DNA of 64,000 bases from Psychromonas sp. L1A2 (GTDB lineage: Bacteria > Pseudomonadota > Gammaproteobacteria > Enterobacterales > Psychromonadaceae), in NCBI RefSeq assembly GCF_009828855.1, contig NZ_WUAG01000001.1, positions 372,001 through 436,000 of the forward strand, in the 5' to 3' direction. Position numbers and translations under genes: made by a program. Below, in pieces: positions 1-64,000 of the stretch. The first letter of the stretch is position 1, and each line of letters begins with the position of its first letter. Under the pieces are notes generated by a model. The model was not told where the DNA came from and did no database searches. It saw nothing but the letters and a program-made list of their open reading frames with translations.

Positions 1-1
1 T

Positions 2-688
2 TCAAAACAACTGCAAGTTAAGTTTGCGACTGATGCTAATTATTTCCCTTTTGAATACTTGTCTGACGATAAAGAAATTCAAGGCTTTGATATTGATATT
101 GCTAAAGCGATCTGTGAGCAAGCCAATTTAAAATGTAGCTTTGAACATCATCGTTTTGATGGTTTGTTACTTACCTTACCTTTTGGCCGTTATGATGCAG
201 TCATTGCAGCATTAGATATCACCAGTGAGCGATTAGAGAAAGTCGACTTCAGTGATAGCTACTATAAAGTACCGCCAGTTTTTATCAGTAAAGAGCAACT
301 ACAAGGAGAGTTTTCATTAGAAGGTAAATTTATTGGCGTTCAGGCAAATACATCTAATCAAAGTTATCTTATTCAATTTGCAAAAGAAAATAGTTATATC
401 GTGCCTTACTATTCATCCCAAGCGGCTTTAAAGGATTTGAAACTGCAAAGAATTGATGCTGTGTTTGCTGATTTTGCTGTTGTAAATGACTTTTTAAGTA
501 AACAGGAACAAGATAATGAACTGGTGATTAGTAGAACTGAAGCTGTGTTTGTTGAGCAGTTTTCTAAAGGCTATGGTATTGCCGTTAAGAAAAATAATCA
601 CATTTTACGCCAACGTTTAAACCTCGGTTTGAAGCAGATTGTTGAAAATGGTACCTATGCAAAGATTTTTCAGGAATATTTCCCTTAA
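2..688 (+). CDS. Amino-acid ABC transporter substrate-binding protein, 5' truncated by window edge
   Basis: Periplasmic solute-binding protein of family 3 (the ArtJ/HisJ/GlnH type) that delivers a polar or basic amino acid to an ABC importer. The reading frame is open from base 2, and the residues before the first possible start (FATDANYFPFEY, then GFDIDIAKAICEQ) are the conserved N-terminal motif of the mature protein, so the TTG at 59 is not the start and the signal peptide lies outside the window. Further family marks are the DAVIAALDIT segment, a KFIGVQANTSNQ segment of domain 2 and the C-terminal GTYAKIFQEYF. Overall it looks most like arginine-binding ArtJ, but the ligand cannot be read from sequence. 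No transporter subunits follow; mdh is next, about 170 bases on. Confidence 0.88.
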   Translation, partial: SKQLQVKFATDANYFPFEYLSDDKEIQGFDIDIAKAICEQANLKCSFEHHRFDGLLLTLPFGRYDAVIAALDITSERLEKVDFSDSYYKVPPVFISKEQLQGEFSLEGKFIGVQANTSNQSYLIQFAKENSYIVPYYSSQAALKDLKLQRIDAVFADFAVVNDFLSKQEQDNELVISRTEAVFVEQFSKGYGIAVKKNNHILRQRLNLGLKQIVENGTYAKIFQEYFP

Positions 689-858
689 AATAGTTCTTAA
701 AACGACTCACAAAGTAGTGGTAATCATTCCTTAAAATAAGCTACTATTTTACATTCATCACAATTATTTAACATTTTTCACACATGCGTATTTATTCACT
801 TTAGAATGTATACGGTTATTCTTAAATACTTAAACATTTTATTTCATTGGAGAAAAAT

Positions 859-1794
859 ATGAAAGTTGCTGTTCTTGGTGCTGCAGGTGGTATCGGTCAA
901 GCGTTGTCGTTATTATTAAAAACTCAACTACCAGCTGGTTCTGAACTAGCATTATACGATGTTGCTCCAGTTGTTCCTGGTGTAGCGGTTGATTTATCAC
1001 ACATCCCAACAGCAGTTAAAGTTGAAGGTTTTGGTGCTGATGCGTTAGGCGCTGCATTAACAGGTGCTGATATTGTTATTATCCCTGCGGGCATGCCACG
1101 TAAACCAGGTATGGACCGTGCTGATTTATTCGCAGTGAATGCTGGTATTATCAAAACGTTAGCTGAAGGCATTGTTGCTAACTGCCCTAAAGCATTAGTT
1201 GGTGTTATCACTAACCCAGTAAATGGTACTGTTCCAATCGTTGCTGAAGTGTTCAAAAAAGCGGGTGTTTATGATAAAAACCGTATATTTGGTGTAACAA
1301 CGCTTGATGTTATCCGTAGTGAAGCATTTGTTGCTGAACTTAAAGGTCTCAACGTTGCTGAAGTTAAAGTGCCAGTCATTGGCGGTCACTCAGGTACAAC
1401 TATTTTACCACTTCTTTCTCAAGTTGAAGGTGTAACGTTCACTGAAGAAGAAGTTGCTGCATTAACTCCACGTATCCAAAATGCGGGTACTGAAGTTGTA
1501 AATGCTAAAGCTGGTGGCGGTTCTGCTACTTTATCTATGGGTGCTGCTGCTGCTCGTTTTTGTTTATCTTTAGTTAAAGGTTTACAAGGCGAAGACGTTG
1601 TAGATTACGCATACGTTGATATTGATGGTGGCGATGCTCCTTACTTTGCTCATCCGGTACGCTTGGGTGTTAACGGTGTAGTTGAAATTTTATCATACGG
1701 TAAATTATCAGCCTTTGAAGAAAAAGCTAAAAACGATATGTTAGTAACACTTAACAAAGACATCCAAGAAGGTGTTGATTTTATAAATAGCTAA
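859..1794 (+). CDS. mdh: Malate dehydrogenase
   Basis: NAD-dependent malate dehydrogenase of the TCA cycle, cytoplasmic, interconverting malate and oxaloacetate. It has 311 residues, about the same as the E. coli enzyme (312). The Rossmann motif GAAGGIGQ is at residues 7-14, substrate arginines R81 and R87 lie in the [12 protein letters not shown] loop, R153 follows D150, and the catalytic histidine is H177 in GGHSGTTI. The start is the ATG at 859, preceded by TTGGAG at 847-852; a TTG further upstream would add four residues and remove that ribosome-binding site. It appears monocistronic, with about 170 bases of leader and a strong terminator at 1826-1850. Confidence 0.97.
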
Positions 1795-1825
1795 TCTACT
1801 TTTAGTTTTTTTGTAAATTATTGAT

Positions 1826-1850
1826 AAGGTCAGCTATGCTGACCTTTTTT
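1826..1850 (+). terminator. Rho-independent terminator of mdh
   Basis: Perfect 9-bp stem AAGGTCAGC / GCTGACCTT with a three-base loop (TAT), followed by a T run. It lies 31 bases after the mdh stop. Confidence 0.93.
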
Positions 1851-1895
1851 GTGTCTATAATAAAACATGAATTCATTTTGTGTATAGGGAGTGAT

Positions 1896-2291
1896 ATGAA
1901 AGTATTAGAGGCAATGACTTCAAGAGTTGTCACCGTTGATATGGATGACCGCATGCCAGTTCTTCAAAATATTTTATCACAAGCTGGTTTCCATCATTTA
2001 TTGGTGGTGGAGGAGGGAAAGTTACAAGGTGTTATTAGTGATCGTGATTTATTACGGACATTAAGCCCTTTTTTAAATACAGAAACAGAATCTGTACGTG
2101 ATTCAGAAACTGCACAACGACCCGCTCATCAAATAATGACCCGGTCTCCCATTACCATAGAGCCAAATACTTTAGTAAAAGATGCATTAACCTTAATGTT
2201 GACGCATGATATTAGTTGTTTACCTGTGCTCGATGGCGATAATATTGTTGGTATATTTACTATTCATGATGGAGTAAGGTCGCTTATTTAA
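1896..2291 (+). CDS. CBS-domain protein (two tandem CBS motifs)
   Basis: Small cytoplasmic protein of 131 residues made of a CBS pair, a module that usually binds adenosyl nucleotides or senses energy state. The first CBS (about residues 1-60) contains VKVLEAMTSR-like and GVISDRDLLR segments; the second (about 78-130) contains HQIMTRSPITIEPNTL, DISCLPVLDGDNIVGI and FTIHDG. No enzymatic or membrane domain is attached, so it is a stand-alone regulator of unknown target. The start is the ATG at 1896 after AGGGAGTG (1886-1893); a longer frame back to 1821 would run through the mdh terminator and is rejected. Confidence 0.88.
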   Translation: MKVLEAMTSRVVTVDMDDRMPVLQNILSQAGFHHLLVVEEGKLQGVISDRDLLRTLSPFLNTETESVRDSETAQRPAHQIMTRSPITIEPNTLVKDALTLMLTHDISCLPVLDGDNIVGIFTIHDGVRSLI

Positions 2292-2526
2292 TAAGAACTA
2301 GCGTATAATTACTCCAATATCTTCGTTAAATACATTGATGATATTGCTATCCTTTGTGCCCCCTATTTTATTACTGCCTCATTTTATTTGTTAAAAAGGA
2401 TTGTTTAATGAATAAAATAGACAGGATTGATATGCATAAACGTGATAAATAATGTGCTTTAAATCTTTTATATTGCACCTGTTATTCTTTATAGTGTCGA
2501 CCTAGACTAGTTAAACTGAGATATAT

Positions 2527-3945
2527 ATGGATTATCTTCCTATTTTTACCAAATTAAAAAATCGTCATTGCCTTGTTGTTGGTGGTGGTGATATTGCTGC
2601 ACGTAAAGTACATTTATTATTAAAAGCAAATGCATCAATCACTATTTGTGCTCCTGATATTTGTGATTCATTATTAGAAAAAGCTAAAAATAATCAGCTT
2701 ACAATCATTAATGAAGCGTTTAGTGATGAACTGATCGAAGGTAAATGGTTAGTTGTTGCTGCAACCAATCAACATCATATTAATGAACATATTGCACAAC
2801 TAGCTGAACAAAAACAGATTCTGGTTAATGTAGTTGATGAGCCTAAGTTATGTAGTTTCATTATGCCTTCTATTGTTGATCGCTCTCCAATCGTTGTTGC
2901 TATCTCTAGTGGCGGTAAAGCACCTGTACTAGCTCGTTTAATACGTGAACGTTTAGAAGCCTTATTACCAATGCATCTCGGGCGTTTGGCAAAAATTTCA
3001 GGCGAGTTTAGGCATCGTGTTAAACAAGTGATCACTAAAGAGTCTTTGCGCCGTCGTTATTGGGAAAAGTTATTTGGTAATGGCGATTTAGCAAGCCTAT
3101 TACAAAAAGGTCAAATTGAAAAAGCGCAACAGTTTATGGAAGACAATCTGACTGATGAAGTTGCTCAAGGTGATGTTGCATTAGTTGGAGCAGGCCCTGG
3201 CGACCCATCATTGTTGACTTTAAAAGCATTGCAATTGATGCAACAAGCAGATGTTGTTTTATATGACCGTTTAGTATCGAAAGAAATTCTAGATTTAGTA
3301 CGTCGTGATGCGGATTTAATTTCGGTTGGTAAAGCGGCAGGTAAGCATGAAGTTGAGCAATCTCGAACGAATCAAATGTTGGTTGAATTAGCGCAACAAG
3401 GTAAAAAAGTAGTGCGTTTAAAAGGTGGTGATTCCTTTATCTTCGGACGCGGTGGAGAAGAATTAGAAGAGCTTGTAGAAGCTGGCGTTGCTTTCCAAGT
3501 TGTGCCGGGTATCACGTCTGCTTCAGGCTGTAGTGCTTATGCGGGTATTCCTTTAACCCATCGTGATTATGCACAATCGGTTACTTTTGTTACTGGTCAC
3601 AGAAAGAAAGATGGCAAAGCATTAGATTGGAAAGCGTTAGCTATTCCACATCAAACCTTAGTGGTCTACATGGGCTTATTACAAGCTCAAGAAATAGAAA
3701 CTAATCTATTAGTGAATGGACGCGATGCGAACACACCTGTTGCCTTAATCAATAAAGGAACCAGTAACGAACAGCAAGTTATTACAGGAACTTTATCAGA
3801 ACTATCTAAATTAGGTGGTGGTTTGGAAGGGCCGACGCTTATGATTGTAGGTGAGGTTGTACAGTTATCTTCTAAGCTTAATTGGTTTAATCCTGACAAT
3901 AATAAAAAACTATCACGAGACCCGTTTTTAGTTAACTTATCTTAG
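2527..3945 (+). CDS. cysG: Siroheme synthase, trifunctional
   Basis: Makes siroheme, the cofactor of sulfite and nitrite reductases, from uroporphyrinogen III. The N-terminal half is precorrin-2 dehydrogenase/sirohydrochlorin ferrochelatase with the NAD motif VVGGGDIAARK (residues 17-27), D104 and the phosphoserine-position S128 in AISSGGKAP. The C-terminal half from about residue 216 is the SAM-dependent uroporphyrinogen methyltransferase, with VGAGPGDPSLLTLKA, LKGGDSFIFGRGGEE and GITSASGCSAYAGIP. At 472 residues it is slightly longer than E. coli CysG (457). It is a single gene read toward glgA and separated from it by a two-way terminator. No sulfate-assimilation genes flank it. Confidence 0.96.
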   Translation: MDYLPIFTKLKNRHCLVVGGGDIAARKVHLLLKANASITICAPDICDSLLEKAKNNQLTIINEAFSDELIEGKWLVVAATNQHHINEHIAQLAEQKQILVNVVDEPKLCSFIMPSIVDRSPIVVAISSGGKAPVLARLIRERLEALLPMHLGRLAKISGEFRHRVKQVITKESLRRRYWEKLFGNGDLASLLQKGQIEKAQQFMEDNLTDEVAQGDVALVGAGPGDPSLLTLKALQLMQQADVVLYDRLVSKEILDLVRRDADLISVGKAAGKHEVEQSRTNQMLVELAQQGKKVVRLKGGDSFIFGRGGEELEELVEAGVAFQVVPGITSASGCSAYAGIPLTHRDYAQSVTFVTGHRKKDGKALDWKALAIPHQTLVVYMGLLQAQEIETNLLVNGRDANTPVALINKGTSNEQQVITGTLSELSKLGGGLEGPTLMIVGEVVQLSSKLNWFNPDNNKKLSRDPFLVNLS

Positions 3946-3977
3946 ATTATTTATAACCAATTAATATCCCACCAATA

Positions 3978-4006
3978 AAAAAGCCTGATTTATAATCAGG
4001 CTTTTT
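3978..4006. terminator. Bidirectional terminator between cysG and glgA
   Basis: Perfect 13-bp inverted repeat AAAAAGCCTGATT / AATCAGGCTTTTT around a three-base loop. A runs on the left and T runs on the right make it work on both strands, which suits the convergent cysG and glgA genes. Confidence 0.93.
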
Positions 4007-4083
4007 AGTTTTAAGCTTTTAAACTATATTTTTAAGTGTCGTTTTTAAAGATAGTTTTTAAATATATTTTTTAAGTAGAAAGC

Positions 4084-5562
4084 TTAATTTTCCCAATGTT
4101 GGTCTAAGTGTAATGCATCTTGATACAAACGTTCATAGTGCTTAGCTGAGTCAGACCAATAGAAGTGAGATTTCATTGCTTGTTTTTGTAAGCGCAACAT
4201 TTCTTCTGGTTGCTCGATATAAAGTAATAAAGCGCGACGAAGTATATTTAGTAACTGGTTGGGATTGGGGTCATAAAACATAAACCCATTTGCATTATCT
4301 GGGTCTTGGTCGTAGTCAATGACGGTATCTTTTAGTCCTCCCACAGCACGTACAATAGGTAAGGTGCCATAAGCTAAACTATAGAGTTGGTTCAAACCAC
4401 AAGGTTCGAATATAGATGGCATCATAAAGAAGTCTGAGCCTGCTTCAATCAAGTGTGATAATTCATTGCTATAAGCATCAATAAATTTAAATTTATCTTT
4501 ATAATGACTAGCTAGTGCCGTTAAATGGCCTGTAATGCTAGGATCTCCAGATCCAACAATGATCAATTGTACGTTATGTTTCAAAAAACGATCTAGGATA
4601 GGAATAATTAACCCAAAGCCTTTTTGATCTGTTAAACGACAAACCATCCCATACACTGGAACATCTATCGCTTCCAGTCCAACTTCTTTTTGTAATGCTG
4701 CTTTACATTTATCTTTACCCGAAAGATCATTACTATCGAAATTAAATGGGATTAATTTATCTGTCTCAGGACTCCAATCATTATAATCACAGCCATTTAA
4801 TATCCCTTGAAAGTCATGAATACGTTCAATAAAGTGATTTGACATACCGTGAGAGCCTAAGGTTGTTAGTAACTCACTGGCATAGTTTGGACTTACAGTA
4901 TTGACTTTATCAGCATAAAGAACGCCTACTTTTAAAAAGTTAATATAGCTATAATTCTCTAATACACGTTCATCCATACATGCGCTTACTTCTGGAATAA
5001 GGTTTAATTGAGATTTTTCAAAAATGCCTTGAAACGCTGAGTTATGACTAGTGATAACTGTTTTACTGTTAGTAAAGAAAGAGTTGTTATAGAAACGAGT
5101 TTTTAATAAATAGGGAACTAATCCAGTATGCCAATCATTACAATGGATAATATCTGGTGAAAAATCTTCAGCTAAAGTGGTCAGTAAAGCGGCTAAACTA
5201 AAAAATGCAAAACGTTCTCCATTATCAGGATAAGCATTGTTGTCTTCACCATATAGACCAGGACGATCAAAATAATGTGCGTTATCAATGCCTAATACTT
5301 TGATACCATCTAATGAGAGTTCTTGTACTGAAAATTGAATATCTGGGCGTGAGCTATCAGTATGCAAGTTTAATAAATGAGTTTGTTGGGCATGTTCTCT
5401 GTGATTAAGTGTTCGATAAAATGGAGTCACAATAACTATTTCGTGACCTAAATTACGAAGCTCAAGTGGAAGAGACTTTGCTACATCAGCAAGACCACCG
5501 GTTTTAGAGAAACCTTCAACTTCAGATGAGATAAATAAAATTTTCAATTTATGAGAATCCAT
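4084..5562 (-). CDS. glgA: Glycogen synthase (ADP-glucose)
   Basis: GT5-family glycosyltransferase that extends alpha-1,4-glucan chains with ADP-glucose, the second step of bacterial glycogen synthesis. The ADP-glucose motif KTGGLADV is at residues 20-27, followed by TPFYR. The C-terminal GT-B domain has RLTDQKGF and MPSIFEPCGLNQLYSLAYGTLP, which carries the catalytic E-x7-E type signature. It has 492 residues against 477 in E. coli. It is the last gene of the minus-strand glgC-glgC-glgA cluster, preceded by a clear AAGGAG, and is separated from the second glgC by an intergenic hairpin that may lower its expression relative to glgC. Confidence 0.96.
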   Translation of the reverse strand: MDSHKLKILFISSEVEGFSKTGGLADVAKSLPLELRNLGHEIVIVTPFYRTLNHREHAQQTHLLNLHTDSSRPDIQFSVQELSLDGIKVLGIDNAHYFDRPGLYGEDNNAYPDNGERFAFFSLAALLTTLAEDFSPDIIHCNDWHTGLVPYLLKTRFYNNSFFTNSKTVITSHNSAFQGIFEKSQLNLIPEVSACMDERVLENYSYINFLKVGVLYADKVNTVSPNYASELLTTLGSHGMSNHFIERIHDFQGILNGCDYNDWSPETDKLIPFNFDSNDLSGKDKCKAALQKEVGLEAIDVPVYGMVCRLTDQKGFGLIIPILDRFLKHNVQLIIVGSGDPSITGHLTALASHYKDKFKFIDAYSNELSHLIEAGSDFFMMPSIFEPCGLNQLYSLAYGTLPIVRAVGGLKDTVIDYDQDPDNANGFMFYDPNPNQLLNILRRALLLYIEQPEEMLRLQKQAMKSHFYWSDSAKHYERLYQDALHLDQHWEN

Positions 5563-5597
5563 TGGAAACTCCTTTGACTAAGAATATGAGCAACAAA

Positions 5598-5623
5598 AAA
5601 GCTACTTAATGCAGTAGCTTTTA
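5598..5623 (-). terminator. Hairpin/terminator between second glgC and glgA
   Basis: 10-bp stem AAAAGCTACT / AGTAGCTTTT with loop TAATGC. On the minus strand the second arm runs into a T stretch, so it has the form of a rho-independent terminator or partial attenuator inside the glg cluster. Confidence 0.75.
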
Positions 5624-5638
5624 AAATTAAGTTAATAA

Positions 5639-6862
5639 TTAGAAGCCGATTCTGGAACCTTTGGGTATAACGACTATTCCTTCATCAGAAACAGTAAACC
5701 GTTTTTTATCATTTTCTAGATTAACGCCAATCTTTACACCATCGGCTATTTCAACATCTTTATCAATAATTGTTTTGATTATTTCACAATCTTTACCGAT
5801 TTTAGTGTCACCTAATAGAACAGATTTATAAACATTACTACGTTGACCAACAAAGCAATTAAAGCCTAACACCGATTTTTTGATTGTAGCGCCAATGATT
5901 AAAGCACCGTCGGAAATGAGAGATCGTCTGATCGAACAAGTGATATCACCATCATTCTGAAAGTTTGCTGCTGGTAACGCAGGGTAGTGGGTATGCATCG
6001 GCCATGCTCTATTATAAAAAGAGATTGGAGGAGTTGATTTGATCAGATCCATATTAGCTTCCCAATACGACTCTATTGTACCCACATCACGCCAATAAGC
6101 TTCACCATCTTCATTCAGTATTTTATTAGTAGTGAAATCATATACAAACACTTTACCTGTTGGCATTAGGTGCGGAATGATATCTTTACCGAAATCATGA
6201 CTTGATGCTTCATCGGCTGCATCTCGAATTAATTCTCTTTGTAGCTCTTGAGAATTAAAAACATAGTTACCCATTGACGCTAATACATTATCAGGATCAC
6301 CTGGAATCGTCTTTGCGTCTTCCACTGAAGGCTTTTCAACAAAACTGATCATACGCCCGTCAGTATCTACTTCAATAATACCAAAGTGGTAAGCTTGTTC
6401 TTTAGGCAAACGAATCGCTGAGACGGTTAAAATAGCGTCTTTTTCTTTGTGATAGCTAATCTTCTGTCGTATATCCATTTTGTAGATATGATCACTACCA
6501 AAAATACACACTATTGGAGCATCATCTACTTCAATAAATTGTAAGTTTTGATAAATTGCATCAGCAGTACCACTATACCAATGTTTCCCTGTACGCATTT
6601 GTGCAGGAATAGCATCAATAAAAGTATCTGTGAAGCTGTTTAATTCCCAAGCTTGGCGTAAATGAGAGTTGAGCGATTGAGATTTAAACTGTGTTAATAC
6701 ATAAATCCTCAATAAATCAGAGTTAACAAAGTTATTAAGTACACAGTCGATAAGACGGTAACTTCCCCCAAATGGAACAGAAGGTTTGGTACGAGATTGT
6801 GTTAAGGGGTAAAGGCGTGAACCTTCACCACCTGCTAAAATCATAGAGAGAACTTTTGCCAT
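5639..6862 (-). CDS. glgC: Glucose-1-phosphate adenylyltransferase, second copy
   Basis: ADP-glucose pyrophosphorylase, making ADP-glucose from ATP and glucose-1-phosphate. It has 407 residues: an N-terminal nucleotidyltransferase domain with GGEGSRLYPLTQSRTKPS (from residue 11), WYSGTADAIYQN, the catalytic-aspartate motif GSDHIYKMD and substrate-lysine motif FVEKPS, then a C-terminal left-handed beta-helix with hexapeptide-like repeats ending IPKGSRIGF. It is clearly a paralogue of the gene directly upstream (6918-8144), with which it shares motifs over its whole length. All catalytic residues I can check are kept, so it is probably active or a regulatory subunit. The gap to the upstream copy is only about 55 bases. 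Confidence 0.95.
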   Translation of the reverse strand: MAKVLSMILAGGEGSRLYPLTQSRTKPSVPFGGSYRLIDCVLNNFVNSDLLRIYVLTQFKSQSLNSHLRQAWELNSFTDTFIDAIPAQMRTGKHWYSGTADAIYQNLQFIEVDDAPIVCIFGSDHIYKMDIRQKISYHKEKDAILTVSAIRLPKEQAYHFGIIEVDTDGRMISFVEKPSVEDAKTIPGDPDNVLASMGNYVFNSQELQRELIRDAADEASSHDFGKDIIPHLMPTGKVFVYDFTTNKILNEDGEAYWRDVGTIESYWEANMDLIKSTPPISFYNRAWPMHTHYPALPAANFQNDGDITCSIRRSLISDGALIIGATIKKSVLGFNCFVGQRSNVYKSVLLGDTKIGKDCEIIKTIIDKDVEIADGVKIGVNLENDKKRFTVSDEGIVVIPKGSRIGF

Positions 6863-6917
6863 TATAAAAACCCACCTAAATAATATGAAAACTCATCATT
6901 AGTAACCGTTAAAAAGT

Positions 6918-8144
6918 TTACTCAAACCCCACTCGACTTCCTTTTGCAATAACAACAATACCTTTTTCAGAAACGGTAAAGTGTTTGCGATCTTCTTCTA
7001 TATTTTCACCAATAATAGTATTGGGTGCAATTTCAACATTTTTGTCGAGAATGACATTGGTTAAGCGTGCACCTTTACCAACTTTTACATTACCTAAAAA
7101 TACGCACCCTTTTATTTTTACATGGGTACATAGATGACTTCTAAAACCGAGAATAGAATTCTCTATATTGGCGCCATTAATATAAGAACCTGCTCCGATA
7201 TGAGATTTAGAGACATTGGTTACAGAATCACCTTGGTCTCGAAAGGTGGCTGGGGGTAATGGTGGGTGATAGGTGTGTAATGGCCAATGTTTATTGTATA
7301 AAGAAATAGGTTGGTCATCGTTTAATAAATCCATATGGGCTTCCCAGTAGGAATCAATCGTCCCTACATCACGCCAATATGCATGTTCTGGTTCGCCTGG
7401 TATTTTATTGTCACTAAAGTTATACACATACACTTTCCCTTGAGGAAATAACTTAGGAATAATATCTTTACCAAAATCATGACTAGAATTTTCTTCGAAG
7501 GCATCTTTTTCTAGTTCTTCGATTAATGTATCTGCTTTAAAAATGTAGTTCCCCATAGAAGCAAGCACATGTTCTGGGTCACCTGGAATAGTTTTAGCTT
7601 CTTCAACAGAAGGTTTTTCGGTAAAGCCAATCATGTGACCTGTTTCATTGATTTCTATAATACCGAAGTGGTGGGCTTGGCTTTTTTGTACTCTAATCGC
7701 TGCAACTGTTAATGCTCCACCCATTTTTTTATGGTAATCAACCATTTGTTGAACATCCATTTTATAGATGTGGTCACTACCAAAAATACATACATGATCT
7801 GCTTTGCTTTTTTCAATAAAACGATAATTTTGATAAATGGCATCAGCCGTACCTGAGTACCAGTTTTTATTAACACGCTGTTGTGCAGGGATCGCCTCAA
7901 TAAAACGATCTGAAATGCCTGATAAACGCCATGCGCGACGTAAATGAATATTGAGGGATTGGGATTTGAATTGGGTCAGAACATAAATTTTCATTAAGTC
8001 TGCATTGACGAAGTTATTTAATGCAAAATCTACTAATCTATAATTACCACCAAAAGGCACCGCGGGTTTGGTTCGGTTCTGGGTTAACGGAAAAAGCCGA
8101 GACCCTTCACCTCCCGCAAGAATCATAGCTAAAATACCAGACAT
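6918..8144 (-). CDS. glgC: Glucose-1-phosphate adenylyltransferase, first copy
   Basis: First gene of the glycogen cluster, 408 residues, same reaction as its downstream paralogue. Visible are GGEGSRLFPLTQNRTKPAVPFGGNYR (given here only as a region from residue 11), WYSGTADAIYQN, FGSDHIYKMD, TEKPS and YWRDVGTIDSYWEAHMDLL, with a C-terminal beta-helix ending IAKGSRVGFE. It keeps the TKPAVPFGG segment corresponding to the allosteric activator region of the E. coli enzyme. Start ATG at 8144 with GGAGGC just upstream. Tandem glgC pairs are known in Vibrio-like bacteria, where the two products can differ in activity and allosteric control; which copy dominates here is not visible. Confidence 0.95.
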   Translation of the reverse strand: MSGILAMILAGGEGSRLFPLTQNRTKPAVPFGGNYRLVDFALNNFVNADLMKIYVLTQFKSQSLNIHLRRAWRLSGISDRFIEAIPAQQRVNKNWYSGTADAIYQNYRFIEKSKADHVCIFGSDHIYKMDVQQMVDYHKKMGGALTVAAIRVQKSQAHHFGIIEINETGHMIGFTEKPSVEEAKTIPGDPEHVLASMGNYIFKADTLIEELEKDAFEENSSHDFGKDIIPKLFPQGKVYVYNFSDNKIPGEPEHAYWRDVGTIDSYWEAHMDLLNDDQPISLYNKHWPLHTYHPPLPPATFRDQGDSVTNVSKSHIGAGSYINGANIENSILGFRSHLCTHVKIKGCVFLGNVKVGKGARLTNVILDKNVEIAPNTIIGENIEEDRKHFTVSEKGIVVIAKGSRVGFE

Positions 8145-8168
8145 AGAGCCTCCACATTTTTATATTAG

Positions 8169-8196
8169 AAAGCTATGTTTACGTTACATAGCTTTT
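8169..8196 (-). terminator. Hairpin between rsmC and the first glgC
   Basis: Perfect 10-bp stem AAAGCTATGT / ACATAGCTTT, seven-base loop. The T tail on the minus strand is short (TTT then C), so it may be a weak terminator for rsmC or a structured leader of glgC, whose start is only about 25 bases further on. Confidence 0.6.
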
Positions 8197-8277
8197 ATTC
8201 CATTGATGAGTTGATTTTTAAATATCTTCCTTTGACCCTAACAATAAAGTGAAAATTATGACACGTTTACTTGATGG

Positions 8278-9327
8278 TTATTTGAGGCAGCTCAATACTT
8301 TAAACTTATTGTTTTGAGCATCTTCAAAGAATTTTTTATAAGTAATCGTTAAAAGTGGCTCATAACGTAAAAACTTATTTGCTACAATCGTTAATTTTCC
8401 TTTTTTCTTCAAAAAGTTAACAGACTTGCTGATGAACTCTTCTGCTGCATCATAGTTTGTTTTTTGACCAGAATGAAACGGTGGATTTGAAAGCAATAAA
8501 TCATATTCTTTATTTACATTTGAGAACACGTCCGATGCAAACACATTTGCCTGTAGTGCATTTTTTTCTAAAGTGAGTTTTGCGCTCTCTAAAGCATAGA
8601 CATTTACATCAATTAAATCTAGTTGTAATTGTTGATGTTTTTTCAGGAGGTAACAAGAAAGCACTCCTGCACCACAACCAAAATCTAAACCTTGTCCGCT
8701 TAATTCATCAGGTAAATTGTTCAATAACAACTCGCTACCTTTATCTAATTCGCCAAAACTAAATACACCAGGTAAGGAACGAATTGTAAGTGAAATGTCA
8801 TTAATATTAAGCTGATAGTCTTTTATCCATTGTTGTTGGTTAAAAGTTGCAACAGGTTTACTTAATTGAGCATAAATAACACTGCAATGTCGAGCTGAGT
8901 CGATCGCATTACTATATTCTGAGTAAGGGACTAATAATGTTGCAACGCTTTTGATGCCACATTTTTTTTCACCTACTAGAATGATATCTGCATTTTCTTT
9001 AAGGTGAGGGGTGAGGTTGGCAAGTAAATATTCAATTTCGTTTTTTGCTTTAGGGATATAAACTAATAATAAGTCGAATTTTTCTTGGTTTTCTTTCCCT
9101 TGATAATTCGCTGTAAAATGGACATCAGATGTCGTTAATTTGTCTTTTAATTTGTCATAATAACGAAAATCATTAAAACAAAAGCAGCTTGATGATGCTA
9201 TTCTTTCAAGGTTAATTGGATAACTGTCGTCGATATTACCTGCGACTAAGATAGACTTTCCTGTAAATAACGCTTCATTACGCTGTAAAACTTGGCTCGG
9301 ATTTGAAAATACTTGATTAAGTGCCAT
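8278..9327 (-). CDS. rsmC: 16S rRNA (guanine-1207-N2) methyltransferase
   Basis: SAM-dependent methyltransferase that modifies G1207 of 16S rRNA in the 30S subunit. It has 349 residues, E. coli RsmC having 343. It has the typical two-domain form: a degenerate N-terminal methyltransferase-like half (about 1-170) and a catalytic C-terminal half with the SAM motif DFGCGAGV (215-222), the acidic LIDVN of motif II and the guanine-N2 signature NPPFHSG (281-287). ATG at 9327 follows a weak GGAATTTATA-like leader. It is divergent from csrD and upstream of the glg genes on the same strand, with a hairpin between them. Confidence 0.93.
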   Translation of the reverse strand: MALNQVFSNPSQVLQRNEALFTGKSILVAGNIDDSYPINLERIASSSCFCFNDFRYYDKLKDKLTTSDVHFTANYQGKENQEKFDLLLVYIPKAKNEIEYLLANLTPHLKENADIILVGEKKCGIKSVATLLVPYSEYSNAIDSARHCSVIYAQLSKPVATFNQQQWIKDYQLNINDISLTIRSLPGVFSFGELDKGSELLLNNLPDELSGQGLDFGCGAGVLSCYLLKKHQQLQLDLIDVNVYALESAKLTLEKNALQANVFASDVFSNVNKEYDLLLSNPPFHSGQKTNYDAAEEFISKSVNFLKKKGKLTIVANKFLRYEPLLTITYKKFFEDAQNNKFKVLSCLK

Positions 9328-9499
9328 TATAAATTCCTGTTACAGCTTATTATTCGAAGCTTAAATGATGATGCAAAGTGCAAGGAAAAGCATTATACCA
9401 ATCGTAATTAGTATATGAGCTAATATTTCGATGGGTATTATATTGTTATTTTAGCGATTACTCACCTACACATGAAAAATAGTTTGTCACAAGGATGTT

Positions 9500-11413
9500 A
9501 TGAAGTTCACTAATAAATTTACGTTTATTACTAGTGCTATTGTGTTGACCTGTATTACTTTGGTATTAATCGGTGGTATGGTAAGTTTGCGATCACTATC
9601 ATTAAAACATCACCAGCAGCTTATTGGCAGTGTTATTGAAGTGATTGAAAAGCAAATTGATAAGCAAACTGTTGAAACTCAATTTGACTCTTGGTTACCC
9701 GATTTACTTGATGCATCAGGTATTGTTCGTTTACAAGTTAAGCGTGGTGATGTGACGGTATATCAAAACTATTATGCCAGTCGCCAATATTATCCAATGC
9801 GATTGTTGCTTCGTTACTCCTACGAATTAGATAAATATCCCGATGTTCGCTTGATATTGCATACCCGCCAGCCTTTTTCTGAACTTAAATTCACCTTTTG
9901 GCCTCTCGCAGGGGTTGGTACTGCCATCTTGTTGAGTTTAAGTTTGTTATATTTTGCATTACGTTGGATAAAAAAATCGTTTTATGGTGCCGAACTATTA
10001 GAGCGCCGTGCTCATTATTTATTACAAAACAACCCGACTGCACGCTTTGCCCAAGAGGGAGAGTGGCCTAAAGCGGCAAGCCAAGCTCTGGATGTACTAT
10101 CAGAGCGATTAGAAAACAGCCTTAAAGAGCGTAGTATTTTTGATATCCATATCAGAGGAAAGGCTTTTTTAGACGAAGATACTGGGCTTGGTAACCGTTT
10201 AGCATTTGATAATATGTTAGATACGGTGACGAACGATGAAAGTTATGCCTCAAATACATTAATATTAATCAGTTTGACTGAATTAAGTACGCTGAAGTAC
10301 CAGTTTGGTGCTGAACAAGCCGATAAAGTCATTCAGCAAATGGTTGATTTATTGAAAAGTTTTTGTAGTCGCTATGATGATAGTTTTTATGGCAGTGTTA
10401 AGAAGCCTGAATTTGTTATTTTATTGCCACAAATGGCCTACGAAGAAACAAAAGTAGTAGCAAAACAATTAACAAAAGCGTTATATCAATTACAGCTCCC
10501 AGATCCCTCTCTTATTGAGACTTTTTTTCATATTGGTGTAGTTAATTTCCCCTTTGGCAAAGAAGTCAGTCATATTATTGATGATGCGAATCGTGCTTTA
10601 TTGGTAGCTGAACATCAAAAAATAAGTGGATGGCATTTATCTGAAGAAAACTTAAAGAAAAATGTGATCAGTAAGGGAACCGTCCATTGGCGAGGGCTAT
10701 TAACAGATGTTTTAAACAAAGACGCGTTGTTATTATATCGACAACATGTTGTAAAGCGTGATCCTACTAATATCTTATATTCAGAGTTATGGTCTCGGAT
10801 TATAGGCTATGATAAAGAAGTTATTGCTGCAGGTACGTTTATGCCAATGGCTGAAAAGTGTGGATTGTGTGGTCAAATAGATAAGCAAATGCTAGAAAAA
10901 GTGTTGGCATTGTTAGTAGTTCGAGGTGAGTCTTGTAAACCCATTGGGGTCAATTTAGGTTCTCGATTTTTAATGAATAAAGAAAATCGTAAATGGTTGA
11001 TGTTTGAATTAATGCAAAAAACTAAAAAGATTCGTAATAACTTAGTCATTGAAATATCTGAACATTTAATTGAACAACATTATTCACCTATGCGTTTTGC
11101 TTTGATTGCCTTACAAAAAATAGGCTGCAAAATAGCAGTCGATAATGTTGGTAAATCTGTTGTGAATACTCAATATATACTCGATTTTAATATTGATTAT
11201 TTAAAGCTACATGCAAGCTTAATTAGAGATATTCATATTCGCAGTACTAACCAGGTCGCAATACAAAGTTTAATGGCAAGTTGTTTAAATAGCCATGCTC
11301 AAGTTATCGCAGTTGGTATTGAAACCGAAGAGGAATGGAAGTGTTTACTTCGCTTGGGTGTATGTGGGGGGCAGGGCACTTTGTTCTCAACACCAAAACA
11401 AATGAAAGTGTAA
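9500..11413 (+). CDS. csrD: CsrD-like degenerate GGDEF-EAL membrane protein
   Basis: Likely CsrD, which targets the small RNAs CsrB/CsrC for RNase E decay and so tunes the CsrA carbon-storage regulator. It has 637 residues (E. coli 646). Two membrane segments (about 6-30 and 136-156) enclose a periplasmic loop; a HAMP-like stretch with GAELLERRAHYLL follows. The GGDEF domain starts near DTGLGNRLAFDNML, but its active-site signature reads SVKKPEF, and the EAL domain has SELWSR instead of EAL, so neither cyclase nor phosphodiesterase activity is expected, as in E. coli CsrD. The C-terminal VNLGSR, IEISEHLIEQ and GVCGGQGTLFS segments match the family. Monocistronic. Confidence 0.88.
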   Translation: MKFTNKFTFITSAIVLTCITLVLIGGMVSLRSLSLKHHQQLIGSVIEVIEKQIDKQTVETQFDSWLPDLLDASGIVRLQVKRGDVTVYQNYYASRQYYPMRLLLRYSYELDKYPDVRLILHTRQPFSELKFTFWPLAGVGTAILLSLSLLYFALRWIKKSFYGAELLERRAHYLLQNNPTARFAQEGEWPKAASQALDVLSERLENSLKERSIFDIHIRGKAFLDEDTGLGNRLAFDNMLDTVTNDESYASNTLILISLTELSTLKYQFGAEQADKVIQQMVDLLKSFCSRYDDSFYGSVKKPEFVILLPQMAYEETKVVAKQLTKALYQLQLPDPSLIETFFHIGVVNFPFGKEVSHIIDDANRALLVAEHQKISGWHLSEENLKKNVISKGTVHWRGLLTDVLNKDALLLYRQHVVKRDPTNILYSELWSRIIGYDKEVIAAGTFMPMAEKCGLCGQIDKQMLEKVLALLVVRGESCKPIGVNLGSRFLMNKENRKWLMFELMQKTKKIRNNLVIEISEHLIEQHYSPMRFALIALQKIGCKIAVDNVGKSVVNTQYILDFNIDYLKLHASLIRDIHIRSTNQVAIQSLMASCLNSHAQVIAVGIETEEEWKCLLRLGVCGGQGTLFSTPKQMKV

Positions 11414-11483
11414 ATAAACCGGACTAAGGATATGCACAATAGAAATGTTATCTAAAAAGTAGTCATTGATGGCTCAAGGCATG

Positions 11484-12425
11484 TTAAAACTTTTTTTGCT
11501 CTTTTAACCCAGCTAACCCTTGTAAACCACCAGTATGTAACGCAACAATGTGAGTACCAGCTGGAAAATAGTCTTGTTCGATTAAATTCCATAATGCATA
11601 AAACATTTTACCGCTATAGATTGGCTCAATAGGAATATTGGTATCTAATGTAAATTGTCGACAAAATTCAGCTATTGTTAGTGATACTTTCCCATACCCC
11701 CCCCCATGAAAGTCGGTATGTAAATGCCAATTTATTTGACTTTCTTCTTGCACAAAACCTTTAACTGTTTCTTCTAAATATTGTCCATTCTTGAGCACTG
11801 CAATACCATGAACAACCGTCGTAGGGCTATATTTAAGTGCCCCGCTAATAAGGCCTGCTAAAGTTCCTGCGCTTCCTGTTGCTGTAAAAATATGACCAAT
11901 TGGTTGTTTACATTGGTGTGTTAATTCTTTTATGACTTCTTCTACGCCTGGTATCGCTAGGTTATTGCTCCCGCCTTCAGGAATAATATAAGCATTGGGA
12001 TATTGTTTCTGTAACATCGTTAAATATTCATCTTCTTCTTTCAATCGATAGGTTTTTCTATCCACAAATTGTAATTGCATCCCCCATTTTTGAACTTGAG
12101 ATAAAGTAGGGTTGGATGCATAGTGTTGTTCTCCTCTAATAATACCCGTTGCTTTAAATTGAAAATGATTGCAGGCTGCAGCTAGAGCATGAATGTGGTT
12201 TGAGAACGCACCACCAAAGCTAATTAGGTGGTTTTTATTATTAGCTTCTGCATAAAGTAAGTTATATTTTAATTTTCGCCATTTGTTCCCTGAAATATCT
12301 GGATGTAATAAATCATCACGTTTAACCGACAAGGTAATAGATTTTTCAGTAAGTAGCGGGTGAGTAAGTACTTGCAAAGGGCTGTGCCCCATTGTTCGAT
12401 ATAAAGTGCTTTCTATAAAACTCAT
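11484..12425 (-). CDS. PLP-dependent D-cysteine desulfhydrase / ACC deaminase family enzyme
   Basis: Fold-type II pyridoxal-phosphate enzyme of the ACC deaminase/D-cysteine desulfhydrase family, 313 residues. The PLP lysine is K51 in SGNKWRKLKYN, followed by SFGGAFSNHIHALAAAC and the phosphate-binding TATGSAGTLAGL loop; the family's C-terminal IYSGKMFYALW and HTGGLQGL are present. Members act on D-cysteine or, in some soil bacteria and plants, on 1-aminocyclopropane-1-carboxylate. The deaminase-specific residues cannot be verified by eye, so I call only the family. It stands alone, convergent with csrD across about 70 bases without a clear terminator. Confidence 0.85.
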   Translation of the reverse strand: MSFIESTLYRTMGHSPLQVLTHPLLTEKSITLSVKRDDLLHPDISGNKWRKLKYNLLYAEANNKNHLISFGGAFSNHIHALAAACNHFQFKATGIIRGEQHYASNPTLSQVQKWGMQLQFVDRKTYRLKEEDEYLTMLQKQYPNAYIIPEGGSNNLAIPGVEEVIKELTHQCKQPIGHIFTATGSAGTLAGLISGALKYSPTTVVHGIAVLKNGQYLEETVKGFVQEESQINWHLHTDFHGGGYGKVSLTIAEFCRQFTLDTNIPIEPIYSGKMFYALWNLIEQDYFPAGTHIVALHTGGLQGLAGLKEQKKF

Positions 12426-12643
12426 CTCTTTTCCTGCTATATTTAAAGTAGCTATTTTTCCTTATATTTTACCTTATAGTTGAATATATTTAGTTTTTAT
12501 TTATTCAGAGTAGATTTTGTTATTGCTGTTTAAGTAAGACGCTAAGCTTGCAACAATGATGGAAGACTAAGATCATGATTTATAATAATGCTTAAAATTA
12601 AAAAATTAAACCGCATGTCATTCAGCAATACTTAAGGAATATT

Positions 12644-12976
12644 ATGTTTGAGTTTAAAACCATCGCATTATTTATAGTGACGGCCATTGCTGAAATAGTA
12701 GGGTGTTATTTACCTTACCTTTGGCTTAAGCAAGAAAAAAGTATTTTGCTTTTGATCCCTGCTGCCTTCAGTCTCGCTTTATTTGCTTGGTTATTGTCCT
12801 TACATCCAGCAGCTTCAGGTCGGGTTTATGCAGCATACGGTGGCGTTTACATTTTTGTTGCAATGATATGGCTTTGGACGGTTGATGGTGTAAAACCAAC
12901 GCTATGGGATCTGGTAGGCACATCAATTGCGCTTATTGGCATGGCAATTATTATGTTTTCGCCGAAAAGTTCATGA
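12644..12976 (+). CDS. ynfA: YnfA/UPF0060 family small membrane protein
   Basis: 110-residue inner-membrane protein with four predicted membrane helices (about 5-25, 32-53, 62-80, 87-106), of the drug/metabolite transporter superfamily, related to small multidrug-resistance proteins. Family marks are [14 protein letters not shown] near the N-terminus, [17 protein letters not shown] in the third helix and the closing [11 protein letters not shown]. The conserved glutamate E17 lies in the first helix. ATG at 12644 follows TAAGGAATATT. It may be co-transcribed with the small gene 20 bases downstream. The substrate is unknown. Confidence 0.9.
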
Positions 12977-12995
12977 TTATTATTTGGAGTAAACA

Positions 12996-13214
12996 ATGAG
13001 AGAATCTTTAAGAGCTAAGATCATTACAGTGTGTGATAAAAAAATAATGCTTAAAGGTGACAAAGTAGGTCTTTCTTTTTATGCTTTCTTTGCCAATAAA
13101 AATGACAACCCTGATCTATTGATGGAAGCTGCAACGTGGTGGATTCAAGTCCATAAATTAGATCATTTTGTGAAAGCAAAGGTTATTAAAAAGATGGTCG
13201 AAAAAGGGTTGTAA
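12996..13214 (+). CDS. Small conserved protein, possibly DUF6500 family
   Basis: 72-residue soluble, basic protein beginning MRESLRAKIITVCDKK, with the distinctive GLSFYAFFANKND and AATWWIQVHKLDHF segments, and no membrane helix or signal peptide. It seems to match a family of short uncharacterised proteins that I recall as DUF6500; the name is from memory. TTTGGAG stands seven bases before the ATG. It follows ynfA by 19 bases and probably shares its transcript. Base composition is like its neighbours. Function unknown. Confidence 0.75.
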   Translation: MRESLRAKIITVCDKKIMLKGDKVGLSFYAFFANKNDNPDLLMEAATWWIQVHKLDHFVKAKVIKKMVEKGL

Positions 13215-13237
13215 TGGTATTTAAGTGAACTTCTTCA

Positions 13238-13462
13238 TTGTAAGTTTCGTAAAGGAAACAATCATTAAAGCATTAACCTCTTTTAGTTATACCAATGGAA
13301 TTAAATAAGTGATCAGAGATTGCGCAGGAAAAATTAACACTAATAAGGCGTGAGTTGTAGGAGATAGTTGTTCTCACTTCGAAAGGCTCAACTTAATGCC
13401 TTAAACTAAGTCATTTTTTCTGAGCAAAATTTAGAACTCTGATTTAATGTAATTGATATTAC
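13238..13462. repeat. Diverged intergenic repeat, copy A, with palindromic core
   Basis: Shares two blocks with 17273-17439: TTGTAA(G/A)TTTCGTAAAGG followed by TCATTAAAG, and CTTCGAAAGG(C/T)TCAA continuing to GCAAAATTTAGA and TTTAATGTAAT. In this copy the part from 13289 to 13459 is an imperfect long palindrome: ATACCAATGGAATTAAAT at the left against ATTTAATGTAATTGATAT at the right, and AAAAATTAACACTAATAAGGCG against GCCTTAAACTAAGTCATTTTTT inside. That looks like a MITE-like or hairpin element sitting between genes. Confidence 0.75.
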
Positions 13463-13745
13463 AACGCTATATTTACTCTATTTTAAAAATTTACATAACA
13501 GGCAAAGCGATTAACAGCGTTTTTAACACACCTTTTATTACAGTTTCTATTCAAACTGTCGTTGATAAAATCTTTGCCCTCTCGTTATCATTTAGCTGTC
13601 CCTTAGCCATCATTTCGTTATTCTTCGTAGGCCTTCCATTCGTCACTCTTTCATATTTATGTTTTTTCTCGTTAGAAAATTATGTTTGTTTCTTTCAACT
13701 TAAAGCTGGAATTCAACCTTTCTGTTTTTTTATTGCGCAACCGCA

Positions 13746-13803
13746 CTTTAATGATTAAAAAAAAAGCGAGCCTGTGATGCAAGTTACAAATTAATCATTA
13801 AAG
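13746..13803 (+). promoter_or_regulatory. Paired palindromic operator-like sites upstream of dctP
   Basis: A perfect 13-base inverted repeat, CTTTAATGATTAA (13746-13758) and TTAATCATTAAAG (13791-13803). Each arm is itself an 11-base palindrome TTAAT-N-ATTAA; the two centres (13753, 13796) are 43 bases apart, about four helical turns. This is the form of a dimer-binding operator pair. The protein is unknown. Confidence 0.5.
13773..13788 (+). promoter_or_regulatory. CRP-like site upstream of the TRAP operon
   Basis: TGTGA-TGCAAG-TTACA matches the CRP consensus TGTGA-N6-TCACA at 9 of 10 positions. It lies between the two palindromes and about 175 bases before dctP, a fitting place for control of an organic-acid importer by carbon state. 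Confidence 0.5.
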
Positions 13804-13961
13804 AGATTCTTATTTTTGCGTGTAATGGCAGTCTGTTAACAACTTAGCAACAACATATTGATATTTGAAACATATTTAAGCTATTTAAATTAATCGTTTC
13901 ATATCTTACTTTATTGCTTAGATGACAAATCATTCAATCCTAACCTTACATGGAGTTTAAA

Positions 13962-15041
13962 ATGCTGAAGTCCTTTTATAAAAGTACCTTAATAGCCGCT
14001 GTAGTCTTAGTGACAAGCGCTAACGCTTTTGCAGCAGATAAAGTATATCGATTAAAATTAGCAGAAACGTGGGGGCCAAATTTTCCAGTGTTTGGCGATT
14101 CTGTTAAAAATATGGTCAAAATGGCAGAGGAAATGTCTAACGGCCGTTTGAAAATTCGAGTTGATTCAGCTAACAAACATAAGTCACCATTTGGTGTGTT
14201 TGATATGGTGAAAATGGGGCAGTACGATATAGGTCATTCTGCTAGTTATTATTATAACGGTAAAGTACCTAATACTTTGTATTTCACAACAATGCCATTT
14301 GGTATGACGGCGAGTGAGCAATATGCTTGGTTCCAATATGGTGGTGGTCAAGAACTAATGGATGAGGTGTATAGTGCTCATAATTTAGTACCTTTCCCTG
14401 GTGGTAATACCGGTGTGCAAATGGGGGGGTGGTTCCGTAAAGAAATCAATACTGTTGAAGATCTTAAGAACTTAAAAATGCGTATTCCTGGTTTTGCTGG
14501 AGAAGTGTTAGCTAAGCTAGGTGCGACACCAGTAAATATTCCACCTGGTGAGCTTTACACGTCGTTAGAGCGCAATACGATTGATGCGTTAGAGTGGGTT
14601 GGTCCATCATTAGATTTACGTATGGGGTTCCATAAAATTGCACCTATTTATTACATGGGGTGGCATGAACCTGCAACAGAGTTAATGTTCATCGTTAATA
14701 AAAAGAAATTAGAAAAGCTTCCTGACGATTTACAAGCTATTTTAAAAGTGGCTATGCGTAAAGCATCATACGATATGTATGTACAGTCTTATGCATTAAG
14801 TGCTGAAAACTGGGCTGTAATGAAAACTGAATACCCTGATATTCAAGTTAAAACTTTCCCGCCTGCTGTATTAAGTGCGATGAAAAAAGCTAATGATGAA
14901 ATTCTTAAAGAGAAAGCAAGTAATGACCCAATGGCTGCCAAAATAATCAAGTCACAAGAAGACTATTTAAAACTAGTACGAGTTTGGACTGATATATCTG
15001 AATATGGTTATATTAAAAGTACCAAAGAACTAGCTAACTAG
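13962..15041 (+). CDS. dctP: TRAP transporter substrate-binding protein (2-oxo/hydroxy acid type)
   Basis: Periplasmic binding protein of a TRAP transporter, 359 residues. Signal peptide about 1-24 ending ANAFA-A. The mature part has ETWGPNFPVFGDS, FDMVKMGQYDIGHSASYYY, PFPGGNTGVQMGGWF, LKMRIPGFAGEVL, the conserved LERNTIDALEWVGPS and the GWHEPATELMFIVN segment. These resemble the TakP group that binds 2-oxo acids, lactate or related monocarboxylates, more than the C4-dicarboxylate DctP of Rhodobacter; the ligand is inferred. The start is the ATG at 13962 because GGAG lies at 13952-13955; an ATG at 13950 would overlap that site. First of three genes, with a terminator-like hairpin before dctQ. 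Confidence 0.92.
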   Translation: MLKSFYKSTLIAAVVLVTSANAFAADKVYRLKLAETWGPNFPVFGDSVKNMVKMAEEMSNGRLKIRVDSANKHKSPFGVFDMVKMGQYDIGHSASYYYNGKVPNTLYFTTMPFGMTASEQYAWFQYGGGQELMDEVYSAHNLVPFPGGNTGVQMGGWFRKEINTVEDLKNLKMRIPGFAGEVLAKLGATPVNIPPGELYTSLERNTIDALEWVGPSLDLRMGFHKIAPIYYMGWHEPATELMFIVNKKKLEKLPDDLQAILKVAMRKASYDMYVQSYALSAENWAVMKTEYPDIQVKTFPPAVLSAMKKANDEILKEKASNDPMAAKIIKSQEDYLKLVRVWTDISEYGYIKSTKELAN

Positions 15042-15048
15042 TAATACT

Positions 15049-15072
15049 AAGGCTACTTATCGTAGCCTTTTT
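15049..15072 (+). terminator. Intra-operon terminator/attenuator between dctP and dctQ
   Basis: Stem AAGGCTAC / GTAGCCTT, loop TTATC, then TTTTTCTTTT. It would let dctP be made in excess over the membrane subunits. Confidence 0.85.
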
Positions 15073-15108
15073 CTTTTCTCGCCTGTCTCCTAGAAGGAAT
15101 TATCTTAA

Positions 15109-15612
15109 ATGGAAAGTCTGCAAAACGTCTTCGATCGCTTTTCTGATGTTATCGGCAAAATAGCTGCTGCATTGATGATTTTATTATTAATTAATGTTTT
15201 TTATGATGTAGTTGCTCGTTATTTTTTCAAATCTAGTTCTATCGCTTTTCAAGAATTAGAATGGCATATTTTTGCATCAATGTTTTTACTCGGGATTGCT
15301 TATACATTAAAAGAAGAAGGGCATGTACGTGTTGATATTATTTATGAAAAGCTCAGTAATAAAAACAAAGCTTGGATTAATAGCTTAGGGTGTATTTTCT
15401 TTCTCCTCCCTTTTTGTGGTCTAGTTATTTGGTATGGCTATGACTTTACACTGGAATCTTATAGTTTGAATGAAGTGAGCGGAGACCCTGGTGGGTTATC
15501 ACATCGCTGGCTAATTAAAGCAATGATCCCTCTTTCTGCTCTCGCACTTACTTTTAGTGGGTTAGGCATGTTGATAAAAAATCTTCGCTGCATTCTTAAA
15601 CAAGACATTTAA
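15109..15612 (+). CDS. dctQ: TRAP transporter small membrane subunit
   Basis: 167-residue integral membrane protein with four helices (about 14-36, 50-70, 90-112, 131-153), the DctQ/TRAP-small family that pairs with DctM. Conserved family features are NVFYDVVARYFF in helix 1, FQELEWHIFASMFLLGIAYTL in helix 2 and VRVDIIYEKLS after it. It lies 67 bases after dctP beyond a terminator-like hairpin and 12 bases before dctM. ATG at 15109, with AAGGAATTATCTTAA upstream. Confidence 0.92.
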   Translation: MESLQNVFDRFSDVIGKIAAALMILLLINVFYDVVARYFFKSSSIAFQELEWHIFASMFLLGIAYTLKEEGHVRVDIIYEKLSNKNKAWINSLGCIFFLLPFCGLVIWYGYDFTLESYSLNEVSGDPGGLSHRWLIKAMIPLSALALTFSGLGMLIKNLRCILKQDI

Positions 15613-15624
15613 AAGGGACTTTTT

Positions 15625-16917
15625 ATGATTGGCATTATAATGTTTGGTGTGGCGTTATTGCTACTACTAACGGGTTTTCCCGTCGCATTTGTATTTGGCG
15701 GCGTAGCCTTAATTTTTGGGGTATTTGCTGAGGGTTTTGAATTATTCGCCTTTATGCCATACCGTATTATGAGCATCATGGAAAACTCGATCATGATGGC
15801 GGTACCTATGTTTATCTTCATGGGAAACGTATTACAAAAAACTAAATTAGCAGAGCAATTATTAGAAGCAATGGGGCAGTTATTTGGCCGTGTTAGAGGT
15901 GGTGTTGCAGTTTCAACTATTCTCGTAGGTTGTTTGCTAGCAGCTTCAACAGGTGTGGTTGGTGCTTCCGTTGTTGCAATGGGCGTTATTTCTCTGCCTG
16001 TTATGCTCAAGTACAACTACGATAAGAAACTTGCAACGGGCGTTATTTGTGCGTCTGGTACATTAGGACAAATCATACCTCCTTCTATTATCTTAATTAT
16101 TCTTGGCGATGTAATGGGGGTACCTGTTGGTGACCTATTTAGAGCGGCGGTATTACCTGGTGCAATATTGGTTGGTGCGTTTATATTATATGTTTTAATT
16201 TATGCTTACTTTAAACCGGAAGCCGCGCCTGCATTACCTGAGTCTGAGTTTTCTGGTCCTGGAGGATTTGCACCTTATTTGGTTGCGTTTAAAGCTATTG
16301 CGCCACCTCTAGTGTTAATTTTCTCCGTATTAGGTTCAATCTTTTACGGTATTGCTACACCGACAGAGTCATCTGCCATTGGTGGTGTGGGGGCTATTTT
16401 ATTAGCTCTTTTATATAAACAATGCTCATGGAAGATCTTGTGGGAATCCTCGATTGAAACGGTCAAAGTGACTGCGATGGTATTTGCTATCTTTATTGGA
16501 GCAACTGCTTTTTCAATGGTATTTTCTTATACGGGTGGTGAAGAGTTAATTGAAGAGTTAATGTTTAGTTTACCTGGTGAAAAATGGGGCTTTTTAATTA
16601 TTACCATGCTGGTTATTTTAGTACTTGGTTTCTTTATCGATTTTGTAGAGATTTCATTTATTGTCGTTCCTATGCTGTACCCAATCGCTGAAATGATGGG
16701 AATTGATTTAACGTGGTTTGCTATCTTAATCGCAATGAATCTACAAACATCCTTCTTAACGCCCCCCTTTGGCTTCAGTCTCTTTTATCTAAAAGGGGTC
16801 GCCCCGCCCGAAGTCAAAACGATGGATATTTACAAAGGTGTTATTCCGTTTATTGGATTGCAGTTATTAGTATTAGCTTCAATTGTTGTTTTTCCCGGCT
16901 TTTATGGCTTCGAATAA
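15625..16917 (+). CDS. dctM: TRAP transporter large permease subunit
   Basis: 430-residue sodium-coupled permease subunit of the TRAP-T system with about 12 membrane helices, in the ion transporter superfamily. Seen are FGVALLLLLTGFPVAFVFGG at the start, VPMFIFMGNVLQKT, the GCLLAASTGVVGASVVAMG re-entrant motif, GASGTLGQIIPPS-like CASGTLGQIIPPSIILI, and NLQTSFLTPPFGFSLFY near the end, all typical of DctM. It completes the operon and is followed by a strong terminator at 16993. A short frame inside its 3' end is a shadow. Confidence 0.94.
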   Translation: MIGIIMFGVALLLLLTGFPVAFVFGGVALIFGVFAEGFELFAFMPYRIMSIMENSIMMAVPMFIFMGNVLQKTKLAEQLLEAMGQLFGRVRGGVAVSTILVGCLLAASTGVVGASVVAMGVISLPVMLKYNYDKKLATGVICASGTLGQIIPPSIILIILGDVMGVPVGDLFRAAVLPGAILVGAFILYVLIYAYFKPEAAPALPESEFSGPGGFAPYLVAFKAIAPPLVLIFSVLGSIFYGIATPTESSAIGGVGAILLALLYKQCSWKILWESSIETVKVTAMVFAIFIGATAFSMVFSYTGGEELIEELMFSLPGEKWGFLIITMLVILVLGFFIDFVEISFIVVPMLYPIAEMMGIDLTWFAILIAMNLQTSFLTPPFGFSLFYLKGVAPPEVKTMDIYKGVIPFIGLQLLVLASIVVFPGFYGFE

Positions 16918-16992
16918 TAAGGTGAAGTTGACTAACGCATAAAGGCATTTAATGCATAAGCCATTATGATCACAATAATCTATTAATAACTC

Positions 16993-17022
16993 ATAAAGCC
17001 TCTCTCGTAGAGGCTTTATTTA
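16993..17022 (+). terminator. Terminator of the TRAP operon
   Basis: Perfect 11-bp stem ATAAAGCCTCT / AGAGGCTTTAT with loop CTCGT, followed by TTATTC. Confidence 0.88.
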
Positions 17023-17272
17023 TTCTCATTAACTATTTTCTTATTATATTTTAAAGTCTATTTTAAAGCATCGTTTTATAACGTTGAGCAAGTTGTAAGC
17101 ATATCCACCAATAGCCGCCTTAATCGCTATCTGCTTAACCCTTATAAGAAATAGGTAACCTATAGCATACGTTGACTTACTCGTTAAACGGCTTTTTTCG
17201 TCGATTTAGATACTTATATCATCACAATAAATAGTGTATCTATTTTACTGGTTAAAGCTGCCCACTTTCTCG

Positions 17273-17439
17273 TTGTAAATTTCGTAAAGGGAGCCGTCAT
17301 TAAAGTATTAATATCTTTTGGTTAATTCTCCGATAGACGATTAACGAAGTTAACCTTCGAAAGGTTCAATTTAAGCCTTGAATTGAACTTTTTTCCAGCG
17401 CAAAATTTAGATAACATATTTAATGTAATCGGTATTATT
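17273..17439. repeat. Diverged intergenic repeat, copy B
   Basis: Second copy of the 13238-13462 element, in the same orientation. The first block (17273-17319) and the second (17355-17439) are kept at roughly 80 percent by eye, but the left arm of the palindrome is missing and replaced by about 35 unrelated bases, so this copy looks degraded. Confidence 0.7.
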
Positions 17440-17769
17440 TGACAATACAAACACACAAGTTTTATAAACTATTTTATTGATACCTTAATCACTCGGTAAC
17501 TTTTGTTAAATATTGCTCTTAAATATTTTTATTAAATATTGAAGAGTTAAATACAGAACATTAAATTTATTGAGTTCAATATTCTAATCGAAGTGTTTTA
17601 TTCGATTATTATTTTTTAGGTTAGTAGGCGAATTGATAGTAGAGCTCTAAGCATCATAAGTTAAGTCTCTAAAGTATTAACTTTATTCGCGTAAATTTTT
17701 CATTGGAAGGGGTTGTTTTGATTCGAAGATATTGCGTTAATACATTTATATTTCATGGGGATTTAATAT

Positions 17770-17794
17770 AAAAAGCCTGTTCAAAACAGGCTTT
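17770..17794 (-). terminator. Terminator of ybeD-lipB-lipA
   Basis: Stem AAAGCCTGTT / AACAGGCTTT with a three-base loop; on the minus strand it runs into TTTTT. It lies about 25 bases after the lipA stop. Confidence 0.9.
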
Positions 17795-17817
17795 CTATAA
17801 TGATACGTTCATTTATC

Positions 17818-18786
17818 TTATTTTACTTCTTTACCAGATGCTTGTAAGTCAGCGTGGTATGAAGAGCGTACTAATGGACCACAAGCAGCATGTTCAAAAC
17901 CAACAGACTTTGCCATTTCACCTAAAGCATCAAACTCTGCTGGTGGAACGTAACGTTCAACTGCAAGATGCTGTAAGCTAGGTTGCAAATATTGGCCTAG
18001 AGTTAGCATTGTCACACCGTGAGCGGCTAAATCTTTGATCACAACTTCAATATGTTCATTAGTTTCACCCAAGCCCATCATGACACCTGATTTAGTCGGG
18101 ATTGTTGGATGTTGCTCTTTAAACTTTTGTAATAGTTGTAATGACCATTTGTAATCAGCACCGGGACGTACTTGTTTGTACAAGTGTGGTGCTGTCTCTA
18201 AGTTATGGTTAAATACATCAGGTACGTCTTTCTCAAAACAAGCTAATGCTTTATCCATACGGCCTTTAAAATCAGGCACTAGAATTTCAATTTTAATAGC
18301 TGGATTCAATAGACGAATTTCACGAATACAATCAGCAAAGTGTTGTGCACCACCATCTCGTAAATCATCACGGTCAACAGAAGTAATCACTACATACTTT
18401 AGCTTCATGTCTTTTATCGTTTCAGCTAGTTTTTTAGGTTCGTTTTCATCAACAGCAAGTGGTTTACCATGGCCAACATCACAGAAAGGACAACGACGAG
18501 TACAGATGTCACCTAAAATCATAAAGGTTGCTGTACCGTGGTTAAAGCATTCATTTAAGTTAGGGCAAGAAGCTTCTTCACACACCGAATGTAATTTATT
18601 CTTTCGTAACGCAGCTTTAATTTCGTTAACGCGAGTGTTATCCGCAGCCAGCTTTATCTTCATCCAAGATGGTTTCTTTAAGATAGTGCCTTTATCAGAT
18701 GGAATTACTTTAATTGGAATATGAGACATTTTATCTGCATCACGCAGTTTGTTGCCGGCTGTTAATTGGCTTGGCTTAGTGTTCAT
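17818..18786 (-). CDS. lipA: Lipoyl synthase
   Basis: Radical-SAM enzyme that inserts two sulfurs into protein-bound octanoyl groups to form lipoate on 2-oxo acid dehydrogenases and GcvH. The auxiliary-cluster cysteines are C69, C74 and C80 ([14 protein letters not shown]) and the radical-SAM cysteines C95, C99 and C102 (CTRRCPFC). [35 protein letters not shown] and the C-terminal [16 protein letters not shown] with the essential RSSY serine are all present. It has 322 residues (E. coli 321). The ATG at 18786 overlaps the end of lipB by 11 bases, implying translational coupling. Confidence 0.97.
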
Positions 18787-19429
18787 TAATGAAGCTCTCT
18801 ATCTGTGTGTATTGTAAATTTTGATTTAATTTTTCAATCAATAACGGCGATAATTCTGCGACAGAAGATGTTATTCCTAGATCGCGACACTGGGTCATTT
18901 CTAATCCAGCATAACCACATGGGTTAATTTGTAAAAAAGGTGAAAGGTCCATATCCACATTTAACGCTAAACCATGAAATGAACAGCCTTTACGGATTTT
19001 TAATCCTAATGATGCAATTTTTCTTCCATCAACATAAACACCTGGCGCATCAGGCTTGGCAGTTGCGTTGACATTGTGATCGGCTAAAACATCAATAATT
19101 GCTTGTTCGATAATGGTCACTAGGCTACGTACATTAAAATCTTTACGACGAATATTAATCAGTAAGTATGCAATTAATTGGCCGGGAGCGTGGTAGGTGA
19201 TTTGTCCTCCACGATCACTTTTTACGACCGGTATGTTGCTATTAGTCAGTAAATGTTCAGCTTTTCCTGCTAACCCTTGAGTAAATACAGGTGAATGCTC
19301 AACTAGCCATATTTCATCGATAGTATTTTGATCACGTTGTTCAGTGAAATTACTCATCGCTTGCCACGTTTCTTGGTAAGGAGTAATCCCTAAATAGCGA
19401 ATGATTAATTTATCTTGGATTGCTGTCAT
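18776..19429 (-). CDS. lipB: Octanoyl-ACP:protein octanoyltransferase
   Basis: Transfers octanoate from acyl carrier protein to lipoyl domains, the step before LipA. It has 217 residues. The acyl-thioester cysteine is C171 in NPCGYAG and the partner lysine is K144 in [10 protein letters not shown]; the [16 protein letters not shown] motif (73-88) is intact. Middle gene of the ybeD-lipB-lipA operon on the minus strand, 25 bases after ybeD and overlapping lipA. Start ATG at 19429. Confidence 0.96.
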
Positions 19430-19454
19430 TATGTTGGCTTATAAAGATGCTGGT

Positions 19455-19724
19455 TTATAAAATAAAACGAACATGTTCAAGTTTATTTAATTCGGTATAA
19501 ATCTCTTCTATATGTTCTTTGCTATTTACAATAACCGGAACAGCTAAAGAGTGGTAAGTACCTTTAGAACTGGGTTTTACAGTAGGTGAGTAATCACCTG
19601 GCGCTATTAGCTGAATAACGCTTATAACGTCAGGAACTAGTTGTGGATGAGCTACACCCATTACTTTAAATGACAAACTACATGGAAATTCTAATAATTC
19701 ATCAAATTTAGTATTTAATGCCAT
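19455..19724 (-). CDS. ybeD: YbeD/UPF0250 family protein
   Basis: 89-residue soluble protein of the UPF0250 (YbeD) family, an ACT-like fold of unclear function that nearly always stands next to lipB and dacA in gammaproteobacteria. Family segments are [18 protein letters not shown] at the start, [27 protein letters not shown] in the middle (described by region 35-62) and [19 protein letters not shown] at the end. ATG at 19724 after GGAGGC. Separated from dacA by a terminator, so it probably has its own promoter in the 113-base gap. Confidence 0.93.
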
Positions 19725-19757
19725 GCTTGCCTCCTGAGCAAAATAGACTTTGAAACT

Positions 19758-19781
19758 AAAAAGTGAGGTTTATCCTCACTT
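19758..19781 (-). terminator. Terminator of dacA
   Basis: 8-bp stem AAGTGAGG / CCTCACTT with a five-base loop; the minus strand continues into TTTTAG. It lies between dacA and ybeD. Confidence 0.85.
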
Positions 19782-19837
19782 CAGATTATTTGGTTAATGC
19801 TATACCATCAACACTATAGGTATATATGGGGACTTTT

Positions 19838-20995
19838 TTAACCAAACCAACCAATAAATAACAATTTAACATAATCAATAATACGACTGAAAATGCCACC
19901 TTCTTCTACTGTTTCTAGTGCAATTAAGTCGTAAGTAGCGATAGCTTCATCACCTAAAGTATAATTTACTTGGCCAACTTTATCGCCTTTTTGAATAGGG
20001 GCACGTAGTTCATTGTTAATAACGAAATCAGCTTTTAAATTTTGAGATTGATTACGCGGTAAAGTTAATGGTGTATCTACAGGAACACCTAAACGAATAT
20101 TTGCTTGTGTACCCATCCAGATGCGTTCACTCGCTAATTGATCATTTGCTTTATATGGCGTAATTGTTTCGAAAAAACGGAAACCCCAGTTAAGTAATTT
20201 TTTACTTTCCACTTTACGTGAATCATCAGAACGAGTACCCATAACAACACTGATCAAACGCATACCATCTTTTGTTGCAGATGATACTAAACTGTAACCC
20301 GCGGCACTAGTGTGACCTGTTTTCATACCATCTACATTTAAACTTTTGTCCCATAATAAACCGTTACGGTTGTATTGTACGATACCATTGTATTTAAATG
20401 ATTTTTCGCTATAAATTTTATACTCGTTTGGGACGTCAGTAATAATCGCTTTGGCTAATGTAGCCATATCTTTCGCAGTGGTATGGTGTCCATCTGCGTG
20501 TAAACCGTGACTATTTACAAAGTGCGTATCATTCATGCCTAACTGTAATGCCCAAGAATTCATTAAATCTGCGAAAGCAGGCTCACTACCAGCAATATGC
20601 TCAGCCATTGCAACACAAGCGTCATTACCTGACTGGATAATAATGCCACGGTTTAAATCTTCTACTGTTACTTCTTTACCAATCTCGATAAACATTTTTG
20701 AAGAATCAGGGAAATTCTTTGACCATGCATTATTAGAAATAGTGACTTTATCAGTCAGTTTGAGGTTTCCTGATTTCAGCTCTTGTCCAATGATATAGCT
20801 AGTCATCATTTTAGTTAATGAAGCAGGCTCTAATGTTTCTTCACTATTATTTTCAGACAGTACTTTTCCAGAGTCAAAGTCGATCAGTAAATATCCTTTT
20901 GCTGCAATTGATGGAGCTTTAGGGATGATCATCGGAGCGGCAAACACATTAATACTAAATAGGAAAGTGATAAGCAGTAGGCTTATTTTTTTCAT
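19838..20995 (-). CDS. dacA: D-alanyl-D-alanine carboxypeptidase (penicillin-binding protein 5/6 type)
   Basis: Low-molecular-weight PBP that trims the terminal D-Ala from peptidoglycan pentapeptides in the periplasm. It has 385 residues: signal peptide about 1-19 (FLFSINVFA-A), active-site SLTK with S59 and K62, SGN at 122-124, KTG at 225-227, and a C-terminal amphipathic anchor RIIDYVKLLFIGWFG. A PBP5 C-terminal beta domain (about 270-365) is present. The start is the ATG at 20995, eight bases after GAAGG; a TTG 15 bases upstream is less likely. Divergent from glnK. Confidence 0.95.
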   Translation of the reverse strand: MKKISLLLITFLFSINVFAAPMIIPKAPSIAAKGYLLIDFDSGKVLSENNSEETLEPASLTKMMTSYIIGQELKSGNLKLTDKVTISNNAWSKNFPDSSKMFIEIGKEVTVEDLNRGIIIQSGNDACVAMAEHIAGSEPAFADLMNSWALQLGMNDTHFVNSHGLHADGHHTTAKDMATLAKAIITDVPNEYKIYSEKSFKYNGIVQYNRNGLLWDKSLNVDGMKTGHTSAAGYSLVSSATKDGMRLISVVMGTRSDDSRKVESKKLLNWGFRFFETITPYKANDQLASERIWMGTQANIRLGVPVDTPLTLPRNQSQNLKADFVINNELRAPIQKGDKVGQVNYTLGDEAIATYDLIALETVEEGGIFSRIIDYVKLLFIGWFG

Positions 20996-21240
20996 GTTAC
21001 ATACCTTCAAGGTTGTTAAGTCGAAAAATTGTTACGCACTATAGCAGATGAAGCTTTATTTGCTAAGGGGCTAAGTAGATTAGTTGATTAATTTTAATGC
21101 CTTTTTATATTTTTAAATAATTGTTTGGGCATTTTTATTGGCATAACAAGTTTAGGCAAACAAATATTGATTAAGTTCTATCTTGGTTTTGGAGAAGATC
21201 ATTTAATTGTTACATATCAGTGCGTTCCAATTATGATTAC

Positions 21241-21257
21241 TGCACCAAACTGGTGCG
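21241..21257 (+). promoter_or_regulatory. NtrC-binding site upstream of glnK
   Basis: TGCACC-AAACT-GGTGCG matches the NtrC consensus TGCACY-N5-GGTGCA at all but the last base. It lies about 75 bases before the sigma-54-like promoter, a normal enhancer distance. Confidence 0.8.
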
Positions 21258-21318
21258 ATAAAATTAATGTGAATTATAAATTTAATTGTAAGTTATTGTT
21301 ATTTAATGTTTATATTTT

Positions 21319-21334
21319 TTGGCACGTTAGTTGT
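21319..21334 (+). promoter_or_regulatory. Sigma-54-type promoter of glnK-amtB
   Basis: TTGGCAC-GTTAG-TTGT: the -24 element is perfect, and the -12 element has GT in place of GC at correct spacing (GG-N10-GT). Transcription would start near 21346, about 38 bases before the glnK ATG. Confidence 0.7.
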
Positions 21335-21350
21335 TAATAGATACACATAA

Positions 21351-21722
<372 letters not shown>

Positions 21723-21752
21723 ACCAAATTTAATAAGTTAAGGATTACTATT

Positions 21753-22970
21753 ATGGAAACAACAGTTACAGAACTACGATTTGCGTTGGATACCTTTTAT
21801 TTTTTAATATCAGGTGTCCTTGTTATGTGGATGGCAGCAGGTTTTGCCATGTTAGAAGCAGGTTTAGTTCGCTCTAAAAATACCACTGAAATTCTAACTA
21901 AAAATATCGTGTTATATGCAATCGCTTGTACGATGTTTTTATTAGTGGGTTACAACATTATGTATGTTGATAACAGTGCAGGCGGTTGGTTACCTTCTTT
22001 AGGTTCTTTAATCGGTACACAAGCTGAAGGTGCAGATCATTCTTTAGAGTCTGATTTCTTTTTCCAAGTGGTATTCGTTGCAACGGCAATGTCTATCGTA
22101 TCTGGTGCAGTAGCTGAACGTATGAAGCTATGGGCATTCTTAGTGTTTACAGTATTCCTAACGGGCTTTATTTACCCAATGGAAGGTTACTGGACTTGGG
22201 GTGGTGGTTTCTTAAGCGAAGCTGGCTTTAGTGATTTCGCTGGTTCAGGTATCGTACACATGGCCGGAGCAGCAGCAGCATTAGCAGCGGTATTATTACT
22301 AGGCGCACGTCGCGGTAAATACGGCAAAGACGGTAGTGTTCATCCAATTCCTGGTTCAAACATGCCTCTTGCTACATTAGGTACATTTATTCTATGGATG
22401 GGTTGGTTTGGTTTTAACGGTGGTTCTCAACTACTAATTTCTGACGCTGAAAACGCATCAGCTGTAGGCCTTATCTTCCTTAACACTAACGCGGCAGCAG
22501 CAACAGGTGCAATCGCAGCATTGTTAGTAAGTAAATTCAAATGGGGTAAAGCAGATTTAACAATGATTCTTAATGGTGCATTAGCAGGTTTAGTTGCTAT
22601 CACAGCAGATCCTCTATCTCCATCGCCACTATTTGCAGCATTGATTGGCGCAGTTGCTGGTGTGATTGTTGTTTACAGCATCATTACTTTTGATAAATTG
22701 AAAATTGATGATCCAGTAGGTGCTTTATCTGTACACGGTGTATGTGGTCTATTTGGTCTGTTAGTTGTTCCGATGTCAAATGACGGTGCATCATTATCAG
22801 CTCAGTTATACGGTGCAGCAGTTATCTTCGGATTCGTATTCGCAGCATCTTGGATTGTTTGGTATGTAATTAAAGTAACAATGGGTATTCGTGTTACGGC
22901 TGAGCAAGAAGACGCAGGTATGGATTTACACGATTGTGGTGTTGAAGCTTACCCTGAATTTAAAGACTAA
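21753..22970 (+). CDS. amtB: Ammonium transporter
   Basis: 405-residue Amt/Rh ammonium channel with 11 expected inner-membrane helices. The twin pore histidines are in SGIVHMAGAAAALAAV and ALSVHGVCGLFGLL; the signature DFAGSGIVH and the PF..FNGGS segment (MGWFGFNGGSQL) are present. The C-terminal cytoplasmic tail (GIRVTAEQEDAGMDLHDCG) is the GlnK-contact region. There is no cleavable signal peptide apparent. Co-transcribed with glnK 30 bases upstream and ended by a strong terminator. Confidence 0.96.
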   Translation: METTVTELRFALDTFYFLISGVLVMWMAAGFAMLEAGLVRSKNTTEILTKNIVLYAIACTMFLLVGYNIMYVDNSAGGWLPSLGSLIGTQAEGADHSLESDFFFQVVFVATAMSIVSGAVAERMKLWAFLVFTVFLTGFIYPMEGYWTWGGGFLSEAGFSDFAGSGIVHMAGAAAALAAVLLLGARRGKYGKDGSVHPIPGSNMPLATLGTFILWMGWFGFNGGSQLLISDAENASAVGLIFLNTNAAAATGAIAALLVSKFKWGKADLTMILNGALAGLVAITADPLSPSPLFAALIGAVAGVIVVYSIITFDKLKIDDPVGALSVHGVCGLFGLLVVPMSNDGASLSAQLYGAAVIFGFVFAASWIVWYVIKVTMGIRVTAEQEDAGMDLHDCGVEAYPEFKD

Positions 22971-22980
22971 TTACAAATTA

Positions 22981-23060
22981 TAACTCATACCTTAACAGTA
23001 TGAGTTAATTGTAAATCAAATAAAAATCCCTATCTTATTCATTAAGGTAGGGATTTTTTT
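22981..23060 (+). terminator. Terminator of glnK-amtB (two hairpins)
   Basis: First a perfect 10-bp hairpin TAACTCATAC / GTATGAGTTA (22981-23007) without a T run, then the main terminator AAAAATCCCTATCTTA / TAAGGTAGGGATTTTT (23022-23058) followed by T residues. Confidence 0.9.
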
Positions 23061-23133
23061 ATATTAAATTTTTATGAATCAATCTAAACTCGCTTTATTG
23101 AGTGCGTACTTTTATTTTAATTAAGGAATGATT

Positions 23134-23712
23134 ATGTCTAAAAAGTTTCATTTATTAAGTCTTTCTGCGATCGTATTGTTGAGTGCGTGTTCTAGCAGCG
23201 AACCAATCCAAGAAACAGTTGTTGGTGACATCCCAAGTTGGATATTAAACCCTCAAGTCGAAGATGGTATTGCAGTCTCTGAGTGTGTTTTATGGTCTGG
23301 TAATATGTCTATTGATAAGCAACAAGCTATTGCCAATGCACGTGCATCATTAGCACAGCGTATCGAAACACGTGTTAATGGAATGGATAAAACGTATCGA
23401 GATAAAATAGAAGTGGCTTCAGCCGCTGAATCGGGTTCCACTTTTTCTAGTGTATCTAAGCAGATTACACAACAAACATTGATTGGTACAAGTTCACTTA
23501 AAACAGATATCGTTAAAATCGCAGACAAAAATAACTTATGTGTATTAGTTGGTGTTGGACAAGAGTCGACTAAAGCTATTTTTGAAAATTTAGTCAACGC
23601 TTCTGAACGCCCTATGAATTCAGGCCAAAAAGATTTGTTATATCAAGAATTCAAAGCACAACGTGCAGATCTTCAACTTGATAAAGAATTAGAAAAAGTT
23701 AACGCAAAATAA
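23134..23712 (+). CDS. LPP20-type outer-membrane lipoprotein
   Basis: 192-residue lipoprotein with lipobox LLSAC (C19) and serine at +2, which favours outer-membrane sorting. The mature part (IPSWILNP, then the repeated AIANARASLAQRIETRV segment) fits the LPP20 family, which includes the Vibrio flagellar lipoprotein FlgP and other surface proteins. The ATG at 23134 lies six bases after AAGGA; the ATG at 23128 touches that site. It sits directly upstream of the flagellar block but ends in its own terminator, so a flagellar role is only suggested by position. It is monocistronic. Confidence 0.8.
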   Translation: MSKKFHLLSLSAIVLLSACSSSEPIQETVVGDIPSWILNPQVEDGIAVSECVLWSGNMSIDKQQAIANARASLAQRIETRVNGMDKTYRDKIEVASAAESGSTFSSVSKQITQQTLIGTSSLKTDIVKIADKNNLCVLVGVGQESTKAIFENLVNASERPMNSGQKDLLYQEFKAQRADLQLDKELEKVNAK

Positions 23713-23740
23713 ATATTCTTTATAACCACTGTATTTTTCA

Positions 23741-23774
23741 AAAGACATTAACAGTTGTTAATGTCTTTTTTTTT
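23741..23774 (+). terminator. Terminator after the LPP20-type lipoprotein gene
   Basis: Perfect 12-bp stem AAAGACATTAAC / GTTAATGTCTTT, loop AGTT, followed by seven T residues. Confidence 0.95.
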
Positions 23775-23864
23775 AATTATTTTTCATATAAAACATAAGT
23801 TACCACTTTAGAGGTGTTAATGTGTTTTTTGTAATATACTCATTCAAGTCTTAAAAAAGTCAAC

Positions 23865-23880
23865 TGGCATAGTTATTGCT
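23865..23880 (+). promoter_or_regulatory. Sigma-54 promoter of fliE operon
   Basis: TGGCAT-AGTTA-TTGCT fits TGGCAC-N5-TTGCW with exact GG-N10-GC spacing. It starts 53 bases before the fliE ATG. This fits control by an FlrC/FleR-type activator, as in Vibrio and Pseudomonas. Confidence 0.85.
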
Positions 23881-23917
23881 ATTTATTACTATCAGTGTCA
23901 AAAATAGGTTAAATACA

Positions 23918-24244
23918 ATGAATATAAATGCTGCATCAATGTTTCAAGAGTTACAAACACAAAGCCTAGAAGCAAAAGGCTTAAATAATGAGTTAAGTTC
24001 TAAAGCGACCAATCCTGCTCCTGCTGACTTTTCTGCCATGCTTAAACAAGCAATTGATAACGTTAATGGCTTACAGCAAAGTTCGTCAGCACTGCGTAAT
24101 AGTTTTGAGATGGGAGATCAGAACGTTAGTTTATCAGACGTCATGATTGCTTCTAACAAATCAGGCTTAGCATTTGATGCGACAGTACAAGTTCGTAACA
24201 AAATGGTTGAAGCCTATAAAGAAGTAATGAGCATGCCAGTTTAA
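23918..24244 (+). CDS. fliE: Flagellar hook-basal body adaptor FliE
   Basis: 108-residue protein that joins the MS ring to the proximal rod in the periplasm. Conserved features are FSAMLKQAIDNVN in the middle and the C-terminal VQVRNKMVEAYKEVMSMPV that packs in the rod. The ATG at 23918 is chosen because the family starts with a short helix (MNINAASMF); an upstream in-frame TTG at 23876 would overlap the -12 element of the sigma-54 promoter. The ribosome-binding site is weak (ATAGGT, about ten bases before). First gene of fliEFGHIJ. Confidence 0.94.
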   Translation: MNINAASMFQELQTQSLEAKGLNNELSSKATNPAPADFSAMLKQAIDNVNGLQQSSSALRNSFEMGDQNVSLSDVMIASNKSGLAFDATVQVRNKMVEAYKEVMSMPV

Positions 24245-24284
24245 TCCCCTATGACTTTAAACATAATCGCCAAAAGGAAGCTCT

Positions 24285-25994
24285 GTGCCTGATACAGAAA
24301 ATAATGCAAATTTATTGTTAGATAATAATGATAGTGCCTCAACAGCACCACAAAAAGGATCGATATCGACATTTTTCTCTAATGTGGATGTGTTGCGACA
24401 AATCAGTATGATTATTGGCTTATTAATTGTGTTAGCTATCGTTGTCATTATCTGGTCTTGGGGTAAAGAAGCAGATTATCGCCCTTTAGGTACCTACCAA
24501 ACAGATGAGCTTATTTCTACGTTAGATTTTTTAGATCAACAAAAAATCCCTTATAAGCTAGAAGGGAATAATGTTTCAGTTATGTCAGATCAATATCAAA
24601 AAGTTAAACTGCTAATGACACGAGCTGGTTTGGTAAACGATAATACTGAAAATGGCGATGATATTTTATTGCAAGACATGGGGTTTGGTGTAAGTCAACG
24701 TGTTGAAAAAGAAAGATTAAAACTAAGTCGTGAACGCCAATTAGCATTAGCAATTAAAGAAATGAAAAATGTCACTAATGCTCAAGTTTTATTAGCCATT
24801 CCAAAAGAAAGTGTATTTGCACGTAAAGAGCGTCAAGCCAGTGCGACTGTTGTTGTTACTACAGCGCGATCGTATGCATTATCAGGACAAGAAGTTGATT
24901 CTATCGTTGATTTAGTTGCTTCAGCGGTACAAGGGTTATCCCCAAATAGTGTAACAGTAACCGATCAACGTGGTCGTTTATTGCATTCAGGTAGTAGTAC
25001 CGGAAGCTCTGCGCAAACAAGTAAAGAATTTAGTATGCAACGTGAGCGTGAAGAAGAGTATAAATCAAAAATAGACGCTATTTTAATCCCTGTTTTAGGC
25101 ATTGCAAATTATGCCTCTGAAGTTGATTTAGCCATGGATTTCACCGTTGTTGAAGAAACGAAAAAGACCTTTAATCCTTCTAACCAAGCAATACGTAGTG
25201 AAATGCTAATTGAGGATACCTCATCATTATCATCGTCTTTTGGCTCTGTTCCAGGTGCTTTATCTAACCAACCACCGGCTAATGGAGCCATTCCTGAAGA
25301 GTTGGAAGCTGCGGAAGAAAATACGAATAATAACAATAATGGTAGCTCTCGTACTGAGTCAACACGAAACTATGAAGTTGATACTACTATTACGCATACA
25401 AAACATAAAGTTGGAAAGGTAGATCGCCTCGCTGTTTCTGTGGCGCTTGATTATATTAAATCAGTCAATGATGCTGGTGAAGTCGTTTATTCGCCAAGAA
25501 GTGTTGAAGAAGTAGAAAATATTAAACAGTTATTGTTAGGTGGATTAGGTATTAATGTAGAGCGTGGCGATATTTTGGCACTGGCTTCTGTTAGCTTTAA
25601 TCGCCCTGAAATGGAAGCTGTGGCTGAAGAAGCTTTTTGGGAAACGGAAACATTTCAAGGTTACGTAAGATTTGGCGGTAGCTTGTTTGTCATTATTTTG
25701 ACCTTGTTATTAATTGTTCGTCCAATTATGAAAAAACTACTATATCCAGATGCGATAGAAAAAGCTGAAGATTATGAATTAGGTGGCGCAATTGGCTCAG
25801 TAGGAAATGATAATTTACAGTTATTGTCTGATGAAAATAATGAAAGTCTTGATTTCGGGATTAGTAATGGGCAAATACAATTACCTGATTTGCATAAAGA
25901 TGAAGATTTATTAAAAGCCGTTAGAGCCTTAGTTGCAAATGAGCCAGGGTTGTCAGCACAAGTTATTAGAGAATGGTTGGTAGAAGATGAGTGA
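24285..25994 (+). CDS. fliF: Flagellar MS-ring protein FliF
   Basis: 569-residue integral membrane protein that forms the MS ring. Transmembrane helix 1 is about residues 40-59, the periplasmic ring-building YscJ/FliF domain follows (YRPLGTYQTDELISTLDFL, LARLGLV-like LMTRAGLVNDN), then a low-complexity Asn-rich loop (345-352), helix 2 about 461-482 and a C-terminal FliG-binding tail (EPGLSAQVIREWLVEDE). It begins with GTG at 24285 behind AAAGGAAG. Overlaps fliG by eight bases. Confidence 0.96.
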   Translation: MPDTENNANLLLDNNDSASTAPQKGSISTFFSNVDVLRQISMIIGLLIVLAIVVIIWSWGKEADYRPLGTYQTDELISTLDFLDQQKIPYKLEGNNVSVMSDQYQKVKLLMTRAGLVNDNTENGDDILLQDMGFGVSQRVEKERLKLSRERQLALAIKEMKNVTNAQVLLAIPKESVFARKERQASATVVVTTARSYALSGQEVDSIVDLVASAVQGLSPNSVTVTDQRGRLLHSGSSTGSSAQTSKEFSMQREREEEYKSKIDAILIPVLGIANYASEVDLAMDFTVVEETKKTFNPSNQAIRSEMLIEDTSSLSSSFGSVPGALSNQPPANGAIPEELEAAEENTNNNNNGSSRTESTRNYEVDTTITHTKHKVGKVDRLAVSVALDYIKSVNDAGEVVYSPRSVEEVENIKQLLLGGLGINVERGDILALASVSFNRPEMEAVAEEAFWETETFQGYVRFGGSLFVIILTLLLIVRPIMKKLLYPDAIEKAEDYELGGAIGSVGNDNLQLLSDENNESLDFGISNGQIQLPDLHKDEDLLKAVRALVANEPGLSAQVIREWLVEDE

Positions 25995-27036
25995 TAACGA
26001 TAAAAATAAAGAGTCAACTAAAGTAGTTACTTTTGATGTTACTGAACTAAGCGGAGTAGAGAAGTCTGCGTTATTAATGTTGAGTTTAACGCCTGCAGAT
26101 GCCGCCCAAATTTTTAGGAATTTAGAGCCTAAGCAAGTACAGAAATTAGGTATGAAAATGGCTTCATTGGAAGATTCATCACAAGCTAAGGTAAGCAGTG
26201 TCCATCGTGCTTTTATCGAGGACATTCAAAAATTCAGCAACATTGGTTTAGACAGTGAAAACTTTGTACGTACTTCATTGATTGAGGCTTTAGGTGAAGA
26301 TAAAGCGGGTAACTTAGTCGATCAAATTATTTTGGGTAGTGGCTCTAAAGGTCTAGATTCGTTGAAATGGATGGACGCTCGTCAAGTTGCCAGCATCATT
26401 CTTAATGAGCATCCGCAGATTCAAACCATTGTTTTATCTTATTTAGATCCAGAACAATCTGCTGAAATTTTAACGCAATTCCCAGAAAAAGTACGTTTAG
26501 ACCTAATGATGCGTATTGCTGATTTAGAAGAAGTACAACCTGCCGCGTTACAAGAACTAAATGAAATTATGGAGAAACAGTTTGCTGGCCAAGCGGGCGC
26601 ACAAGCTGCGAAAATGGGTGGTGCTAAAGCTGCTGCCAATATCATGAACTATTTAGATACGGCTATCGAAGGACCTTTAATGGACTCTATACGTGAGTCT
26701 GATGAAGATATGAGTCAACAAATACAAGATCTTATGTTTGTATTTGATAATCTTATTGATGTTGATGATCGAGGCATTCAAACATTATTACGAGAAGTAC
26801 CACCAGATCAATTGCAATTAGCATTGAAAGGGGCTGATGAGCTACTTAAAAATAAAGTATTGGCTAATATGTCTAAACGGGCAGCTGAAATGTTGGCTGA
26901 TGATATTGAAGCAATGGGACCCATTAGAATTAGTGAAGTGGAAGGTGCACAAAAAGAGATCCTCACCATTGCTCGTCGGTTATCTGATGCTGGAGAGTTA
27001 ATGTTAAGTGGTGGCGGTGGAGATGAATTTTTATAA
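25987..27036 (+). CDS. fliG: Flagellar motor switch protein FliG
   Basis: 349-residue C-ring protein that couples rotor to stator. N-terminal domain (LSGVEKSALLMLSL) binds FliF; the middle domain has the EHPQ motif in ILNEHPQIQTIVLSYL; the C-terminal torque domain carries charged residues in LMFVFDNLIDVDDRGIQTLLREV and the helix with KNMSKRAAEML-like ANMSKRAAEMLADDIEAMGP. It has a longer acidic N-terminus than E. coli FliG (331). The start ATG at 25987 lies inside the end of fliF. Confidence 0.97.
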   Translation: MSDNDKNKESTKVVTFDVTELSGVEKSALLMLSLTPADAAQIFRNLEPKQVQKLGMKMASLEDSSQAKVSSVHRAFIEDIQKFSNIGLDSENFVRTSLIEALGEDKAGNLVDQIILGSGSKGLDSLKWMDARQVASIILNEHPQIQTIVLSYLDPEQSAEILTQFPEKVRLDLMMRIADLEEVQPAALQELNEIMEKQFAGQAGAQAAKMGGAKAAANIMNYLDTAIEGPLMDSIRESDEDMSQQIQDLMFVFDNLIDVDDRGIQTLLREVPPDQLQLALKGADELLKNKVLANMSKRAAEMLADDIEAMGPIRISEVEGAQKEILTIARRLSDAGELMLSGGGGDEFL

Positions 27037-27103
27037 TCTAACACTTTAAATAAATATTGAATCACTATTTTTAAGCATCACTTTAATGGCATAAGGTATA
27101 TGA

Positions 27104-28162
27104 ATGGCTGCTGATACAGATAAAGAATTTCAAGAATGGGTTTTACCTGATTTTGAAAACAATGACTCTCAAGATCAAGGTGAAATTGATTTATTTGGTC
27201 GGCCTGCTAGTTGGTATCACAAACAACAACCAGAAAATATCGAATCAAATGAAGAAGCGCCAAAACCGTTAACATTAGAAGATATAGAGTCAATTCGAGC
27301 ATCTGCCTATGAAGATGGCTTTAATGAAGGTAAAGAATCTGGTTTTGTGAAAGGGATAGAAGATGGAACCCTACAAGGTTTGAGTGAAGGCCATGAACAA
27401 GGACTTGCTCAAGGTGTAGAACAAGGTTTAATGGAAGGTAAAGTAAAAGTAGAGGCGCAAACGCTACATTGGCAGCAGCTTGTTTCTCGATTACATAATC
27501 CACTTGAAAAATTAGATGACAGTGTTGAGTTTCAATTAATTAAATTAGCGACAAATCTTGCTGAGCAAATAGCGAGATGTGAAGTGACTGTAAATCCTAA
27601 AATTATTCTACAAGCATTAAAACAAGGCGTAGAGGCATTACCTGTTAATGAACAGATCATTGTCATATCACTTAACCCAGACGATCTTATTTTTGTACAA
27701 AATGCTTTTTCTGAAGAAGAGTGTAAAAAGAGAGGTTGGGACTTACGTACCGAGCCTACTTTGTTACGTGGTGATTGTCAGATAAATACACAAGCTTCTA
27801 GTATCGATTACACCTTCTCAATGCGAATTGAACAAGTATTAAAAAACTTCCTTAAAGAAAATTATCAAAATACGCCTGAAGTTAGTAATGATGGTGATAT
27901 CAATAATGATCAACCACTTGATTATGAAATGAAAACAGAAGATGAGTTACAAGCGTTATTGGAAGCTGAAAAAGCTGCAAGTGATGAAAATATAGCTAAT
28001 AAAACAGAACCTTCTGAATCTGATTCGGCTAAGGCTGAAAATAGACTAAATAACCCTGAAGTAGACTCTTTAAAGTCAACACCTTCTGAGTTAAATCAAT
28101 CAGAAGAAAAACCGGATATTGATACAGGGCTTATTGCCGATACTGATACAGTGAAACGTTAA
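27104..28162 (+). CDS. fliH: Flagellar export apparatus regulator FliH, extended
   Basis: 352 residues, much longer than E. coli FliH (235). FliH holds the ATPase FliI at the export gate. Residues 72-112 contain a run of GxxxG steps ([28 protein letters not shown]), the hallmark helix of the family; the core domain runs to about 258. The last ~90 residues are an acidic, low-complexity tail absent from classical FliH. The tail includes DELQALL at 280-286. ATG at 27104 with AAGG nearby. One base separates it from fliI. Confidence 0.9.
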
Positions 28163-28163
28163 T

Positions 28164-29495
28164 ATGAACAACTTATCGCAACGTATTGCTCAATATCAAG
28201 TTGGGGAATCCATTACACATCCTGTTGTCGCAGGTAAATTGGTGCGTGTAGTTGGTCTTACTTTAGAAGCGATTGGTTGTAGTGCGGCGGTGGGCAGCAT
28301 GTGTAAGGTAGAAACTAACGATGGCTATATTGATGCTGAAGTCGTTGGCTTTTCAAATGATCGATTATTCCTAATGCCTAGTGAACGTCTAACGGGTGTA
28401 TTACCTGGTGCTAAAGTCATACCTCAAACAACAGAGGTAGGTATTCCGGTGGGTATGGAATTATTAGGACGTGTTTTAGATGGTATGGGTAATCCTATTG
28501 ATGGCAAAGGAGAAGTGAAAACTAACTCCATGAGTGGTTACAGTAATACACGTATTAACCCGCTTTCACGTAAAGCCATTAAACAACCACTTGATACAGG
28601 AATTAAAGCTATTAATGCCTTACTCACTGTAGGTCAAGGACAGCGTATGGGCTTATTTGCTGGTTCTGGTGTGGGTAAAAGTGTCTTGTTAGGTATGATG
28701 ACTCGCGGTACTAATGCCGATGTGGTTGTGGTTGGTTTAATTGGTGAACGTGGGCGAGAAGTAAAAGAATTCATTGAAGAGATTTTAGGTGAAGAAGGCC
28801 GGGCTCGTGCCGTAGTGATTGCAGCCCCTGCTGATGCTTCACCATTGATGCGTTTAAAGGGATGTGAAACCTCACTCACGATCGCTGAATATTTCCGAGA
28901 TCAAGGCATGAATGTGTTATTGCTAATGGACTCGTTAACTCGTTTTGCTCAAGCGCAACGTGAAATTGCATTAGCGATTGGTGAGCCGCCGGCAACCAAA
29001 GGATATCCACCTTCAGTGTTTGCCAAATTGCCCGCTTTAGTAGAACGCGCGGGTAATGGCAATGATAATCAAGGATCAATAAGTGCCTTTTTTACTGTGT
29101 TAACAGAAGGAGACGATCTTCAAGACCCTATTGCTGACGCATCGCGAGCTATTTTAGATGGGCATATCGTATTATCTCGACCGTTAGCTGACTCTGGTCA
29201 TTTCCCCGCTATTGATGTTAGTAAATCAATTAGCCGAGTAATGCCAATGGTCACTTCTGATGAACACCAAACATTAGCTCGTGTACTGAAACAGGCATAT
29301 TCTTTATATGAAGAAAATAAAGAGCTAATAACGATCGGTGCTTATTCACGTGGCAGTGATCCTCGTATTGACAAAGCAATTCTTATTAAGCCTAGGTTGG
29401 ATCACTTCTTGCAACAAGGAATGAAAGACAGTATTAGTTACAACGATTGTTTGACACAGCTTGCTGTATTAACGCAGGAGTTTGTAAATAGTTAA
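28164..29495 (+). CDS. fliI: Flagellum-specific ATPase FliI
   Basis: 443-residue F1-beta-like ATPase that feeds substrates into the flagellar type III exporter. Walker A is FAGSGVGKS (165-173), Walker [18 protein letters not shown], with [10 protein letters not shown] and the [13 protein letters not shown] loop conserved, and the C-terminal DPRIDKAI. Starts right after fliH, 12 bases before fliJ. Confidence 0.97.
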
Positions 29496-29507
29496 AGGAA
29501 TTAAACC

Positions 29508-29963
29508 ATGGCCGTTAATGCATTACAGCTTGTTTATGAGCAAAGAGAAAAACAGGTTGAACAAGCTTTGCATACTTATCAGCAAGCTCAAAAAGAATTG
29601 TTCGATCAGCGTAATCAATTACAAAATTTACATCAATATCGCCGTCAATATATTGCCCAATTAAGTGAAAAAGGGTCCCAAGGGTTAACTATTTCTACAT
29701 TAAGTAAATACCAACAATTTATTGTACAAATAGATCAAGGCTTATCCAATCAACAATCTGCTTTAGTTAAATTTGAGTATGCTGTACGCAATACAAAACG
29801 TAAATGGACAGATAGCCAAATAGCCCATAAAGCGATGGGGTTATTATTAGAAAAAAAGGCAAACGAAAAAATTAAATTAGCAGATAGAAAAGAACAACAA
29901 TTATTAGATGAATTTTCCACTTTCCAGTTTTTTAGAAAAAAGCAAACAGAACAAAATTTTTAA
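29508..29963 (+). CDS. fliJ: Flagellar export chaperone FliJ
   Basis: 151-residue, highly charged coiled-coil protein of the FliJ family; it is the central stalk of the FliI ATPase. The whole chain is predicted helix, rich in Gln, Lys and Glu (EQREKQVEQALHTYQQAQKE region, residues 11-30). ATG at 29508 with AAAGGAATT. It ends the first flagellar operon, 199 bases before fliK. Confidence 0.88.
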   Translation: MAVNALQLVYEQREKQVEQALHTYQQAQKELFDQRNQLQNLHQYRRQYIAQLSEKGSQGLTISTLSKYQQFIVQIDQGLSNQQSALVKFEYAVRNTKRKWTDSQIAHKAMGLLLEKKANEKIKLADRKEQQLLDEFSTFQFFRKKQTEQNF

Positions 29964-29972
29964 TTGATTTTT

Positions 29973-29988
29973 TGGACTATAAATTGCT
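29973..29988 (+). promoter_or_regulatory. Sigma-54-type promoter before fliK
   Basis: TGGACT-ATAAA-TTGCT keeps GG-N10-GC spacing and a perfect TTGCT -12 element; the -24 hexamer has two mismatches from TGGCAC. Start of transcription would be near 29999, 164 bases before fliK. Confidence 0.65.
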
Positions 29989-30162
29989 TATTTAAAGTGA
30001 TTCATTGAGTCTTATAAAAGCGGCAATAACTTACATCTCAAATGTAGTTATATATTAAGTCTTATCAGTTACTCAATAATAGGCTTATGAGCATTTTACT
30101 TACTTAATCTTGTTACGTAATCAATATGATTAAGTAAACATAAAAATGAGAGAGAATATTTT

Positions 30163-31689
30163 ATGGTTCAGTCCTTGTTACTAAATAATTCAACAAGCTT
30201 GAAAAATAGCGAATTGAAAACACACAAAGATAACGACACTGTGAAGAAAAGTGAGGGTGAAATAAAGCCAAATGAGCTTACGGATAAACAACAGAACTTT
30301 TCTGAAGTATTAAAAGAAAGTATTGAAAAAGAAAGTAAGACTAAAATTTCAGCGCTAGAAGAAACATCAATTAAACAAACCAAAAGTCTTATAATGAGCA
30401 CTGAAGAAAGCATTGCTAGTGAAAGTATTGAAAATGAATTAAATGATCTTTTACTTGTAAATAAACCTGTAGAGGAAGCGCAAAGTGATGACTCACAGGC
30501 ATTATTAAGTGAAAATCAGGAAAAGTTATCGAAGGAAAGCTTACAACAGCCATTAATTGAACAAGTAGCATATTCGGACAATAATATTAGTTCAAATATA
30601 GAAGCTCAACAGCTCGCTCATGAGCAGGAAATAAATGAGATTGATAATACAACCACTAGTGAAGATTATTTGCTAGAAACAGCTGGTTTTGACGTTGAAA
30701 ATAGCGATATTAATATCCAAAAAAACCAAGGTTCAAGCTTACAACAAGAGCAATTATTATCAAGTATTCAAGCTGCACAACAAGTTAATACGAATGTAAA
30801 AAATACCAGTGATAACGCAGAAGAGAATGACGCTATAAACGCTAAAGCTACAGTAACGGAACAATTTGTTAAGAATAATGAAACAAATAAAGTTAACTCG
30901 TTGGCTTTAGCAGACAAAGCAGAGCAAGTATTAACAGATAAAGCTAACCAAAGTAATTCAATTGAAAAGAATAATATTTTGGAAAACGATAATACGAACA
31001 ATAATGCTGACGATATAAGTGACGACCTTAAGTTGTTAACTGCAAATGAAAACGATAATAACGTGACACAAATGTTGAAGCCTGAAAAAAGTGAAGGGTT
31101 ACCTAACACCTTAAAAGTCGATACTTCTATTTCTCAAGCTGTAGTTGATGTTAATGGTGCAAAACCGATTCAAACGAACTTTATGCAAACAGATAAATTA
31201 GTTGCTGTTAATCAACAAGCACAAGCAAATAATAACTTATTAGATCAACCCTTAGATATCCAATCAAAACAGGCAGCATCAGCAATGGGTGAACGAGTCA
31301 TGATGATGATTTCACAGGGTAAGCAAGAGGTTCAAATTCGCTTAGACCCGGCTGAATTAGGCTCTATGTTTGTTAAAGTACAAATTCAACAAGATCAAGT
31401 ACAACTTAATATTCAAACTCAAGCGGCAATGAGTAAAGACATTATTGAACAAAATATGCCTCGTTTACGTGAACAACTAGCTCAACAGGGGATTCAACTT
31501 GGCGAAGCAAATGTAGAGCAACAATCTCAGCAATCCCCGCAACAAAATCAACAAAATAGTAACGGTCAAATAAATACTATGTCAGGGCTCGGTCCTAATA
31601 ATTTAGAGGCCGTTGAAGACAACCAAACTGCAATGTGGATGCCTTCACAAATAGCTTCTAAAGATCAAGGAATTGATTATTATGCGTAA
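30163..31689 (+). CDS. fliK: Flagellar hook-length control protein FliK
   Basis: 508-residue secreted molecular ruler. The first ~370 residues are low-complexity, rich in Asn, Gln, Glu, Ser and Lys, with no recognisable domain, as is usual for the FliK ruler part. The conserved Flg_hook C-terminal domain is about 374-455 (GERVMMMISQGKQEVQIRLDPAELG, then VKVQIQQDQVQLNIQTQ), followed by a Gln-rich tail. ATG at 30163, with GAGAGAATATTTT in front. Leads the fliKLMNOPQR-flhB group. Confidence 0.92.
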   Translation: MVQSLLLNNSTSLKNSELKTHKDNDTVKKSEGEIKPNELTDKQQNFSEVLKESIEKESKTKISALEETSIKQTKSLIMSTEESIASESIENELNDLLLVNKPVEEAQSDDSQALLSENQEKLSKESLQQPLIEQVAYSDNNISSNIEAQQLAHEQEINEIDNTTTSEDYLLETAGFDVENSDINIQKNQGSSLQQEQLLSSIQAAQQVNTNVKNTSDNAEENDAINAKATVTEQFVKNNETNKVNSLALADKAEQVLTDKANQSNSIEKNNILENDNTNNNADDISDDLKLLTANENDNNVTQMLKPEKSEGLPNTLKVDTSISQAVVDVNGAKPIQTNFMQTDKLVAVNQQAQANNNLLDQPLDIQSKQAASAMGERVMMMISQGKQEVQIRLDPAELGSMFVKVQIQQDQVQLNIQTQAAMSKDIIEQNMPRLREQLAQQGIQLGEANVEQQSQQSPQQNQQNSNGQINTMSGLGPNNLEAVEDNQTAMWMPSQIASKDQGIDYYA

Positions 31690-31796
31690 ATTTTTAATAG
31701 TTACTGGCTAACAGCAAAATAACAATTAAAATCAGTGTATTATTCAAATAAATACGCCGCGAGTTAATCATAAAGTAATGAAGGAGGTAAATTTAA

Positions 31797-32321
31797 ATGC
31801 CTGAAGAAAATGAATCATTAGATGGAACCAATCCCAAACCAGCGGGTAAAAAGAAGTTGATTATTATAATTGTGGCTGCAGTACTTATTCTTTCCATTAT
31901 TGGTGCGGCTGTTTTCTTTATTTTTTTTAGTGGTGACGATGCAAGTGCAGATGAAAATGCAATGCAAACAAATGAAGAGGTTGTGGCAGATGCTCCGACT
32001 ATGTCAGCGAACTACGTTCCTATGCCAAGACCTTTAGTTTTTAATGTGTTAGAAGGTAATCGTGATAGAACTGCTCAAATTAAAGTGCAGTTAATGGTCA
32101 TTGATAAAAGTAGTGAAGCCTTAGTTCGAAAACATATTCCTTTATTAGAAAGTACGCTCGTTAGCGTTTTTGGAGAGGCTTCTGCTGAACAATTACGTAG
32201 TCCACAGGGTAAAAATGAATTACGAGAAACGGCACTTGAAGCACTTAATAAAGCAACCACTATGGTTGAAAAGCGTGCACTTATCCATACGGTATTATTC
32301 ACCGGCTTTGTATTACAGTAA
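31797..32321 (+). CDS. fliL: Flagellar basal-body protein FliL
   Basis: 174-residue single-pass inner-membrane protein with a transmembrane helix at about 20-45 and a periplasmic stomatin/SPFH-like domain (YVPMPRPLVFNVL to the closing LIHTVLFTGFVLQ). It rings the stator and supports torque. ATG at 31797 follows a strong AAGGAGG (31781-31787). It lies about 107 bases after fliK and 16 bases before fliM. Confidence 0.93.
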   Translation: MPEENESLDGTNPKPAGKKKLIIIIVAAVLILSIIGAAVFFIFFSGDDASADENAMQTNEEVVADAPTMSANYVPMPRPLVFNVLEGNRDRTAQIKVQLMVIDKSSEALVRKHIPLLESTLVSVFGEASAEQLRSPQGKNELRETALEALNKATTMVEKRALIHTVLFTGFVLQ

Positions 32322-32337
32322 TCGATAAGGGTTAAGC

Positions 32338-33360
32338 ATGGATTTATTATCTCAAGATGAAATTGACGCGCTATTGCATGGTGTTGACGACGTTGATGAG
32401 GAGATGATTGAAAATAATGAAATGAGTTCGGGCGATTCTCATGCGCATTTCGATTTTTCATCACAAGACCGTATCGTACGTGGACGTATGCCAACTTTAG
32501 AGTTGGTGAATGAACGTTTCGCTCGTCATTTACGGATTAGTTTATTTAATATGTTACGTCATACTGCTGAGGTTTCGATCAATGGCGTTCAAATGCTTAA
32601 ATTTGGAGAGTACGTCCATACTTTATTTGTTCCCACTAGTCTTAACATGGTACGTTTTCGCCCATTAAAAGGCACTGCGTTGATTACTATGGAAGCTCGC
32701 TTAGTTTTCATTCTTGTTGAGAATTTCTTTGGCGGCGATGGCCGTTATCACTCTAAAATAGAAGGTAGAGAATTCACGCCTACAGAGCGCCGTATTATTC
32801 AAATGTTATTAAAAATAGTCTTTGAAGATTACCATAATGCTTGGGCTCCAGTAATGGATGCTGAATTTGAGTATTTAGATTCTGAAGTAAATCCTGCAAT
32901 GGCTAACATTGTCAGTCCAACAGAAGTTATTGTAGTTAATTCTTTTCATATTGAACTTGATGGTGGTGGTGGTGATTTTCATATCGCAATGCCATATTCA
33001 ATGCTAGAACCTATTCGAGAGTTATTAGATGCAGGCGTTCAAAGCGATAAAGAGGATACAGATCAGCGTTGGTCTCAAGCGCTTGAAGACGAAATTATGG
33101 ATGTTGAAGTTGAAATTGAAGCTCGCTTAGTTGAAAAAGAAATCAAGCTACGAGATATGATGGACTTTAAAGCGGGTGATATCATCCCTATTGATCTACC
33201 TGATAGCTTATTAGTTTCTGTAGAGGGGTTACCTTCGTTTAGAGCAACACTAGGTAAAATCAGTGATAACTATGCATTAAAAATAACTGAAAAAATTAAA
33301 CGTCCTGAAATGCAAAAAACACAAATTCATTTAGAAGATTTAAAAGAAACAACCAAGTAG
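32338..33360 (+). CDS. fliM: Flagellar motor switch protein FliM
   Basis: 340-residue C-ring protein and receiver of the chemotaxis signal. The N-terminal CheY-P-binding peptide is plain: LLSQDEIDALLHGVDD (residues 3-18). The CheC-like middle domain contains the GGXG-type motif FFGGDGRYHSK and the C-terminal SPOA domain (about 255-335) pairs with FliN. Seventeen bases after fliL, ATG with AAGGGTTAAGC. Confidence 0.97.
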   Translation: MDLLSQDEIDALLHGVDDVDEEMIENNEMSSGDSHAHFDFSSQDRIVRGRMPTLELVNERFARHLRISLFNMLRHTAEVSINGVQMLKFGEYVHTLFVPTSLNMVRFRPLKGTALITMEARLVFILVENFFGGDGRYHSKIEGREFTPTERRIIQMLLKIVFEDYHNAWAPVMDAEFEYLDSEVNPAMANIVSPTEVIVVNSFHIELDGGGGDFHIAMPYSMLEPIRELLDAGVQSDKEDTDQRWSQALEDEIMDVEVEIEARLVEKEIKLRDMMDFKAGDIIPIDLPDSLLVSVEGLPSFRATLGKISDNYALKITEKIKRPEMQKTQIHLEDLKETTK

Positions 33361-33439
33361 TTACTATTATTAAATGATTAGTTATTCAAATGACTCGTTA
33401 TCTAAATTATTAGTTTCCCAAATAGATAGGAATTAAAGT

Positions 33440-33832
33440 ATGAGCACAGAACAAGATATGGCGGATGATTGGGCCGCAGCATTAGAAGAATCAGGAGATG
33501 CAGATTCAAGTGCTAAAACAATTGATCTTGATGAGTTAAAAGATACTGCAAAACCAATGAGTGAAGAAGAGTTATCTCGTTTAGACAGCATCTTAGATAT
33601 CCCTGTTACCATTTCCATGGAAGTGGGGCGTAGTAAAATTAATATTCGTAACTTATTACAGCTTAACCAAGGCTCAGTTGTTGAATTAGAGCGAATTGCT
33701 GGCGAGCCTTTAGATGTATTAGTTAATGGTACGTTGATTGCTCACGGTGAAGTCGTGGTTGTAAATGATAAATTTGGTATTCGTTTAACTGATGTTATTA
33801 GTCAAACTGAACGTATTAAAAAATTAAAATGA
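33440..33832 (+). CDS. fliN: Flagellar motor switch protein FliN
   Basis: 130 residues: a variable acidic N-terminus that starts with the common DMADDWAAALEES, then the SPOA domain from about 50 (DSILDIPVTISMEVGRSKI, LNQGSVVELERIAGEPLDVLVNG, GEVVVVNDKFGIRLTDV). It makes the base of the C-ring and helps dock FliH. Overlaps fliO by four bases. Confidence 0.97.
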   Translation: MSTEQDMADDWAAALEESGDADSSAKTIDLDELKDTAKPMSEEELSRLDSILDIPVTISMEVGRSKINIRNLLQLNQGSVVELERIAGEPLDVLVNGTLIAHGEVVVVNDKFGIRLTDVISQTERIKKLK

Positions 33833-34263
33833 GTCAAATAATAGCTAAGTTAATTAAGCTGCTGTTTATCAGCACATTAAGCCTACCTGTGATGGCGCTA
33901 GAAGAAACCAGCAAACGGCCTGAGCTAGAAATCGGTACCATGCTTGGTTCTCTAATATTGGTACTTGCTTGTATTTTCTTATTTGCATTTTTAATGAAAA
34001 AAAGTAATTTATTGCGTCATGGTGGCCATAAAAATCCAATAAAGATCATTGCAACGCAGCCACTAACTAATAAAAGTAGAGTTCAAATTATTGAAGTACA
34101 TGGTAAACAGTATTTATTAGGCGTAAGTGATCAGTCGGTTAATTTACTCGATCAATTAGAAACGCCTATCATAGATAATGAATCTGCCATGGAAGTTCAA
34201 AGTACACCGTCATTCACAGCTGCTTTTGCTAGTGTATTATCGAAAGCAGGGAAGAAAAAATGA
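33829..34263 (+). CDS. fliO: Flagellar export protein FliO
   Basis: 144-residue membrane protein that helps FliP ring assembly. A signal-like hydrophobic stretch (7-24, ending PVMALEE) is followed by a main transmembrane helix about 37-57 and a cytoplasmic domain with [30 protein letters not shown], the FliO core (residues 67-96). ATG overlaps the fliN stop, and its own stop overlaps the fliP start (ATGA). Confidence 0.9.
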
Positions 34264-35006
34264 TGAATAAACTGCTCCTTTTATTATGTACAGGCTTATT
34301 CCTTTTTGCCTCTAATGCGATTGCAGAACCTAGCGCTTTATCAGCAGTTACTGTTACAACCAGTGCTTCTGGTGATCAAGAATACAGTGTGACGTTGCAA
34401 GTACTTGCGTTTATGACTGCGCTGAGTTTCTTGCCTGCGATGTTGATTTTAATGACCTCTTTCACGCGTATTGTGATTGTTATGTCAATTTTACGACAAG
34501 CGCTTGGCCTACAAAGTTCTCCTTCAAATCAAGTGATTAATGGTATCGCTTTATTTCTTACTTTTTTTATTATGGCACCCGTATTTGACCGTGTTAATGA
34601 AACTGCATTACAGCCGTATTTGAATGAAGAAATGACCATCGTTCAAGCACTTGAGCAGGGCAAAAAGCCGATGATGAAATTTATGTTGTCGCAAACACGT
34701 TTAAAAGACTTAGAAACCTTCATGGAAATTGCTGATATCCAAGTGGATACGCCTGAAGAAGTGCCTATTACCGTGTTAATACCTGCTTTTGTCACGAGTG
34801 AGTTAAAAACTGCTTTTCAAATTGGTTTCATGCTATTTATCCCTTTCCTTATTATTGATTTAGTTGTCGCAAGTATTTTAATGGCGATGGGTATGATGAT
34901 GTTATCGCCAATGATTATTTCATTACCCTTTAAACTCATGTTATTTGTGTTAGTCGATGGCTGGAATTTAGTAATGGGCAGTTTAGCTAATAGTTTCGGG
35001 TTATAA
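34260..35006 (+). CDS. fliP: Flagellar type III export gate protein FliP
   Basis: 248-residue gate protein. A cleavable signal peptide (about 1-22, ending SNAIA-E) precedes membrane helices with [29 protein letters not shown] (residues 57-85), the [10 protein letters not shown] segment and the terminal [27 protein letters not shown]. Five FliP, with FliQ and FliR, form the export pore. Overlaps fliO by four bases. Confidence 0.96.
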
Positions 35007-35014
35007 GGGGGCTT

Positions 35015-35284
35015 ATGGAACCGGAAGTTTTTGTAAATATTTTTAGACAAGCTTTATGGCTAGTGATGATTCTAGTATCAGCGGTTATTATTCCTAGTTT
35101 ATTAATTGGGCTAGTCGTGGCTGTATTTCAAGCGGCCACTTCTATTAATGAACAAACATTGAGTTTTTTACCGCGTTTAATCATGACTTTATTTGCATTA
35201 GCTTTCGGAGCCCATTGGGGATTTGGTAAGTTAATGGAATTTTTTATAGCCATGATTAATCAAATCCCACAAGTGGTGGGGTGA
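35015..35284 (+). CDS. fliQ: Flagellar export gate protein FliQ
   Basis: 89-residue membrane hairpin protein of the flagellar export gate with two helices (about 16-38 and 52-73), containing LLIGLVVAVFQAATSINEQTLSFLPRL (described by residues 28-54), the typical FliQ signature. Preceded by AAGGGGGC. Ends overlapping fliR by one base. Confidence 0.96.
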   Translation: MEPEVFVNIFRQALWLVMILVSAVIIPSLLIGLVVAVFQAATSINEQTLSFLPRLIMTLFALAFGAHWGFGKLMEFFIAMINQIPQVVG

Positions 35285-36075
35285 TGTTTTTTTCGGCTGA
35301 TCTTATATTAGATTTTATTGCCAGTTATTTATGGGCATTCAGCCGTATTGCCGCGATGTTAATGGTTATGGTCGCGGTTGGTTCCAATACGGTACCTACT
35401 CGCATCCGTTTATTTTATGCGTTAAGTGTCACCCTTCTTGCTTTACCTTCGTTACCGCCAGCCCCTGATAATATAGAGCTGTTTTCACTCGGAAGCTTCA
35501 TCGTAGTGATGCAACAAATATTAATTGGTGTCGCGATTGGTACTATTTCAGTTTTTGTGGTGCAAACATTTGTAATCGCAGGTCAAATCATTGCAATGCA
35601 AACCAGTTTAGGCTTTGCTTCTATGGCTGACCCTATGAGTGGTCAAACATCACCTGTTGTAGGGCAATTTTATGTATTGTTAGTGACTTTATTGTTTTTA
35701 GGTGTGGATGGGCATCTATTAATGATAGAAATGATTATTAATAGTTTTGAAACGTTACCGATTTCTGAAAGTGGTTTGCTCGCTTTAGACTATTATAAAG
35801 TGGCTGGTTGGTTTTCGATTATGTTTCATGCTGCTTTGGCATTTTCTATCGCCTCAATGGTTGCTATGTTATTGGTTAATTTATCTTTTGGAATCATGAC
35901 CAAAGCAGCTCCTCAGTTGAATATTTTCAGCTTAGGTTTTTCAATTAGTATGGTATTTGGTTTATTTGTTCTATGGATTACGTTATTAAATGTACCATTT
36001 CATTTTGAAAACCAATGGATTAAAGGGATTACGACTATGTGTGAAGTACTCAATAACCCTTGTGTAAAACCATAA
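35284..36075 (+). CDS. fliR: Flagellar export gate protein FliR
   Basis: 263-residue gate protein with six hydrophobic segments. Conserved points: SRIAAMLMVMVAVGSNTVPTRIRLF near the start, FVIAGQIIAMQTSLGFASMADPMSGQ in the middle (residues 98-123), and the C-terminal LPVFVLPLL-like ILNVPFHFENQW. I take the ATG at 35284 (overlapping the fliQ stop as TGATG); a GTG three bases earlier is also in frame. Confidence 0.94.
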   Translation: MFFSADLILDFIASYLWAFSRIAAMLMVMVAVGSNTVPTRIRLFYALSVTLLALPSLPPAPDNIELFSLGSFIVVMQQILIGVAIGTISVFVVQTFVIAGQIIAMQTSLGFASMADPMSGQTSPVVGQFYVLLVTLLFLGVDGHLLMIEMIINSFETLPISESGLLALDYYKVAGWFSIMFHAALAFSIASMVAMLLVNLSFGIMTKAAPQLNIFSLGFSISMVFGLFVLWITLLNVPFHFENQWIKGITTMCEVLNNPCVKP

Positions 36076-36116
36076 TAGCAATGGTTTCTGCTAACGCGAC
36101 ATTAAAAGGTTAATCG

Positions 36117-37256
36117 ATGGCTGAAAATGAAAACGGTAGTGAAAAGACTGAGGAAGCCACACCCGACAAACTACGTAAATCCAAAGATAAAGGGCAGGTT
36201 GCAAGATCTAAAGAATTAGCAACAGCTTCTGTTTTAATTGCAGCTGCACTTTCTATTTTTATATTTGGTGATAGGTTAGCTTACGAATTATCTATCATGA
36301 TGAAGCGTGCCTTTACTTTTGAGCGTGCTGATATATTTTCCCCAGAACAGATGTGGCACGCCTTAGTGGAGGGCTTTAGTGGGTTAGGCATGCCAATGTT
36401 CTTCATTCTATTGATGTTGTTTATTATTTCAATATTAGGAAGTTCATTATTAGGAGGCATGATTTTTAGTACTAAAGCAATGATGCCTAAGTTCAGTCGC
36501 ATGAGCCCTAAAGCCGGTTTTAAGCGAATGTTTGGGATGCAAGCCTGGGTTGAGTTATTAAAGTCTATTTTAAAAGTTGCAGTGGTTATTTGTGGTGCTT
36601 GGGCTATTTTAGCGGCAACTTTTGAACACATATTACATTTATCTGTTAGTCAATTGCCAGGGAGTGCGTTTGAAGCATTAGATATGTTGAGATGGATGTT
36701 TCTTTTATTGTGTTTATCATTATTAATTATTGTGGCCGTGGATGTGCCTTACCAGATCTATAAGCATAGTGATGAATTGAAAATGACAAAACAAGAAGTT
36801 AAAGATGAATATCGTAACTCTGAAGGGAAACCCGAAGTTAAACAGCGTATCCGTCAATTACAATATGAGATGTCACAACGAACTATGATGCAGGATGTTC
36901 CAGATGCTGATGTTATTGTGACAAACCCAACTCATTATTCCGTTGCATTAAAATATGATAAAGAAGGCGATAGACCGCCATATGTTGTTGCTAAAGGTGT
37001 CGATTTTATGGCGCTTAAAATTCGTGAAGTTGGCCGTGAGAATGAAATCCCAGTGATGCAGTCACCACAACTGTGTCGTGCGGTTTATCACTCTACTGAA
37101 ATAGGCGAAGATGTTCCTGAAGAACTATTTATCGCAATTGCAAAAATATTAGCTTATATCTATCAATTAGAACAATTTAGGAAAGGTAAGTCAGGGCGGC
37201 CTAAAGCCTTACCAACAGAGATTCCTGTCCCTGAAGGGTTTATTTATCCTAACTAA
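36117..37256 (+). CDS. flhB: Flagellar export specificity-switch protein FlhB
   Basis: 379-residue protein with four membrane helices in the first ~215 residues and a cytoplasmic domain that self-cleaves to switch export from hook to filament proteins. The cleavage motif NPTH is at 270-273 (VIVTNPTHYSVAL). The N-terminal ENGSEKTEEATPDKLRKSKDKGQV is the family signature (residues 5-28). ATG at 36117, with AAAAGG upstream. Last gene before a 277-base gap to flhA. Confidence 0.97.
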   Translation: MAENENGSEKTEEATPDKLRKSKDKGQVARSKELATASVLIAAALSIFIFGDRLAYELSIMMKRAFTFERADIFSPEQMWHALVEGFSGLGMPMFFILLMLFIISILGSSLLGGMIFSTKAMMPKFSRMSPKAGFKRMFGMQAWVELLKSILKVAVVICGAWAILAATFEHILHLSVSQLPGSAFEALDMLRWMFLLLCLSLLIIVAVDVPYQIYKHSDELKMTKQEVKDEYRNSEGKPEVKQRIRQLQYEMSQRTMMQDVPDADVIVTNPTHYSVALKYDKEGDRPPYVVAKGVDFMALKIREVGRENEIPVMQSPQLCRAVYHSTEIGEDVPEELFIAIAKILAYIYQLEQFRKGKSGRPKALPTEIPVPEGFIYPN

Positions 37257-37533
37257 GGCATTTTCATTTACTGTGTAGTATTGTTGATGTTTAAGCACTA
37301 AAATATAAGTAGTAAATTCAACTAATATGTTTGATTAATAAGGATTAATTGAATAAGTATCAAAAGTATTAACGGATAAGTTTATTTTTTACTATTATTT
37401 AGCTTTTATTACTTTGTGGTTAGTAATTGATTGCAATTATCTTTATATTAATAAGTTAAACTAATTAGATATGGATTAGAAAAATATAATTATCGCTAAA
37501 TAAACGTTATCACATTCATTTTTAGGTGGCTCT
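37257..37533. other. flhB-flhA intergenic gap
   Basis: 277 very AT-rich bases (roughly three quarters A or T by eye). I looked for GG-N10-GC sigma-54 spacing and found none, and there is no clear terminator. It ends with AGGTGG at 37524-37529, a plausible ribosome-binding site for flhA. Confidence 0.5.
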
Positions 37534-39630
37534 ATCAACAGTATTTTAACATCGCTATGGTCTAAACGCTCCGTTGTACTCGGTGGTTTAGGCACGCCAA
37601 TTATAGTGTTAGCTGCATTAGGTATGGTTATTTTGCCTATGCCGACCCTGCTATTGGATATTTTATTCACATTTAATATTGCACTTGCATTAGTTGTGTT
37701 ACTTGTCTCTATTTATACTAAACGCCCATTAGACTTTGCTGCTTTCCCTACCGTACTTTTAATTGCCACATTATTACGCCTTGCTTTAAACGTAGCATCA
37801 ACTCGAGTGGTTCTATTGGAAGGCCATGAGGGTGGTGATGCTGCTGGTAACGTTATCGAAGCATTTGGTTCGGTTGTGATTGGTGGTAACTTAGCCGTTG
37901 GTTTAATTGTATTTATCATCTTAATGATTATTAACTTTGTGGTTATCACAAAAGGTGCTGGACGTATTTCAGAAGTGAGTGCGCGTTTTACCTTGGATGC
38001 AATGCCAGGTAAACAAATGGCGATTGATGCCGATTTGAATGCAGGTTTAATTAATCAAGAAGAAGCCCGTTTACGTCGACAAGAAGTGACCATGGAAGCC
38101 GACTTTTACGGGTCAATGGACGGTGCGAGTAAATTTGTTAAAGGTGATGCGATTGCTGGAATCATGATCCTATTCATTAATATCATTGGTGGTTTTGTTA
38201 TTGGTATGGTGCAATACGATTTACCTTTTTCACAGGCGGCTGAAATTTATACCTTATTAACGATTGGTGATGGCTTAGTTGCACAAATTCCTTCGTTATT
38301 ATTGTCTATTGCTGCTGCAATCACTGTGACGCGTGAAAATACCTCAGCAGACATGGGTAGTCGCATGCTTGGACAAATGTTTGATGACCCTAAAGCATTA
38401 ATGATCACTGCAGGTATTTTATTAGTCATGGGTATTGTTCCTGGCATGCCACATCTTGCCTTTTTAACGTTAGGTGGGATCGCTGCTGGTGGTGCTTATT
38501 GGCAGTTACATCGCTTAAAAAATAAAGAAGAAACGGCATTAGCGATTAAAGAAAATGGCGGTATTACAAATGACGGCCCTGCTGAAGTCAAAGAATTAGG
38601 TTGGGATGATGTTCGTAGTGTTGACACTATTGGCTTAGAAGTGGGATATCGATTAATTCCGCTAGTGGATAAAGCGCAGGGTGGGCAGTTATTAGATCGT
38701 ATTAAAGGAGTACGTAAAAAGCTCTCTCAACAAATGGGTTTTTTAATTCCGCCTGTTCATATTCGTGATAATTTGGATCTGGCTCCGAATAATTATTCTA
38801 TCTCTTTAATGGGGGTTACCTGCGGTCACGCTGATATCTATCATGATAAAGACATGGCGATCAATCCAGGACAAGTTTTTGGTCCTATTGATGGCGTTAC
38901 GGGTATCGATCCTGCATTTGGATTAGAAGCCGTATGGATCGAAGAAGCTCAACGAGAGCAAGCGCAAGCATTAGGTTACACCGTTGTTGATACTGCAACA
39001 GTGGTTGCAACACACCTCAGTCAAATACTCAGTAATCATGCTGCACAGTTATTAGGGCATGAAGAAGCTCAAAATCTATTAGACATGTTGGCTAAAAAAC
39101 ATCCAAAATTGGTCGAAGGTTTAATTCCCGAAATCTTGTCGTTAAGCACCGTAGTGAAAGTACTGCAAAGCCTATTAAATGAAAATGTTGCGATTAGAGA
39201 TATTCGTTCAATTGTCCAAACACTAGTCGATTACGGTCCACGTAGTCAAGATGCCGAAGTTTTGACGGCAGCATGCCGAATTTCATTAAAACGTATGATT
39301 GTTCAAGAAATTATTGGTAATGAGCCTGAGATACCTGTTATTACGCTATCTTCAGAGTTGGAGCAGATATTGCATAAGTCTATACAGGCTGGTGGAGCAG
39401 ATGGAGCAGGTATCGAACCTGGGTTAGCTGAGCGTATTCAGAACTCATTGATTGAAGCATCACAACAACAAGAGTTGCTAGGTCAGCCAGCAGTATTATT
39501 AACATCAGGTGTATTACGCGGTACCTTAGCTCGATTTGTTAAAAATACAATACCGAGTTTACACATACTGTCTTATCAAGAAATACCAGATGATAAACAG
39601 ATTAAAATAATTAGCTCAATTGGGCAATAA
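37534..39630 (+). CDS. flhA: Flagellar export gate protein FlhA (probable ATC start)
   Basis: Large gate subunit: eight membrane helices in the first ~330 residues and a cytoplasmic docking ring. Conserved: DFAAFPTVLLIATLLRLALN, the FHIPEP-type SARFTLDAMPGKQMAIDADLNAG, and GVTGIDPAFGLEAVWI. The frame is open back to 37504 and the residues before the first GTG (37606), LGTPIIVLAALGM with SLWSKRS before it, belong to helix 1 and its leader as in other FlhA proteins. There is no ATG, GTG or TTG in that part; ATC at 37534 lies after AGGTGG and gives 698 residues, near the usual ~695. A GTG start would give 674 residues, cut into helix 1, and has no ribosome-binding site. Confidence 0.9.
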   Translation: MNSILTSLWSKRSVVLGGLGTPIIVLAALGMVILPMPTLLLDILFTFNIALALVVLLVSIYTKRPLDFAAFPTVLLIATLLRLALNVASTRVVLLEGHEGGDAAGNVIEAFGSVVIGGNLAVGLIVFIILMIINFVVITKGAGRISEVSARFTLDAMPGKQMAIDADLNAGLINQEEARLRRQEVTMEADFYGSMDGASKFVKGDAIAGIMILFINIIGGFVIGMVQYDLPFSQAAEIYTLLTIGDGLVAQIPSLLLSIAAAITVTRENTSADMGSRMLGQMFDDPKALMITAGILLVMGIVPGMPHLAFLTLGGIAAGGAYWQLHRLKNKEETALAIKENGGITNDGPAEVKELGWDDVRSVDTIGLEVGYRLIPLVDKAQGGQLLDRIKGVRKKLSQQMGFLIPPVHIRDNLDLAPNNYSISLMGVTCGHADIYHDKDMAINPGQVFGPIDGVTGIDPAFGLEAVWIEEAQREQAQALGYTVVDTATVVATHLSQILSNHAAQLLGHEEAQNLLDMLAKKHPKLVEGLIPEILSLSTVVKVLQSLLNENVAIRDIRSIVQTLVDYGPRSQDAEVLTAACRISLKRMIVQEIIGNEPEIPVITLSSELEQILHKSIQAGGADGAGIEPGLAERIQNSLIEASQQQELLGQPAVLLTSGVLRGTLARFVKNTIPSLHILSYQEIPDDKQIKIISSIGQ

Positions 39631-39642
39631 CGGTTGTAATGA

Positions 39643-41097
39643 ATGAAAATTAAGCGATTTTTTGCAAAAGACATGCGTACAGCAATGGTTGAAGTTAAAG
39701 AGGTGTTAGGCCCAGATGCTGTAATCATGTCTAATAAAAAAGTAGTGGGTGGCATTGAGATTGTGGCGGCAGTTGATTATCAATCAAAACCAACGACTGA
39801 ACCAAAATCAGATAAATCTGATGCACTGTCTCAGCTTAAGGAAGACAGTGTGCAGTTGTCTTCAAAAAGTACTGAAAAAACACCAAAAATAAAATTGCCT
39901 AATAGTATTCGCAGTAATCGTAAAGAAAGTGGTGAAGATTTCGCTAAATCATTGAATTCATTTTTTGGTAAAGTTAATGCTCACCAAAATAAAAAACCTA
40001 CTTTAAAAAAACGTGAAGAATTGCCTGCTTTTTCATTTCAAGAGCAAGCTGAAAAGGGGCCAAAACCTTTTGCATCTTCACAACCTGCGACATTAGCTGA
40101 GCAGCAAAGCTGGAATAATGGTCCAGATCGTCGTACTTCAACATTAAAAAGTGCTTCACAAGCAAATCGTAATAGCGAAAATAAAGATATTGCTAAAATC
40201 AGTGAGGAAGTGGCCTCTTTACGTAAATTATTAGAGCATCAAGTTTCAGGCTTAATGTGGCAAGAAATGGAACGTAAAGAACCGGTTCGAGCAATGATTA
40301 TTAAATGGCTAAACAGTGCTGGGTTTTCAGATGAAATTGCCGATAACTTAGCAAGTTATGTTCCTGAAGATGCCTCATCAAGTGAGGTGCAACATTACAT
40401 ACAAGCTTTATTACAAGATAAAATATCCATTGGTAATAATGAAATCCTACTAAAAGGTGGAGCAATAGCATTATTAGGGCCAACCGGAGTAGGCAAAACA
40501 ACCACAATTGCTAAATTGGCTGCACAATTTGCTATTAAATATGGTCCCGAGCAAGTTGCTTTAATTACTACTGATACTTACCGCATAGGCGCGCATGAGC
40601 AATTAGCAACTTATGGAAAAATAATGGGTTGTGCTGTACGAGTTGCTAAGGATGCTGACGAATTATCACAAATCCTATATCAGTTCAGAGAAAAGCGATT
40701 AGTCTTAATTGATACCGCTGGTATGGGACAACGAGATGTTCGTCTTTCTGAGCAGTTAGAAACATTGATGAGCAGTAGTGGTGTCAATATTAGAAGTTAT
40801 TTAGTTGTTCCTTCTACTGCGCAACGTAGAGTGGTTGAAGAAGCATTGCAGCATTTTAAACGTATTCGGTTATCGGGTTGTATTTTAACTAAAATCGATG
40901 AAAGCATTGGTTTAGGCGAAGTATTAAGTGTCACCATGAAACATGCATTGCCGATTAGTTATATTACGACAGGGCAACGTGTACCTGAAGATATTGAAAT
41001 TGCTAAAGTAGAAAATTTAATCAGTAGTACTTTAGCAATGATGGACAGCCAAGAACAAGAAGATAAACATCAATGGTATAGCAGTACTGACGATTAA
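39643..41097 (+). CDS. flhF: Flagellar placement GTPase FlhF
   Basis: 484-residue SRP-type GTPase that marks the cell pole for flagellar assembly. N-terminal B domain (MKIKRFFAKDMRTAM, then VLGPDAVIMSN), a low-complexity linker (about 55-185), an N domain, and the G domain with G1 GPTGVGKTT (279-287), TTDTYRIGAHEQL, LIDTAGMGQRD and LTKIDE. Presence of FlhF and FlhG argues for polar flagella. Starts 12 bases after flhA. Confidence 0.95.
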   Translation: MKIKRFFAKDMRTAMVEVKEVLGPDAVIMSNKKVVGGIEIVAAVDYQSKPTTEPKSDKSDALSQLKEDSVQLSSKSTEKTPKIKLPNSIRSNRKESGEDFAKSLNSFFGKVNAHQNKKPTLKKREELPAFSFQEQAEKGPKPFASSQPATLAEQQSWNNGPDRRTSTLKSASQANRNSENKDIAKISEEVASLRKLLEHQVSGLMWQEMERKEPVRAMIIKWLNSAGFSDEIADNLASYVPEDASSSEVQHYIQALLQDKISIGNNEILLKGGAIALLGPTGVGKTTTIAKLAAQFAIKYGPEQVALITTDTYRIGAHEQLATYGKIMGCAVRVAKDADELSQILYQFREKRLVLIDTAGMGQRDVRLSEQLETLMSSSGVNIRSYLVVPSTAQRRVVEEALQHFKRIRLSGCILTKIDESIGLGEVLSVTMKHALPISYITTGQRVPEDIEIAKVENLISSTLAMMDSQEQEDKHQWYSSTDD

Positions 41098-41156
41098 TAT
41101 CGATGTTATAGTACATACTATATTAGTTTAATTAATTCAAAAAATGAGTAAGTAAG

Positions 41157-42029
41157 ATGATGGCAGATCAAGCAAGTGGTTTAAGAAAAATGACCAATCA
41201 CCAAGTCAAAGTGATCGCAGTCACTGGCGGTAAAGGCGGTGTTGGTAAAACTAATGTTACCCTTAATATGGCTGTCTCGCTTGCTAAAATGGGTAAACGA
41301 GTGATGGTGCTTGATGCTGATTTAGGGCTTGCTAATGTAGATGTGTTATTAGGTATTCGTGTTATTAAAAATTTATCACATGTTTTATCTGGTGAGTGTA
41401 CTTTGGATGAGGTTATCGTTCATGGTCCAGAGGGCGTTATGATCATTCCTGCCACATCAGGTACTCAATCAATGGTTGAATTAACCGACGTTGAGCATGC
41501 AGGTTTAATTCAAGCTTTTAGCTCATTACAAACTCCCATTGATATTTTATTAATTGATACCGCTGCTGGTATTTCAAATATGGTAGTCAGCTTCGCTCAA
41601 GCGGCACAGGACGTATTAATGGTGGTGTGTGATGAGCCTACATCAATTACTGATGCTTATGCCTTAATTAAAATACTTAGTAAACAAAATGGCGTTTATC
41701 GCTTTAAAATTGTCGCCAATATGGTGCGTAGTTTACGTGAAGGACAAGATCTATTTACAAAGTTAACACGTGTGACGGATCGTTTTTTAGACGTTTCTTT
41801 AGAGCTTGTCGCGTGTATTCCTTTTGATGGTAATGTTCGCCAAGCAGTGAGAAAACAAAAAACAGTAGTCGATGCGTTCCCAAAAACACCAGCCTCACTT
41901 GCCTTTAAAGCATTAGCTAACCGTGCTTGTGATTGGCCTATTCCACATCAACCTGGTGGCCATCTAGAGTTCTTTATTGAAAAGCTATTACTCAATGATA
42001 ATGACGAAAGTATTAAAGAGCTTTTATAA
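41157..42029 (+). CDS. flhG: Flagellar number regulator FlhG (FleN), MinD-like ATPase
   Basis: 290-residue ParA/MinD-family ATPase that limits flagellar number, working against FlhF and, in relatives, against the master activator FlrA/FleQ. Deviant Walker A is GGKGGVGKTNV (24-34), with LDADLGLANVDVLLG and LLIDTAAGIS. It has the short leader before the P-loop (MADQASGLRKM) that in FlhG activates FlhF GTPase. The ATG at 41157 and the next codon are both ATG; either is possible. Confidence 0.94.
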   Translation: MMADQASGLRKMTNHQVKVIAVTGGKGGVGKTNVTLNMAVSLAKMGKRVMVLDADLGLANVDVLLGIRVIKNLSHVLSGECTLDEVIVHGPEGVMIIPATSGTQSMVELTDVEHAGLIQAFSSLQTPIDILLIDTAAGISNMVVSFAQAAQDVLMVVCDEPTSITDAYALIKILSKQNGVYRFKIVANMVRSLREGQDLFTKLTRVTDRFLDVSLELVACIPFDGNVRQAVRKQKTVVDAFPKTPASLAFKALANRACDWPIPHQPGGHLEFFIEKLLLNDNDESIKELL

Positions 42030-42056
42030 GTGTTGATAAAGCGGGGAACTCTATAA

Positions 42057-42767
42057 GTGATTAAAGCGCAGGGATATCAAACTGATACATCAGAGCTGAT
42101 AACACGGCACTTAGAACTAGTACATAAAATAGCTTATCATTTGATGGCTAGGTTACCTGCTAGTGTATTAGCAGATGATTTAGTGCAATCTGGCATGATT
42201 GGTTTATTAGAAGCGGCTCGTAATTTTGATGCTTCTAAAGGCGCTAGCTTTGAAACGTTTGCAGGTATTCGCATACGTGGTGCAATGTTAGATGAAATGC
42301 GCAAAGGTGATTGGGTTCCACGTTCGGTACATAAAAATAGTAGAACGATTGCTAGTGCAATTGATGCAGTCGAAAAACAAAGTGGAGAGGATGCAAAGGA
42401 GATTGATATTGCTAATTATCTTCAAATTTCACTTACTGAATATCAAAAAATGCTTCAAGACGTTAATTGCGGGAAACTTATCGCCTATGAAGACCTACCA
42501 AATCCAGATGATATGTTCGCGCAATCAAGTAAAACATTTGATAGTACTTTTGATGATGTTGCAGATAATCAGTTTACTCAGCAATTAGCACAATTAATTG
42601 AACAATTACCACAACGAGAAGCTTTAGTTTTATCACTTTATTACGACGAAGAGATGAATTTAAAGGAGATTGGTCTAATTTTAGAGGTGAGTGAATCACG
42701 TGTTAGTCAAATTCTTAGCCAAGCTATACATAGACTGAAATCTAAAATTAATTCTGATAGAATATAA
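42057..42767 (+). CDS. fliA: Flagellar sigma factor FliA (sigma-28)
   Basis: 236-residue sigma factor for late flagellar and chemotaxis genes. Region 2 has HKIAYHLMARLPASVLADDLVQSGMIGLLEA (residues 22-52) and the -10 recognition stretch GIRIRGAMLDEMRKGDWVPRSV; region 4 has LPQREALVLSLYYDEEMNLKEIG with the helix-turn-helix SESRVSQIL. Begins with GTG at 42057 after GCGGGGA. In the flhA-flhF-flhG-fliA transcript, 27 bases after flhG. Confidence 0.95.
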   Translation: MIKAQGYQTDTSELITRHLELVHKIAYHLMARLPASVLADDLVQSGMIGLLEAARNFDASKGASFETFAGIRIRGAMLDEMRKGDWVPRSVHKNSRTIASAIDAVEKQSGEDAKEIDIANYLQISLTEYQKMLQDVNCGKLIAYEDLPNPDDMFAQSSKTFDSTFDDVADNQFTQQLAQLIEQLPQREALVLSLYYDEEMNLKEIGLILEVSESRVSQILSQAIHRLKSKINSDRI

Positions 42768-42913
42768 CCAATAAGGGGTAATTGTTTGTGGTGACTCACA
42801 ATATTGCTAATAATCTATAAAATAACGTAAAAGAATAATGTCTTTTTTGCAGTTTTTACCTATATATAACAGAGATATAAAATAGGCCGACTTTTTTGCC
42901 TTAAGGGAATGTT

Positions 42914-43297
42914 TTGAATAAAAATATGAAAATATTAATTGTTGATGATTTCTCAACAATGAGAAGAATAATTAAGAACTTATTAAGGGATTTAGGCTTC
43001 ACTAATACATTTGAAGCTGATGATGGCCATACTGCTTTGCCACTATTAAAAAATGGCGACTTCGAATTTGTGGTCACTGACTGGAATATGCCGATAATGG
43101 AAGGGATTGATCTATTAAAAGAGATACGAAAAGATCCTAAATTAAAGCATTTGCCAGTATTAATGGTAACAGCTGAAGCAAAACGAGAGCAGATCATTGA
43201 AGCTGCTCAAGCTGGAGTTAACGGTTATATTATTAAGCCTTTTACCGCCGGTACATTGAAAGAAAAATTAGACAAAATATTTGAGCGTTTAGCTTAA
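42914..43297 (+). CDS. cheY: Chemotaxis response regulator CheY
   Basis: 127-residue single receiver domain that carries the signal to FliM. Acidic pair D11/D12, phosphorylation site D56 (VVTDWNMP), T86 and K108 are all in place. I take the TTG at 42914 as start because AAGGGA (42903-42908) lies about six bases before it; the ATG at 42926 is 18 bases away. The N-terminus [12 protein letters not shown] agrees with CheY of related bacteria. First gene of the chemotaxis cluster. Confidence 0.95.
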
Positions 43298-43312
43298 TTT
43301 AAGGAGTACAGT

Positions 43313-44074
43313 ATGGCTGATCAAGTTATGCCACACCTCTCACTTTCTCAAGCTAAAGCGCTAGTGGCTCATTTAGAAGCCGAGCAAATTAATGAAGCTA
43401 ATAAGATTGTAGAGAGCGTTGATTTTTCTGTATCAAAGGAACATCTTCTCTTTGGCCAAGTCGGTGAATTAACACGTGAATTGCATGAGGCTTTATTAAG
43501 CTTTAATAATGATACACGTTTGATGGATCTCGCTGGTCATGATTTACCCGATGCTAAAAATCGCTTAAATTATGTTATTGAAATGACAGACAAAGCTGCT
43601 AACACAACAATGGATGCTGTTGACCATTGCCTGCCTATTGCCGATAAATTAATCCATGATTTAGATAACGTAATGCCAAGCTGGGAAAGCTTGATGACGC
43701 GTAATTTAGACGTTGGTGAATTTAAAGTATTGTGCCATTCCATTGATGAGTTTTTAACTTACTCAAAAGGCAGTTCGGTGCAGTTACGCGACAAATTAAC
43801 TGAAATACTCATGGCTCAAGAGTTTCAAGATTTAACTGGGCAAATTATTAATAGAGTTATTTCTTTAGTGCAAGAGATTGAATCTAAACTAGTTGTGATA
43901 CTGACTGTGTGTAGTAAACAAACCGAATTAGATGCTTCTGTTGGGCTGCAAAAAGAGAAAAAAGAACCACAAAGTACTGTTGCAGAAGGACCGATTATAG
44001 ACGCAGAGTCCCGTTTAGATGTCGTTAATGGACAAGATGAAGTGGATGATTTGCTTTCGAGCTTAGGATTTTAA
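43313..44074 (+). CDS. cheZ: CheY-P phosphatase CheZ
   Basis: 253-residue helical phosphatase. Active-site helix AQEFQDLTGQIINRVISLV contains the catalytic Asp and Gln of the family. The last residues DEVDDLLSSLGF (242-253) are the classic CheY-binding tail, joined by a flexible linker. It starts 15 bases after cheY with AAGGAG. Confidence 0.96.
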   Translation: MADQVMPHLSLSQAKALVAHLEAEQINEANKIVESVDFSVSKEHLLFGQVGELTRELHEALLSFNNDTRLMDLAGHDLPDAKNRLNYVIEMTDKAANTTMDAVDHCLPIADKLIHDLDNVMPSWESLMTRNLDVGEFKVLCHSIDEFLTYSKGSSVQLRDKLTEILMAQEFQDLTGQIINRVISLVQEIESKLVVILTVCSKQTELDASVGLQKEKKEPQSTVAEGPIIDAESRLDVVNGQDEVDDLLSSLGF

Positions 44075-44086
44075 AGGGAACCTGGA

Positions 44087-46411
44087 ATGACATTTGAAAT
44101 AGATGATGAAATCTTGCAGGACTTCTTAGTCGAAGCGGGAGAAATTTTAGAATTATTATCCGAACAACTTGTAGAGTTAGAGAATAATCCTAATGATTCC
44201 GAATTACTAAATGCAATTTTTAGAGGCTTTCATACCGTTAAAGGCGGTGGAGGTTTTTTATCCCTAAATGAACTTGTTGAAACGTGTCATGGTGCAGAAA
44301 ATGTATTTGATGGATTGCGTCAAGGGGCTCGTCTCGTTGACTCTGAACTTATGGATACCATTTTAGCAACATTAGATATTATTAATGAACAATTTTCAGC
44401 AGTTCAAAATGGTGAGCAAGGTGTAAAAGCACCTGATCATATTTTAGATGCATTACATAGGTTGAGTAAACCTGCGGTTATAGATGAACCTGTTACCGAG
44501 CAACTTCCTGAACCTATCATTGAACAACCTCCAGAGCCTGTTGTTGAACCACAAGCTAAAACTATTGATGATATAGATGCATTTGAGTTTGATGCGTTAT
44601 TAGATGAGCTACATGCAAATTCAGATTCTCCTGCCAAACTTTCAGCTACTGAAAACGCTTCTACGGAAACAGAAAGTGATGAAATCACTGAAGATGAATT
44701 TGAATCGTTATTAGATGATTTACATGGTGCAGGAAAACATTCTGTGCCAGTAATGGAAAAAGAGACAGTTGCAGATAATGCAATCGCTAGTGATGAAATT
44801 AGTGAAGATGAATTTGAATCGCTATTAGATGACTTACATGGTGCTGGAAAGCATTCTTTATCTCCTGTGGGCGCAACGGCTGCTAGCAATGAAGTTGCTA
44901 GTGATGAAATAACTGATGACGAATTTGAAAGTTTGTTGGATGATCTTCATGGTAAAGGCATGCATAAGAATGACCTTTCTGAAGATAAAAAACCTTCAGA
45001 TGATATTACAGATGACGAATTTGAATCATTACTAGATGAATTACACGGCGTCGGAAAAGTTAGTGCAAAAGCTGCTACAGACAAAGTACCGAATTCAGTT
45101 TCCTCAGTTAGTACTGCAGAAGTGAAAAGTAATCAACCTACAAAAACTGCGTCGTCTCAAGCTGAGCCTGTTAAACAACATGCGAATCCAGTACAAAAGG
45201 CTGCTACGACTGCACCAGCAAAAACGACACCTAATAAAGTAAATCAAGCGGAGCAAAGTGTCAGAGTTGACACGAGTACGCTTGATGAAATTATGAACAT
45301 GGTCGGAGAGTTAGTTTTAGTACGTAATCGTTTAGTCAGTTTAGAGTCAACTTCAGAAAATGAAGAAATTTCTCGTGCAGTTGCTAATTTAGCGATTGTA
45401 ACAAGCGACTTGCAAGGCTCTGTTATGAAAACTCGCATGCAGCCTATTAAGAAAGTTTTTGGTAAGTTTCCTCGTGTAGTCAGGGATTTAGCTCGTCAGC
45501 TTGGTAAAGATATTCGTTTAGAATTGGTCGGTGAAGAAACAGATTTAGATAAAAACCTAGTGGAGGCCTTAGCTGACCCATTAGTGCATTTAGTCCGTAA
45601 TTCGGTAGATCATGGTATTGAAATGCCTGATATTCGAATGCAAGCTGGGAAAGAAACACAAGGGCGTGTTTTATTATCTGCAGCTCAAGAGGGAGACCAT
45701 ATTTTGTTAGTCATTGAAGATGATGGCGCAGGTATGGATGCAGAAAAATTAAAACAGATAGCGATCAATAAAGGCATCTTAGATCAAGATGGTGCAGATC
45801 GCATGACTGATACTGAAGCCTACTCATTAATTTTCGCTCCTGGTTTCTCAACTAAAGTTGAAATTTCTGATATATCTGGTCGTGGCGTTGGTATGGATGT
45901 TGTTAAAACTAGTATTACTAAGCTAAATGGTACCATCTCAATCGATTCTGCGATTGGTAAAGGAACTCGATTAGAAATTAAAGTACCGTTAACGTTAGCT
46001 ATTTTACCGACTTTAATGATAGTTGTTGCTAAGCAAACATTTGCATTACCACTAACCAATGTTAATGAGATATTCCATTTTGACTTAGCTAAAACCAATA
46101 TTGTTAATGGACAATTAACGGTGGTTATTCGTGACCATGCTATCCCATTATTTTATCTACGGGAGTGGCTAGCACCTAAATCGCCTTTATCTGATAAAGG
46201 TAAGGGTAAAGGGCACGTTGTTATTGTTCAGCTTGGTATGCAACAAGTCGGCTTTGTTGTTGATGGTTTACTTGGCCAAGAAGAAGTTGTTATTAAAGCA
46301 TTAGATAAATTACTTTCTGGTACACCTGGAATGGCAGGTGCGACTATCACAAGTGATGGTGGCATTGCTTTAATTTTAGATTTACCAAGCTTATTAAAAC
46401 ATTACGCATAA
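44087..46411 (+). CDS. cheA: Chemotaxis histidine kinase CheA with tandem acidic docking-like repeats
   Basis: 774 residues. P1 Hpt domain at about 1-105, with the phospho-histidine in FRGFHTVKGGGGFL. Where P2 is expected (about 160-325) there is no P2 fold that I recognise; instead five motifs of the form DEFESLLDDLHG occur, at about residues 161-177 (DAFEFDALLDELHA), 197-217, 235-255, 272-292 and 304-324. Then a linker to P3 dimerisation (RVDTSTLDEIMNMVGELVLVRNRL region), P4 kinase (LVRNSVDHGIE, DDGAGMD, GRGVGMDVV) and the P5 CheW-like domain to the end. All kinase boxes look intact. The repeats may hold CheY, CheB or ParP. Confidence 0.95.
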   Translation: MTFEIDDEILQDFLVEAGEILELLSEQLVELENNPNDSELLNAIFRGFHTVKGGGGFLSLNELVETCHGAENVFDGLRQGARLVDSELMDTILATLDIINEQFSAVQNGEQGVKAPDHILDALHRLSKPAVIDEPVTEQLPEPIIEQPPEPVVEPQAKTIDDIDAFEFDALLDELHANSDSPAKLSATENASTETESDEITEDEFESLLDDLHGAGKHSVPVMEKETVADNAIASDEISEDEFESLLDDLHGAGKHSLSPVGATAASNEVASDEITDDEFESLLDDLHGKGMHKNDLSEDKKPSDDITDDEFESLLDELHGVGKVSAKAATDKVPNSVSSVSTAEVKSNQPTKTASSQAEPVKQHANPVQKAATTAPAKTTPNKVNQAEQSVRVDTSTLDEIMNMVGELVLVRNRLVSLESTSENEEISRAVANLAIVTSDLQGSVMKTRMQPIKKVFGKFPRVVRDLARQLGKDIRLELVGEETDLDKNLVEALADPLVHLVRNSVDHGIEMPDIRMQAGKETQGRVLLSAAQEGDHILLVIEDDGAGMDAEKLKQIAINKGILDQDGADRMTDTEAYSLIFAPGFSTKVEISDISGRGVGMDVVKTSITKLNGTISIDSAIGKGTRLEIKVPLTLAILPTLMIVVAKQTFALPLTNVNEIFHFDLAKTNIVNGQLTVVIRDHAIPLFYLREWLAPKSPLSDKGKGKGHVVIVQLGMQQVGFVVDGLLGQEEVVIKALDKLLSGTPGMAGATITSDGGIALILDLPSLLKHYA
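44567..45058 (+). repeat. Protein-coding repeats in cheA linker
   Basis: Five imperfect repeats, spaced about 32-38 codons apart; four encode S-D-(E/D)-I-(T/S)-(E/D)-D-E-F-E-S-L-L-D-(D/E)-L-H-G and the first, more diverged, encodes DAFEFDALLDELHA. Codon choice differs between repeats, so they are old or kept by selection on protein rather than a fresh DNA duplication. Confidence 0.9.
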
Positions 46412-46421
46412 AGGAAAGTAG

Positions 46422-47543
46422 ATGACGATTAAAGTCTTAGTGGTTGATGATTCGAATTTTTTTCGTCGTCGAGTTAGTGAAATAATCAATGCATCACCTT
46501 ACTTAGAGGTAATTGCTACAGCAAATAATGGTAAAGAAGCCATTGATATGGTGGTCAAACATAAACCTGATGTGATTACGATGGATGTTGAAATGCCAGT
46601 AATGGATGGCATTACGGCGGTTCAAAAGATAATGGATCTCCTGCCAACACCTATTTTAATGTTTTCATCATTAACTCATCAAGGTGCCAGCGCAACGTTA
46701 GATGCGTTAGATGCTGGAGCATGTGACTTTTTACCTAAGAAGTTTGAAGATATTGCTCGTGACAAACAAGAAGCTATCACTTTATTACAACAACGTATTC
46801 AAATGATCGCTAGACGACGCGTACAGAGAGTACCAGAAAAAAAATCTGGATTAGCTAAACCTGTCGCTAATGTTGCAACAACAATAAAGCCTACTTTATC
46901 GAGATTACCGCCAAAAAATGACGGTCATGAAGTGGCGGTTAAATCTACGAATCATCGTAATAAAGCCTCTGGAAAGTCTTATAATGTACTGGCAATTGGG
47001 ACTTCAACAGGTGGCCCCGTTGCATTACAAAAAATATTAACTGCATTACCTCAAAACTTTAAATTACCTATCGTATTAGTGCAGCATATGCCTGGTACCT
47101 TCACTAAAGCTTTTTCTGAACGTCTAAACAGCAATTGTAAGATCACTGTTAAAGAAGCAGAAACAGGCGATATATTAAAACCTGGTTGTGCTTATTTAGC
47201 GCCTGGTGGTAAACAAATGTTAATTGCTGCTAATGGCCAAATAAAAATACATGAAGGTAATGAAGCCTTGAACTATAAACCAAGCGTTGATATTACTTTT
47301 GCATCACTTGCTAAATCTTATACCAATAAAGTCTTGGCTATTATATTAACAGGAATGGGGGCTGATGGCCGTGATGGTGCTCGTTTACTAAAAAGTAAAG
47401 GCTCTGAAATTTGGGCTCAAGATGAAGCAAGTTGTGTCGTTTATGGTATGCCGCAAGCAGTCACCAAAGCTGGAATTGCGACCGAATCAATCGCTCTTGA
47501 TCAAGTTGCTAAACGCATCTTGGTGGAATTAAAGCATGAGTAA
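46422..47543 (+). CDS. cheB: Chemotaxis methylesterase/deamidase CheB
   Basis: 373 residues: receiver domain (1-120) with phospho-acceptor D55 in [13 protein letters not shown], a linker of about 60 residues, and the methylesterase domain with catalytic S195 (GTSTGGP), H222 (VQHMP) and the Asp in [11 protein letters not shown]. It removes methyl groups from receptors. ATG at 46422 with AAAGGAAAG; overlaps motC by eight bases. Confidence 0.96.
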
Positions 47544-48288
47544 AATTGGGCTGATCGGCTTTATTATTATTGCTGTAAGCATTATTTCTGCGCAGCTTTA
47601 TCATAATGCACCTCTTAGCGGCTTATTAGATTTTTCTGCCTTTTTAATTGTTTTTGGTGGCACTGTTGGCGCAATTTTAATTCAGTCTTCAAGTAAACAG
47701 CTTGGCCATGCATGTAAGCAATTAGCCAATTTATTTGCTAAACCTCGGTATCAATTAGAAGAACAAATATCATTGATTAAACGATGGTCTGTTATCTCTC
47801 GTCAAGATGGTTTATTAAGCTTAGAAAAAGAAAATATAGAAAATTTAGATAGTTTTACCGAAAAGTCATTATCTATGCTGGTAGATGGATGCGATCCAGT
47901 TACTTTACAAGAAATTTTACAGCAGGAAATTGAATTAGAAATAGATCAAAATGAACGCGGTGCACAAGTTTTTGATGCGATGGGAGGTTATAGCCCGACG
48001 ATCGGGATTATTGGTGCCGTATTAGGTTTAATACAAGCGATGGCATTTTTAGATCAACCAGAGTTATTAGGGCAAGGTATTGCTATTGCCTTTGTGGCAA
48101 CAATATACGGTGTTGCTTTTGCTAATTTTATTTTTTTACCTATCGCCAACAAAATTCGTTTAAATTATCAACATCAAGCGTTGTTTGAAGAGATGTCGAT
48201 GGTAGGGATTATTGCCATTGCACATGGAGAAAACAGTTTATTATTAGAGCGACGTCTGAATGGGTATTTATCTAGAGCTGCTTTTTAA
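47536..48288 (+). CDS. motC: Flagellar stator subunit, MotA/PomA family (MotC type)
   Basis: 250-residue inner-membrane protein of the MotA/TolQ/ExbB family with four helices (about 4-20, 34-54, 148-170, 183-205). The conserved pore part is [24 protein letters not shown] (residues 150-173). Its place between cheB and a MotB-type gene in a chemotaxis operon is that of Pseudomonas MotC. The ion (H+ or Na+) cannot be fixed from sequence by eye. Confidence 0.9.
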
Positions 48289-49253
48289 TGCCAATTTATA
48301 ATCGTCGTCATGCTCATAAGCCACATAATAACCATGTTCATCGTTGGACTGTGTCTTATGCTGATTATATGACCTTGATGTTTGCGTTGTTTGTGGTGCT
48401 TTATGCTGTGTCACTAAATAATGAAGAAAAATACCAAGAAGTGATTGAAGTCATTCAAAGCGCTAGCCATTTTGTACGAGCCAATAATAGTGGTTCAGAT
48501 GCAAAAGGTATATTAACTAAACGTAGCAATGATATTAAAGACGAGACAGGGCCTGCATTAATAAGTGATGGAGAGAGCCATAACTTGGGGTATGTTAGTG
48601 AATTAGAAAGTGAAAAGTTATCAGACCCAGATCAAAGCTACACCGGAAAGTCATTAGAAGAGATACAATTATCTTTACAATCTGCATTGCAGCCCGAATT
48701 AGAAACAGGCGCTTTTAGTGTTGATTTAGATGGTGATTGGTTGACGATTAAAATGAGTGGACCTTTATTATTTGCTGGTGAGAGCCATACTTTATTAAAT
48801 GGCGCCAAGCATCAAATAGAGCAAATCGCTGCAGTTTTAAAACCAGTCAACAATATGCTCCGGTTACGCGGTTATACTGATGTAGATACGGTTGCTAATG
48901 AAATATACAAGTCAAATTGGGAGCTCTCTGCATTACGGGCTATTAGCGTATTACATGCTTTTAATAAACTTGGCATTACTGGCGAGCGAATGGTTATAGA
49001 AGGTTATGGAAAGTTTCAACCTATACTAAATAGTAATGGCAAAGAAGATAAATTAAAAAGCCGACGAGTTGTTATTGCTATCTCTAAATTTGCAGTGTTC
49101 AAAGCTCAACAATCTAATGAGAATTCAAGTAGCATAAAACCAATAAAAAAAGAAACAACGGACGTACCGCGTACGCCAAAACCTGATAGTGATGAAATAC
49201 GCGAAATATATCACCCAGATGGGCGAATCATCATTACAACAAGGCAGGAGTGA
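48288..49253 (+). CDS. motD: Flagellar stator subunit, MotB/PomB family (MotD type)
   Basis: 321 residues: a basic His-rich N-terminus, one transmembrane helix (about 21-42) with the ion-binding aspartate D26 in SYADYMTLMFALF, a plug/linker region and a C-terminal OmpA-like peptidoglycan-binding domain (about 160-270; MLRLRGYTDVDTV, NWELSALRAISVLHAF, GYGKFQPI). It shares one base with motC (TAATG) and overlaps the region before parC, so the three are coupled. Confidence 0.92.
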   Translation: MPIYNRRHAHKPHNNHVHRWTVSYADYMTLMFALFVVLYAVSLNNEEKYQEVIEVIQSASHFVRANNSGSDAKGILTKRSNDIKDETGPALISDGESHNLGYVSELESEKLSDPDQSYTGKSLEEIQLSLQSALQPELETGAFSVDLDGDWLTIKMSGPLLFAGESHTLLNGAKHQIEQIAAVLKPVNNMLRLRGYTDVDTVANEIYKSNWELSALRAISVLHAFNKLGITGERMVIEGYGKFQPILNSNGKEDKLKSRRVVIAISKFAVFKAQQSNENSSSIKPIKKETTDVPRTPKPDSDEIREIYHPDGRIIITTRQE

Positions 49254-49255
49254 CG

Positions 49256-50029
49256 GTGAAAATTTGGACTATTTCAAATCAGAAGGGTGGTGTTGGAAAA
49301 ACCACAACTGTAATTTCAATGGCGGGTCTTTTAGTCGATCGAGGTTTTCGTGTTTTATTGATTGATACAGATCCTCATGCCTCTTTAACCAGTTACTTAC
49401 AGTACGATTCAGACCAGTTGCCTGTTAGTTTATACGATTTGTTTCAAGATCCTGCAACAACTAAAGCGGAATTAGATCAAGTTATACTACCTACGGAAAT
49501 TGCTAATTTATCATTGATCCCCGCTTCTATGTCTTTAGCAACATTAGATAGAGTATTAGGAAATCAAGAAGGCATGGGGCTTTTTTTACATAAGCAGCTA
49601 AAATTAGTAAAAGACGATTATGATTTTGTACTTATTGACTGTCCACCGGTACTAGGTGTAATGATGGTTAATGCATTAGCAGCTTGCGAACGAATTTTAA
49701 TTCCAGTACAAACAGAGTTCTTAGCTTCTAAAGGCTTACAAAGAATGGTGCAAACGCTTGGCATTATGCAGCATTCTAGAGGTGATGATTTTAATTATTG
49801 CATTATCCCTACTATGTTTGATAAAAGGACAAGAGCTTCAATTAATACTTTAGAAGAGTTAAAAAATACTTATAAAGGTAAAGTTTGGAATGGCGTTATT
49901 CCTATCGATACTAAATTTAGGGATGCAAGCTTGGCTCATTTACCTATCTCTCTTTATATTAAGAGTTCTAGAGGTTCCTTTGCTTATGAAACATTGTTAA
50001 ATTATTTGCTACAAACTGAGCACAATTAA
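49256..50029 (+). CDS. parC: ParA-like ATPase ParC, chemotaxis array positioning
   Basis: 257-residue ParA/Soj family ATPase, Walker A KGGVGKTT at residues 10-17, LIDTDPHASLTSYL and LIDCPPVLGVM following. In Vibrio the homologous gene in the che cluster, ParC, brings chemotaxis arrays to the cell pole and helps share them at division. The start is the GTG at 49256, five bases after AGGAG; a GTG at 49250 lies inside that site. No ParB partner or parS site is present, which fits this role rather than chromosome partition. Confidence 0.9.
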   Translation: MKIWTISNQKGGVGKTTTVISMAGLLVDRGFRVLLIDTDPHASLTSYLQYDSDQLPVSLYDLFQDPATTKAELDQVILPTEIANLSLIPASMSLATLDRVLGNQEGMGLFLHKQLKLVKDDYDFVLIDCPPVLGVMMVNALAACERILIPVQTEFLASKGLQRMVQTLGIMQHSRGDDFNYCIIPTMFDKRTRASINTLEELKNTYKGKVWNGVIPIDTKFRDASLAHLPISLYIKSSRGSFAYETLLNYLLQTEHN

Positions 50030-50671
50030 ATGAAAAATAATAACAACGACGCAATGAAAAACTATTTTGACTCAATGCTGCGTAATGATGATAAATCGAA
50101 TGAAGAGTCACCTGAATTTGCAGAGCCTAGTGAATTAAATGAACAGTTAGTATTTTCTAGCCCGACAATTAATATTCAAAAAGAGCCTGAAATAGAGTCA
50201 GTTGAAAAAGATGATGAATGGGAAAATTTGGTTGTAGCAGATCAGTTTCAAGTATTGTTCTTTGAACTCAACCATATTACCTTTGCCATACCATTAACTG
50301 ATTTGGGGGGGATTTATCATTTAACAGATTCACTTAATTTTTTAATGGGTAAACCGGCATGGTTTCGTGGTGTAATGAGCCACAATGAGCGGTTATATAA
50401 TATTGTAGATACTTCATCATGGTTGCAACTTGGTCGTAATGCTACCGATCTTAATTATACTCATTTTATTTTACTAGGTGATACTGCTTGGGGATTGTCT
50501 TGTGAAAAGTTGTTAGGTACTGAAAACCTCAACAAAGATCAAATTAGGTGGCGTGATAAGAAAGGATCTCGCCCATGGCTAGCGGGTATGGTTAAGCAAA
50601 AGATGTGTGCTTTGATCCATGCAAAAGAACTCGTGAAGCTATTAGATCAAGGAATGGATATTCGCGGCTAA
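50030..50671 (+). CDS. parP: CheW-domain protein ParP
   Basis: 213 residues with an acidic, Asn-rich N-terminus (1-62) and one CheW-like domain (about 63-205; FQVLFFELNHITFAIPLTDLGGIY, PAWFRGVMSHNERLYNIVDT described by region). It begins at the base after the parC stop. In Vibrio, ParP links ParC to CheA arrays; the domain pattern and position here agree. A small FDSML motif at residues 13-17 resembles the CheA repeat core, but weakly. Confidence 0.87.
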   Translation: MKNNNNDAMKNYFDSMLRNDDKSNEESPEFAEPSELNEQLVFSSPTINIQKEPEIESVEKDDEWENLVVADQFQVLFFELNHITFAIPLTDLGGIYHLTDSLNFLMGKPAWFRGVMSHNERLYNIVDTSSWLQLGRNATDLNYTHFILLGDTAWGLSCEKLLGTENLNKDQIRWRDKKGSRPWLAGMVKQKMCALIHAKELVKLLDQGMDIRG

Positions 50672-50714
50672 TTAGGCTGAATTTAAAATAACCAATAATT
50701 TAAGTAGGGATAAA

Positions 50715-51203
50715 ATGAATAGAGAAACTAATTCTTCAAAAAAAGCGTCTAATGATGAAATATTACAACGCGTTACTTTTTTATTAGACAATGAAACTTA
50801 CGGTATTAACGTAATGCAAGTTCAAGAAATTTTGCGATATAGTGAAATTGCTGCTGTGCCAGGTGCACCGGACTATGTATTAGGCATTATCAATTTACGT
50901 GGTAACGTTGTTACAGTGATAGATACACGCACTCGTTTTGGTTTAATGCCAGCTGATATAACAGATAGCAGTCGCATTGTGATCATTGAGTCTGAAAAAC
51001 AAGTCATTGGCATTTTAGTCGACAGTGTTGCTGAAGTAGTTTATTTGAAAAAATCAGAAATCGAGCCTGCACCACATGTTGGTACAGAAGAAAGTTCGCA
51101 ATTTATCCAAGGTGTGTGTAATCGTGATGATGGCTTGTTAATTTTAGTAGATTTAAACAAATTATTAAGTGACGATGAATGGGACGAACTAAATCTACTA
51201 TAA
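50715..51203 (+). CDS. cheW: Chemotaxis coupling protein CheW
   Basis: 162-residue adaptor between receptors and CheA. Typical segments: VTFLLDNETYGINVMQVQEILRYSEIAAVPGAPDYVLGIINLRGNVVTVID (regions about residues 20-76) and ILVDSVAEV. The short polar N-terminus (1-17) is variable. ATG at 50715 after TAGGGATAAA. Confidence 0.96.
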   Translation: MNRETNSSKKASNDEILQRVTFLLDNETYGINVMQVQEILRYSEIAAVPGAPDYVLGIINLRGNVVTVIDTRTRFGLMPADITDSSRIVIIESEKQVIGILVDSVAEVVYLKKSEIEPAPHVGTEESSQFIQGVCNRDDGLLILVDLNKLLSDDEWDELNLL

Positions 51204-51233
51204 TTTACTCTCATTATTAGTATCGAGTTGAAC

Positions 51234-51626
51234 ATGTTTACAGAATATATTGCTTGGTTAGCCTTAGTGTTAACCATTGGTTTTTTTATCACTACGCTTA
51301 TTTTCTTAAAGAGAGTGAATAAAAAAAATCACAGTCTTGAAGTATTAATTAAATCATTATTGGTACAGCAAGAAACAACGAAAAAACAATTCACAGAAGT
51401 TCACTCTGGTGCTGTAGGCTTAAGTAAAAAGTTACAGCAATTGGATACTGAAGTGAAAAAAACGCAAGAAAACCAAGTTAATTTAGTGGCTTCTGCGCCT
51501 GAAAATAGACTTTATACACGTGCGACAAAAATGGTCGAATTAGGTGCAAGTATTGAAGAGCTTATGTCTGAGTGTGAGTTACCTCGTGCTGAAGCAGAGC
51601 TTTTACTGAATTTACATCGTAAATAA
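51234..51626 (+). CDS. DUF2802 protein at the end of the chemotaxis cluster
   Basis: 130-residue membrane-anchored protein: one N-terminal helix (about 5-27), a coiled-coil stretch (30-85), and a C-terminal DUF2802 domain with RATKMVELGASIEELMSECELPRAEAELLLNLHRK (described by residues 96-130), which looks like a small helix-turn-helix. Such a gene follows cheW in Vibrio and relatives. Function unknown. I prefer the ATG at 51234 to the TTG at 51228, which is too near the weak CGAG. Confidence 0.82.
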   Translation: MFTEYIAWLALVLTIGFFITTLIFLKRVNKKNHSLEVLIKSLLVQQETTKKQFTEVHSGAVGLSKKLQQLDTEVKKTQENQVNLVASAPENRLYTRATKMVELGASIEELMSECELPRAEAELLLNLHRK

Positions 51627-51837
51627 TACCCATTATTTACAGATAAATAAGACAACAGAACTTGAGCTTAAACAAAGTATTTTGACTTTTGTATTTTATT
51701 TTCACCTGTTGTCTCTTTCTGATAGTTACTCATAAGCTTTTTCTATGTTAGGATCCGCTCACATTTTATGACATTAAATGGCATAATATGACGATTCTAC
51801 TTTGTTGTGTGTTATTTATTAGTAAAGGTAAGTCTGA

Positions 51838-52476
51838 ATGCTTGAGTGCAAAAACTTAACTTGTGTGCGTGAAGAGCGAGTTTTGTTCAATAATCTAAAC
51901 TTTGTACTTTCCCCTGGTGAAATTTTGCATGTCGAAGGTCCTAATGGCATCGGAAAAACCAGTTTATTTCGCTTACTTGTTGGTTTGTCTTCCCCTTATT
52001 CTGGCGATATTCATTGGCAACAACAAAATATAATGTCAGATCGTGAATCTTATTATCAAAATATGCTTTACCTTGGCCACAAATCAGGTGTAAAACCAGA
52101 GCTGACAGCACTTGAAAATCTACAATTTTTTCATCAATTATATAATCCTAGTGTTGAATTAGATCTGTTAGATATCCTTACCTTAGTTGGGCTTGTTGGC
52201 TATGAAAATATACCAACGGCACAACTTTCTGCAGGTCAACAGAGACGAGTTGCATTAGCAAGAATGTGGTTTAGTGATTGTCCTTTATGGATTTTGGATG
52301 AGCCTTTTACTGCTATCGATAAACACGGTGTCAAAGTCATCGAGAATTTATTAATTAAACATGCTCAAAATGGTGGAATGATAATTTTAACCACTCATCA
52401 AGATTTATCACTTCCTATTGAACTCTATAAAAAACTTGTACTACAAAAGCCTGCTGTTGGAGAACAATATGTTTGA
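51838..52476 (+). CDS. ccmA: Cytochrome c maturation ABC ATPase CcmA
   Basis: 212-residue ATPase of the heme-handling complex. Walker A GPNGIGKT (34-41), signature LSAGQ (130-134) and Walker B LWILDEP (150-156). It drives release of holo-CcmE rather than heme export. First gene of ccmABCDEFGHI; the 211-base gap before it holds no clear terminator except an unsure inverted repeat. Overlaps ccmB by eight bases. Confidence 0.95.
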   Translation: MLECKNLTCVREERVLFNNLNFVLSPGEILHVEGPNGIGKTSLFRLLVGLSSPYSGDIHWQQQNIMSDRESYYQNMLYLGHKSGVKPELTALENLQFFHQLYNPSVELDLLDILTLVGLVGYENIPTAQLSAGQQRRVALARMWFSDCPLWILDEPFTAIDKHGVKVIENLLIKHAQNGGMIILTTHQDLSLPIELYKKLVLQKPAVGEQYV

Positions 52477-53137
52477 TGCTTTTGGGCAAATTGTACGTAA
52501 AGATTTATTAGGCGCATTTCGTCAACAAAGTGATATTTTAAATCCGATTTGGTTTTTTGTTATCGTGGTGACTTTATTTCCTTTAGGGATAGGAACTGAC
52601 CCTGCTTTATTAGCGCGTATTGCCCCGGGCATTATTTGGGTAGCAGCATTGCTAGCGGCATTGTTATCTTTTGAGCGTTTATTTAAAGATGATTATATTG
52701 ATGGCTCGTTAGAACAAATGATGCTTGCTCCTCATTCTTTAACCTGGTTAGTGTGTGCCAAAGTGTTCACTCATTGGTTACTAACAGGCTTACCTATTTT
52801 ATTAGTGTCTCCTTTATTAGCTGTTTTTTTATCACTTGAAGAAAATACGTTTTGGGCATTATTTTTAACCCTTTTAATTGGCACCCCAATATTAAGCTTG
52901 TTAGGTGCTATTGGCGTCGCACTGACAATTGGTTTACGTAAGGGCGGTGTCTTATTAAGTTTAATTATGCTCCCTCTAAGTATTCCGATTTTGATTTTTT
53001 CAACCATGGCGATTGATGCAGCTTCATTTGGGCAACCTTACCTTGGTTTATTGGCGTTATTAGGCGCTATGTTAGTCGGCGCGATTACGTTAGCGCCTTT
53101 TGCAATTGCTGCTTCATTACGAGTTAGTGTCAGTTAA
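52469..53137 (+). CDS. ccmB: Cytochrome c maturation membrane protein CcmB
   Basis: 222-residue inner-membrane protein with six helices. The start MFDAFGQIVRKDLLGAFRQ, IWVAALLAALLSFERLFKDD and GSLEQMMLAP are family signatures. The start is the ATG at 52469 inside the ccmA end; the frame extends further upstream but that part overlaps ccmA and is not related to CcmB. Confidence 0.95.
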   Translation: MFDAFGQIVRKDLLGAFRQQSDILNPIWFFVIVVTLFPLGIGTDPALLARIAPGIIWVAALLAALLSFERLFKDDYIDGSLEQMMLAPHSLTWLVCAKVFTHWLLTGLPILLVSPLLAVFLSLEENTFWALFLTLLIGTPILSLLGAIGVALTIGLRKGGVLLSLIMLPLSIPILIFSTMAIDAASFGQPYLGLLALLGAMLVGAITLAPFAIAASLRVSVS

Positions 53138-53192
53138 TTCGTTTAAGCTATTCTTACTTATTGAAAATAAAGATATAAATAGAGATACAATT

Positions 53193-53951
53193 ATGTGGAA
53201 ATGGTTACACCCCTATGCAAAGGCAGAGAAAAGCTATGCGTTATCTGGGAAATTAATGCCTTGGTTTTTAGTCATTGCAATACCAACATTCCTTGTCGGT
53301 ATTGTATGGGGCCTCGCTTTCGCACCTGCTGATTACCAGCAAGGTGATAGTTTTCGTATTATCTACATACATGTCCCTGCTGCAATGATGGCAATGGGAG
53401 CATACTCAACAATGGCTGTAGCTGCTTTTATTGGTTTAGTTTGGCAAATTCGTTTAGCTGAAATGACGGTAGCAGCGACTGCACCGATTGGTGCTGTTTA
53501 TACTTTTATTGCTTTATTTACCGGTGCTGCATGGGGAAAACCAATGTGGGGAGCTTGGTGGGTTTGGGATGCTCGGCTAACCTCTGAATTGATTTTATTA
53601 TTTGTTTATTTAGGGATTATCGCTTTATATAATGCTTTTTCGGATAAAATATTAGCAGGTCGTGCAGCTTCTATTTTGACGTTAGTTGGCGTGATTAATT
53701 TACCTATTATTCACTTTTCGGTTGTATGGTGGAATACCTTACATCAAGGTGCAACGATCACTAAGTTTGATCAACCTTCAATGGCGATGGAAATGCTTAT
53801 TCCTTTGTTGATTATGATTGTGAGTTTTGCGAGTTTCTTAGGTTTTATGATTTTATATCGTTTTCGTAATGAAATACTACAACGGGAAAGTCATCGTCCA
53901 TGGGTGATTGCATTAGTGAAGCAATCCTTGAAAACGAATAAGAGAGGTTAA
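53193..53951 (+). CDS. ccmC: Heme-handling protein CcmC
   Basis: 252-residue protein with six membrane helices that loads heme onto CcmE. The tryptophan-rich WWD motif is GKPMWGAWWVWDARLTSEL; heme-axial histidines are in YIHVPAAMMAMG and HFSVVWWNTLHQG. The ATG at 53193 fits the usual start MWKWLHPYAK, 55 bases after ccmB; an earlier in-frame start at 53100 overlaps ccmB and is rejected. Confidence 0.95.
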   Translation: MWKWLHPYAKAEKSYALSGKLMPWFLVIAIPTFLVGIVWGLAFAPADYQQGDSFRIIYIHVPAAMMAMGAYSTMAVAAFIGLVWQIRLAEMTVAATAPIGAVYTFIALFTGAAWGKPMWGAWWVWDARLTSELILLFVYLGIIALYNAFSDKILAGRAASILTLVGVINLPIIHFSVVWWNTLHQGATITKFDQPSMAMEMLIPLLIMIVSFASFLGFMILYRFRNEILQRESHRPWVIALVKQSLKTNKRG

Positions 53952-53952
53952 T

Positions 53953-54159
53953 ATGGCATTTACATCACTGTCAGATTTTATCGCCATGGGCGGTTATAGT
54001 TTTTATGTTTGGTTAGCTTATGGTGTGTCATTTCTGAGTGTGATTTTACTCATCACTAATAGCATCGTTAAACGTAAAAAAATATTCCATCAAGTTGAAC
54101 AACGTATACAGCGTGAACAACGTATTAAAGCAGCTGAAAATAGAGAAGATATTTTATGA
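53953..54159 (+). CDS. ccmD: CcmD small membrane protein
   Basis: 68 residues, a single helix (about 14-36) preceded by the typical [22 protein letters not shown] and followed by a basic tail ([15 protein letters not shown]). It holds CcmABC and CcmE together. It begins one base after ccmC and overlaps ccmE by four. Confidence 0.93.
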
Positions 54160-54632
54160 ATCCAAGACGTAAAAAACGTTTATTAATCACTTCTTCATTA
54201 ATTGCAGGATTGTCATTAGCAATTGGTTTAACGCTATATGCTTTACAGCAAAATATTGATTTATTTTACACGCCAAATGAAATCCTCAATGGTAAAAATG
54301 AAACGGGTATCAAACCTGAAATCGGTCAACGTTTACGTGTCGGTGGCATGGTATTAAATGGTTCTGTTCAACGTGATCCTGAAAGTCTTAAAGTAAGTTT
54401 TGATTTAATAGACAATAAAGCAGGGCAAGTCACGGTCTACTTTGATGGTATTTTGCCAGATTTATTTCGTGAAGGTCAGGGGATCGTGGCGCAAGGTGTT
54501 TTAAAATCAGAAAACTCCATTGATGCATTTGAAGTGCTTGCTAAACACGATGAAGAATATATGCCACCAGAAGTTGCTGATGCACTGAAAGGTATGGAAC
54601 ATTTAAAAACAGAAAGTGAATTAGCAAAATAA
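54156..54632 (+). CDS. ccmE: Heme chaperone CcmE
   Basis: 158-residue periplasmic, N-terminally anchored protein (helix about 9-29) that carries heme on a histidine. The heme-binding H131 and Y135 lie in [14 protein letters not shown]. The OB-fold core has [15 protein letters not shown] and [20 protein letters not shown] (residues 60-111). ATG overlaps the ccmD stop. Confidence 0.96.
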
Positions 54633-54670
54633 AGCTAATACCACTTAATTCATAAAAAAGGGTTAGATTA

Positions 54671-56650
54671 ATGCTTCCTGAAATTGGTCAATTTACGTTG
54701 ATTTTGGCGTGTATTCTGTCATTTTTACAAATGGTTTATCCATTATATGGAGTACAAACTGGTCACCAAGGTGCTATTCGTAGTGCTAGAATTCTTACGA
54801 TTTTACAGTTTATAGCGGTTGCTTCTTCTTTTGCAATTTTAGCTTATTCCTTTCTAATTAATGATTTCACGGTTGGTTATATTGCGACCAACTCAAACTC
54901 TGCGATGCCATGGTATTTTCGATTGTCTGCCGTATGGGGAGCACATGAAGGATCATTATTACTGTGGGTTTTCCTTTTAGCAGGGTGGAGTATTGCCGTT
55001 GCCTTAATGAGTAAGCGTTTGCCGATTGAATCAGTGGCTCGAGTGCTTGCTGTATTAGGTTTATTATCTTTTGGATTTTATCTATTTGTTATTTTAACAT
55101 CTAATCCTTTCGAACGTACCTTGCCGTATTTCCCTATCGATGGTCGTGACTTAAATCCGTTATTGCAAGATTTTGGCTTGGTTATTCATCCTCCTATGCT
55201 TTACATGGGATACGTAGGTTTTTCTGTTGCATTTGCATTTGCTATTGCAGCATTGCTTGAAGGTCGTTTAGATAGTGCTTGGGCTAAATGGTCCCGTCCT
55301 TGGACAATGGCAGCATGGATGTTCTTAACCGTTGGTATTGCTCTTGGTAGTTGGTGGGCTTATTACGAATTAGGTTGGGGTGGATGGTGGTTCTGGGATC
55401 CCGTTGAAAATGCTTCATTTATGCCTTGGTTAGCAGGAACGGCTTTAATTCATTCATTAGCGGTGAGTGAAAAGCGTGGCGTCTTTAAATCTTGGACTGT
55501 ATTACTAGCGCTTAGTGCTTTTTCTTTAAGTTTATTAGGCACTTTCTTAGTTCGTTCAGGTGTATTGGTTTCAGTACATGCTTTTGCTAGTGACCCTACG
55601 CGTGGTTTGTTTATTTTAGGATTTTTAGTCTTAGTGATTGGCGGCTCATTATTGCTTTATGCTATTCAAGCATCAAAAGTAAAAAGCCGTGGTCGTTATG
55701 AATTAGCGTCGCGAGAAAGCATGTTGCTGATTAATAATATCTTGTTAATCGCTGCTTTGATTGTGGTTTTACTAGGGACTTTGTTACCACTGGTACATAA
55801 AGAAATTGGTTTAGGCAGTATCTCAATTGGCGAACCATTTTTTAATCGTATGTTTACCATTTTAATTGTGCCATTTGCATTATTTCTAGGTGTCGGTTCA
55901 TTGTTCCGTTGGAAGCGTCAGCAATTAAATGATTTGAAAAAACCTTTAACACTTATTTTGATTTTAAGTGTGTTATCGACGGTACTTTTCTTATTTATAT
56001 TTGCACCATTCCTTACTTGGTTAGCGGTATTAGGCACCTTCTTAGGTTTTTGGATCATCGTAGCAGTTGCTTACGAAATTTATTTACGTTCAACGCATCG
56101 CCATGCATTTAGTAAGGGTGTGATGAAATTAGGTAATAGTCATTGGGCAATGAGCTTCGGTCACCTTGGTTTAGCGGTAATGATCATTGGGATCACCATG
56201 ACACAAAACTTTTCTATCGAAAAAGATATTAAGTTAGCGGTAGGAGACCATATTACCTTCGAGCACTACGACTTCCATTTCGGTCAAGTTAAACCGCTTA
56301 ATGGTCCAAACTATACGGGATCAGTAGGTATCTTTACGGTTAAGCAAGATCAAAAACAAATTGCTGTAATGCATGCTGAAAAACGAATTTATACAGTACA
56401 GCGTATGCCAATGACAGAAGCGGCGATTGATGCCGGTATCACTCGTGATTTATATATTGCAATGGGTGAACAATTACCTGATGGCGCATGGGCGGTACGA
56501 ATTTATTATAAACCCTTTATTCGTTGGATTTGGTTAGGTCCATTAATTATGGCCTTTGGTGGTTTATTGATGATTTGTGATAGGCGTTACCGTAGTAAAA
56601 AAGAAAATGGTAATGAAAGTGCACCTACGACTGAAAAAGAAGGAGCGTAG
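54671..56650 (+). CDS. ccmF: Cytochrome c heme lyase subunit CcmF
   Basis: 659-residue membrane protein of the heme ligation complex with about 15 helices. The WWD motif is GWGGWWFWDPVENASFMPW; heme-b and WWD-flanking histidines occur in VWGAHEGSLLLW, VIHPPMLYMGYVG, and LVHKEIGLG. Starts 38 bases after ccmE with a GGGTTAG leader. Confidence 0.96.
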   Translation: MLPEIGQFTLILACILSFLQMVYPLYGVQTGHQGAIRSARILTILQFIAVASSFAILAYSFLINDFTVGYIATNSNSAMPWYFRLSAVWGAHEGSLLLWVFLLAGWSIAVALMSKRLPIESVARVLAVLGLLSFGFYLFVILTSNPFERTLPYFPIDGRDLNPLLQDFGLVIHPPMLYMGYVGFSVAFAFAIAALLEGRLDSAWAKWSRPWTMAAWMFLTVGIALGSWWAYYELGWGGWWFWDPVENASFMPWLAGTALIHSLAVSEKRGVFKSWTVLLALSAFSLSLLGTFLVRSGVLVSVHAFASDPTRGLFILGFLVLVIGGSLLLYAIQASKVKSRGRYELASRESMLLINNILLIAALIVVLLGTLLPLVHKEIGLGSISIGEPFFNRMFTILIVPFALFLGVGSLFRWKRQQLNDLKKPLTLILILSVLSTVLFLFIFAPFLTWLAVLGTFLGFWIIVAVAYEIYLRSTHRHAFSKGVMKLGNSHWAMSFGHLGLAVMIIGITMTQNFSIEKDIKLAVGDHITFEHYDFHFGQVKPLNGPNYTGSVGIFTVKQDQKQIAVMHAEKRIYTVQRMPMTEAAIDAGITRDLYIAMGEQLPDGAWAVRIYYKPFIRWIWLGPLIMAFGGLLMICDRRYRSKKENGNESAPTTEKEGA

Positions 56651-56651
56651 A

Positions 56652-57194
56652 ATGCTTAACAAACGTCGAGTATTAACACTGTTAGTCCCTTTTATTATTT
56701 TTATCATTGGTGCTGTGTTACTGGCAACACCACTATTAAAAGGCAGTGACCCAAGTAAATTGGATTCTGCATTAGTGGGGCAAGCGGTTCCAGCTTTTAC
56801 TTTGCAAGATATTTACGACGAAAATAAACAATATGACGCAAGTATTTTTAAAGGTCAAAAAATGTTGTTGAACGTCTGGGCTACATGGTGCCCTACTTGT
56901 TATGCAGAGCACACGTATCTTAATAAATTGGCTAAACAAGGTTTGTATATTGTTGGTATGAATTATAAAGATGATCGTAAAAAAGCCATTCGTTGGCTAA
57001 ATGATCTGAATGACCCTTATCAAATCAGCTTATTTGATCAAAATGGTATGTTAGGTATGGATCTAGGCGTTTACGGTGCTCCCGAGACGTTTTTAATTGA
57101 TAGTAAAGGTATTATTCAATATCGTCATGTAGGTGATTTGAATGACAAAGTTTGGAATAACAAATTACTTGCGATTTATGAGGGGATGGAATGA
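56652..57194 (+). CDS. ccmG: Thiol:disulfide oxidoreductase CcmG (DsbE)
   Basis: 180-residue membrane-anchored thioredoxin-like protein that reduces the apocytochrome CXXCH motif. N-terminal anchor about 9-30; active site WCPTC with C80 and C83; family loop GVYGAPETFLIDSKGIIQYRHVG (residues 136-158). The ATG at 56652, one base after the ccmF stop, is taken; an upstream in-frame ATG overlaps ccmF. Confidence 0.95.
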   Translation: MLNKRRVLTLLVPFIIFIIGAVLLATPLLKGSDPSKLDSALVGQAVPAFTLQDIYDENKQYDASIFKGQKMLLNVWATWCPTCYAEHTYLNKLAKQGLYIVGMNYKDDRKKAIRWLNDLNDPYQISLFDQNGMLGMDLGVYGAPETFLIDSKGIIQYRHVGDLNDKVWNNKLLAIYEGME

Positions 57195-57685
57195 TAACCT
57201 TTAATAAAAGCAATCTATTAATCGCGCTAATGATTGCTACCAGCCTAATGTTATTTAGCCATAACAGCCAAGCAGCAATAGAGACCTTCGAATTTGATAA
57301 TGCTCAGCAAGAGCAGACCTTTCATGAGTTGACCAAGCTATTACGTTGCCCTAAATGTCAAAACAATAATATCGCTGACTCTAATGCCGAATTAGCAAAA
57401 GACTTGCGTAATAAAACCTACGAGTTAGTGACTCAGGGACAAACCAAAGAACAAGTTATTGATTACATGGTTGCGCGCTTTGGTAATTTTGTTCGTTATG
57501 ATCCCCCTGTAACGCCTCTAACCATTTTTTTATGGCTAGGTCCTTTATTGTTTATTGTGTTTGGCTTATTAGTATTATTGAGACAAATTAAAAAACAACC
57601 AGCTAAAGGCTCTCAGTTAGATGCGCAAGAGCAGGAAAAATTACAGAAACTATTAAAGCAGCATGTTAAGGATACAAAATCATGA
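57191..57685 (+). CDS. ccmH: Cytochrome c maturation thioreductase CcmH
   Basis: 164 residues: signal peptide (about 1-29), the LRCPKCQN motif with C53 and C56, a three-helix domain, and one transmembrane helix (about 108-130). It corresponds to the short CcmH/CcmL, with CcmI as a separate gene as in Pseudomonas, not fused as in E. coli CcmH. Overlaps ccmG and ccmI by four bases each. Confidence 0.95.
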   Translation: MITFNKSNLLIALMIATSLMLFSHNSQAAIETFEFDNAQQEQTFHELTKLLRCPKCQNNNIADSNAELAKDLRNKTYELVTQGQTKEQVIDYMVARFGNFVRYDPPVTPLTIFLWLGPLLFIVFGLLVLLRQIKKQPAKGSQLDAQEQEKLQKLLKQHVKDTKS

Positions 57686-58989
57686 TTTTACAGTTTGTTA
57701 TTGCCGCTTTGTTATTGTTGGTTATTTTCAGTGTCGTGGTAGCCATTCATTTTATTCGTGATAAAGCGAATAAAAATACGACTCAAGAACGCCGTAATCA
57801 GCTTAATCACGAGCTTTATGATATTCGAGTTAAAGAAGTTGAGGATGATATTCAACAAGGTGTGGTGCTTGATAAAGAAACCATGATTGCGGAGCTTCAA
57901 TATAACTTACTTGATGACATTGACGATGTTGATGATAAGAATTCAAGTACAGAAACTAAGCAAAATAATTCACCACGAATTTGGATACCTGGTGTTATCT
58001 TTTTAATACTAGCAACCATTGCTTTATATTGGTCAGTAGGTGCATTTAAAGAAGTAAATGACTGGCAGGGAACATTGCAACGTTATCCTGAAATCCATAA
58101 AAAATTATTTGAAGACAATGATGCCACGCCTAATGAAAAAGAATTGGAAGATTTGATGTTAGGTTTACGTACTCATTTAGCAAGTGAACCTGGTGATGCT
58201 CAAGGCTGGGTTTTATACAGTCGGTTAGGACGAGTATTTAAAGATAAAGAGTTAGCGTTAGGTGCAATTCAAAAAGCGATTGAAGCAGCTCCTAATAATG
58301 CTGAAATTGAACTCGAATATATCGAACTAAAAATGAAAATCGGTGATGAACACTCGCAAGCAACAGCTGAATTGATGTTAAATCGTTTTTTACAGAGGTA
58401 CCCTGATAATTATGAAGGTTGGTCAATGTATGGTTTTATGGCATTGCAACAAGAGAACTTTTTAGGGGCAATTGAACGTTGGCAAAAAATGTTAGCATTA
58501 GTTGGTCAAAATAGTGAAAAAGCAAGCATGTTAAAAAACAGTATTGCTTATGCTCAAGAACAATTAGCACTGCAAAAACAACCTGAAACAAAAACAGCAA
58601 TGGTTGAACAAAGTTCGCCTGATCAAAACACTGATAAACCTGCTATTGTAGGGCCAGCGTACGAAGTGAATATTACTTTATCTGATCAGGTCAATTATAC
58701 ACAAAACAGTACTTTGTTTGTCTATGCACAACCTGTCAGTGGGTCTTCCATGCCGATTGCAGCCATTAAATTACCTATTAGCACATTTCCCGTTAAGGTG
58801 ATTTTATCAGATGCCAATGAGATGGTTAAAGGCATTAAATTAAGTGATCATTCTCAATTTATCATTAAAGCGCGTATCTCTGCAGATGGCTCAGTAAATA
58901 AAAACGCTAGCCAATGGATTGGTACAAGTACCGTTATTAACGCCGGAGAAAAGAGCGCTATTAATATTGAAATTGATCAGCAATCTTAA
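57682..58989 (+). CDS. ccmI: Cytochrome c maturation TPR protein CcmI
   Basis: 435 residues: two N-terminal membrane helices (about 2-23 and 95-115) around a cytoplasmic loop with a possible coiled coil, TPR repeats (about 150-300; GDAQGWVLYSRLGRVFKDKELALGAIQKAI and similar) and a C-terminal immunoglobulin-like CcmI domain (NITLSDQVNYTQNSTLFVYAQP). It chaperones apocytochrome c. Last gene of the ccm operon. Confidence 0.93.
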   Translation: MILQFVIAALLLLVIFSVVVAIHFIRDKANKNTTQERRNQLNHELYDIRVKEVEDDIQQGVVLDKETMIAELQYNLLDDIDDVDDKNSSTETKQNNSPRIWIPGVIFLILATIALYWSVGAFKEVNDWQGTLQRYPEIHKKLFEDNDATPNEKELEDLMLGLRTHLASEPGDAQGWVLYSRLGRVFKDKELALGAIQKAIEAAPNNAEIELEYIELKMKIGDEHSQATAELMLNRFLQRYPDNYEGWSMYGFMALQQENFLGAIERWQKMLALVGQNSEKASMLKNSIAYAQEQLALQKQPETKTAMVEQSSPDQNTDKPAIVGPAYEVNITLSDQVNYTQNSTLFVYAQPVSGSSMPIAAIKLPISTFPVKVILSDANEMVKGIKLSDHSQFIIKARISADGSVNKNASQWIGTSTVINAGEKSAINIEIDQQS

Positions 58990-58998
58990 ATTCTATTT

Positions 58999-59075
58999 AG
59001 ATTTGTTAATGGATAATTAACAAATCTCGTTAATAAATAGCCAACAGCATTTCTGTTAAATAGGTACTGTTGGCT
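58999..59075 (+). terminator. Two hairpins after ccmI
   Basis: A perfect 12-bp stem AGATTTGTTAAT / ATTAACAAATCT with loop GGATA (58999-59027) and then AGCCAACAG / CTGTTGGCT with a 19-base loop (59039-59075) followed by TAAACTTTT. Neither has a long T run, so termination may be only partial. Confidence 0.6.
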
Positions 59076-59196
59076 TAAACTTTTATTATTCTACGTTAGC
59101 TTTGTTTATAGTTTTAATATTAGTTAAAAATAAATTAATAATGACATTAAACAATATTGACAATTAATTATTAAAAACACTATTTGGATACTTGAT

Positions 59197-59976
59197 ATGC
59201 TTACACGACATTTATTCTCTATTTTTTTACTGTTTGCTAGCTTGAGTGTTTCTGCCCAAACTATTCAGGGTAATGATTCAACTTATATGAGCGACCCAAT
59301 AGAACCTGTGAATCGTTTAGTTTGGGACTTTAACTATTATGTATTAGATGGTTATATCTATAAACCCGTCACAGAAACCTATGTTGATTGGGTGCCTAAA
59401 GCAGGGCGAGTTGCTATTAATAACATGGTGTTAAATCTAGACGAACCTTCCACTATTGTGAATAACCTATTACAACTAGAGTTCGGGCGAGCAACAGATG
59501 CTTTCTTCCGTTTTACATTTAATTCAACCTTTGGTTTGTTAGGTTTGTTTGATGTTGCAAAGTATGGTGGTGTAGAGAGACGTAGGGAAAGTTTTAGTAA
59601 CGTATTAGGTCGTTGGTCTGTTCCACATGGACCTTATTTAATGGTGCCTTTTATAGGGCCTCGTAGTACGCGTATTTTAGTCGGTAGTGTTGTTGATAGT
59701 TTATATTTTCCTTACAGTTATTTTGAACTGTGGCAAACAGGTGTTGTCATGGGACTTAATGGTTTAGATGTTCGTGAAGGTTTATTAGGACAAGAAATAT
59801 TACTTGAGCAATCATTAGACCCTTATACTTTTGTTAAAGAAGCTTACATGCAATTTGAAGCATTTAAGTTTAATGCTAATGGGCAAGGCACTGATGAGTT
59901 TATTTTGTTAAAACAACAAGAGTCTCAGAAAAAAACCGACGAAAACCTTAGTGATTTCTTAGATGAAATTGATTAA
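59197..59976 (+). CDS. mlaA: Phospholipid-retrograde protein MlaA (VacJ), without lipobox
   Basis: 259-residue MlaA/VacJ protein that removes misplaced phospholipids from the outer leaflet of the outer membrane and passes them to MlaC. Family motifs: SDPIEPVNRLVWDFNYYVLDGYIYKP (residues 31-56), FRFTFNSTFGLLGLFDVA and GPYLMVPFIGPRSTR. The N-terminus (FLLFASLSVSA-Q) looks like a cleavable signal peptide without the cysteine seen in E. coli MlaA. The C-terminus ends in an acidic SDFLDEID. It is monocistronic. Confidence 0.93.
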   Translation: MLTRHLFSIFLLFASLSVSAQTIQGNDSTYMSDPIEPVNRLVWDFNYYVLDGYIYKPVTETYVDWVPKAGRVAINNMVLNLDEPSTIVNNLLQLEFGRATDAFFRFTFNSTFGLLGLFDVAKYGGVERRRESFSNVLGRWSVPHGPYLMVPFIGPRSTRILVGSVVDSLYFPYSYFELWQTGVVMGLNGLDVREGLLGQEILLEQSLDPYTFVKEAYMQFEAFKFNANGQGTDEFILLKQQESQKKTDENLSDFLDEID

Positions 59977-60031
59977 GACATTAACCTTATAATACAACAA
60001 TAAAATATTTAATCTCAGATTCGGAGTGACC

Positions 60032-60718
60032 ATGTCAGTTTCAAATTTAATAACTATCGATGGCCCAAGTGGTTCAGGCAAAGGTACGGTATGCCATATC
60101 TTAGCTAAAAAGTTACAATGGCATCTGTTAGATAGTGGTGCGCTTTATCGTATTCTGGCTTACGCTGCATTACAAAAAAATATACTGTTAAATGACTCAA
60201 AAAAGTTAGCTGATTTAGCCTTAACGCTTGACGTCTCTTTTGTCTCTAACGGCACTGGCGTTGATACCTTATTAGCGGGGAAGAATATCGGTGATAAATT
60301 GCGTACTGAAGTCGTTGGCACCGCAGCATCTGAAGTCGCTTCGATTGAGCTGGTACGATCTGCATTACTGGCAAGACAAAAAGCATTCTTGCAAAAACCG
60401 GGTTTAATTGCCGATGGCAGAGATATGGGAACCGTTGTGTTTCCTGAGGCTAAAGTTAAAATTTTCCTAGATGCGAGCGCCGAAGAGCGCGCCCAGCGCC
60501 GTTTTAATCAGTTGCAAGATAAGGGCTTTAATGTTAGCATCGCGCAAATTTTAAGCGAGATTAAAGAACGTGATTATCGAGACCGTAATCGAGCAATTGC
60601 TCCATTACAGCCTGCAGATGATGCATTTGTTATCGATTCTACTGAATTAACCATTAATGAAGTGGTCGAACAAATCCTGACTTTAACTGAACTTAAATTA
60701 AAAATTTCAACTGAATAA
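60032..60718 (+). CDS. cmk: Cytidylate kinase
   Basis: 228-residue kinase that phosphorylates CMP and dCMP, the usual gene before rpsA. P-loop GPSGSGKGT at 11-19, DSGALYRILAYAAL, ADGRDMGTVVFPEA and the lid region ERDYRDRNRAIAPLQPADDAF. The ATG at 60032 lies five bases after CGGAG; a GTG at 60026 overlaps that site. Confidence 0.96.
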   Translation: MSVSNLITIDGPSGSGKGTVCHILAKKLQWHLLDSGALYRILAYAALQKNILLNDSKKLADLALTLDVSFVSNGTGVDTLLAGKNIGDKLRTEVVGTAASEVASIELVRSALLARQKAFLQKPGLIADGRDMGTVVFPEAKVKIFLDASAEERAQRRFNQLQDKGFNVSIAQILSEIKERDYRDRNRAIAPLQPADDAFVIDSTELTINEVVEQILTLTELKLKISTE

Positions 60719-60720
60719 TC

Positions 60721-60820
60721 AGTTGTGAATAAAGCTGCTTCAAGGATGAAGTGGTAATCTTTCTTGCCTCCCGTACGAATGGATTGTATGTGGTTGTATA
60801 AAATAAGTGTGAATAAATAG
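60721..60820 (+). promoter_or_regulatory. rpsA leader with GGA-loop hairpins (S1 autoregulation element)
   Basis: No Shine-Dalgarno stands before the rpsA ATG (GTGAATAAATAG). Instead two hairpins are seen: CTTCA-AGGA-TGAAG (60738-60751) and CGTACGA-ATGGA-TTGTATG (60772-60790, with G-U pairs), both with GGA in the loop. This agrees with what is known of the E. coli rpsA start region, a folded, SD-less leader repressed by free S1. Confidence 0.65.
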
Positions 60821-62491
60821 ATGATGGAATCTTTTGCTGAACTATTTGAAGAATCTCTTCAACAAGTAGAAACTCGCCCAGGTACAATTGTTAAAGGTAC
60901 AATCGTACGTATTAGCAACAACTTAGTATTCGTTGACGCTGGTCTTAAATCTGAAGCTGCTATCCCAGTTGAAGAATTCAAGAACGCTGCTGGCGAAATT
61001 GAAGTTGAAGTTGGCGATGTTTGTGATGTAGCTCTAGACGCTGTAGAAGATGGTTTCGGTGAAACTAAACTTTCTCGCGAAAAAGCTAAACGTCACGAAG
61101 CTTGGATCCAGTTAGAAAAAGCGTACGAAGACCAAGAAACTGTTATCGGTGTTATCAACGGTAAAGTTAAAGGTGGTTTCACTGTTGAATTAAACGGTAT
61201 CCGTGCTTTCCTACCTGGCTCATTAGTTGACGTACGTCCGGTACGTGACACTGCTCACCTTGAAAACAAAGATATTGAATTCAAAGTGATCAAGCTAGAC
61301 CAAAAACGCAACAATGTTGTTGTATCTCGTCGTGCTGTTATCGAAACTGAAAACAGTGTTGAACGTGATGAGCTTCTTGAAAATCTTCAAGAAGGTCAAG
61401 AAGTTAAAGGTATCGTTAAAAACCTAACTGACTACGGCGCGTTCGTAGACTTAGGCGGCGTAGACGGCCTACTACATATCACAGATATGGCTTGGAAACG
61501 TGTTAAACACCCAAGTGAAATCGTAACTGTTGGCGAAGAAATCAACGTTAAAATCCTTAAGTTTGACCGTGAGCGCACTCGTGTATCTCTAGGTCTTAAG
61601 CAATTAGGTGAAGATCCATGGGTTGCAATCGCTAAGCGTTACCCTGAATCAACTCGTCTAACTGGTAAAGTAACTAACTTAACTGATTACGGTTGTTTCG
61701 TAGAAATTGAAGAAGGCGTAGAAGGTCTTGTTCACGTTTCTGAAATGGATTGGACTAATAAAAACATCCACCCATCTAAAGTTGTTAACTTAGGTGATAT
61801 GGCTGAAGTTATGGTTCTAGATATCGATGAAGAACGTCGTCGTATCTCTCTAGGTCTTAAACAGTGTAAAGCTAACCCGTGGGAAGAGTTCTCTTCAACA
61901 CACGATAAAGGTCAAAAAGTTTCTGGTAAGATTAAATCTATCACTGACTTCGGTATCTTCATCGGTCTTGATGGCAACATCGACGGTCTAGTTCACCTTT
62001 CTGACATTAGCTGGGAAGTTGAAGGCGAAAAAGCAGTACTTGATTACAAAAAAGGCGACGAAATCGAAGCTGTTGTATTACAAGTTGACCCAGAGCGCGA
62101 ACGTATCTCTCTAGGTATCAAGCAAATTGCTGCTGACCCATTCAACAACTACCTAGCAGAATTCAAGAAAGGTACTATTGTTAATGGTACTATTTCTGAA
62201 GTTGATGCTAAGGGTGCAACTGTTACTCTTACTGAAGGCGTTGAAGGTTACATCCGTGTTGCTGATATTTCACGTGATCGTATCGAAGATGCATCTACAG
62301 TACTAAAAGCTGGTGAGCCTGTTGAAGCTAAATACGTTGGTGTTGATCGTAAAAACCGCGTAATTAGCCTGTCTATCAAAGCTAAAGATGAAGCAGATGA
62401 GAAAGATGCTATCGATAGCTTGAAGCAACAAGACGAAGCAAGCATGGGTAATGCAATGCTTGACGCGTTTAACGCTGCTAAAGGCAAATAA
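60821..62491 (+). CDS. rpsA: 30S ribosomal protein S1
   Basis: 556 residues (E. coli 557) with six S1 RNA-binding domains; repeats begin near residues 20, 105, 190, 275, 362 and 450, with the marks [41 protein letters not shown] and [10 protein letters not shown] (one per domain). It is needed for binding and unfolding mRNA at initiation. Codon use is cleaner (more GGT, CGT, GTT, AAC) than in neighbours, as expected for a highly expressed gene. ATG at 60821 or the next codon. Confidence 0.97.
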
Positions 62492-62492
62492 T

Positions 62493-62520
62493 TAAATGTG
62501 GCTGGTCGCAGCCACATTTA
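62493..62520 (+). terminator. Hairpin after rpsA
   Basis: Perfect 12-bp stem TAAATGTGGCTG / CAGCCACATTTA with loop GTCG. It lacks a T run, so it may protect the 3' end or act as a weak terminator before ihfB. Confidence 0.6.
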
Positions 62521-62572
62521 AAGCATTAACTGGAGTCTTTTTAATTTGTATTCACATAATACGAGGTAAGTT

Positions 62573-62860
62573 ATGACTAAGTCTGATTTGATCGAAAGAC
62601 TAACCAGCAAACACTTTCAATTGTCGGTTAAAGAAGTTGAAGATAGCGTGAAAGAAACGCTAACGCTGATGACTAATTCACTCGCTTCTGGCGAAAGAAT
62701 TGAAGTTAGAGGTTTTGGTAGTTTTTCACTACATTATCGTGCCCCACGCGTTGGCCGTAACCCTAAAACAGGGGACAAGGTTGAACTGGGCGGGAAATAT
62801 GTTCCTCACTTCAAACCGGGTAAAGCATTGAGAGAACGTGTTAATGCGTTAAATGTCTAA
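62573..62860 (+). CDS. ihfB: Integration host factor beta subunit
   Basis: 95-residue DNA-bending protein of the HU/IHF family that pairs with Ihf[19 protein letters not shown] at the start and the arm [31 protein letters not shown] (residues 61-91) mark it as the beta subunit. IHF would also help the sigma-54 promoters of this window by bending DNA. ATG with CGAGGTAAGTT before it. Confidence 0.97.
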
Positions 62861-62864
62861 ATAC

Positions 62865-62892
62865 AAATGGTGCTGAAAAGCACCATTTTTTT
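62865..62892 (+). terminator. Terminator of ihfB
   Basis: 10-bp stem AAATGGTGCT / AGCACCATTT with GAAA tetraloop, followed by a T run. Confidence 0.95.
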
Positions 62893-63052
62893 AATTTTAA
62901 TTTCTATCTACTCTTTTCTGAGTATTTATCTGTTAACTATATTAATTTGATCACTATCTGAGTCGATAATGTTAAACGATTCATATCAATGATTTATTCC
63001 CTGATTGATTTATAATACACTCATCACTTCTTATTCTTGTGTAGGTATCAGT

Positions 63053-63340
63053 ATGAAACGTTTTCTAGCTATATTAATCACAGTAGTATTTTTTATTATC
63101 GTGATTGTATTGGGATTACAAAACCAACAACTCGTTACAGTAAACTATCTTATTGCGCAAAATGAACTACGTCTATCTACTTTGATGGCGATTATATTTT
63201 CCGTGGGATTTGCTATTGCATTATGCTTCGCTAGCTATTTTTACCTAGCGCAGAAAATGAAAATTCGTCAATTAACAAAATTGAATGTAAAGCAACGTAG
63301 AGAGCTTAATGATCTACGTGATAGCATCGAAAAAGATTAA
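63053..63340 (+). CDS. lapA: LPS assembly protein A
   Basis: 95-residue inner-membrane protein with two helices (about 5-23 and 39-62) and a basic coiled-coil tail (KMKIRQLTKLNVKQRRELNDLRDS). DUF1049 family, LapA/YciS, which works with LapB in controlling LpxC and LPS synthesis. The ATG at 63053 lies about seven bases after AGGT; a longer frame from 63005 adds unrelated residues. Followed by lapB six bases on. Confidence 0.93.
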   Translation: MKRFLAILITVVFFIIVIVLGLQNQQLVTVNYLIAQNELRLSTLMAIIFSVGFAIALCFASYFYLAQKMKIRQLTKLNVKQRRELNDLRDSIEKD

Positions 63341-63346
63341 TTCTTA

Positions 63347-64000
63347 GTGCAAGAGATTTTTTTCCTATTACTGCCCGTTGCAGCCTTTTATGGTTGGTAT
63401 ATGGGTGTGCGCAGTGTTTATCAAAAAAAGCAAAAAAAAGGCAATCAATTAAGCCGGGATTATGTCCAAGGTTTAAACTTTTTATTAAATGAGCAACCCG
63501 ATAAAGCGGTGGATCATTTTATTGCATTGTTAGATGTAGATGATGAAACTATTGAAACGCACCTTGCATTAGGTAACCTATTTCGTCAAAGCGGTGAAGT
63601 AGACCGTGCCATTCGTATCCATCAAAACCTTATTGCTCGTCCTTCTCTAACATTGGAGCAGCGTGATTTAGCAATGTTTCAATTGGGTAAAGACTTTTAT
63701 CAATCTGGATTGTTTGATCGCAGTGAAGAAATTTTCATTCAACTTAAAGAGTCTCCTGAATATAAACAAGCGGCATTAGAGAATTTATTGCTTATTTACC
63801 AACAGTTAAAAGATTGGCAAGAAGCGATTAATTGCACTGAATTAATGAATAAGATCGATAAATCAAAAGCGAAACCCAGAACGCTATCTTATTTGTACTG
63901 TAGTTTGGCTTGTGAAATGAAAAAGCCAGAGCAACAAAAACAAGCCATTAAGTTATATCAAAAAGCATTAGTGACTTTCCCTAAATGTATTCGAGCCTGT
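63347..64000 (+). CDS. lapB: LPS assembly protein B, 3' truncated by window edge
   Basis: 218 codons of LapB (YciM) are in the window, and the frame runs off the end. The N-terminal membrane anchor (EIFFLLLPVAAFYGWYMGVRS) is followed by LSRDYVQGLNFLLNEQPDKAVD and TPR repeats with LALGNLFRQSGEVDRAIRIHQNL, a near match to E. coli LapB. It starts with GTG at 63347, six bases after lapA. LapB helps FtsH degrade LpxC; the C-terminal rubredoxin-like metal domain lies outside the window. Confidence 0.93.
   Translation, partial: MQEIFFLLLPVAAFYGWYMGVRSVYQKKQKKGNQLSRDYVQGLNFLLNEQPDKAVDHFIALLDVDDETIETHLALGNLFRQSGEVDRAIRIHQNLIARPSLTLEQRDLAMFQLGKDFYQSGLFDRSEEIFIQLKESPEYKQAALENLLLIYQQLKDWQEAINCTELMNKIDKSKAKPRTLSYLYCSLACEMKKPEQQKQAIKLYQKALVTFPKCIRAC

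Follow-up and report, generated by a model that had tools for sequence, protein, structure and literature searches.

A FliM-like peptide array in the P1-P3 linker of gammaproteobacterial CheA as a candidate substitute for the P2 domain

The P2 domain of Escherichia coli CheA binds both CheY and CheB, and the N-terminal peptide of FliM binds CheY. For Vibrio CheY3, a passage has FliM and CheZ using the same face (PMC3774744). Passages of a 2023 survey state that more than half of the CheA proteins lack P2, the gap being an extended unstructured region, that P2 may be dispensable, that E. coli P2 is dispensable when the Hpt domain is overexpressed, and that Pfam models miss most P2 domains (PMC10782961). 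The Vibrio CheA is described, in part of one paper, as having P2 and then a region named LID (PMC7534058); LID is placed between P2 and P3 and said to occur only with ParC and ParP in sections of that paper and of another (PMC7534058, PMC5706961). A CheY-binding domain is ascribed to the CheA of Pseudomonas putida in a section of PMC11978298. Docking of CheY by CheA is known, and the sequences described here suggest, as a new element, candidate peptides in place of a domain. Six representative repeat strings had no match in the open-access literature searched; titles and abstract openings on CheA P2, repeats, linear motifs and disorder do not describe the array, and the word "motif" is absent from the 2023 survey (PMC10782961).

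The window, that is, the whole stretch of 64,000 nucleotides of Psychromonas sp. L1A2 DNA that was analysed, holds a cluster of fliM, fliN, flhF, a MinD-like ATPase gene, fliA, cheY, cheZ, cheA, cheB, mot-like genes, parC-like and parP-like genes and cheW. Several of these names are assumed from the character of the sequences and from gene order; likewise, the names ParC for 49250..50029 and ParP for 50030..50671 are assumed from synteny. Between 42914 and 46411, cheY, cheZ and cheA share one reading frame, with stop codons and short spacers between them. The features are as follows.

32350..32382, plus strand: FliM N-terminal motif SQDEIDALLHG (strict-motif scan)
42914..43297, plus strand: CheY, the proposed ligand of the repeats (open reading frame; nearest solved structures are the CheY homologs 3to5 and 4hns)
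44036..44071, plus strand: CheZ C-terminal motif DEVDDLLSSLGF (strict-motif scan; PF04344 CheZ)
44087..46411, plus strand: CheA, 774 aa (open reading frame, Pfam, AlphaFold2)
CheA domains by Pfam: Hpt/P1, residues 8-97; H-kinase_dim/P3, 389-449; HATPase/P4, 497-636; CheW-like/P5, 643-772
CheA P1-P3 linker, residues about 128-392: carries the five peptide copies
44564..44632, plus strand: repeat 1 (weak), IDDIDAFEFDALLDELHANSDSP, 64% identical to the reference copy; helix 165-177
44675..44743, plus strand: repeat 2, the reference copy, SDEITEDEFESLLDDLHGAGKHS; helix 202-213
44789..44857, plus strand: repeat 3, SDEISEDEFESLLDDLHGAGKHS, 91% DNA identity to repeat 2; helix 240-251
44900..44968, plus strand: repeat 4, SDEITDDEFESLLDDLHGKGMHK, in-register copy; helix 277-288
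44996..45064, plus strand: repeat 5, SDDITDDEFESLLDELHGVGKVS, in-register copy; helix 309-320
46422..47543, plus strand: CheB, a possible second ligand (open reading frame; CheB match in 13 of 13 genomes)
49250..50029, plus strand: ParC-like ParA-family ATPase (Pfam AAA_31; genome search)
50030..50671, plus strand: ParP-like protein with a CheW-like domain (Pfam CheW 74-203; profile A1)

The repeat unit of CheA is 69 nt long and occurs five times in register, the copies being 64-91% identical to the reference copy and starting 111, 114, 111 and 96 nt apart, with copies 2 and 3 the closest pair in DNA. The four strong copies start at residues 199, 237, 274 and 306 and the weak copy lies at about residues 163-180, in agreement with the original prediction of five tandem motifs, the weak one first, at about 161, 197, 235, 272 and 304. 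Uncorrected pS between the strong copies, taken pairwise, is 0.32-0.97 (mean 0.70) and mean pN is 0.11, a ratio of 0.16; in the pairs other than 2 and 3, pS is 0.60-0.97 and the peptide is conserved. Because synonymous differences are many and replacements are few, the copies are kept as peptides. The window genome (4.34 Mb, two contigs) gave a single CheA match, and the nearest named relatives among the matches listed are CheAs of Psychromonas (72-77% identity).

Motif scans of the window covered open reading frames 150 aa long or longer. Among these, the strict motif [DE][DE]hydrophobic[DE]xLL is confined to FliM (residue 7), CheZ (residue 242) and CheA (four times), the same three proteins that had been said to fit D-E-hydrophobic-acidic-x-L-L. 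Four occurrences in the 284-residue CheA linker compare with a mean of 0.004 and a maximum of 1 in 20000 shuffles; a chance origin of the CheA motifs is ruled out by the shuffles together with the restriction to FliM, CheZ and CheA. The looser pattern [DE][DE]hydrophobic-x-x-LL adds only DELQALL of FliH (residues 280-286, 27941-27961), a related sequence that had also been pointed out beforehand.

The first 10 columns of 155 CheA repeats were made into a profile and run on 3238 open reading frames, the named CheA ORFs being set aside. Fifty-three of the 54 FliM ORFs came in the top 100 (AUC 0.994), compared with a maximum AUC of 0.982 and a mean of 0.82 for 60 column-shuffled profiles on FliM. 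By this measure, composition accounts for a good deal of the FliM signal, and order adds to it. AUCs for CheB, CheY, ParP, ParC and CheW were 0.61-0.75. When all 15 columns were used, FliM N-termini took the first 11 places among the non-CheA matches (further CheA pieces being labelled CheA), and the reverse search with a FliM profile ranked 64 of the 76 CheA ORFs among the first 100 of 3260 (AUC 0.983). The comparisons thus support a likeness of CheA repeats and FliM that is order-specific and reciprocal. The CheZ likeness (AUC 0.942) was within the column-shuffle range (maximum 0.982), so the view that the repeats mimic both FliM and CheZ stands for FliM and is weakened for CheZ. The CheA repeats have the acidic-E-hydrophobic-acidic-x-LL pattern of FliM/CheZ-type peptides, but at the place where FliM and CheZ of the loci have I/V and then D, they have F (154 of 155; L in one) and then E (125) or D (30); since CheA differs in this way, its ligand or the state of the ligand may differ from FliM's. 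A regular expression detected the FliM motif in 51 of the loci's 54 FliM ORFs; it missed a variant (L127), an ORF truncated where the fetched stretch ends (L179) and one whose start is extended (L182).

No folded P2 is predicted in the linker that carries the repeats. Run on the complete CheA (54 rows), AlphaFold2 gave pLDDT mostly about 90 for P1 and mostly 70-87 for the catalytic part; the linker was predicted as five isolated helices only and no domain, the main ten-residue blocks of the helices having pLDDT 57-75 and the stretches between them less than 50. An earlier run (14 rows; CheY, CheZ and the CheA N-terminus as one chain; pTM 0.26) agrees on the linker fold. Structure prediction of the linker had been proposed as a check, and the outcome named beforehand as refuting, a P2 folded with confidence, was not obtained. 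Neither PF07194 nor PF09078 had a Pfam match in the window CheA, and both are absent from the 25 commonest of the 58 Pfam families matching the linkers of 72 relatives. Among 187 whole genomes, PF09078 was found in one (G138), which is outside the 77 with this CheA, and PF07194 in none; the E. coli control CheA matched PF09078 at 8.2e-17. The original prediction that a classical P2 is missing is therefore borne out by Pfam and by AlphaFold2.

Pfam models alone are insufficient for the absence of P2, so three P2-like profiles were built from other CheA types and tested on 31 other-type CheAs, a non-random set of best-scoring dimerisation-domain loci and one PF09078 locus, one member being a fragment without the linker. 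The profiles match 16, 6 and 2 of these, that is, 24 of 31. The second profile recognises E. coli P2 (2.9e-20), and the first profile is similar to this one (86% probability); the third is weaker, and because its likeness to the other P2 profiles is weak (51%), its two members are less sure, the other 22 of the 24 assignments resting on the first two profiles. CheA-type repeats occur in none of the 31. Applied to the linkers of the present type, 73 in all (the window linker, 69 others with repeats and three that lack them), the same profiles find no domain; the lowest i-E values are 0.0055 and 0.28, both for the window linker, and the rest are at least 0.53. These two values come from p2b (best domain, over repeat 5) and p2a, respectively; an unfiltered search with p2b gave the window linker a weak sequence E of 0.0023, and the five weak p2b domain matches fall on the five repeats, at profile positions 3-31. 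These matches may mean that the repeats resemble the helix with which P2 begins, or may reflect acidic-helix composition alone. Few evolutionary events may lie behind the mutual exclusion of P2 and repeats. A PDB search with the CheA linker gave three weak matches, to centrin-2 (best E 0.16).

Other linker arrays were also seen. The CheA linkers of L208 (G199), L190 (G241) and L189 (G237), which are of another type and without match to the P2-like profiles, carry a different, DD[AS]FGFFDDAPG-like motif in 3-5 copies, and L194 and L192 have a single such copy after a P2-like domain.

CheA of the present type (E <=1e-100) was found in 77 of 187 gammaproteobacterial genomes, the window genome included. 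All 76 other loci were fetched, and four with CheA ORFs shorter than 560 aa were dropped (in two of them, further CheA pieces that bear repeats lie in a separate ORF), which left 72 CheA ORFs. The search for the motif in CheA of other gammaproteobacteria, another of the checks proposed at the outset, found I[TS][DE][DE]EF[ED][AS]LLDxLHG in 69 of the 72, with 1-4 copies each; 9, 36, 22 and 2 loci have one, two, three and four copies, respectively, to give 155 repeats in total by one regular expression. The three CheAs without repeats (L184-L186) are another CheA type, and their fetched stretches have CheB nearby and neither CheZ nor FliM. A looser pattern was counted in 119 listed relatives of at least 650 aa, drawn from 120 protein-database relatives listed of 8000 scored: four copies were found in 62, three in 31, five in 24 and two in 2. 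Judged from these sequences, the five copies in the window CheA are the upper end of a common feature. Spacing between copies varies from 26 to 73 residues, start to start (84 pairs). The CheA of L171 (G154) has three closely similar repeats with LLNQRD in place of LLDxLHG, each preceded by LPEGVDPDG, and represents a lineage with an altered C-terminal half of the motif.

The partner of the repeats was considered in relation to ParC and ParP, CheB, CheZ and CheY. One explanation offered earlier was that the repeats bind ParP; they would then be the LID, by which ParP and ParC hold the array at the pole. Downstream, the window has the parC-like and parP-like genes, the Vibrio LID is described between P2 and P3 and only with ParC/ParP in parts of PMC7534058 and PMC5706961, and the linker outside the repeats looks low-complexity by eye. 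However, six genomes (G007, G154, G137, G018, G020 and G021; completeness 96-100%) have the CheA repeats, degenerate in G020, and gave no ParC-type or ParP match in genome searches, which would miss very divergent homologues. Their best ParC match is at most 138.1 bits, the level of another ParA protein, against at least 184.9 for ParC-type matches elsewhere, and their best score with the ParP profile is no higher than 49.1 bits, compared with 202.5 and 233.4 for the two positive controls. All six have cheY nearby and the FliM motif. Because the repeats persist in these genomes, ParP is not a necessary partner, and a ParP-only reading is weakened; a second role in ParP binding may remain. In addition, identity with the LID leaves the FliM likeness unexplained, and we regard it as unlikely. 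As for CheZ, neither a profile run on the neighbourhood of cheY nor a single-sequence search of the genome with the window CheZ found it in G137 and G018, a result which is not certain since the latter search is insensitive and missed CheZ in G009, G020 and G133, whose loci hold it by profile. At these two loci (L177 of G137 and L178 of G018), cheY is the nearest gene upstream of cheA among the genes sought, and cheA keeps one repeat.

CheB has a match in all 13 genomes examined, so its presence does not help to distinguish it from CheY as the ligand. The repeats could even serve to dock CheB specifically, which would leave CheY with P1 only, and textbook E. coli P2 does bind CheB as well as CheY; but the nearest sequence relatives of the repeats, the FliM peptides, bind CheY, and the L184-L186 CheAs are without repeats although CheB is nearby, which makes an exclusive CheB role very doubtful. 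Another possibility is that the repeats bind some other partner or each other, as a SHOCT-type oligomerisation or array-packing motif, or that they dock to the catalytic domains of CheA itself. Similarity to SHOCT (PF09851) appears at E <=0.1 in 60 of 72 linkers; the window, with 26.2 bits, is just below the curated cut-off of 27, the homolog P0109, with 31.8, is above it, and some listed relatives carry PF09851 in precomputed domains. The match, however, spans only some 16 residues, the spacers between copies vary as given above, and AlphaFold2 confidence in the repeat helices, read from pLDDT values that do not bear on packing, is modest; we consider binding to another partner, to each other or to the catalytic domains quite improbable. 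Because the repeats, CheY and the FliM motif persist without ParC/ParP found, and in two genomes without CheZ found, the partner that needs the fewest assumptions is CheY, possibly together with CheB. Repeat divergence did not follow divergence of the CheY face when corrected for CheA P3-P5 (partial rho 0.10, p 0.54, 42 loci).

The present CheAs probably belong to class F6, as synteny and the description in part of PMC7184735 indicate. The same part describes F6 CheY passed to F7 CheA, with changes that include R92K, Q94N and V103A facing P2 and others facing P1 (PMC7184735). The window CheY has R91, Q93 and V102, by eye at the same places. As far as that description goes, the F6-to-F7 changes of CheY fit an F6 CheA presenting something other than P2.

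On balance, we think it probable that the P1-P3 linker is a flexible substitute for P2 which docks CheY, and CheB perhaps, on the FliM-binding face. Direct support comes from the repeats themselves, the conservation of their peptides, their order-specific FliM likeness, the lack of a predicted P2 and their presence where no ParC/ParP was found; what we infer from these is the binding and the face bound, that phosphorylation brings release, and that CheB may take part. The disordered CheA tether would bear several short helix-forming peptides doing the job of P2, and each repeat would dock CheY, perhaps also the CheB receiver domain, on the alpha4-beta5-alpha5 face, which in CheY is presumed to be used by FliM and CheZ as well. 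Such a fly-casting linker, with several weak sites, would raise the local concentration of CheY beside phosphorylated P1; once the phosphate has been passed on, CheY-P would move from the CheA peptides to FliM and CheZ. With Phe in place of Ile/Val, the repeats may favour unphosphorylated CheY. On the other side, texts that give the CheAs of Pseudomonas putida and Vibrio a P2 count against the linker being a P2 substitute, as far as the sections concerned can be compared by description rather than by residue limits. Furthermore, since E. coli P2 is dispensable under Hpt overexpression, a substitute for P2 is not strictly required. A wider proposal, put forward tentatively and itself rather doubtful, is that some CheA classes replaced P2 by peptide arrays whose copy number tunes CheY capture: the F6-type peptide would imitate the motor hook, its Phe would prefer unphosphorylated CheY, CheY-P would be handed to FliM by competition for one face, and another CheA type would use the DDxFGFFDDAPG-like array.

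The array suggests a putative different wiring from kinase to motor in many gammaproteobacteria. If the repeats dock CheY, kinase and motor would hold it with one kind of peptide in much of the Gammaproteobacteria, Pseudomonas included, since this CheA is present in 77 of the 187 genomes sampled. Competition, multivalent buffering and hand-off among kinase, motor and phosphatase would then be directly testable, and the number of repeats would be an evolvable knob for signalling gain.

Compared with known systems, the repeats share with the LID of Vibrio CheA the P1-P3 location in CheA of ParC/ParP systems; the LID is described as restricted to species with ParC/ParP and the repeats are not, as the six genomes without a ParC-type or ParP match indicate, the two being compared by description rather than by residue limits. 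With P2 (PF07194, PF09078) they share the position between P1 and P3 and a presumed role in docking CheY and CheB, but P2 is one folded domain, whereas the window CheA has several short peptides on a predicted flexible chain. The E. coli P2 stretch LKAGEVDLLEEELGHL is loosely similar by eye to a CheA repeat; it was rejected as a distant relative, the repeat profile ranking it sixth in its own protein with a score below zero. E. coli P2 residues 171, 178 and 181 presumably touch CheY, three labels that had no match in the literature searched. The CheZ peptide, DEVDDLLSSLGF, resembles the repeat, DEFESLLDDLHG, and shares the third leucine at LLxxL; it is, however, single and C-terminal, and its likeness did not go beyond composition in the shuffle test. 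The FliM peptide is the best match outside CheA and has [IL][ST]x[DE]E-hydrophobic-[DE][AS]LL in the same order as the CheA repeats, but it occurs once, near the N-terminus, whereas the CheA repeats are internal, are present in 1-5 copies and carry DxLHG in addition.
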